Part shown: in pieces, positions 1-32,220 of the stretch
How positions within the stretch are numbered: the stretch's first letter is position 1
How the letters are laid out: the number at the start of each line of letters is the position of its first letter
Assembly (NCBI GenBank): GCA_031269095.1
Contig: JAIRWI010000008.1
Span: forward strand, 1 to 32,220
Reading direction: 5' to 3'
Length of the DNA stretch: 32,220 bases
Source of the DNA: Holosporales bacterium
GTDB taxonomy: Bacteria; Pseudomonadota; Alphaproteobacteria; RUG11792
Notes under the pieces: generated by a model
What the model was told of the DNA's origin: nothing
Databases searched by the model: none
The model's input: the letters and a program-made list of their open reading frames with translations, nothing else
Position numbers and translations under genes: made by a program

Positions 1-221
1 TAAATCTTAAAGGTACAGAAACAATTTCAGGAAAACCAGGTCAGTGGAAAATGAATGCTAATCAGAGTAACTTCCTCACTAAGCTTAGGACTATAACTCT
101 TAGACCTGCAGAGGGTATGCCTAACCCTCCTAGTAATTTCACTATTTCAGGAGCATGGGGCACTCTTACGACAGGTAGTACTCCAGATAGCAGTGGTATA
201 TATACTTGGACAAAACCTTAA
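1..221 (+). CDS. 3' end of an unidentified gene (5' truncated by window edge)
   Basis: One frame is open from the window edge to TAA at 219-221 and gives 72 residues. The peptide is rich in Thr, Ser, Gly and Asn and ends in ..GIYTWTKP. It has no membrane segment or recognisable domain; the composition resembles a secreted or surface protein, but that is only an impression. I do not recognise the family. An imperfect hairpin lies just downstream (236-277), and the next gene, ftsK, converges on it. Confidence 0.5.
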   Translation, partial: NLKGTETISGKPGQWKMNANQSNFLTKLRTITLRPAEGMPNPPSNFTISGAWGTLTTGSTPDSSGIYTWTKP

Positions 222-235
222 AGAATTAGAACAAT

Positions 236-277
236 AGCTATGGCTCTAAATATAGAGAGTAAGTAAGAGCCGTAGCT
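236..277 (+). terminator. hairpin downstream of the truncated gene
   Basis: A 12-bp stem (AGCTATGGCTCT at 236-247 with AGAGCCGTAGCT at 266-277) has a single T/G wobble and an 18-nt loop. It lies 14 nt after the stop of the partial gene. There is no T-run after it, so it is only a candidate terminator, or a transcript-end stabiliser between the convergent genes. Confidence 0.3.
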
Positions 278-394
278 GAGGTAATTTCTAAAATCATATC
301 CAGTGGAGCACGAGAAGTTTTATTTTTATCTAAGTGTTAGGCGAATTGAGTATATAACACAATCTATTATGTCTTTTGAGATTTTTGTTCGCGA

Positions 395-2545
395 TTAAAC
401 GAGAATTTCTCTTTTCCCTGTGTGAGATGGAGCAGAAACAACTCCTCTTTCTTCCATTTCTTCTATTATTTTGGCAGCCCTGTTGTATCCTATATTAAGT
501 TTACGTTGTAGGTAACTAATCGAAACTTTTTTGTCATTTTGTATTATTTCAATTGCTTTATTGTACATATCGTCGGTTCCACCATTCTCTCCGCCAGAAG
601 AAGAACCAAAATCCTCAGGAATATCTGATATAATATCAACATATGAAGGTTCCCCCTGTTCCTTTACAAATTCAACTATTCTCTCCACCTCTAAATCTTT
701 AACGAATGGGCCATGAATACGAGTTATTCTCCCTCCTCCCACCATATAAAGCATATCTCCCTGTCCTAAAAGTTGTTCTGCTCCTTGCTCCCCAAGGATC
801 GTGCGGCTGTCTATTTTGGAAGTAACCTGGAAACTAATGCGGGTTGGAAAATTCGCTTTGATAGTCCCTGTTATAACATCCACTGATGGGCGTTGAGTCG
901 CCATGATAAGGTGAATCCCAGCAGCACGCGCCATTTGAGCAAGCCTTTGTACGGCAGCTTCAATGTCTTTCCCAGCAACAAGCATTAAATCAGCCATTTC
1001 ATCAACGATTATAACTATATACGGCATCGGCTTGAAATCAAGATGTTGAGTTTCAAAAATTGGCCTTCCTGTGTCTTGATCAAACCCTGTTTGCACTTTT
1101 CTAACTAAGAGATCTCCCTTCTCCCTAGATTCAGAAAGCTTTTTGTTAAAGCCGTCAATATTTCTAACCCCAAGCTTAGACATCTGCCGGTATCTATTCT
1201 CCATCTCGCTAACAGCCCACTTTAACGCAAAAATCGCCTTTTTAGGCTCCGTTACAACCGGGGTCAAAAGATGCGGAATTTCATCATAAACAGATAGTTC
1301 AAGCATTTTGGGATCAATCATAATGAGTTTGCATTCGTTTGGACTGAATTTAAAAAGAATTGATAGTATCATGTCGTTGATAGAGACAGATTTCCCAGAT
1401 CCAGTTGTGCCTGCAACAAGAAGATGGGGCATCTTTGTAAGATCTGCCATAACCGGATTCCCGCTTATGTCCTTGCCCAAAATTAATGGAATCCCCGTTT
1501 TAAAATTCATAAAATTTTCAGAGGTCAAAAGATCGAGGAAATATACCGTTTGCCTAACCTTATTTGGAAGCTCTATACCGATTGCGTTTTGTCCTGGTAT
1601 AAGAGAAATCCTCGCAGAAACAGCACTCATTGAACGAGCTATATCATCTGCAAGGCTTATAACACGCGATGTTTTGATTCCTGCCGCTGGCCTGAACTCA
1701 AACATAGTAACAACAGGCCCCTGCTTAACATTGATGATTTCTCCATTTACCCCGAATTCTTCAAGAACGTTGCAAAGCTCATTTGAAAGAGTATTTATTT
1801 TATCATTACTAAGTTGGATATTAAGGTTTTTAATATTTGGTTTATCGAGGAGATTATGCGGAGGAATATTATAGCTTCCAGAACTGTCGCTTATGGTATT
1901 TTTCTTAGAATTTGGTGTATTTCTCGAATTTGTAATTGAAGGTGCTGCAATCTCATTTATATTTTGATTATTTATATAATAATTATTATTATTTTTAATA
2001 GGCAGTCTAAATATACTTAATATACGTGAAATTTTGTTTTTTAATATCTGCAAATCAATAAAAAATACCGTTTTAGAAACAAATAACCAAGAAAAAAGGA
2101 TTATAAAAAAAAGAGATATATTGATATAAAAATTTTTAATAATGTCAACGAATATTAGTTTCGTTAGTATATACCCAACTATTCCCCCAGCTAAATAATT
2201 AATTTTAAAATCAAAATACGAAGAAATACCTGTAAAAACTATTGTCCCCAAGACAATAAATAAAACTACCATTATACTTTTGCGTTTTATATACTGAATA
2301 CGGTCTGTAATTATCTTCCATCCCCAAATAAATAGTAACAATACTATCATATAAGTAAAAAAACCAAAACAACAGGTAAATATATCAGCAATATATGCCC
2401 CAATATTTCCTATTAAATTACTAACAATCTTAGTGTTCGTAACTGTAGAAAGGCAACTATCACCCACAGTATATGAATACAAAGATAAACTAATAATAGT
2501 AGATACTATAATAAATACCCCCCCGAACCAATTTGTTAATTTCAT
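395..2545 (-). CDS. ftsK: DNA translocase FtsK
   Basis: FtsK is the septal motor that pumps DNA and coordinates chromosome dimer resolution with division. The N-terminal ~165 residues hold several hydrophobic membrane segments, followed by a short Asn/Ser-rich linker. The motor has Walker A GTTGSGKS at residues 379-386 and Walker B (IVIIVDEMADL) near 510. The C-terminal ~65 residues form the winged-helix gamma domain that reads KOPS sites (..LNIGYNRAAKIIEEME..). Length (716 aa) matches short-linker alphaproteobacterial FtsK. The frame extends five codons upstream to a TTG at 2560; I chose the ATG at 2543-2545 because it is followed directly by the first hydrophobic segment. No clear Shine-Dalgarno is visible. 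It is transcribed alone, convergent with the partial gene at its 3' side. Confidence 0.97.
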   Translation of the reverse strand: MKLTNWFGGVFIIVSTIISLSLYSYTVGDSCLSTVTNTKIVSNLIGNIGAYIADIFTCCFGFFTYMIVLLLFIWGWKIITDRIQYIKRKSIMVVLFIVLGTIVFTGISSYFDFKINYLAGGIVGYILTKLIFVDIIKNFYINISLFFIILFSWLFVSKTVFFIDLQILKNKISRILSIFRLPIKNNNNYYINNQNINEIAAPSITNSRNTPNSKKNTISDSSGSYNIPPHNLLDKPNIKNLNIQLSNDKINTLSNELCNVLEEFGVNGEIINVKQGPVVTMFEFRPAAGIKTSRVISLADDIARSMSAVSARISLIPGQNAIGIELPNKVRQTVYFLDLLTSENFMNFKTGIPLILGKDISGNPVMADLTKMPHLLVAGTTGSGKSVSINDMILSILFKFSPNECKLIMIDPKMLELSVYDEIPHLLTPVVTEPKKAIFALKWAVSEMENRYRQMSKLGVRNIDGFNKKLSESREKGDLLVRKVQTGFDQDTGRPIFETQHLDFKPMPYIVIIVDEMADLMLVAGKDIEAAVQRLAQMARAAGIHLIMATQRPSVDVITGTIKANFPTRISFQVTSKIDSRTILGEQGAEQLLGQGDMLYMVGGGRITRIHGPFVKDLEVERIVEFVKEQGEPSYVDIISDIPEDFGSSSGGENGGTDDMYNKAIEIIQNDKKVSISYLQRKLNIGYNRAAKIIEEMEERGVVSAPSHTGKREILV

Positions 2546-2715
2546 AATTATATAATACAATTACTAGATTCTTTTGTGATTATTATATACCAAATAAAAT
2601 TTGGAATGCTATACTTATCCATGTTTTAGCTTATAAAAATAGTTAAAGGTATTGCATTGGATGATGGGGTTTTCGAGAACTATACAAAATTGTATTTTTT
2701 TCAAAAAAATACTTT

Positions 2716-2800
2716 TATACTCGCTCTAGTTAGCAACAGGTGATTTTTTAAATTGTATATCCAGAATTTGCGGAAGTTTTTTTCGCATTTACTCAGGTGT
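2716..2800 (+). repeat. interspersed MITE-like repeat, part copy
   Basis: It starts with the family's left end (TATACTCGCTCTAGTTAGC) followed by the characteristic run GATTTTTTAAA. Similarity fades after about 80 bp and no right terminus is recognisable. Confidence 0.5.
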
Positions 2801-2871
2801 TGAAGAAGGAATATAATGCAATATTCGTCTAGATTGCATATCAGTTTTATATAGTAACTTGCCTATACACA

Positions 2872-2880
2872 TGTTATAAT
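2872..2880 (+). promoter_or_regulatory. extended -10 promoter candidate for tauE-potD
   Basis: TGTTATAAT is a perfect TATAAT hexamer with an upstream TGN extension, 41 bp before the GTG start of the exporter gene. No good -35 hexamer is present, which is compatible with an extended -10 promoter. Confidence 0.35.
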
Positions 2881-2921
2881 TACGAACTATTAATTGATGA
2901 GTTTTTTACAACAAATATCTC

Positions 2922-3974
2922 GTGTTTAGTATCTTTTTTCCAATTTCTGGAGTATCACTAAATCCACTTTTGATACTAGGCACTGGAGTACTCGGAGGAA
3001 TTGCCTCTGGATTTTTGGGAGTTGGTTGCGGTGTCGTTATAACCCCATTTTTGATGGAATTTGGTATTCCACCATTAACAGCCGTTTCAACACAATTATG
3101 TCATGCAACAGCAACAAATTTTTCAAACTTTTTATCATATAGAAGAAGTAGAGATGTCGATTTTTATCTAACAATGTATATTTTACTTGGGGGAATAGTT
3201 GGTGCCGCATTCGAATGGCTAACGTTAAAATTATTTCACGGAACTGAGATTATTCTCCAAAAATTTGTATTTGTATATATAGCTACTTTATTTATCTTTG
3301 GAGTGATAATGCTTAGACAAAGCACGAACTCTATAAGAATAGGAAAGAACAAACCATCGTATAGGCAAACTTTCATGATGAGGAGATGGATGTTATATCT
3401 TCCTATACATAAAATTTTTAAAAGATCTCGTGTAGAAATGAGTATATTTGTTCCTCTTTTTGTAGGTTTTTTAGCGGGAACTATAGTAACTTCTACAGGA
3501 GGGGGAAACAACCTTTTTACAACTCCAATTCTGACCTATTTAATAGGAAGAATAAGCCCAGTAGTACGTGGGACAACCTCTCTTACAGGATTTGTTATAA
3601 GTGTAATTGTAACTATTGTTTATGCAGAGAGAGGTTATAATTGCGATTTTTTCTTTGTTGCGATATTGTTTTTGGGAGCAGCTTTTGGAATATGGATAGG
3701 AAAAATTCTAACTCGCATTATAAAAAAAGAATATATAAATATCATAGCGGCATTATCGGTGTTCATAATAGCAACCAGAATGGTCATCAAAACCTTTTTT
3801 CTAGAAAATTCTTTTTTGGTAGATACGCCTCAAGATATGTCTAATTCCATTATTTATAATTTTACCAGCCAAAGCCCTGTTATGTACGCGATAGCATGTA
3901 TATCACTTATATGTTTAGCAGCTGTTTTTTTCGAAAAACTTTTAAGAAAAATAACTAAGAGGGAAGATGCTTAA
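2922..3974 (+). CDS. TauE/SafE-family membrane permease
   Basis: This is a 350-residue, very hydrophobic protein with about eight membrane segments. It contains the two homologous halves typical of the TauE/SafE (TSUP) family: a Gly-rich N-half (..GGIASGFLGVGCGVV.. near residue 25, followed by PPLTAVSTQLCHAT) and a second half with GTIVTSTGGGNN and VVRGTTSLTGF near residues 185-225. Family members move sulfite, organosulfonates or similar small anions across the inner membrane; the substrate cannot be read from sequence. The start is GTG at 2922, the only usable start codon after an in-frame stop at 2898. The last 8 bp overlap the next gene, so the two are probably one operon with translational coupling. 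Confidence 0.9.
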   Translation: MFSIFFPISGVSLNPLLILGTGVLGGIASGFLGVGCGVVITPFLMEFGIPPLTAVSTQLCHATATNFSNFLSYRRSRDVDFYLTMYILLGGIVGAAFEWLTLKLFHGTEIILQKFVFVYIATLFIFGVIMLRQSTNSIRIGKNKPSYRQTFMMRRWMLYLPIHKIFKRSRVEMSIFVPLFVGFLAGTIVTSTGGGNNLFTTPILTYLIGRISPVVRGTTSLTGFVISVIVTIVYAERGYNCDFFFVAILFLGAAFGIWIGKILTRIIKKEYINIIAALSVFIIATRMVIKTFFLENSFLVDTPQDMSNSIIYNFTSQSPVMYAIACISLICLAAVFFEKLLRKITKREDA

Positions 3975-5025
3975 GAATTTGAAATACTTTATGCTATTCC
4001 TAGCCCTTACCGTTGTAATTTACCAAAATTACGTAAATTACGATAAAAAAAATACGGTAAATGTATATGGATGGTATGGAATTATTCCTTCACACATTAT
4101 TAAAGATTTCAAAAAAGAAACAGGTATAAGCGTTAACTATGACATATATGACAACAACGAGACTCTTGAAGCGAAACTAGTTGCAACTGCAAATGGTCGT
4201 AATGGTTATGATGTTATATTTCCATCTCTCACACCGTACGCCACAAGGCAAAACTCTATAGGATTATACCAAAAGCTGGATTATTCCAAAATCCCAAATA
4301 CGAAGAATCTAAATCAAGAAATAGTGAAAAAAATCGGAAACATAGACTATTTTATACCATATTTTTGGGGAACAATTGGAATAGCAATTAATGAAGATAT
4401 CGTAAAAAGGGAGCTTTCTTGGATTAACATAGACTCCTATGATATCATTTTAAATCCCTCGATTTTACAGCATTTATACAAATACGGTGTAAGTTTTCCA
4501 GAAGAGTTTGTTGATATTTTTCAGCAAACTATGTTATATTTGGGATTACCCACAAATACTAAGAACAAAAAATGTTTAGAAAGTTTTTTAAACCATTTCA
4601 AAAAACTTAGACCATATATTACGAAATTTTCTTCTACAACAATTATTAGCGATCTCCTTAATGGGAGTATATGTATTGGCATTGGAACATCTGATAATAT
4701 ATACCGTGCAATATTAGCCGGAAAAAATATGGGGAAAAAGATAAGATATATTCTTCCGAAAGAAGGAAGCGTATTTTGGTTGGATTGTATGGCTATCCCA
4801 ACATCAGCTCCTCACACAGAAAATGCCTATAAGTTCATAAATTATATGTTAAAAAAAGCGATTGGTGAGGAAATAACTAAATATTCGGGGATATACACAA
4901 CAACCAGTGATGAAAAAATTAACCCGGAATTTATAATGGGGGCTAAAAGTGTTACCAAAGAAGATATGTACTTTGATAAAGCAGCTACACGTACCTGGTC
5001 GCAAATTCGACTTAAAAAATTTTAA
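3967..5025 (+). CDS. potD: PotD/PotF-like polyamine (spermidine/putrescine) substrate-binding protein
   Basis: This 352-residue periplasmic binding protein has an N-terminal signal/anchor (residues ~5-22). It then shows the PotD signature: VNVYGWYGIIPSHIIKDF, then KKETGISVNYDIYDNNETLEAKL, then GYDVIFPS. A later YFIPYFWGTIGIAIN and a WLDCMAIPTSAPH stretch also match the family. It would deliver polyamines to a PotABC importer; no ATPase or permease gene lies next to it, so those partners must be elsewhere. There is no lipobox. The ATG at 3967 lies inside the 3' end of the TauE-like gene. Family assignment is firm; the exact ligand is inferred. Confidence 0.85.
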   Translation: MLKNLKYFMLFLALTVVIYQNYVNYDKKNTVNVYGWYGIIPSHIIKDFKKETGISVNYDIYDNNETLEAKLVATANGRNGYDVIFPSLTPYATRQNSIGLYQKLDYSKIPNTKNLNQEIVKKIGNIDYFIPYFWGTIGIAINEDIVKRELSWINIDSYDIILNPSILQHLYKYGVSFPEEFVDIFQQTMLYLGLPTNTKNKKCLESFLNHFKKLRPYITKFSSTTIISDLLNGSICIGIGTSDNIYRAILAGKNMGKKIRYILPKEGSVFWLDCMAIPTSAPHTENAYKFINYMLKKAIGEEITKYSGIYTTTSDEKINPEFIMGAKSVTKEDMYFDKAATRTWSQIRLKKF

Positions 5026-5084
5026 GGATTTTTAAAGTCCATTTTTTTTTATTTTAAATAAGTTAATCTCAAATAGTTTTATAT

Positions 5085-5189
5085 ATACTTGCTCTACCTA
5101 ACATTGATATCGATAAACGTACCTAAAATATCAGTAATTCTTGGGATATGTTTTAAAAAATTAACCTATTACCAACTAGGACGAGTATA
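5085..5189 (-). repeat. interspersed MITE-like repeat, full copy (reverse)
   Basis: Read on the minus strand it runs from TATACTCGTCCTAGTTGG through TTTTTTAAAACATATCCC and ATTACTGATATTTTAGGTA to GATATCAATGTTAGG and a right end complementary to the left end. Length is about 105 bp. It sits 5 bp from the 3' end of murD. Confidence 0.7.
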
Positions 5190-5194
5190 GTACG

Positions 5195-6451
5195 TTATAA
5201 TTCTTGAACTAGTCTAGTAAAGAATTCTCCACGCTCAGAGAAGTTCTTAAATTGGTCAAAACTGGTGCACATTGGAGAAAATAGCACTACGTTTTGCCCT
5301 TTTTCAAAAGAAATTGCATCATTATATGCGGACTTCAAAGCATTTTCTATAGACCCACATTTGATTGTTTTGTTCCCAAATTTTTCTTCAAATTCCGCCA
5401 TAGATTCACCAAAGAGATATATTTTATAGATATTATTCGCCATTGTTATATATTTATCGATATATGGGAGAGGATCGATCCCTTTGCTTCTTCCCCCAAC
5501 AAGCCAAAATATTTTATGAGACTCGTAATATGAATCGAGTGCACGAGCGGCAGAATCTGGATTTGTCGCTTTGCTATCATTAACAAATATTGTATTGCCA
5601 ATTACCCGAACGACGTTCATTCTATGCGGGAGCGCTTCAAAACTTTCCATATGACGTATTATTTCGTGATGAAAAATACCAAAATATCTGCATACTTCAT
5701 ATGCGAATGCCGCATTTTCTTTATTATGCCTTCCTTTAAGACTAGGACAATTATTGTCTGGCAACTCTATACCATTTTGTGAAACTACGATTGTCCCGCT
5801 ATCGTACTTATCAACAGTGATTTTATCAGTAGAATTAATAACCTTTATCTTAGAGTAATCAAGAGCTCTGTATTTTGCCTCTACATAGTTTTCAAAACTA
5901 CCGTGGTTTTCAAGATGGTCGGGAGCAATATTTAGAAGGCAACAAACTTCAAAGTTCATGTATTTTGATATAGCGAGCTCATACGATGACATTTCAAAAA
6001 TATATATATCATGTTTTTGTGAAATATCGCCATATGGTATACCAATGTTTCCTCCCATTACAGCATCTTTTCCGGATTTTTGTAAAATATGGGTTATAAG
6101 AGCTGTTGTTGTTGATTTACCATTTGTTCCAGTTATACATACAACTCTGGCTTTTGGATTGAATAAACTCCAAATATCATAGTTGGAAAGAATCGGAATC
6201 TTTTTTTCCATAGCTTTCTTTACCCAAAAATGAGCATTATTAGGCATAAAAGGAATTCCAGGACTTTTAACGAGTATATCAAAATCCTTTTCAACAGAAT
6301 GACTACGTTGCCGAAAAAAGTCAGACATAGAATCATCATGTATAAAAACTTCAAATCCTTTGTTTTTTAAAAAATTTGCAGTAGAAGTTCCAGATACCCC
6401 ATATCCCAATATTAAAATTCTTTGGCTTTTATCCAGCAACAATGAAGTCAT
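5195..6451 (-). CDS. murD: UDP-N-acetylmuramoylalanine--D-glutamate ligase MurD
   Basis: MurD adds D-glutamate to UDP-MurNAc-L-Ala in cytoplasmic peptidoglycan precursor synthesis. The protein has 418 residues; family members are usually 430-460, so it is slightly compact. The N-terminal Rossmann-type domain shows ILGYGVSGTSTANFL. The ATP-binding loop GTNGKS is at residues 108-113. Mur-ligase motifs follow: APDHLENHGS, the NDSKATNPDS stretch, and VGGRSKGIDP in the C-terminal domain. The ATG at 6449-6451 fits the family N-terminus. It stands alone; no other mur genes adjoin it, so the classical mur/fts cluster is broken up here. Confidence 0.97.
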   Translation of the reverse strand: MTSLLLDKSQRILILGYGVSGTSTANFLKNKGFEVFIHDDSMSDFFRQRSHSVEKDFDILVKSPGIPFMPNNAHFWVKKAMEKKIPILSNYDIWSLFNPKARVVCITGTNGKSTTTALITHILQKSGKDAVMGGNIGIPYGDISQKHDIYIFEMSSYELAISKYMNFEVCCLLNIAPDHLENHGSFENYVEAKYRALDYSKIKVINSTDKITVDKYDSGTIVVSQNGIELPDNNCPSLKGRHNKENAAFAYEVCRYFGIFHHEIIRHMESFEALPHRMNVVRVIGNTIFVNDSKATNPDSAARALDSYYESHKIFWLVGGRSKGIDPLPYIDKYITMANNIYKIYLFGESMAEFEEKFGNKTIKCGSIENALKSAYNDAISFEKGQNVVLFSPMCTSFDQFKNFSERGEFFTRLVQEL

Positions 6452-6717
6452 TAAACTACCGATTCTTTTTAGCTAAACTACCTAGACAACAGCATTATAT
6501 AGTACATTACAATAAAAAAAGACATTAAATGAACACATATAAAATTAGGTATTTGGGGAAAATTACCAAGAATCTCGTTATCCCAGATTATAAAACTCTC
6601 TATCCTACTTTGTACTCATATCGGTACTAATAGCAACTTGGGGAATGTGTATAATTCTGCTGGCGTTCACGTGTGGTGTATGTTACAATCCGGAGCGGAT
6701 AGTAGCATATAGTGTGC

Positions 6718-6792
6718 GGTCATATAGCTCAGCGGTAGAGCACCACGTTGACATCGTGGGGGTCACAGGTTCAATCCCTGTTGTGACCACCA
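6718..6792 (+). tRNA. tRNA-Val (GAC)
   Basis: The cloverleaf is complete. Acceptor GGTCATA pairs with TGTGACC, the D arm is AGCTCAGCGGTAGAGC, and the anticodon stem CCACG/CGTGG carries loop TTGACAT with anticodon GAC at 6750-6752. The T arm is ACAGGTTCAATCCCTGT. Discriminator A is followed by an encoded CCA (6790-6792). A run of twelve T follows and may end the transcript, leaving 28 bp to the mltG ATG. Confidence 0.97.
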
Positions 6793-6819
6793 TTTTTTTT
6801 TTTAAAGATTGTGGTGTCC

Positions 6820-7749
6820 ATGGGAAAACCCAAAATAACTTACCTCGTTTTGGTCACAGCGCTTTTTATGTTTTTTTTATCTTTTTTTCAAAAAAGTGAT
6901 AATAACGCACATTGCGTATACTTATCCAAAAACTCAGATTTTTATCAGGTCATAAAGAAAGATGGATCATATGAAATCACTGTGCCGTTTTGGATAGTGT
7001 CAAAAATCCCACTCTTTTTGGGTAAAATTCAAGCTGGGGAATATCTTATTGAGTACCACGAAACAGCTTTTTCTGTGATAATAAAAATATTAAAAAACAG
7101 ATCAGTTACCAGAAAGATAACTATTCCGGAAGGATATACCTCTAAAAGAATTGTAGAAAAGCTTAATGATAACAAAAATCTTACTGGAACTATATCTGAA
7201 ATTCCCGAAGAAGCATCTCTCTTCCCTTCAACGTATTTCTACAAAAAAGGAGAATCAAAAAAAAGTATAATAAAAAAAATGCAAAATAAAATGAAGCAGG
7301 TGATTGAAGAGTTATTTGTCGATAAAGATGATGCTTTTATAAAAAACACTATAATACTCGCTTCCATTGTAGAAAAAGAAACTAGTATTGATCATGAACG
7401 CCCTCTTGTCGCTTCTGTTTTTAAAAACAGACTAAAATTTAATATGAGATTACAAAGTGATCCAACTGTTGTATACGCAGTGTCGAATAGGTATGGAATT
7501 CTCAATAGACAACTTCTTAGGAGTGATTGGAAGTTTGAATCTCCTTATAATACCTATAAAGTCAAAGGGCTCCCACCATCCGCAATATGCGCTCCTTCAT
7601 ATAAATCAATCATGGCTGTTCTTAGTGAAATAAGTACAGATTATCTATATTTCGTTGCCTCCTCAGATCAAAAACATCATGTATTTTCAAAAGAATATAA
7701 TACGCATGTTAATAATATTAATTATTTGAAATATTCCAGGAATAAATAG
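6820..7749 (+). CDS. mltG: endolytic murein transglycosylase MltG (YceG-like)
   Basis: MltG cleaves nascent peptidoglycan strands at the inner membrane and sets glycan chain length. This copy has a short cytoplasmic start, one membrane anchor (residues ~7-20) and a YceG domain. Family motifs are clear: TIPEGYTSKRIVEKL, then ASIVEKET with the catalytic glutamate in VEKE (residues 184-187), then NRLKFNMRLQSDPTVVYA, then the C-terminal SPYNTYKVKGLPPSAICAP. Length of 309 aa is normal. The frame can begin at GTG 6811; I chose ATG 6820, which leaves a conventional short basic head before the anchor. It is directly downstream of tRNA-Val. In many bacteria mltG precedes tmk/holB or follows fabF/pabC, but not here. 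Confidence 0.95.
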   Translation: MGKPKITYLVLVTALFMFFLSFFQKSDNNAHCVYLSKNSDFYQVIKKDGSYEITVPFWIVSKIPLFLGKIQAGEYLIEYHETAFSVIIKILKNRSVTRKITIPEGYTSKRIVEKLNDNKNLTGTISEIPEEASLFPSTYFYKKGESKKSIIKKMQNKMKQVIEELFVDKDDAFIKNTIILASIVEKETSIDHERPLVASVFKNRLKFNMRLQSDPTVVYAVSNRYGILNRQLLRSDWKFESPYNTYKVKGLPPSAICAPSYKSIMAVLSEISTDYLYFVASSDQKHHVFSKEYNTHVNNINYLKYSRNK

Positions 7750-7804
7750 CTAAAGATACCATTTATCCCCGATCTCAGTGATAAGTTGGGATTATTTATT
7801 ATAT

Positions 7805-7908
7805 GATTGATTTACTCGACATTAGTATTAACAAAAATGATAAAAACCAAAACAATTTCAAGATATATAGCATAAAAAATTACCCCGTTGCTAACTAGAT
7901 TGAGTATA
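7805..7908 (-). repeat. interspersed MITE-like repeat (reverse)
   Basis: The right side reads GCTAACTAGATTGAGTATA, the complement of the family left end. The middle contains AACAAAAATGATAAAAACC, shared exactly with the neighbouring copy. The outer (7805) boundary is approximate. Confidence 0.6.
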
Positions 7909-7934
7909 ATTAATTAATTCGATAATCAAGCTGG

Positions 7935-8040
7935 TATAGTTGTGTTGGTTAACTTGGAAATTAACAAAAATGATAAAAACCAAGCAATTCCCTGAAATAT
8001 ATTTTTAAAAATTAACCTATTGCCAACTAGAACTACTATA
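7935..8040 (-). repeat. interspersed MITE-like repeat, full copy with both termini (reverse)
   Basis: The ends are TATAGTTGTGTTGGTTAAC and GCCAACTAGAACTACTATA, which are imperfect inverted repeats of each other. This is the clearest copy for defining the ~105-bp unit and its terminal inverted repeats. Confidence 0.7.
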
Positions 8041-8066
8041 TAAATACAAAAACCTCAATAATTTCA

Positions 8067-8104
8067 GGGGGAAGGGCTTTTGAAATCCCTCTACGAATTC
8101 CCCC
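8067..8104 (+). other. nested GC-rich hairpin upstream of glmM
   Basis: GGGGGAA (8067-8073) pairs with TTCCCCC (8098-8104), and an inner AGGG/CCCT pair closes around CTTTTGAAAT. It stands out in AT-rich surroundings, 64 bp before the glmM ATG. It could be a terminator for upstream transcription (though no T-run follows) or a 5' leader structure of glmM. Confidence 0.4.
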
Positions 8105-8167
8105 TCGAATATAAACCATTGTACAACTTGCTCGTGTCATATAACATTTGGCAAAAAGGGATAACGT

Positions 8168-9490
8168 ATGCAAATATCGTCGAATATTTTTGGGACAGAT
8201 GGAATAAGAGGTTTAACAAACAGCGGGTATATAACCCCAGAACACGTTACAAATCTCGCCCTAGCTGCAGCAACTTATTTTGACAGTAAATCAGAAAATT
8301 TCACGATAGTTATCGGGAAAGATACGAGGTTATCCGGATATATGCTTGAATCTGCCCTAACTGCGGGGTTCGTTTCGGCAGGAGCAAATGTAATGTTACT
8401 TGGTCCAATTCCAACTCCAGCTATTTCAATGCTTACAAGAAGTATGAGAGCCAATTTAGGAGTGGTTATTTCCGCTTCGCATAATCCATATCAAGATAAT
8501 GGTATAAAATTTTTTAATAGCTCTGGTTTCAAGCTATCCATATCAGATGAACAAGCAATTACGGATATTTTTTTTAGAAAAAATTTTAAATTGGCTAGTC
8601 CAGAAAAACTGGGAAAAGCTAAGAGAATAGATGATATAGATGGGAGATACGTCGAATTCGTAAAAAGCTCTTTTAAGCGAAATCTAAAATTATTTGGGGT
8701 AAAAATAGTTATCGATTCCGCTAATGGAGCAGCCTATAAAGTCGCTCCCGAAATTTTTTGGGAGCTTGGTGCGGAAATTATAATGGTTGGTAATTCTCCG
8801 GATGGGCTTAATATTAATGCTCAATGCGGAGCTACAAATACTGAGCTTCTACAAAAAAAAGTTAAAGAAAATAATGCAGATATAGGATTCGCATTGGACG
8901 GGGATGCAGATAGATTAATTATTGTCGATAATAATGGCGAAATACTTGATGGTGATTACATACTTGCCGTGATTGCGACAGATTGGAAAAACAGGGGGGT
9001 TCTTAAGGGAGATAATATAGTTGCAACAAAGCTGTCAAACACGGGACTTGCCAGATATCTTGAATCTCTGGGTTTACATCTAGAAACATGCGATGTTGGA
9101 GATCGGCATGTTCTTGAAACTATGTTTAAAAAGGGAGCTAATCTTGGTGGAGAAAAATCCGGACATATAGTGATGACTGACTATACTACTACTGGAGATG
9201 GAATGATAGCAGCTCTCCAGGTATTAAACTATCTCGTATCTAATAACAAAAGATCTTCGGAGATAAAAAATCTTTATAAACCATATCCGCAAAAGTTTAA
9301 AAATATTTATAGCGAAGTAGATCCTAATGTAGAAAACATCGTAAAAAAAATAAGCCAAAATATTCTACAGGAAAGGGGCAGGATAATTATTCGCAAGTCA
9401 GGAACTGAAGATTTAACGAGAATTATGATAGAAGCAGAAGATCAAAAATTGATAGATAATAGCATGGATCTTTTGGAGCCTTTCTGTTAG
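8168..9490 (+). CDS. glmM: phosphoglucosamine mutase GlmM
   Basis: GlmM converts glucosamine-6-phosphate to glucosamine-1-phosphate, feeding UDP-GlcNAc for peptidoglycan and LPS. The 440-residue length is normal. Seen in order are FGTDGIRG at the N-terminus, the phospho-serine loop ISASHNP with active Ser104, the metal-binding DGDADR at 244-249, the sugar-binding GGEKSGHI near 325, and the phosphate-binding RKSGTE at 409-414. The ATG at 8168 is preceded by AAGGGA at a workable distance. It is a single-gene unit; the usual neighbours folP and ftsH are absent. Confidence 0.97.
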   Translation: MQISSNIFGTDGIRGLTNSGYITPEHVTNLALAAATYFDSKSENFTIVIGKDTRLSGYMLESALTAGFVSAGANVMLLGPIPTPAISMLTRSMRANLGVVISASHNPYQDNGIKFFNSSGFKLSISDEQAITDIFFRKNFKLASPEKLGKAKRIDDIDGRYVEFVKSSFKRNLKLFGVKIVIDSANGAAYKVAPEIFWELGAEIIMVGNSPDGLNINAQCGATNTELLQKKVKENNADIGFALDGDADRLIIVDNNGEILDGDYILAVIATDWKNRGVLKGDNIVATKLSNTGLARYLESLGLHLETCDVGDRHVLETMFKKGANLGGEKSGHIVMTDYTTTGDGMIAALQVLNYLVSNNKRSSEIKNLYKPYPQKFKNIYSEVDPNVENIVKKISQNILQERGRIIIRKSGTEDLTRIMIEAEDQKLIDNSMDLLEPFC

Positions 9491-9526
9491 AATTTCTCGG
9501 TGTTATTACTATAGCAAACTATTTTT

Positions 9527-9618
9527 GGAGAGATGGCCGAGAGGCTGAAGGCGCCCGCCTGGAAAGCGAGTATACGTTTAACGGCGTATCGAGGGTTCGA
9601 ATCCCTCTCTCTCCGCCA
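9527..9618 (+). tRNA. tRNA-Ser (GGA)
   Basis: This is a class II tRNA with a long variable arm (TATACGTTTAACGGCGTA). The acceptor GGAGAGA pairs with TCTCTCC, the D arm is GCCGAGAGGCTGAAGGC, and the anticodon GGA is at 9561-9563. The T arm is GAGGGTTCGAATCCCTC. Discriminator G is followed by encoded CCA. The anticodon stem CCCGC/GCGAG has a C-A mismatch at its second pair where related tRNAs have T-A. The last 33 bp are repeated at 9706-9738. Confidence 0.95.
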
Positions 9619-9705
9619 CCAAGCTGCATCTGTATACAGTTTTAAGTTTTTTGTAATTTCCTAGGCCCCAGCGTCCTTAAGGGAATAGAGGGTGTCTGTT
9701 TGTTT

Positions 9706-9738
9706 GTATCGAGGGTTCGAATCCCTCTCTCTCCGCCA
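9706..9738 (+). repeat. 33-bp exact duplicate of the tRNA-Ser 3' end (att-like)
   Basis: The stretch starting GTATCGAGGGTTCGAATCC and ending in CTCCGCCA is identical to 9586-9618 of the tRNA gene. It covers the end of the variable arm, the T arm, the acceptor 3' strand and CCA. No 5' tRNA part precedes it. Duplicated tRNA 3' ends are the usual product of site-specific integration into tRNA genes, so this reads as an attachment-site remnant with only 87 bp left between the two copies. Confidence 0.7.
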
Positions 9739-10300
9739 AAATTTTCTTCCTGAACAAACTCCTACTAATTTTCGGAGATGCGCTAGAACCGTTGAAATAT
9801 AAGGGTTAGCATGTATTGGTATAATACTTCGATAGCTTGATGTGTTGCATATTTTGGGCTGTTTTAACTCCAAAATGGGTCAATAACTCCATTTGAATGA
9901 TACTTCGACATAACGAGGTATCGAACCTGAAAACCTCGTAAATTCTCACTTTTTCGAATGACATCTCGTTTTTTAACGAGTAACTTACGCAAAACTTTTT
10001 GTCAAAAATTATGTAATCCCTGAAAATCCTACGTTTTGCACATTAAATAAGAATATGTTTCGTATTTTTTATGAGACACAAATAGGAAGCGAACAAACTA
10101 CGCCAAGTGTCACGTCAATCAAAATTTTTGAGGTTTGTATAATCAAACAAAAATAGTGATATTTGAAGGAATTAATTGTCAGTTATTGAGAATATTAGTA
10201 ATTTATTAACTATTTTTGATATAAACTAAAAGTACGTGTTGTAGTCAATAAAAATGTAGTAGAATACTAGCGTGTTGTTTGTTTTTTGATAGGTGAAGTT
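9739..10300. other. gene-free stretch after the att-like duplicate
   Basis: About 560 bp show no convincing gene. The visible structure is two adjacent hairpins built on the same core: ACGAGGT (9913-9919)/ACCTCGT (9933-9939), and CTCGTT (9965-9970)/AACGAG (9975-9980) around TTTT. These may be operator or terminator elements of the former mobile unit. The 3' part is very AT-rich and ends in a Shine-Dalgarno for the next gene. Confidence 0.4.
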
Positions 10301-10852
10301 ATGTTTTGTAAAGCTTTGAGGTTGATATGTATAGTTTTTATAGGAGCTAGCTGTATCGTGAATGCAAGTGGTACTACCGCAATTTTTTTTACACAAGAGT
10401 CGTCGGTAAAATTTGGAGTGGAAGTTTCCAGTGGGGCAATATCATCAATTGCTGACATGGAAAAACCATTCGGAGAAATATCAAACCTTAGCAGTTTAAG
10501 TACTGCGCAAAAATCAACACTAACACAAAATATTTATTTGGCATATTTATTCGCAGGAGAATCTATGACAGATTTTCGGACGCTATGCTTGAGTAATATG
10601 ATCACAATAGCAAAAAGCGATACAAGTTTGTTTGGAAGCGACAACTACAAAATAACTCAGTTACTTTATGCTTCACAAACAGACGGTACTAATATATATA
10701 AGTCTGCGCGTACAGATGTTGTTGAAAACGTTATAAATAGATTATCCTCTGCTGTCAATGGAGACAAAGAACTTGCTCAAAAGTTGCTTCAAAAGTTTTA
10801 TGGAATTTTGTCTAAAGATGACAGATTTAAATGTTATGTACCAGCTTATTAA
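10301..10852 (+). CDS. putative secreted protein of unknown function
   Basis: The 183-residue product begins with a classic signal peptide (basic MFCKALR, hydrophobic core, likely cleavage after CIVNA near residue 22). The ATG at 10301 is preceded by AGGTGA (10291-10296), one of the few good Shine-Dalgarno sequences in this window; the frame continues upstream only to a weak TTG at 10286. The mature part is mostly polar and predicted alpha-helical in character, with no known motif. I do not recognise it. It lies 17 bp upstream of the secreted metallo-beta-lactamase-fold gene, so the two are likely co-transcribed and may act together outside the cytoplasm. Confidence 0.75.
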   Translation: MFCKALRLICIVFIGASCIVNASGTTAIFFTQESSVKFGVEVSSGAISSIADMEKPFGEISNLSSLSTAQKSTLTQNIYLAYLFAGESMTDFRTLCLSNMITIAKSDTSLFGSDNYKITQLLYASQTDGTNIYKSARTDVVENVINRLSSAVNGDKELAQKLLQKFYGILSKDDRFKCYVPAY

Positions 10853-10869
10853 CTATCAGGTTTAAATTT

Positions 10870-12861
10870 ATGAAAACATTTAACTTCATTTGGTTTGTTG
10901 CTTTTATATGTTGTTCATTCGTAGCACTATCAACCGAACATCAATTTAGCATACTAAAAGTTGGCCAAGGCAATTTTAATATATTAAGCATGGACAAAAA
11001 CACCTTTATCTATGATTGTGGAAAAGGAATAAAAGAGCATGAATGGATAACAAAAAGCGGCGAATGTGATGTTTTTACGGTTGCCAAAAGTGGAATGTTG
11101 CAGACTCTCTTGCGTAATACGGAAAATTTAACTGTTGTAATTTCTCATGATCATGATGATCATCAAAATTTACTTGAACCACTGATATTATTAGTTAAAA
11201 ACATTAATGAAGTCAGAACAAAAATGCTTCCAACTCCTAAAGCACCTATCGTTGCAAAATTACTGGTGGGACATAATCCTATCAAAAAATCCGAAACTTG
11301 GAAGAAATATGGGGGAACTGAAGAAGTTTTTTCTCAAAAGCAGTGGAGTGTTAAGTTAGCTAACGTTCTTGGACCAACAGTTACTTTACTCCCTATTTTT
11401 CCGGAAGCTGTAATATCTGCTCCTGGTGTTCACGAAAAAAACCTCTTACTCAAAATAAAATGTAATTTTGCAACGCCAAGAGTGATCTTGCTTGCAGGAG
11501 ATGCAAGTGGAAAATTACTGGACAAAATAACTGTGCAGTTAACTGACGTTGATGTAGCTCCATTGTCTCATCACGGTAGTAACGAAGGTAGAGAGTTTGT
11601 GCTTATAGACAAAATTTTGTTTTACAGAAATCCTAAAAACAGAACAGAAATCCTACATACTAGGGATATAGCTATCACCCCATTTCTTGGCATTGTATCC
11701 TCTGTTATAATAAGTCCAGATTTAATCCCCAAATATTATGTAGACGAAGCTACTTCTGGCACAACATTTATACAAAAATTTCAAAGTTTTGGGGATGCTT
11801 TTCCTGTATTAGGGCCAACTGATCCTAGTTTGAGGCACCACTATTGCTCTCCGCATTTTATCACGTTGTATGACAGGAGTATATCGGCGCCTTGTAGATG
11901 TCCAGCAATTACTGATAATGGTCGGAATATTATATCTATATTTTGTACAGGCGATTTAGCTTCAGATGAATTGTATTATAAGGTAACAATTTCACCTGAT
12001 GGGTCTAAACTTACTATGACTAATCAGGCTAACAGAATACTATATCAAACAGTACGCGATGGAACTACGCTAGATCCATCTATTCCTACTTCTACAAAAT
12101 TAACAGAAATGGTAATGTCATCCGTGTCTAGCGCTACCAGAGATGCACTGAAGGACAAGACGAGCACTGCCACTTCAATTATTTCATCAGTAACTTCATT
12201 ATTCGGAACAATTCTGCCATTTTTATCTCCGACTGCTGAATCAATTGGTCAGGAAATAACGGCTTTGACAAGTATTGTGCAATCTGGGTATCTTGCTAAA
12301 GTAACAATTTTAGATAGATTATTGAAGGTGATGAAGGCTGTCATTTCTAATATCACATTTCCAAATCCACAAGAAACATTAAAATTTCGTATAAATGCAA
12401 CTGGATTGTGGGAAACGTCATCTCTTGTGCCATCTTCTACACCTGCTACGTCATCCTCATCCTCATCCTCATCCTCATCCTCATCCTCATCCTCATCCTC
12501 ATCCTCATCCTCATCCTCATCCTCATCCTCATCCTTATCCTTATCTACATTATCAAGTCATCATGCGGTTACTTTCGATAAAGTGTGGGCGAATTTCCTA
12601 TGGGCAAATGGTTTTCTAGCAACTGATCTACTGCCTATCAATAGTTTAGCAAATTTGCTAGTTGCATACTTAGTAGATATTCCTCCTTCTCTTTTCTCTT
12701 TCTCCAGTATAAATTTCGCACAGATATTGAGTATGTTTACAAAATGTAGTCATACGAAGGATTTTAAAGCATCTATAGGCATAGAAATATTTACACAATT
12801 AGGGTTCAATGAAACAGACGAATTCTTAAACTGGGTAGACTCTACGGTAGCACCGCTCTAA
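10870..12861 (+). CDS. secreted ComEC-like metallo-beta-lactamase-fold protein with poly-serine tract
   Basis: The 663-residue product has a signal peptide (MKTFNFIWFVAFICCSFVALS). An MBL-fold domain of the ComEC/Rec2 C-terminal type follows: VGQGNFNIL and FIYDCGKG, the metal-binding HxHxDH (H93, H95, D97, H98), LLAGDAS with D211, and LSHHGS with H234/H235. The metal ligands appear intact, so hydrolase activity (in ComEC-like proteins proposed to be nuclease) is plausible. A C-terminal half of unknown fold contains 28 consecutive serines (residues 528-555) encoded by a perfect hexanucleotide repeat. The frame opens earlier (ATG 10831, overlapping the upstream gene), but the signal peptide supports ATG 10870. 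ComEC membrane segments and DNA-binding domain are absent, so this is not a competence channel. Confidence 0.8.
   Translation: MKTFNFIWFVAFICCSFVALSTEHQFSILKVGQGNFNILSMDKNTFIYDCGKGIKEHEWITKSGECDVFTVAKSGMLQTLLRNTENLTVVISHDHDDHQNLLEPLILLVKNINEVRTKMLPTPKAPIVAKLLVGHNPIKKSETWKKYGGTEEVFSQKQWSVKLANVLGPTVTLLPIFPEAVISAPGVHEKNLLLKIKCNFATPRVILLAGDASGKLLDKITVQLTDVDVAPLSHHGSNEGREFVLIDKILFYRNPKNRTEILHTRDIAITPFLGIVSSVIISPDLIPKYYVDEATSGTTFIQKFQSFGDAFPVLGPTDPSLRHHYCSPHFITLYDRSISAPCRCPAITDNGRNIISIFCTGDLASDELYYKVTISPDGSKLTMTNQANRILYQTVRDGTTLDPSIPTSTKLTEMVMSSVSSATRDALKDKTSTATSIISSVTSLFGTILPFLSPTAESIGQEITALTSIVQSGYLAKVTILDRLLKVMKAVISNITFPNPQETLKFRINATGLWETSSLVPSSTPATSSSSSSSSSSSSSSSSSSSSSSSSSSSSLSLSTLSSHHAVTFDKVWANFLWANGFLATDLLPINSLANLLVAYLVDIPPSLFSFSSINFAQILSMFTKCSHTKDFKASIGIEIFTQLGFNETDEFLNWVDSTVAPL
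12451..12534 (+). repeat. TCATCC hexanucleotide microsatellite, 14 perfect units
   Basis: Fourteen uninterrupted TCATCC units (84 bp) encode 28 serines inside the MBL-fold gene, followed by two decayed units (TTATCC, TTATCT) that encode Leu-Ser. The unit is a multiple of three, so slippage changes tract length without a frameshift. Confidence 0.97.
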
Positions 12862-13045
12862 TAGATAAACCCGTAATCGCATACTCAGTCGATAGACGAT
12901 CTTATGCTCATACAGCACATATCCAATACCCCACCACATTAGTTAAACTCTTACACGACATACAGATAAGAAATCAACTCGTTTCGAACCGCTTGATAAC
13001 TAAGGGTTTCAACCCTTTAAACAGTTTGGAGCCAACTATTTTATG

Positions 13046-13410
13046 TTATAGAAACCTCTCCTCCTTCTCTATCCAACTCAGCGGGACATCATAAACCACA
13101 TCCTGCACAATCTCTGCTCTTTCTGTTGTATTTTTACAGACAGGTAGCAGAGGTTCAGGATTCTTCTGGTGTATGTTTTAGGTATATTCTTTTTCTCGGA
13201 TAGTTCTTGGATTGATGAGTATTTTCCGCGTTTTAGTTCTCTCATCCAGAGGTGAGCTTTTATCAAAGCCTTCAGCCAAGTATTATCCTCTTTAGCTTCT
13301 TCAAAGATAGGAGCACTACAATCTGGCGTAGTTATCCAAGACATGCCGTTCTTTTTCTTAATCTTGAACTCGATGTATATGTATAAACTTACTGTTATCG
13401 TAACGATATC
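13046..13410 (-). pseudogene. decayed C-terminal part of a site-specific recombinase (resolvase-type)
   Basis: Read on the minus strand from 13410, the frame gives DIVTITVSLYIYIEFKIKKK, then a middle block WLKALIKAHLWMRELKRGKYSS with SIQELSEKKNIPKTYTRRIL. This resembles the helix-turn-helix tail (LVKALARAHRW..YASIxEIA..xSYVxRIL) seen at the C-terminus of many alphaproteobacterial serine recombinases. After RILNL the family pattern continues only in another frame (TERAEIVQDVVYDVPLSWIEKEE) to a stop at 13046, so one frameshift is required. An in-frame TGA lies just upstream of 13410 and no catalytic domain is present. Family assignment rests on recalled pattern, not alignment. It lies on the distal side of the tRNA-Ser accessory stretch. 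Confidence 0.5.
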
Positions 13411-13665
13411 TCATTTACAAAACCGCCAATACATTATTGATTAAGATAAAAATTTATCATATTATTATCAATAATTACATTTATAATAAGTATATCTACG
13501 ATTTTATTTCTTTTATTGAAAAATAGATTCCCCCAGAGAGCTTTTATATCTTTAAGCATTATCCATCACTATTATAATATGCCAAAATTGGTACAAGAAT
13601 GGCATTTTTGATTTTATTGAGTATATAATGAAAATTATATAAAAACTTTTACAGCAACAGACTGA
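13411..13665. promoter_or_regulatory. AT-rich leader of gltX with a perfect -10 hexamer
   Basis: No gene is seen in this 255-bp gap. TATAAT at 13624-13629 lies 36 bp before the gltX start and is the best -10 candidate. No strong -35 is found at the right spacing (TGGCAT is the nearest match). Confidence 0.3.
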
Positions 13666-14979
13666 ATGAATTGTAAGGTTAGATTTGCACCGAGTCCAAC
13701 TGGATATATGCATATAGGGAACGCAAGAATTGCTATCATTAACTACCTTTTTTGCAAAAAGAACAAAGGTCATTTCTTATTTAGATTAGATGATACAGAT
13801 ACTCAGAGATCTCAAGAAATATATGAGCAATCTATAGTCAAAGATCTTTCTTGGCTTGGAATATTTTATGATTCGACTTTTAAACAAAGTAGTAGATTTG
13901 GCAGATATGATGAAATAAAGAACAAACTTATAGAAAAAGGCTCGATATACCCGTGTTACGAAACTGAAGAAGAACTCGAATACAAAAGAAGACTCGCGAT
14001 AACTAAGGGAAAACCTCCTATCTACGACAGATCATCCCTTAGCAGCAGCAACTATCCGGTTACGGCTGATTCTCCCCCCGTATACTATAGGTTTAAATTA
14101 CCAGACCAAACCATAACATGGAATGATTTGGTATTTGGAAAAATATCGTACGACCTGAAAAATGTCAGTGATCCGATTATTATAAAAGCTGATGGAACAT
14201 ATTTATACACCTTCTCCTCAATTATAGACGATTTCGATTACAATATAACCCATATAATAAGAGGGCAAGATCACATTACCAATACAGCAGTTCAACTTGC
14301 GATTCTAAATGAAATATCAGAAAATAAGCCAATCAATATCGAATTTGCACATTTGTCTTTATTAATTAATAAAGATGGTTCGCAATTTTCGAAAAGACTC
14401 GGAAGTCTTAATCTTGGAGACCTTCAAAAAAAAGAAATCCTTCCGATAACTATCATAAATATGATGGCAACACTGGGTTCATCTATCGATACAATCCCTT
14501 TCACTTCCGTGGATAAGGTAATTGAAAATTTTGAACTCTCAAAATTTAGCAGCAATTCTCCAAAATTCAGTATAGATGAATTGTTTTTATTAAATAAAAA
14601 AGTTTTACATAATTATTCATATGAAGAAATCGATTTTGATATAGATAGAAATGTATTCGATTTAGTTCATCAGAATGTAGAAAAAATGTCTGATCTTGAA
14701 ATGTGGAAAAATATTTTTCTAGAAGATTTTCGAAGCGATTATGTGCCACAAAATGAAAACGAAAAAAAAGTTATAAAAACAACTTTAGAACTTCTTGATA
14801 TACATATTTTAGATAATTTATTAGATAAACTTAAATCAGCGACTGGTATATCTGGAAAGGACTTATATATGCCTCTTCGTCTAGCTTTAACCGGAATAGA
14901 GCATGGGCCTAATATTGTGAACATAATCAAAATTCTTGGTGTTCCCCAGGTCAAAACTCGGTTACAAAACTATATCTAG
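13666..14979 (+). CDS. gltX: glutamate--tRNA ligase GltX
   Basis: GltX charges tRNA-Glu with glutamate in the cytoplasm. The catalytic Rossmann domain opens with VRFAPSPTGYMHIGNAR, placing the HIGH-type motif HIGN at residues 16-19. Next come FRLDDTD, PCYETEEELE and IIRGQDHITNTAVQ. The second signature reads QFSKR at 240-244, where the usual first lysine of K-x-S-K-R is Gln. The helical anticodon-binding region follows. The 437-residue length fits the short alphaproteobacterial type; such genomes often carry two GltX copies, one misacylating tRNA-Gln for GatCAB, and which type this is cannot be told from sequence alone. The ATG at 13666 starts directly at the conserved core. No Shine-Dalgarno is evident. 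Confidence 0.95.
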   Translation: MNCKVRFAPSPTGYMHIGNARIAIINYLFCKKNKGHFLFRLDDTDTQRSQEIYEQSIVKDLSWLGIFYDSTFKQSSRFGRYDEIKNKLIEKGSIYPCYETEEELEYKRRLAITKGKPPIYDRSSLSSSNYPVTADSPPVYYRFKLPDQTITWNDLVFGKISYDLKNVSDPIIIKADGTYLYTFSSIIDDFDYNITHIIRGQDHITNTAVQLAILNEISENKPINIEFAHLSLLINKDGSQFSKRLGSLNLGDLQKKEILPITIINMMATLGSSIDTIPFTSVDKVIENFELSKFSSNSPKFSIDELFLLNKKVLHNYSYEEIDFDIDRNVFDLVHQNVEKMSDLEMWKNIFLEDFRSDYVPQNENEKKVIKTTLELLDIHILDNLLDKLKSATGISGKDLYMPLRLALTGIEHGPNIVNIIKILGVPQVKTRLQNYI

Positions 14980-15133
14980 TAAAAAACAATTAAAAGACCG
15001 ATTATACTTATTCTAATTAATAGCTAAACTGTTGAAATCGCAAAAACTTCTGCAAGTCCGATATAGTTTTTAAAAAAACTCCCCCTTTATTAACCGGCAT
15101 GAATATACAGAAAAATCCCTAAAAACTTAGTTT

Positions 15134-15163
15134 TTGGAAAAGATAAAAAAATATTGATATAAT
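15134..15163 (+). promoter_or_regulatory. sigma70-like promoter candidate for ligA
   Basis: TTGGAA (15134-15139), an 18-bp AT-rich spacer and TATAAT (15158-15163) lie 47 bp before the ligA start on the same strand. Confidence 0.45.
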
Positions 15164-15209
15164 CTAATCGACTAAAAATAGTAATAACAAGCGGTATACG
15201 TGTACAGGT

Positions 15210-17222
15210 ATGATGCAAAAAAAGGATAATATCAAAAAAAAAATAGAGTGGCTATCTAGTGAAATTAAAAGACATGATAATTTATACTACAATAAGTCGG
15301 CCCCTTTAATAGGAGATTTTGAATACGATGAACTTAGAAAAAAGTTACTAGAACTTGAAACAGCGTATCCAGAATTTGATTTTATAACTTCTCCTTCACA
15401 CAATGTTGGTCCACAAAAACTTCTTGAACCTTTTTCAAAGGTAAATCATTTTCCCCCAATGTTATCTCTTGATAATGCTTTTAATAGAACCGATATGGAA
15501 GATTTTATAGAAAGAACTACAAAATTTTTAAATATAGAAAGTAGCGCAATAGATTTTTGTGCGGAACAAAAAATAGATGGTTTGTCTGTCTCGATTATAT
15601 ATAAAAAAGGACATATATATGAAGCTTCTACCAGAGGGAATGGAAATATCGGAGAAAATATAACTAATAATGTTTTAACTATTAAAGATATTCCCCACGT
15701 TATAAATAGCGATAATATAGAAGTACGAGGTGAAATTTATATGCCAATTTCTTCATTTATAAACTTAAATAAAGAAAGAATGCAGTCTGAAACTAATATT
15801 TTTTCCAATACGCGTAACGCCGCCTCTGGTTCGCTTCGACAGCTTGATCCAAGTATTACGGCTTCAAGAAACCTTAAATTTTTTGCATACTCTATAATAA
15901 GCAATGAGAATAAATATAAATATCAAACAGATATATTGAAAAAACTATCAAATCTAGGATTCAGTGTCGCGGAATATGAAATATGCGAAAATATTGCAGA
16001 AATTATTAGTTACTACGAAAAAATGTCGAAAAAACGCACTGAATTGAATTATGACATAGATGGAACTGTTTTTAAGGTAAATAATCTAGAATTCCAAAAA
16101 AGATTAGGATTTGTAGGAAGAAGTCCGCGGCATTCAGTTGCTTTTAAATTTAAAGATGAAGAGTTTAAAACAACTCTTTTTGACATAGAGCTGTCAGTTG
16201 GTAGATCGGGGGTTATCACCCCTGTTGCAATTCTTAAACCCGTAAATATTGGAGGGGTTATAATTTCTCGTTCTACCTTACATAATTTTGAGGAAATAAA
16301 AAGGTTGGATCTTAGAATCGGTGACACGTTGTTTATTAAACGTTCTGGGGAAGTTATCCCAAAAATCACTAGAATTGATACAACTGAAAGGTCTCATAAT
16401 TCCAATATCCCCGAATATGCTTCTCCAACTGTATGTCCATCATGTGGAACTGCTGTTATTGTTCTAAAACATGGCAGCTGCATGTGCCCAAATAAATATG
16501 GATGTAAATCACAAATTGTTCAGTATATTGCATACTTTGTTTCCAAACATTGCTTTAATATAGACGGTTTTGGAAAACAACAAATTAGTATTTTCTACAA
16601 CGCAGGAATCTTAAAAAATCCAATAGATATATTCGAACTCCATAATTATCCTATTCACCAAATGCCTGGATATGGGAAACTTTCCGCAAACAAGCTTTTT
16701 AAAAATATAGAAAAAAGTAGAAATATTGAATTTTATAGGTTTATTACAAGCCTTGGAATTAACCAGATTGGCGAAATCTCAGCCAGGGCCCTCGCAGGTA
16801 AATTTAAAAATGTAGATGAGTTAATAAACTGTTCTATAGATGATTTAACTGAAATTGATGGGATAGGAGAACTTATGGCAGTGGATATTTATAACTATTT
16901 TAGAGATGAAATAAATATTGGCTTTGTAAAAAATTTATTAAACTATGTAGTAATAATATCCCCACAAGATACCATTAAGGTATATAATAAATTATCAGAT
17001 AAAATAATAGTATTTAGTGGAAAATTCACCAATATTAGTCGCGAAGAAATCAAACAACAGGCTATTAATGTTGGTGCAAGAGTTAATTCGTCTGTATCGA
17101 AAAACACAGATTACCTTGTTATTGGAGAAAATCCGGGCAGCAAACTTAAACAGGCACTAGGTCTTGGAATAAAAATTATGTCAGAAGAAGAATGGATAGA
17201 GGATTACCAAAATCTTGGCTAA
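15210..17222 (+). CDS. ligA: NAD-dependent DNA ligase LigA
   Basis: LigA seals nicks in DNA during replication and repair, using NAD+. The 670-residue length is canonical. The N-terminal adenylation region has the NAD-binding Ia motif (YYNKSAPLIGDFEYDELR) and the nucleotidyl-lysine motif K121-I-D-G. The OB fold follows, then a four-cysteine zinc finger (C409-x2-C412, C426-x5-C432). Helix-hairpin-helix repeats (..MPGYGKLSANKLF.., ..ITSLGINQIGE..) and a C-terminal BRCT domain (residues ~595-670) complete it. Two ATG codons stand in tandem at 15210 and 15213; either could serve, and an AGG lies too close to the first, which slightly favours the second. It is a single-gene unit. Confidence 0.98.
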   Translation: MMQKKDNIKKKIEWLSSEIKRHDNLYYNKSAPLIGDFEYDELRKKLLELETAYPEFDFITSPSHNVGPQKLLEPFSKVNHFPPMLSLDNAFNRTDMEDFIERTTKFLNIESSAIDFCAEQKIDGLSVSIIYKKGHIYEASTRGNGNIGENITNNVLTIKDIPHVINSDNIEVRGEIYMPISSFINLNKERMQSETNIFSNTRNAASGSLRQLDPSITASRNLKFFAYSIISNENKYKYQTDILKKLSNLGFSVAEYEICENIAEIISYYEKMSKKRTELNYDIDGTVFKVNNLEFQKRLGFVGRSPRHSVAFKFKDEEFKTTLFDIELSVGRSGVITPVAILKPVNIGGVIISRSTLHNFEEIKRLDLRIGDTLFIKRSGEVIPKITRIDTTERSHNSNIPEYASPTVCPSCGTAVIVLKHGSCMCPNKYGCKSQIVQYIAYFVSKHCFNIDGFGKQQISIFYNAGILKNPIDIFELHNYPIHQMPGYGKLSANKLFKNIEKSRNIEFYRFITSLGINQIGEISARALAGKFKNVDELINCSIDDLTEIDGIGELMAVDIYNYFRDEINIGFVKNLLNYVVIISPQDTIKVYNKLSDKIIVFSGKFTNISREEIKQQAINVGARVNSSVSKNTDYLVIGENPGSKLKQALGLGIKIMSEEEWIEDYQNLG

Positions 17223-17441
17223 ATCCCTAAAAGTTTTAAAAAAATAATTTTTAAAAAGGAGTTTTCCGAAGCTGATGATAGATTACATAAGCTTAAAAAA
17301 AAGTACTTATATTTGTAGGAATACGATGGTATACAAATTGAGTTCGCTATTTTCAGTATGAATTTAGGAAATCGGCAATTTTATCAAAATTTCCTTCAAT
17401 TTTATATCATAATTCTATAAAATCTCACAGTATGAGAGAGT

Positions 17442-18836
17442 ATGGATTTGAAATCATATCGAACAATGGCAGCTTTATCTGATAAAAATTTTCCGATACC
17501 TTTCAATATTAACTGGCATGAGGGTATGCTTCTTTCTCAACACCATTTTCAACAAAACGATCTTCGGTATGAACAAATCCTTGCCCACCAGATAAAACTT
17601 TTGTCCTCCATACATTTTGGAGTATGTCATCTTAGGATTGATAATGTAGCTCTTCCAAACGGAATTTACAGAATAAACGAAATAGAAGCAATTTTCCCAG
17701 ATGGTCTAATTCTCAGTTATTTTCCTGATGACACTAATAAACTAAAACCCATTGAAGTTAATGTTAAATCATTGATGAAACGTGATCAAAACGAAGCCAC
17801 AGTTTATTTATCAATACTTAAAAGCAATTCGGATTCATCCCCCCTTCTTTCTAATCCTCCGAGGTTTTATTCTTTGGATGTCGGATATACCAAGGATGAC
17901 AATATTTTAGACAATGAAGTAAAAATTCCAAGACTCTTCCCTAACGCTTTTTTGAGCATTGATGAAATACCAAATTCCTGTATTGGTTTTCCGTTATGTA
18001 AAATAATAAAAATAGAAGGTGTATATCACATTAAGAATTGGACTCCCCCTTGCTTTTTTATAGCTAAACATTTTCCAATGTGGGAGCGTTGCAGAAAACT
18101 TGCTTTGAGTCTTCGCGAGAAGGTGACCTTTTTATCGGAAAAATTAAAAAATCAAACGGGAAGTTTGAATGCGATTACTGGAACAGAACAAATTTTAAAG
18201 CAACTTCTTATGGTTCTTCCTAGCTTTGAAGCTCTTATATATAGTGATCAGATTAGACCATATGATTTATACCAAGAACTTTCTAGAACTCTTGGAATAG
18301 TTTCTGTCCTCATCCCGATGGATATAGCTCCTATAATGCGTCCATATAATCATGAAAATATAGATTTTTCTATATATCCTCTTATTGATATGATCGATCA
18401 CTATATTTCTATAGTTGAAAGAGGATTTACCACCATCACAATGGATAAAAAAGAAAGATTCTTTTATCATTATATAACCCAAGACGATTTAGAAGCCTGT
18501 ACTGATGGAAAAATATATATCGGAGTTCGAGCTGAATTAAATTCAGACGTATTATCCTGGATGGATAATGCAATAATTGTTTCTGATGTTGCAATTGAAA
18601 ATGTCAGAGAAAAAAGAGTTAAAGGAGCCAAAAGAAGTATTTCTTCAAATGATATGTTCTGCAAAATTATGCCAGGATTTGGTGTTCTGCTTTTTGAAAT
18701 AACATTAGATAACACATTTATAAAAGGAGAACAGAACTTACATATTTTTAATCCGGGCGATAGTGCAACAAACAGACCTCTTGAAATAACTGTATACATA
18801 CCGAAAGAAAAGAGTAGAATCAAGAATGCAGCGTAG
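17442..18836 (+). CDS. tssK: type VI secretion baseplate subunit TssK
   Basis: TssK (ImpJ/VasE) forms the trimers that tie the T6SS baseplate to the TssL/TssM membrane complex. The N-terminal family signature is clear at residues ~25-45: NINWHEGMLLSQHHFQQNDL. The rest follows the usual shoulder, four-helix and head arrangement, with late motifs IYIGVRAEL and a C-terminal beta-rich head. Length (464 aa) is normal at 440-470. ATG 17442 is preceded by GAGAG a few bases upstream. It is the first gene of a tssK-tssL-tssM run on one strand, with 65 bp to tssL; the gene order itself supports the call. Confidence 0.95.
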   Translation: MDLKSYRTMAALSDKNFPIPFNINWHEGMLLSQHHFQQNDLRYEQILAHQIKLLSSIHFGVCHLRIDNVALPNGIYRINEIEAIFPDGLILSYFPDDTNKLKPIEVNVKSLMKRDQNEATVYLSILKSNSDSSPLLSNPPRFYSLDVGYTKDDNILDNEVKIPRLFPNAFLSIDEIPNSCIGFPLCKIIKIEGVYHIKNWTPPCFFIAKHFPMWERCRKLALSLREKVTFLSEKLKNQTGSLNAITGTEQILKQLLMVLPSFEALIYSDQIRPYDLYQELSRTLGIVSVLIPMDIAPIMRPYNHENIDFSIYPLIDMIDHYISIVERGFTTITMDKKERFFYHYITQDDLEACTDGKIYIGVRAELNSDVLSWMDNAIIVSDVAIENVREKRVKGAKRSISSNDMFCKIMPGFGVLLFEITLDNTFIKGEQNLHIFNPGDSATNRPLEITVYIPKEKSRIKNAA

Positions 18837-18901
18837 TTTTAAAGATATAGATAATTACAATAGTGTTTTTTGTTTTATAAAATATAGGTTTTATTAGGTA
18901 T

Positions 18902-19714
18902 ATGATACAATTTAGAGCAAGTGACAGCCCAATCGTTCATGGATTTCAAGCATTCTACTATGAACTTTTAAAACAAAAAGAGATCTGCCTTAGCCATTTT
19001 TTTAAAACTGATTCAGTTGACCCTAGTGATGCAGCTACCATTTCAGATTCTCAATCATCTACAGAAGTAGAAACTATGATTGTTAAGGTTCAAAAAGAGA
19101 TTATAAGTGTTATAAACAAGGTTTTTGATATTCTTTCTAGAAAATCTCGAACTAGTTCTAAAAAACTAGAAGAAGCAAAATATATCATGACCGCCTTAGC
19201 TGATGAGGTTTTTATCAATATCAGATGGGAGGGAGCAAAATTTTGGAGATTTTCCCTACTAGAAAAACAAATGTTTCAGAGTGAAATTTCCGGTGAGAAA
19301 TTTTTTTTAAATCTTGATGAATTCATAGTCGATTCTAATAATACCAACGATGAAATAGCTTTTTTGTACCTCATGTCCCTAAGCCTTGGATTTAAGGGGA
19401 GATATAGAGGGGCGGAAAACGAACACGAATACCTCTCATGGTATAAGGATAAACTATATTCAATACTGCATTCGAAATCTTCAAAACTTTTTTATCCAGG
19501 AAGAACGAATATGATCGAACAATGCTACGAAAATACCTTTGTTGAAGAATCCAAAGAAAGTCTACCAAACACAAGATTTTGGTCAATGTGTATCTCAAGC
19601 ATTGTTGCAGTGTATATTGTTATATCATTTGCCGTTTGGTTTGGGATAACCGACGAAATAAGTGATATATTAAATTCTATCGCAGAAATAGTGAGAAAGG
19701 AGCCTTTGGTATAG
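18902..19714 (+). CDS. tssL: type VI secretion membrane protein TssL (DotU/IcmH family)
   Basis: TssL is an inner-membrane, tail-anchored protein that links TssM to the baseplate. The product has 270 residues: a helical cytoplasmic domain with the DotU-family stretch AKYIMTALADEVFINIRWEGAK (split here at residues ~95-115), then LGFKGRYRG near 165 and a single membrane segment close to the C-terminus (residues ~222-245). No OmpA-like peptidoglycan-binding extension is present. The stop at 19712-19714 is 4 bp before the tssM ATG, so the two are almost certainly co-translated. Confidence 0.94.
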   Translation: MIQFRASDSPIVHGFQAFYYELLKQKEICLSHFFKTDSVDPSDAATISDSQSSTEVETMIVKVQKEIISVINKVFDILSRKSRTSSKKLEEAKYIMTALADEVFINIRWEGAKFWRFSLLEKQMFQSEISGEKFFLNLDEFIVDSNNTNDEIAFLYLMSLSLGFKGRYRGAENEHEYLSWYKDKLYSILHSKSSKLFYPGRTNMIEQCYENTFVEESKESLPNTRFWSMCISSIVAVYIVISFAVWFGITDEISDILNSIAEIVRKEPLV

Positions 19715-19718
19715 AGTT

Positions 19719-22700
19719 ATGGCATCTTTAACTCTCTTTGATAAAATCGTAGAGAATTTAACACTCTCTCTTCCAGCTCTTATAGGAATTGTTCTTTCGG
19801 CAGCTTTTGTATCGATGCTTGCCGTAACCATTTGGACTATCATTTCTATGAAAAAAGCTGAGGCAAAGAAAGCTATAAATCTTCCCCCCTCTGCGATGCA
19901 ACAAAAAGAGGAGAAAAGCATTAAGTATGATCTCCAAGGAAAACCACTACTCCCTCTTGGAGAATCAATTAATAAATTTTTGATAGTAAACGGATACATA
20001 AAGGTTCATAACACTATCCGTTCATTTTTCAAATCAATGGACTTTATGAGAAAAAACCTAGGGACTGGGTATAAATACAAGCTTCCCTGGTTTATGGTTG
20101 TTGGAGCCTCTAATTCCGGAAAATCTTCCCTTCTCTCTGGTTTTACCCATGATGAAATATTCGACGATGATGATGAAGAAGCAGACTGCACCTGGTGGTT
20201 TCTTAGAAATGGTGTTGTTCTTGATATAAAAGGAGAAACATTTTTACCTAAAGAAGGCTCTAAGGCGGATAATGATAGCTGGGATATAACACTCAGCATG
20301 CTCTCTCGCTACAGAAGTGAACGCCCTCTTAATGGTATACTCTTAACAATTCCAGCAACGGAGCTTTATGGAAAAAATAGGCTATCTATTGATAATCTAA
20401 AATCTCGCGCACAATACATAGCTAGAAAACTAAATTTTGCCCAAAATTTCCTAGGAATGAAACTTCCTATATATGTCGTCGTAACAAAAACAGATATCGT
20501 CCCAGGATTCCAAAGTTTTTGTTCTGAAATCCCTGTTAGAAATAGAAACAATATGCTTGGATGGTCTTGTCCGTATTCTCTTGAATCTATATATAATTCA
20601 AGATGGATTGATGATGCATTTGAATCGATCGAAGACGAACTCAATGAAATACGTATGGAAATATTTTCTGAAGCTGGAATCACAACAACTCGCGATGGTG
20701 TGTTTGTTTTTCCTAGCGAACTTCTAACAATCAAAGAAAATTTAAGAATCTATATTGATTACGTATTTAGATCCGGTTCTACAGAAGAACGGTTTTATTT
20801 TAGAGGAATGTATTTTACAGGAGACAGTAAAATGGTTCCCCTTCTGCAGTTCAGTGGTACCGGGAACGCTGAAGACATGGCTATTATGGGGACTCCTGAT
20901 GCAGATGTAAATGAAGCAGGAAATCTTACAGCATCACTCAAAGGGGAGGAGTTTGCCCCCAAGAAAATTTTCTTTTTTGAAGATTTACTCCTAAAGAAGA
21001 TTTTTATTGAGGATGGAATCGCCTCTCCTATGAAAAGGAAAATTCATCAATCCAACAAATCCATACTAATTGCTAAGTTCTCAACGGCAGCCTTTGTTGC
21101 AATTGGAAGCTATGGACTTTTTCATGCAAGAGAGCAACTTCGCCATAGTCGAGATATGATGTATCCATCACTGTTTAAGGTATCGTCTCTTATTAAGAGC
21201 GCTTCAAATTTAACGATGGATAAGCTGGAAAGCAATGGAAATGAAATACTAAGTGAGTGTACAAACCAGCTTTTTATAATGATGCAGCAGCTCAACAATA
21301 TTCGCTTTTCTTCTATGTTTGTCCCTGCTTCATGGTTTAGTAGTATTAACACAAGACTTATTGAAACCCTCCGTATTTCGTATCAAAGAGTTGTTGTTAG
21401 AACAATTTACATGAATCTAATTTTGAAAGCTCGCAATCTATTTAATACTAAACCACACGATTTTTCTAAAAATATTGGAGAGGTCCTAAATCCATATAAA
21501 TCACGAGAATACAAAAATATGAAAAAGTATGTCGATGGATTAATTGAGCTCGATAAAAATATAAAAAAATTTGATAGTTTGCGTAGTTCCGGAGACCCAA
21601 AGGACCTAAACGATTTAGTTGATTATACATTTAAAGGAACTCTCCCTAGTGAATTTCTCGATAACTATGAACAATTTCGTAGTATCCTAATGAATACACC
21701 TTTTCCTCCCATTAATTTATCTCCATATAAAAAAGTTGCTTACGACACATTAATCAATCTTTTTCAAACTTTTTTAGACGCTGTATTTTCTGATAGCAAA
21801 ACTGGAAGCATAATATACTTCCTTAATGATCTTATAAATAGTCTCAGTAAACAAAATATACAAAAAATTCCTGATTGTAAGAAAGTTGTACAATTTTCAA
21901 GAGATATAACCGAAGCTTGCAAGGAAATAGGAAATGAAGGAGAAACGTGGCTCGATACAGATACCTTTAAAAACAATGAAGAATATAATAATTTTCTCGA
22001 TGGTGTCGAACAGCTTTTTGGAAAGGATGTTGCACAATATATTCTCGACGTAACTGCCTCTAAGTTTGAAACTCTAAAGCTTAGGCTGGATGAGTTTAAT
22101 GATACACTGGAAAGCGATATTTCTGGACATAGTTCCAAAAAACCGCCTCTATCTCATGGGATTTTTAAGATAGAAAAATGTTTGGCACCAATTTGTAAGG
22201 CCCCATATATGCAGGAGTCAGAAGAACATGCCCTAACAACTGATATTCCAGAGGGCAAGATGGTATATTGGGATGATGAACTTATACAATATGCCTATGA
22301 AATTAGCAAAACATTCGAACAATTTCTTGCTACTTCTGTAAAGGAATTTCCGAGATTTATGCAAGAAGGCATAACCCTTATGGCAAAATCAAATTTTTGT
22401 AATGTTGTTGCAGGAATTGTTGGGAAAGCACAAAGTTTTGTTGATGCTCCAAGCGCATTAACCGATGAACTCACATCTGAAGAACTTTTACAAAAACAAG
22501 TTTCTGAACTAAGAGCTGTTGCTCCAAAATTTGTAAGCCTCCTTAACATACTCCGTAATGATAAACTTAATTTTGTTTTTAGCGATTTACGAACTATTTT
22601 AAATAAGGTAGGATTCTCTCTTTTATCTCATATTCAAAAGCTTTTAGATAATCAAAACCCATATATGCCACAAAATCTTAATTTTTCATATTGGGATGGA

Positions 22701-24155
22701 GAACTTGGAGCAAGTTATATGGCTTATAGTATAGATGATAGTGATGATATGAAAAATTATATTGTTATGCAAAGAAAACTGATAACCAGACTTGCCCTGG
22801 ATTTTGCCGAACCAATTGTCCTACTTTTAAATACGGATTCCATTTTTGATCAAAATTTTGGTAATCATGGGGAACTTATGAAATGGGTTAAAATAGTTGA
22901 TGCAGTAAAAAGGCTAAAAGCTAAAGATCCGACTTGTCCTATTAATATCGTCGAGAAATTTATCACAAAAGACCTCAATTCGTATAATTTAGAAAATATA
23001 ACAAAAAAGGTTAAATTAGATGACATAAAGGGCGAATCAAGTGACTATTTTATTAATTTAATAAAAAAAGTTAAAAGAGGAATATTGGCGAGAGGGGAAG
23101 TTCTGGTCAGACAACAGAACATAAAGAGGTATAATGTTTTAAAGGAATTTTATGACAAGAAACTTAATGGGAAATATCCTTTTACAGACTATGATAAAAC
23201 CACGAGAGTGCCCATGGCAGAGGCGGATACTGAAGATGTTCGCGAGTTCTTTAGAATGTATGACGAGTATGGAGGAACCCCTGAAAATATTTTTGATCAG
23301 ATATACCAACTAGGTGATGACGCTAAAGATTCATATAATTTTTTGAAAAAAATCCATGATATGCGATTATTTTTTGGGGATTTCGCAGAAAGAGAGTATG
23401 AATCTCCAAAAGTTCGATTAACTATCGATTTTAATATAAACAAAAAATCTGAAACTGGTACTGGATATTTAATGGATAGGATTTTTAAACCAAATAATGA
23501 TGCGAACATAGAAGCTATAAGTGAAAATAAATCGGATATGTGGTATCTCGGGGAAGCTATTAGTATGAATTTCCGTTGGGGTGGTGGCAACGATCCCGAT
23601 GCTGAAAAGCCCGTCTCTGATACGAATGATCCAGACTTAATAGTGGAGGGAGATAGCGCAAAAGTTGAATGCATTGGAAACTGGTCAGTACTCCGTTTTT
23701 TACAAAAATATAAAATCGACCTACCAAACTCGCTGCCAAATCAAACGGTTCTTGCTTTTAAGATCCCACTTAACAATGGTAAACAAGCCAAAATACATGT
23801 AGGGATTACCGCAAGTAGACCCCCTATCGGTGGTGGTGGAGATGAAAAGGGTTCAGGCGTTGCTCTCGTTTTACCTCAACCCATTGTTGGTGGAAAAATG
23901 CCAGAACTTGATGAAAATATCATAGCCTCATCCCACTCTCCGGTTATTGTCGAAAAAATCCAATTAGCTAAAAACATTCAACAAGACAGTTCTATCGACA
24001 CCGAAATTGAAGAAGTTATCGTAGAAAATAAAAAACTTAACAAAGATGTATCTGATTCAGAGGAAAAAGAAGCTCTAAAAATATTGGAGGGGGAAGCCAC
24101 CGAAGACTCTTCAACAGAACAAGAAATAGAAATAGTTAACGAACCGATAGGCTAA
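19719..24155 (+). CDS. tssM: type VI secretion membrane protein TssM (IcmF family)
   Basis: TssM is the inner-membrane backbone of the T6SS trans-envelope complex. At 1478 residues it is longer than the usual 1,100-1,300. The N-terminus has a membrane segment (~18-45). The cytoplasmic NTPase-like domain has an intact Walker A GASNSGKS (129-136), with PIYVVVTKTDIVPGF downstream. A second membrane segment lies at ~450-470 (STAAFVAIGSYGLFHA). The large periplasmic part includes the family's C-terminal beta-rich region (~1235-1380). The last ~90 residues are an acidic Glu/Ser/Asp-rich tail that is not a normal part of the family. The lipoprotein partner TssJ is not recognisable in the window. Confidence 0.95.
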   Translation: MASLTLFDKIVENLTLSLPALIGIVLSAAFVSMLAVTIWTIISMKKAEAKKAINLPPSAMQQKEEKSIKYDLQGKPLLPLGESINKFLIVNGYIKVHNTIRSFFKSMDFMRKNLGTGYKYKLPWFMVVGASNSGKSSLLSGFTHDEIFDDDDEEADCTWWFLRNGVVLDIKGETFLPKEGSKADNDSWDITLSMLSRYRSERPLNGILLTIPATELYGKNRLSIDNLKSRAQYIARKLNFAQNFLGMKLPIYVVVTKTDIVPGFQSFCSEIPVRNRNNMLGWSCPYSLESIYNSRWIDDAFESIEDELNEIRMEIFSEAGITTTRDGVFVFPSELLTIKENLRIYIDYVFRSGSTEERFYFRGMYFTGDSKMVPLLQFSGTGNAEDMAIMGTPDADVNEAGNLTASLKGEEFAPKKIFFFEDLLLKKIFIEDGIASPMKRKIHQSNKSILIAKFSTAAFVAIGSYGLFHAREQLRHSRDMMYPSLFKVSSLIKSASNLTMDKLESNGNEILSECTNQLFIMMQQLNNIRFSSMFVPASWFSSINTRLIETLRISYQRVVVRTIYMNLILKARNLFNTKPHDFSKNIGEVLNPYKSREYKNMKKYVDGLIELDKNIKKFDSLRSSGDPKDLNDLVDYTFKGTLPSEFLDNYEQFRSILMNTPFPPINLSPYKKVAYDTLINLFQTFLDAVFSDSKTGSIIYFLNDLINSLSKQNIQKIPDCKKVVQFSRDITEACKEIGNEGETWLDTDTFKNNEEYNNFLDGVEQLFGKDVAQYILDVTASKFETLKLRLDEFNDTLESDISGHSSKKPPLSHGIFKIEKCLAPICKAPYMQESEEHALTTDIPEGKMVYWDDELIQYAYEISKTFEQFLATSVKEFPRFMQEGITLMAKSNFCNVVAGIVGKAQSFVDAPSALTDELTSEELLQKQVSELRAVAPKFVSLLNILRNDKLNFVFSDLRTILNKVGFSLLSHIQKLLDNQNPYMPQNLNFSYWDGELGASYMAYSIDDSDDMKNYIVMQRKLITRLALDFAEPIVLLLNTDSIFDQNFGNHGELMKWVKIVDAVKRLKAKDPTCPINIVEKFITKDLNSYNLENITKKVKLDDIKGESSDYFINLIKKVKRGILARGEVLVRQQNIKRYNVLKEFYDKKLNGKYPFTDYDKTTRVPMAEADTEDVREFFRMYDEYGGTPENIFDQIYQLGDDAKDSYNFLKKIHDMRLFFGDFAEREYESPKVRLTIDFNINKKSETGTGYLMDRIFKPNNDANIEAISENKSDMWYLGEAISMNFRWGGGNDPDAEKPVSDTNDPDLIVEGDSAKVECIGNWSVLRFLQKYKIDLPNSLPNQTVLAFKIPLNNGKQAKIHVGITASRPPIGGGGDEKGSGVALVLPQPIVGGKMPELDENIIASSHSPVIVEKIQLAKNIQQDSSIDTEIEEVIVENKKLNKDVSDSEEKEALKILEGEATEDSSTEQEIEIVNEPIG

Positions 24156-24240
24156 GAGGGGCTACAAGTCCTTCTCCAATCAAGTCCATAAAAGCTTTCA
24201 ATTCTCCCTCATGACTGATAATATTTGTTTCATACTTTTT
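24136..24240 (-). pseudogene. short coding-like remnant antisense to and beyond the tssM 3' end
   Basis: On the minus strand a stop-free stretch reads KKYETNIISHEGELKAFMDL and continues IGEGLVAPLSLSVR to a TAA at 24136-24138. It has protein-like composition but no start codon or length to be a gene. It abuts the repeat copy at 24231, and another minus-strand remnant lies on the far side. It may be the tail of a gene broken by the repeat, but a chance open frame is possible. Confidence 0.2.
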
Positions 24241-24336
24241 CCAGTTAGCGAAGAGATGATTTTTTAAAATCTATTCCAAGAATTACTGATGTTTTAGGTA
24301 TATTTATTGTTATCAATGTTAGCTGGAACAACTATA
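24231..24336 (+). repeat. interspersed MITE-like repeat, full copy (forward)
   Basis: It runs from ATACTTTTTCCAGTTAGCG through ATTACTGATGTTTTAGGTA to ATCAATGTTAGCTGGAACA and CTATA. Left CCAGTTAGC and right GTTAGCTGG form the terminal inverted repeat. It is followed without a break by a second, partial unit to about 24415. The whole ~185 bp is closely matched by 25615-25800. Confidence 0.75.
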
Positions 24337-24415
24337 GTAACGGGAAATTTCCTAAACTATATTTCCCTGAAATTATTTGGGGTTTGGGGTATTTTTGTTA
24401 ATATTGAAGTCAAGT
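24337..24415 (+). repeat. second unit attached to the 24231 repeat copy
   Basis: It begins GTAACGGGAAATTTCC and continues with TATATTTCCCTGAAATTA, ending in TTTTTGTTAATATTGAAGTC. The second half aligns with the AT-rich arm of the copies at 7805-8040. The identical junction recurs at 25720, so the two-unit structure moved or duplicated as a whole. Confidence 0.6.
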
Positions 24416-24422
24416 AAAACAA

Positions 24423-24665
24423 TTATCGCTGAGTTTCTATTGAATTTTTAAAAGCCTTTTCTGTGTCTTCCTTTACGTGCTCTATAAAAACTTCAGATTT
24501 TTCTTCCGATACATAATCATCTTTTTTGGAGGACTTTTCTATACCCCCCAAAGGGATTTCTACTGAGTTTTCAAAAGCCTTTTTTGTGTCTTCCTTTTTT
24601 TAAAAATCGTCCCACACTTTGCTGTATGTCCTTTTTTCCTTATCGAATGCCTTGAGAAAAATGAC
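24423..24665 (-). pseudogene. broken small gene, charged and internally repeated, one in-frame stop
   Basis: On the minus strand one frame runs from 24665 to a TAA at 24423-24425, interrupted by a single TAA at 24600-24602. Before it the frame gives FLKAFDKEKRTYSKVWDDF. After it the frame gives KKEDTKKAFENSVE and, 41 codons on, the near-repeat VKEDTEKAFKNSIE. Lys/Glu-rich composition suggests a helical protein. No start codon remains for the downstream part. The DNA shows the same internal repeat about 124 bp apart. The family is unknown; it looks like a dead or dying gene downstream of the lipoprotein gene. Confidence 0.4.
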
Positions 24666-24669
24666 TCAA

Positions 24670-24760
24670 TATAGTTGGTTTACTTGATATTAACATTAAG
24701 TATTAACAAAAATGCAAAACCTATGTGATTTTAAGGGAATATAGCTTTAAAAAATTACAA
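24670..24760 (-). repeat. interspersed MITE-like repeat, part copy (reverse)
   Basis: It starts TATAGTTGGTTTACTTGATA, contains AAGTATTAACAAAAATG and ends in TTTAAAAAATTAC, in the order expected for a reverse copy. The far terminus is lost. Confidence 0.5.
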
Positions 24761-24843
24761 GCATGCATTTTTGTAAACTGGAGGGAGCTTGTTTACACGA
24801 ACCCCTCCTTCCCACACACTCTGTTTTTAAAAATCCTTTTTTG

Positions 24844-25440
24844 CTATTCAACAATATATATTATACTTTTTACGCATATATCCTCTTTCATCCCCTTTAG
24901 AAACTCTGACACTCTTGGACAAATAATATTTAGCATTTTCAGGAGGTTTTTCTTTTTAAATCTTCCATACCGACGAACCTCTCTAACAGAAAAACCAGTA
25001 GGTACATTATATTCGTCCCCTTGATTGGCCAATGATGCAGCTTCATAAAAGGCTTCCTTATTCTCACTATGTACTACTTTATTGAACAACAAAAAATATT
25101 TCTCCTTAAATCCTTGTCCGAATTCTAGTAGTACAGAATCAGAAATTAAATTAACTCTCTTCTGGAGTTTTTTTTTCATATCTTCAGAGATTGTCCCATC
25201 CATTCTTCTTATTTCAAGCATTGAGTTAGAGGATACTTCCGCGTAAAAAACTTTCGATTCACTTTCAGAAAACTCTGTCATAAGAGGTGCAGGCAAATAG
25301 GGAGGAGAAAAAATAACAGAATCTTCACTGGGAAGAAAATCATTAGAATAACTACAAGAACAGAATAATAATCCCCAGCAAAATATACAAACAACACTAC
25401 TTAATTTAGAAAATATATTCAATTTCAAAAATACAGGCAT
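24844..25440 (-). CDS. putative lipoprotein of unknown function
   Basis: The 198-residue product has a hydrophobic N-terminus (residues ~10-28) ending in GLLFCSCSYS. The cysteines there could be lipidated, although neither fits the lipobox exactly. The mature part is charged and mixed, with a central Lys-rich helix (EDMKKKLQKRV) and a C-terminal RYGRFKKKNLLKML segment. I find no known domain. Size and proximity to tssM invite a comparison with TssJ, the T6SS lipoprotein, but I see no TssJ-like beta-sandwich pattern. It is the only intact gene between two near-identical direct repeats (24231-24415 and 25615-25800). ATG at 25438-25440. Confidence 0.6.
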   Translation of the reverse strand: MPVFLKLNIFSKLSSVVCIFCWGLLFCSCSYSNDFLPSEDSVIFSPPYLPAPLMTEFSESESKVFYAEVSSNSMLEIRRMDGTISEDMKKKLQKRVNLISDSVLLEFGQGFKEKYFLLFNKVVHSENKEAFYEAASLANQGDEYNVPTGFSVREVRRYGRFKKKNLLKMLNIICPRVSEFLKGMKEDICVKSIIYIVE

Positions 25441-25848
25441 TATAATTATTTATAAAAGTTAAAATACAGCGGTATTATAATACAATATTTAATCCAAAAA
25501 CAAGAAAAAATGTATAAAAATTATTTTATACACTTAATATCAGCTTACACTAGGTTAGCTTTTAGCTATGAGCGCTAAAAATGTAGATACCTTTTGTGTT
25601 ATATTCATTCTAGTTATACTCTCTCCAGTTAACAAAAAGATAATTTTTAAAATCTATCCCAAGGATTACTGATGTTTTAGGTACTTTTGTCGATATCAAT
25701 GTTAACTGGGACAACTATAGTAACGGGAAATTTCCTAAACTATATTTCCCTGAAATTACTTAGGGTTTTTGGTACTTTTTTTAATACTGAAGTCAACCGA
25801 ATCACTTATACAGTTGAGAGCAACACGAATATGTATTACCTTGATAAT
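25441..25848. other. gene-free stretch holding the second large repeat copy
   Basis: The ~400 bp contain the forward two-unit repeat at 25615-25800 and otherwise AT-rich sequence. The apparent 62-codon frame at 25687-25875 runs through the repeat and is not credible as a gene. Confidence 0.55.
25615..25800 (+). repeat. interspersed MITE-like repeat, two-unit copy (forward)
   Basis: Unit one starts TATACTCTCTCCAGTTAAC and ends GTTAACTGGGACAACTATA, a near-perfect inverted terminus. Unit two continues GTAACGGGAAATTTCC to about 25800. It is highly similar to 24231-24415, with an exact shared stretch of nearly 50 bp over the junction. Confidence 0.75.
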
Positions 25849-26445
25849 CTAATTTTTTATACTGGTTTGTATTAAAATCCAGTCTGAATCCTTAGAAATT
25901 TTTCTTTGAAAAACCCAAAAATGGGAGACATCTAGGAAAATTTTCCCCGGGTTATTATATGAGACCCCCTCGCTATTAATTAAGGCGCTCATCTGTGATA
26001 CGTTGAATTTCATATTTAAAATCAAATTTTTCGCAGATGGCATCACCTTTGTTATAATAGTTTCTATATGTTTTATCAATATTTCCTGTCTAAGGTTAGA
26101 ACTTTCCCTTTTTGATATTTGTTCAGAAAAACTCTCATAAAGCTCAGAAGAGAGGAGCGCCTTTAATTCCTCGTACCTCGCATTAACAAAAGCCTGAAAC
26201 ACGGAATCAAATCTATTTCGCATTTTTTCCATAAAATCAATTTTTTGGTATTCCGGAAACGCCTTACATATTTCGGTAAATTCTGTTGATATTTTCTTAT
26301 CGTTGTTGTTATTAACGACTAGCATCGTTGTATTTTTTTTAGACCTCATTTGCCGTTGATCGTGCCTCTGAATTTTTCCAAAGGATTTAAACAATTTGTT
26401 CAACAATAGAAACGAAATCACTGCAAAAAAAAGAGTGCCTACCAC
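25849..26445 (-). CDS. Tim44-like (TimA-type) membrane-anchored protein
   Basis: The 198-residue product has an N-terminal membrane anchor (GTLFFAVISFLLLNKLF), a basic linker, then a Tim44-like domain from residue ~70. The domain shows FDSVFQAFVNARYEELKALL followed by SSELYESF, then ISKRESS, a central helix, and the ending DVSHFWVFQRKISKDSDWIL. This order matches alphaproteobacterial relatives of mitochondrial Tim44, the import-motor anchor; the bacterial role is not established. The start is GTG at 26443-26445, clearly set by a strong AAGGAG Shine-Dalgarno six bases upstream. It follows rnpB on the same strand by 27 bp. It supports an alphaproteobacterial origin. Confidence 0.85.
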   Translation of the reverse strand: MVGTLFFAVISFLLLNKLFKSFGKIQRHDQRQMRSKKNTTMLVVNNNNDKKISTEFTEICKAFPEYQKIDFMEKMRNRFDSVFQAFVNARYEELKALLSSELYESFSEQISKRESSNLRQEILIKHIETIITKVMPSAKNLILNMKFNVSQMSALINSEGVSYNNPGKIFLDVSHFWVFQRKISKDSDWILIQTSIKN

Positions 26446-26472
26446 AAAAATCTCCTTTAATAGATACTACGC

Positions 26473-26914
26473 GAGTTTTAAGACTATTTATAAGCCGGGT
26501 TCTGTCCAGGATACAACTTTCGCTTATCCCTGTCTAATCATTCATCTAGGCCCGCTGTTACCAACGGGCTCGAGCGACCTACCCGAAGATCATAGAACAG
26601 CAGGCCTTCCTAGTGCGTTTTAAAACACTGCGATCTCCCTATTTGGTCTTGCTTTTGGTGGGGTTTGCCATGCCACGATATATGTCGCCATATGTGCGGT
26701 GAGCTCTTACCTCACCATTTCACCCTTACCAATAATTATACAAAAAAATTATTGGCGGTATACTTTCTGTTGCACTTTCCCTAAAACGGACATTAACCTC
26801 CGTCCCGCTGGACGTTATCCAGCACCATGCCTACACTAAAGCCCGGACTTTCCTCTGTACGTGATGCGTTCAAAAAGCAGCACACAAAGCGATTAGCCAA
26901 TAGCCCTAAAACTC
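26473..26914 (-). ncRNA. rnpB: RNase P RNA (M1-type)
   Basis: On the minus strand the universal 5' core GAGGAAAGTCCGGGC (near 26855) and 3' core ACAGAACCCGGCTTAT (near 26490) are both present, with GGATAACGTCCAGCGG between them. I set the ends by the P1 helix: GAGTTTTAGGGCTATT at the 5' end pairs over 16 positions (with G-T wobbles) with AATAGTCTTAAAACTC at the 3' end. Length is about 442 nt, slightly long, partly from an AT-rich hairpin insertion (AATAATT..AATTATT, near 26731-26755). A -10-like TATTAT lies 6 nt upstream of the proposed start. RNase P RNA trims tRNA 5' leaders. Confidence 0.96.
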
Positions 26915-26969
26915 AGTACAATAATACTATGAAATTTCCGTAGTTGCCTAATAATTTTACGGAAAATGC

Positions 26970-26998
26970 TTGAGTTTTTGTGGTGATATTCATAATAT
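26970..26998 (+). promoter_or_regulatory. sigma70-like promoter candidate for grpE
   Basis: TTGAGT (26970-26975), a 17-bp spacer and TAATAT (26993-26998) lie about 40 bp before the grpE start. It does not resemble a sigma32 heat-shock promoter, and no CIRCE inverted repeat is seen. Confidence 0.45.
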
Positions 26999-27037
26999 TT
27001 ATATCAGGATGGATTTTAAATTATTTTGATATCTCAT

Positions 27038-27586
27038 ATGACGATGGGTGGTAATAGGAAAGATTCTTCTTTATCCGCTGATGAGAATAGTGGTAGTAAC
27101 AATGTTGATGTTGTTGGGGGAGAAAAACCCAGTAATAAGGCTGAAATTGACTTAAAAGAGCAAATTTCCGTTCTTGAGGAGAAATTACTGCGTGTATTTG
27201 CTGACTCGGAAAATTCTAGAAAAAGAGCAGAAAAAGAAAAAGAAGATTTAGCCAAATATAGTGTTAGTAAATTTGCAAAAGATATCCTCAGTATTAGAGA
27301 TAATTTGAAACTTGCTTTGTCGAATTGTCAGCAAGCTGAATCGTCCCCAATTATTGACGGAATAAAGATGACATTGGGGGAAATGGATAGGATTCTTGGA
27401 ATGTATGACATAAGGATAATAGAATCTGAAAATAGAAAATTTGATCCGAATATACATCAGGCAATGCTTGAAATTGAAGATAATTCCAGAGACGCTGGAA
27501 CGATAGTTGAGGTGCTTCAAGATGGTTTTACTATTCATAATAGGTTACTTCGACCAGTTCTGGTGACAACTTCTAAAAAACACTGA
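27038..27586 (+). CDS. grpE: nucleotide exchange factor GrpE
   Basis: GrpE releases ADP from DnaK in the Hsp70 chaperone cycle. The N-terminal ~40 residues are disordered and Ser/Asn/Gly-rich, followed by the long dimerising helix (ISVLEEKLLRVFADSENSRK..). The C-terminal beta-domain carries the family signature, with KFDPNIHQAMLEIED and VVEVLQDGF-like TIVEVLQDGFTIHNRLLRPV. Length of 183 aa is normal. The frame extends to a TTG at 27026; I chose ATG 27038, and ATG 27044 is also possible. It stands alone, without dnaK or hrcA, between rnpB (divergent) and rpsA (convergent). Confidence 0.95.
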   Translation: MTMGGNRKDSSLSADENSGSNNVDVVGGEKPSNKAEIDLKEQISVLEEKLLRVFADSENSRKRAEKEKEDLAKYSVSKFAKDILSIRDNLKLALSNCQQAESSPIIDGIKMTLGEMDRILGMYDIRIIESENRKFDPNIHQAMLEIEDNSRDAGTIVEVLQDGFTIHNRLLRPVLVTTSKKH

Positions 27587-27610
27587 CATCTATTTTGTCT
27601 GTCAGTTTTA
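27582..27610 (+). terminator. rho-independent terminator candidate of grpE
   Basis: ACTGACA (27582-27588, overlapping the TGA stop) pairs with TGTCAGT (27600-27606), followed by TTTT. The stem is 7 bp and the T-tract is short. Confidence 0.5.
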
Positions 27611-27729
27611 CGCGCGCTCATGCAGCCTACGCATTTTGCTTGGCACTTAGATAAAACCAAAAACTCTGCGATCCTAGAATGTAGGTTTTTAAAGACTCAA
27701 TATGTCGCTAACTGTTGCGAGCTTACAAA

Positions 27730-29496
27730 TTATTCTTCAGCAAGTTTTTTGGTTGCTTTAGGTTTCGCTGCTGTTGTTTTTTGGGTATCTTCAACACTAA
27801 CATTCGCAGAAACCATAGCAGCTCCTAATATGTCACCTAGACTCGCTCCACTATCTGTCGAACCAAAACGCTTAACCGCTTCCTTTTCTCTTTGAAGCTC
27901 AAGCTCCTTGATAGAAAGGTTAATAACTCCAGATTTTTCTATCCCCAGCACAATCGCTTCTATTTTTTCTCCAATTCCTAGTGTATCACTTCTTTGGCGC
28001 ATTTTTTCCCTAGATATGTCGCCTTTTTTTATGAACCCAGCCAAACCATTTTCCAATTTAATATTGGCTCCGCTTGTTTGAGTGCTAATGACTTCTCCGA
28101 TAACTACATCATTTTTATTTACCTTTTTAGTTGCTTCTTCATATGGGTTTGCCTCAAGTTGTTTTATCCCGAGACTAATTCTTTCTTTCTCGGGGTTAAT
28201 ATCAAGTACAACAACTTCAATTTCCTGCCCCTTTTGAACAGGTTTTTGTTTGTCATCAAGGTTTCCAGTTCCTTTCCAGGAAACATCAGACATGTGAATC
28301 ATTCCATCTAGTTCTTCGCTGACTCCAATAAAAATTCCAAACTCTGTTGCATTCTTAACGATTCCTTTGATTTTGCTTCCGATTGGGTGATTATCGGAAA
28401 ATTCTTTCCATGGGTTCGCCGTGCATTGTTTAACACTTAAACTAATTTTTCTCTTTTCAGAATCAGCTTCAAGTACCATAACTTCAATTTCATCTGCAAT
28501 ATTGAATAGTTTGCTTGGAGGTACGTTCTTTTTTGTCCAACTCAGTTCTGTCATATAGACCATTCCCTCTATACCTTCTCCTATTTCAACAAAAACACCG
28601 TAATCAGTTATATTAACAATCTTCCCCTTATATTTTTCGCCAACAATATATTTTTGATCTATATTTTCCCAGGGGCTTGTAACTAGTTGCTTCATACCCA
28701 GTGAAATGCGTCCGTTTTCTGTATTAAATTTTAACACGACGACTTTAACTGTGTCCCCTACAGTAACAACCGAAGATGGAGAATGTACTCTTTTCCATGA
28801 CATATCCGTAACATGAAGAAGTCCATCGACCCCCCCTATATCGACAAAAGCACCATATTCCGTTATGTTTTTGACTATACCCTCTATAATCATTCCTTCG
28901 CTTAGTTTCGACATAACCTCTGCTTTTGCTTCAAATCTGGAAGCTTCGAGCACGGAACGCCTAGAAACGACTATGTTATTTCTAGCTCTATCCATTTTTA
29001 GAATTTTTAATGGCTGTTTCACGTTCATAAGAGGAGTTATATCCTTAATTATTCGTAAATCAACCTGGCTTCCTGGTAAAAATGCAAGTGTTCCGTTTAT
29101 ATCGACTGAGAATCCGCCTCTGGTTCTTCCAATAATAACCCCCTCAACTGTTATATCAGAGTTTAGGTTCTTTTCAAGCTCATTCCAAACTGCCTCTTTT
29201 TTGGCTTTTTCAATGCTTAAAATTGGTTCACCATTTTTATCTTCGAATTTTTCTACAAAAACATCGACCGTTTCCCCTATAGTGACATTATCGGTTCCCT
29301 TTAGAGTTTTAATATCTTCTACAAAAATACGACCTTCAGATTTAAGCCCTACATCAATCATTGCCTTGTCATTTTTTATATTAATAATTGTACCTTTTAC
29401 GACTTTTCCTTCTAGAGGTTCAGTTCCAAAAAGCTCTTCTTGGAGCATTTCAGCGAAGCTAGTTTTCTGATTTTTTGTTTGATTTACGGTATTCAT
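27730..29496 (-). CDS. rpsA: 30S ribosomal protein S1
   Basis: S1 helps the 30S subunit bind and unfold mRNA. The 588-residue product has six consecutive S1 (OB-fold) domains starting near residues 31, 115, 200, 287, 374 and 461. Each carries the repeating pattern G-x-V-x-x-I-t-x-y-G-x-F-V-x-i (e.g. GIVKNITEYGAFVDIGGVDG). The first two are the divergent ribosome-binding domains, as expected for S1. The length and an Ala/Lys-rich tail are typical of alphaproteobacteria. The ATG at 29494-29496 fits. S1 is especially relevant here because most genes in the window lack a clear Shine-Dalgarno. Confidence 0.97.
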   Translation of the reverse strand: MNTVNQTKNQKTSFAEMLQEELFGTEPLEGKVVKGTIINIKNDKAMIDVGLKSEGRIFVEDIKTLKGTDNVTIGETVDVFVEKFEDKNGEPILSIEKAKKEAVWNELEKNLNSDITVEGVIIGRTRGGFSVDINGTLAFLPGSQVDLRIIKDITPLMNVKQPLKILKMDRARNNIVVSRRSVLEASRFEAKAEVMSKLSEGMIIEGIVKNITEYGAFVDIGGVDGLLHVTDMSWKRVHSPSSVVTVGDTVKVVVLKFNTENGRISLGMKQLVTSPWENIDQKYIVGEKYKGKIVNITDYGVFVEIGEGIEGMVYMTELSWTKKNVPPSKLFNIADEIEVMVLEADSEKRKISLSVKQCTANPWKEFSDNHPIGSKIKGIVKNATEFGIFIGVSEELDGMIHMSDVSWKGTGNLDDKQKPVQKGQEIEVVVLDINPEKERISLGIKQLEANPYEEATKKVNKNDVVIGEVISTQTSGANIKLENGLAGFIKKGDISREKMRQRSDTLGIGEKIEAIVLGIEKSGVINLSIKELELQREKEAVKRFGSTDSGASLGDILGAAMVSANVSVEDTQKTTAAKPKATKKLAEE

Positions 29497-29568
29497 AAGT
29501 TAAAAACCTTGGGTTGTGCGAGAGTTATTGCGCATAATTCTCGGAAAATAAAACACTATGCCACATAT

Positions 29569-29595
29569 TGTACATTCTTTTTGATAAGATGTACA
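29569..29595 (-). promoter_or_regulatory. inverted repeat upstream of rpsA, possible operator/promoter
   Basis: TGTACAT (29569-29575) and ATGTACA (29589-29595) are perfect inverted repeats 13 bp apart. On the minus strand TGTACA, a 17-bp spacer and TACAAT could act as -35/-10 for rpsA, so the palindrome would overlap the promoter. Confidence 0.3.
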
Positions 29596-29689
29596 CGTGA
29601 TTGTAGGCGGATGCCTGCATTCATAAGTTTTGAGATAAAGAAGTAATTTCCAGAATATTACTAATACCCTCCTTTATGTATAATTGATT

Positions 29690-29783
29690 TTCTTGACAAT
29701 AGTATTTAAAAAAAGCATATAATCCCCTGTAGTTATAAGAAATATATTTAAAAAATTAATCCATTGCCAATTATACCCTCTCT
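29690..29783 (-). repeat. interspersed MITE-like repeat, part copy (reverse)
   Basis: ATATTTAAAAAATTAATCC followed by ATTGCCAATTATA is the complement of the family left end. It shares its last bases with the forward copy that starts at 29772. Confidence 0.5.
29693..29723 (+). promoter_or_regulatory. orphan consensus promoter-like sequence
   Basis: A perfect TTGACA (29693-29698) and a perfect TATAAT (29718-29723) are separated by 19 bp, longer than the ideal 17. It faces the plus strand, where no gene follows before the minus-strand tRNA-Ala. It lies inside a repeat copy, so it may be a chance match or an element-borne promoter. Confidence 0.3.
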
Positions 29784-29876
29784 AGTTAGCGAAGAGATGT
29801 TTTTCAAAATATATTCCAAAAATTACTAAGTTTTTATATATATTTGTTGATATCAATGTTAGCTGGAATAACTATA
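29772..29876 (+). repeat. interspersed MITE-like repeat, full copy (forward)
   Basis: It starts TATACCCTCTCTAGTTAGCG, passes through ATTACTAAGTTTTTATATA and ends ATCAATGTTAGCTGGAATA with ACTATA. Both termini are recognisable as inverted repeats and the length is 105 bp. Confidence 0.7.
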
Positions 29877-29894
29877 TTAGTTTTGTTGTTAAAT

Positions 29895-29990
29895 TATAGT
29901 TAGTTAACTCAATAAACAAATAATTTTTAAGCTATTCTCCCCCAGAACCATTGGGGTTTTTGTGTTTGTATTATTTTGGTTATCAAATTA
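29895..29990 (+). repeat. interspersed MITE-like repeat, part copy (forward)
   Basis: TATAGTTAGTTAACTCAATA, then TAATTTTTAAGCTATTC and CATTGGGGTTTTTGTG follow the order of the forward family. The right end is indistinct. Confidence 0.45.
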
Positions 29991-30070
29991 ATCAAATATA
30001 CCTAAAAGCTAATGAAGCTGAACATAAACAAAAAGCCAGGGATCCCCGGCTTCTTATTGAATAAAAACTT

Positions 30071-30146
<76 letters not shown>

Positions 30147-30155
30147 CAATCTCAG

Positions 30156-30198
30156 AAGAAGGTGTGTAAGTTTTTAACACACACCTTCTTTTTTTTTT
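30156..30198 (+). terminator. strong hairpin plus T-run, oriented to the plus strand
   Basis: AAGAAGGTGTGT (30156-30167) pairs perfectly over 12 bp with ACACACCTTCTT (30179-30190), followed by an unbroken T-run to 30198. The polarity is for plus-strand transcripts, although both flanking genes are on the minus strand. It would shield the Ser-rich gene and tRNA-Ala from antisense transcription, possibly from the orphan promoter at 29693. Confidence 0.6.
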
Positions 30199-30224
30199 AT
30201 AGATAAACTGTAGAGTTTATCTAT
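30199..30224 (-). terminator. perfect 11-bp hairpin at the 3' end of the Ser-rich gene
   Basis: ATAGATAAACT (30199-30209) and AGTTTATCTAT (30214-30224) flank a 4-nt loop and overlap the last base of the stop codon. On the minus strand no T-tract follows, so it is a weak terminator or an mRNA-end stabiliser. Confidence 0.35.
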
Positions 30225-32220
30225 TAAGAGGTTTTTGCTTCCAGTGACTCAAAGAGCCGTCTTCTTTGCTCTGCTCTAGCTTTATATTTTTTTTCTTCTT
30301 CCTTTAGGTATTGTTCTTGTTTTAAGATCTCTGCCTTTTCTACTTCTTCTTTTTTTTGTAGTTCCTTAGTTTTTAAAACTCTTTCTTCTCGGCGTGAGTT
30401 TCTTTCTGCTTGATGTTTTCTCTCTCTCTCTTCTGATTCTCTTCCTTCGTCTTCTATCTTTTTACGTTTTAGACCTCTTCCTCTTGTTTTCTCTTCTTTT
30501 TCAGCTTTTGTTTTCTCGTAGTTAATTCTGTCAAAGTCCCTCCTCATATTTTCTATTTGGTTTTGCATATCTATTTTTAAAATTTCATTTTTTTCGTCTA
30601 ACTCAGCTTTCTGTTTCTCCAGTAGCTTTTTTGTCAGCTCTGCATACGTCTCCTGTTGTTCTCTTAAAGTTTTATTAAATTGTTCTATAATTCCTTCTTT
30701 ATCTTTTCCCATTTGCTCTACAAGAGTCTTTTCTTTCTCTTCCATTTCTTTTCGGTACTCATTCCATTCCTTTTGCTGTTCTTCAATCTGTTCTTGAAGT
30801 TCTGCTTTTTGTTGTCTTAACATACCTTGTAAGGTTGCTATTTCGGCATTAGCCTGAACTAAGTATTCAGAAAGAAGTTCTACCTTTTCTCCTGCTGCGG
30901 CTTCTTCAAGTTCTTTCTGTCTCTGTCTTTCTTTTTCGACTTCTTCTTCCTGGCGCTTTTTTTCTTCCGCTTCTGCTTTTATTCTGTTTTCTTCTTTTTC
31001 TTTTGCTGCCTTCTCTTTTTCACTCTTAGCTTTCTCTTCTTTTTCTTTTCTCTCTCTTTCTATTTTCTCAGCAGCTTCTTTTTTTGCTAATTCTTCCTGT
31101 TTTTTTAAATTTTCTTCCTCTTCTGGGTTTGAAACCAGGGCTGGGCTCGAAGCTGGGCTCGTGCTTGTGTCTGAAGCACTCGAACTACTCGAACTACTCG
31201 AACTGCTCGAACTACTCGAACTACTCGAAGCTGGGCTTGAGGTACTTGGGAACAGGCTTGGGCTCGAAACTGGGCTCGTGCTTGTGTCTGAAGCACTCGA
31301 ACTACTCGAACTGCTCGAACTACTCGAACTGCTCGAAGCTGGGCTTGAGGTACTTATTGAGAGCGGGGTCGTGCTTGGATTTAAAGTACTTCCTAATGGG
31401 GTAAACACCGAAAAAGAACTTGATGGAGATGGTGGAAGAATAAATTCTGGAGTTGTTCCAATTTCTGAACTTACGCTAAATCCTGGAGTTGTTTTTTGTC
31501 TTTTCTTTCCTCTATCCTCTATTTTAGACGAAGATGGAGGAGTTGATGGGGATGTTACATCAGGAGCAAATTGGCGTCCTGGAGGTGTTCTAAAAACTCT
31601 CTTCTCATTTCTTTTTGAGTATGGATTTTTTATAAAAGACATAAAATTGTCATAAAGACCTTCGTGGGCACTTAAAGTTTCTTTCAAAAGTTCCGAACTA
31701 CCTGAGTGTTGTTGAAAAAAACTTTGAAGATCATTTCCGATTTCTATTGCTTTTTCAGGACTTACATTTTTCCACCTCATCAAATCACTTATCGGGGCCA
31801 TTATATTGAAAAGTTCACCACCTGTAGGATTTTTTAATATATTCTCTATCTTGTACAAGTTTCTTTGTGCATTATCATCATCACCCCCTATCTCTTCTCC
31901 TCTTAAAGATGAAGATGGAGAACTAGAGCTTCGTGGGGCTTTTTCTTCACTAACTTTAAAGTTCTCAATATCATTAACGAATCTATCCCAATTCTCTCCT
32001 TCTTGACCTCCTAACGATAAGCCGATTTGATTAAAAACATCTCTAAAACTTCCACTTTTGTATCCTTGAAAAGCATTTTTGATCATTATTCTGGATTCAG
32101 GACTTAAGTTATTATATCTCATTAATGTTGTAAAAAATGTTTTATTTGATGTTGAAAGATCTTCCCCTTGTTTGAACATGTCATTTAATACAATATATAT
32201 TCTGTTTAAAGTTTCGCTCA
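30224..32220 (-). CDS. large Ser-rich coiled-coil protein, 5' end beyond the window
   Basis: The frame is open from the right window edge to TAA at 30224-30226. The first in-window ATG is at 32179, but 13 more sense codons (..ETLNRIYIVLND) precede it, so the true start probably lies outside. The visible ~664 residues have three parts. An N-terminal helical region of unknown fold spans ~210 residues. A Ser/Pro/Thr linker carries two serine runs flanked by near-identical blocks (SASDTSTSP). A long, highly charged Lys/Glu coiled coil covers the last ~270 residues. No signal peptide or enzyme motif is visible. Size and architecture suggest a structural or effector-like protein; the function is unknown. 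Confidence 0.75.
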   Translation of the reverse strand, partial: SETLNRIYIVLNDMFKQGEDLSTSNKTFFTTLMRYNNLSPESRIMIKNAFQGYKSGSFRDVFNQIGLSLGGQEGENWDRFVNDIENFKVSEEKAPRSSSSPSSSLRGEEIGGDDDNAQRNLYKIENILKNPTGGELFNIMAPISDLMRWKNVSPEKAIEIGNDLQSFFQQHSGSSELLKETLSAHEGLYDNFMSFIKNPYSKRNEKRVFRTPPGRQFAPDVTSPSTPPSSSKIEDRGKKRQKTTPGFSVSSEIGTTPEFILPPSPSSSFSVFTPLGSTLNPSTTPLSISTSSPASSSSSSSSSSSSSSASDTSTSPVSSPSLFPSTSSPASSSSSSSSSSSSSSSSSASDTSTSPASSPALVSNPEEEENLKKQEELAKKEAAEKIERERKEKEEKAKSEKEKAAKEKEENRIKAEAEEKKRQEEEVEKERQRQKELEEAAAGEKVELLSEYLVQANAEIATLQGMLRQQKAELQEQIEEQQKEWNEYRKEMEEKEKTLVEQMGKDKEGIIEQFNKTLREQQETYAELTKKLLEKQKAELDEKNEILKIDMQNQIENMRRDFDRINYEKTKAEKEEKTRGRGLKRKKIEDEGRESEERERKHQAERNSRREERVLKTKELQKKEEVEKAEILKQEQYLKEEEKKYKARAEQRRRLFESLEAKTS
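31141..31352 (-). repeat. 117-bp tandem duplication containing 9-bp serine-coding repeats
   Basis: The block starting CTGGGCTCGAAGCTGGGCTC at 31141 recurs at 31258 with few changes, a period of 117 bp (39 codons). Inside each block 9-mers of the form CTACTCGAA or CTGCTCGAA (plus strand) repeat, five in the first block and four in the second, encoding runs of serine. Confidence 0.9.

Follow-up and report, generated by a model that had tools for sequence, protein, structure and literature searches.

The question raised by this locus is what a ComEC-type MBL (beta-lactamase-like) protein does in a bacterium of very small genome when it bears a signal-like N-terminus of its own. The window, that is, the whole stretch of 32,220 nucleotides analysed here, carries at 10870-12861 an open frame that a previous sequence-only reading had described as a free exported hydrolase fused to a serine-rich half. 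The features on which the argument depends are the following.

9586-9618 and 9706-9738, + strand: perfect 33-nt duplication of the tRNA-Ser(GGA) 3' end, attachment-site-like, about 560 nt upstream of the gene pair
10301..10852, + strand: partner gene, 183 aa, with a signal-like N-terminus, otherwise soluble and low in Pro and Gly
10870..12861, + strand: MBL gene, an open frame of 663 aa for a ComEC-type MBL-fold hydrolase, predicted to be exported
10870..10932, + strand: predicted signal peptide, residues 1-21 (MKTFNFIWFVAFICCSFVALS), by hydropathy only
11146..11163, + strand: HDHDDH metal motif, residues 93-98, by motif search and alignments A1 and A3
11431..11433, + strand: His188 within VHEKN, an invariant column (H170/N173 of A1)
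11497..11505, + strand: GDA, the bridging-Asp motif, residues 210-212, by motif and A3 alignment
11569..11580, + strand: HHGS motif, residues 234-237, by motif and A3 alignment
12451..12534, + strand: 28-serine tract, encoded by a TCATCC repeat (array 12451-12545)
13058..13374, - strand: degraded helix-turn-helix gene copy

Several elements of the earlier description are confirmed here. A hydrophobic signal-like N-terminus is present by hydropathy, and the ComEC-type metal motifs were all located, namely DCG (residues 49-51), HDHDDH, GDA and HHGS. The protein displays the signature of the MBL superfamily (HxHxDH, bridging Asp and later His) and, as is required of ComEC/Rec2, an MBL domain with conserved metal motifs. 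The metal positions of HDHDDH were conserved in both A1 and A3, with the second His replaced by Asp in some distant relatives. His188, invariant in the seven-member alignment of the window family (A1) and not conserved among more distant relatives (A3), is a candidate extra metal ligand.

Judged by its own sequence, the window protein appears very divergent. A Pfam scan assigned it to zero families, the Competence channel PF03772 included, and alone it found no significant match among PDB sequences. The NCBIfam ComEC_Rec2 model (TIGR00361) aligned to it at model positions 436-528, which correspond to the MBL part, with an E value of 4.5e-4 and a score of 18.5 bits that did not reach the cut-off (190 bits). 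While the Lactamase_B gathering score of 22.7 bits was exceeded by a paralogue on contig C43 of the same genome (G000, 845 kb; 43.8 bits) and by the G003b protein (27.8), the window copy gave no match. BLASTP linked the window protein to the C43 paralogue (E 2e-13) and to a G003 copy (E 3e-17); single-protein searches of genome contigs and plasmids for its relatives found none, and a two-sequence alignment used as query recovered G003 as the sole record. In the family searched, which comprises 35 genomes of 0.5-1.1 Mb and in which order and family coincide, exported-type MBL proteins occurred in four genomes (G000 plus three others), and up to five diverged copies were found in one genome. The window-family MBLs clustered in the tree (94/96), in which branches were long and the inner order was unsure. 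The pairs of C43 and of G003 (L014, L038) lie a few kb from a gyrA-looking gene.

A profile built from 11 relatives matched the solved ComEC MBL domain 9ic4 with an E value of 1.2e-17, and also full ComEC chains. The ComEC MBL domain is a Mn-dependent endo/5'-exonuclease (PMC12455585). The same profile matched weakly the choline esterase Pce/CbpE, and the identification as a nuclease is weakened because related MBLs include such non-nucleases. Structure prediction had been proposed as a check, but AlphaFold, run on three usable sequences, yielded pLDDT values of 39 (whole) and 51.5 (core) and models with no significant Foldseek match; since these are too weak to judge fold or active site, the assignment of the MBL fold rests on sequence homology. 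As to the proposed free, exported ComEC-like hydrolase, it is favoured by the N-terminus, by motifs that persist in the 17 paired proteins despite their divergence, and by the way the profile matches ComEC nuclease domains of solved structure, export itself being a prediction.

The C-terminal part of the earlier description did not hold. The homologous MBL region extends to about residue 395 in the alignment of relatives, so that the variable C-terminus comprises about 270 residues instead of the 400 or so proposed. The count of 28 serines was exact (consecutive, residues 528-555), but their coding DNA is a TCATCC hexamer microsatellite of 15.8 copies, and among the aligned relatives only the C43 paralogue has a serine run, another one. 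The fused serine-rich half was thus dropped as the defining feature, and the tract was rejected as a functional half characteristic of the family. Because the six-base unit preserves the frame, a gain or loss of copies would lengthen or shorten the protein without turning the gene off. Conspicuous as it is, the serine run comes from a microsatellite and is not where the information lies. In another relative, the G282 MBL (L037:7652-9346, - strand), the C-terminal region looks leucine-rich-repeat-like by eye, for which Pfam gives no support. Elsewhere in the window (30224-32179, - strand), a 651-aa protein carries two poly-serine tracts plus a long charged, probably coiled-coil region, with no Pfam family.

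The conserved companion is a separate gene, overlooked in the first reading: it lies directly upstream, and its stop is 17 nt ahead of the MBL start, the MBL gene being the second of a tight pair. The partner has an N-terminal hydropathy peak of 2.78, against 1.55 for the rest, and no Pfam protease domain was found in it or in the other window genes scanned. By computation, the pair recurs 17 times in nine genomes (G000, G003, G012, G106, G267, G282, G316, G352 and G277) from seven families of small-genome alphaproteobacteria, and the catalytic motifs persist at sequence identities of about 20-30%; HxH/DxDH, GDA/V and HHG[SAG] were present in 17 of 17 paired MBL proteins. In all 17 loci the partner is directly upstream on the same strand, at a spacing of -83 to +174 nt. 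A crude signal-peptide test was passed by 16 of the 17 partners and by 23 of 69 non-pair neighbouring ORFs, the binomial value of 2.7e-7 being overstated because the loci are related. Exceptions were the truncated or contig-edge copies (G316 C29, G272 and G010), the G316 C21 MBL, which had no upstream partner, and three large-genome matches (G049, G067 and G125) that showed no comparable pair; paired loci were found only in small genomes (0.85-2.6 Mb). The gene arrangement and the homology of the hydrolase and partner pair are well supported.

The partners themselves are more heterogeneous. Those of G267, G282, G316, G352 and G277 form one family (E 1e-138 to 1e-3) with weak TPR matches, and the partners of this distant group are large (388-589 aa). 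Among the window family's small partners mutual similarity is weak, with 0-2 pairs at E<0.01 in each round of shuffled controls, and a comparison did not show homology between them and the large TPR-like ones. In G012, a second signal-bearing ORF (L017:3893-4531, - strand) converges on the MBL gene and weakly resembles a G003 partner (E ~0.01).

We believe that the most plausible explanation, to which we give a probability of roughly 55%, is an exported phosphodiesterase that depends on metal, is probably a nuclease and acts outside the cytoplasm with a cognate exported partner. The window protein would be a ComEC-type phosphodiesterase with an MBL fold and two metals, exported by the Sec route to work in the periplasm or in the surroundings of the cell, and its activity would most likely be that of a nuclease. 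The upstream protein would be co-produced, cognate and exported; it is most likely helical and would bind the enzyme so as to escort, restrain or target it. As to what the cell gains, the leading candidate is the degradation of extracytoplasmic nucleic acid, in a bacterium that is reduced and depends on a host or partner. What the computation shows is the gene pair and its recurrence, the signal-like N-termini, the conserved motifs, the homology to the ComEC MBL domain and the lack of such a domain in the resident ComEC; export, nucleic acid as the substrate, partner binding and biological role are what we infer. The carrier is an alphaproteobacterium with a tiny genome and is probably host-dependent, and its reduced family of 35 genomes seems to resemble the order Rs-D84, composed of reduced gut symbionts or parasites without nucleotide synthesis (PMC12306168).

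The surroundings of the pair fit a past integration site, marked by the tRNA-Ser duplication and the degraded helix-turn-helix gene. No third copy of the 33-nt repeat was found within the window. The degraded gene shares 62% identity across 84 aa (E 1e-31) with a gene on the G012 pair contig; it has four matches in the window's genome, two of them with internal stops, and is probably a mobile-element remnant. Island boundaries around the pair were not found.

The genome carries a separate ComEC gene (L042:484-2424), and a ComEC fragment was rejected as an explanation for the window ORF. This resident ComEC has the channel PF03772 (Competence being its only Pfam family), matches TIGR00361 only at model positions 78-434, and showed no MBL motifs when these were looked for. 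Two other family members that were read, G003 and G012, likewise have a ComEC with the channel by Pfam and no MBL domain. These are natural cases in which a nuclease-less ComEC channel coexists with free, putative ComEC-type nucleases, and they bear on the fate of the non-transported strand, the disposal of which by MBL-less ComEC proteins has been called an open question (PMC8579336). The exported MBL might then serve in trans as the nuclease of the channel and remove, while DNA is taken up, the strand that is not transported, and the model positions covered by the window protein and by its paralogue (441-616, also the MBL part) complement those of the resident protein; a GspE/PilB-type ATPase is moreover present in 32 of 35 relatives. 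However, the channel occurs in 33 of 35 family genomes and the pair in only four, so that such a role is possible but unlikely, and at most occasional; the up to five diverged copies per genome and the lack of any linkage seen between the MBL gene and comEC also argue against it.

Delivery into a host cell or vacuole, where the enzyme would cleave the host's nucleic acid or cyclic nucleotides, or else other phosphodiesters, is an equally improbable alternative: the confinement of the pairs to small genomes, the multiple diverged copies and the TPR-like partners are compatible with it, but no host is known, neither a targeting motif nor a dedicated secretion gene was recognised, and T6SS genes, found in 33 of the 35 genomes of the family, do not follow the distribution of the pair. 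In the window itself, tssK, tssL and tssM are found at 17442-24155, and it is TssK that was counted in 33/35. The T2SS/T4P ATPase and the T6SS were both discarded as correlates, since near-universal systems (32/35 and 33/35) are uninformative on the pair. The tightness of the pairing, the presence of several diverged pairs in a genome and the tandem pairs of G003 would also suit an interbacterial toxin, a periplasmic nuclease or hydrolase held in check by the upstream protein acting as immunity. This we consider rather doubtful, because Sec signals on both proteins, as predicted here, are atypical for delivered antibacterial effectors, no toxin-delivery domain was seen, and the partner gene precedes that of the enzyme and encodes a large protein in the distant group. 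An anti-phage nuclease like HamM/Avs1a or RTasMBL is very improbable. Although relatives match the PADLOC RTasMBL model (to 1.3e-13) and the NCBIfam Avs1a model (below its cut-off), and HamM/Avs1a-type MBLs resemble ComEC nucleases (PMC12799240), the window protein has no PADLOC match and has a signal-like N-terminus, and in the genes scanned no trypsin-like protease or defence gene was recognised beside the pair.

An exported phosphodiesterase with its cognate partner is thus the reading that we retain, as a predicted exported enzyme pair that recurs in bacteria with very small genomes. More tentatively, the pair might represent an undescribed exported module of host-dependent alphaproteobacteria: a nuclease derived from ComEC would have been released from the channel, a dedicated helical partner would control or target it, and it might even serve the MBL-less ComEC in trans. 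Free ComEC-like MBL proteins as such are already annotated elsewhere.

Among known systems, the closest is the MBL domain of ComEC/Rec2 (TIGR00361; PDB 9ic4 and 30bt): the MBL motifs are common to both, and profile homology spans most of that domain. The window protein differs from ComEC/Rec2 in that it lacks the channel and the OB domain and has its own signal-like N-terminus and an upstream partner, and its family carries HxHxDH where the characterised ComEC domain has HxDxDH. Plasmid proteins annotated as ComEC/Rec2 family competence proteins (Geobacillus, Planococcus and others) are stand-alone ComEC-like MBLs that share about 25-29% identity with the G282 relative, although no plasmid match was obtained with the window protein itself. 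The haloarchaeal ComA-like proteins, for which a link to extracellular DNA has been proposed (PMC5118699), also present a ComEC-like MBL outside ComEC, but theirs is joined to a lamin tail domain whereas the window protein has a separate partner. The HamM/Avs1a trypsin-MBL defence nucleases (PMC12799240) similarly place a ComEC-like MBL nuclease beside a second required protein, in their case a protease within a defence context, neither of which was recognised at the window pair. Finally, Pce/CbpE is a secreted MBL phosphodiesterase, as the window protein is predicted to be, but it has a choline-binding architecture, and the profile matches it much more weakly than it matches ComEC.
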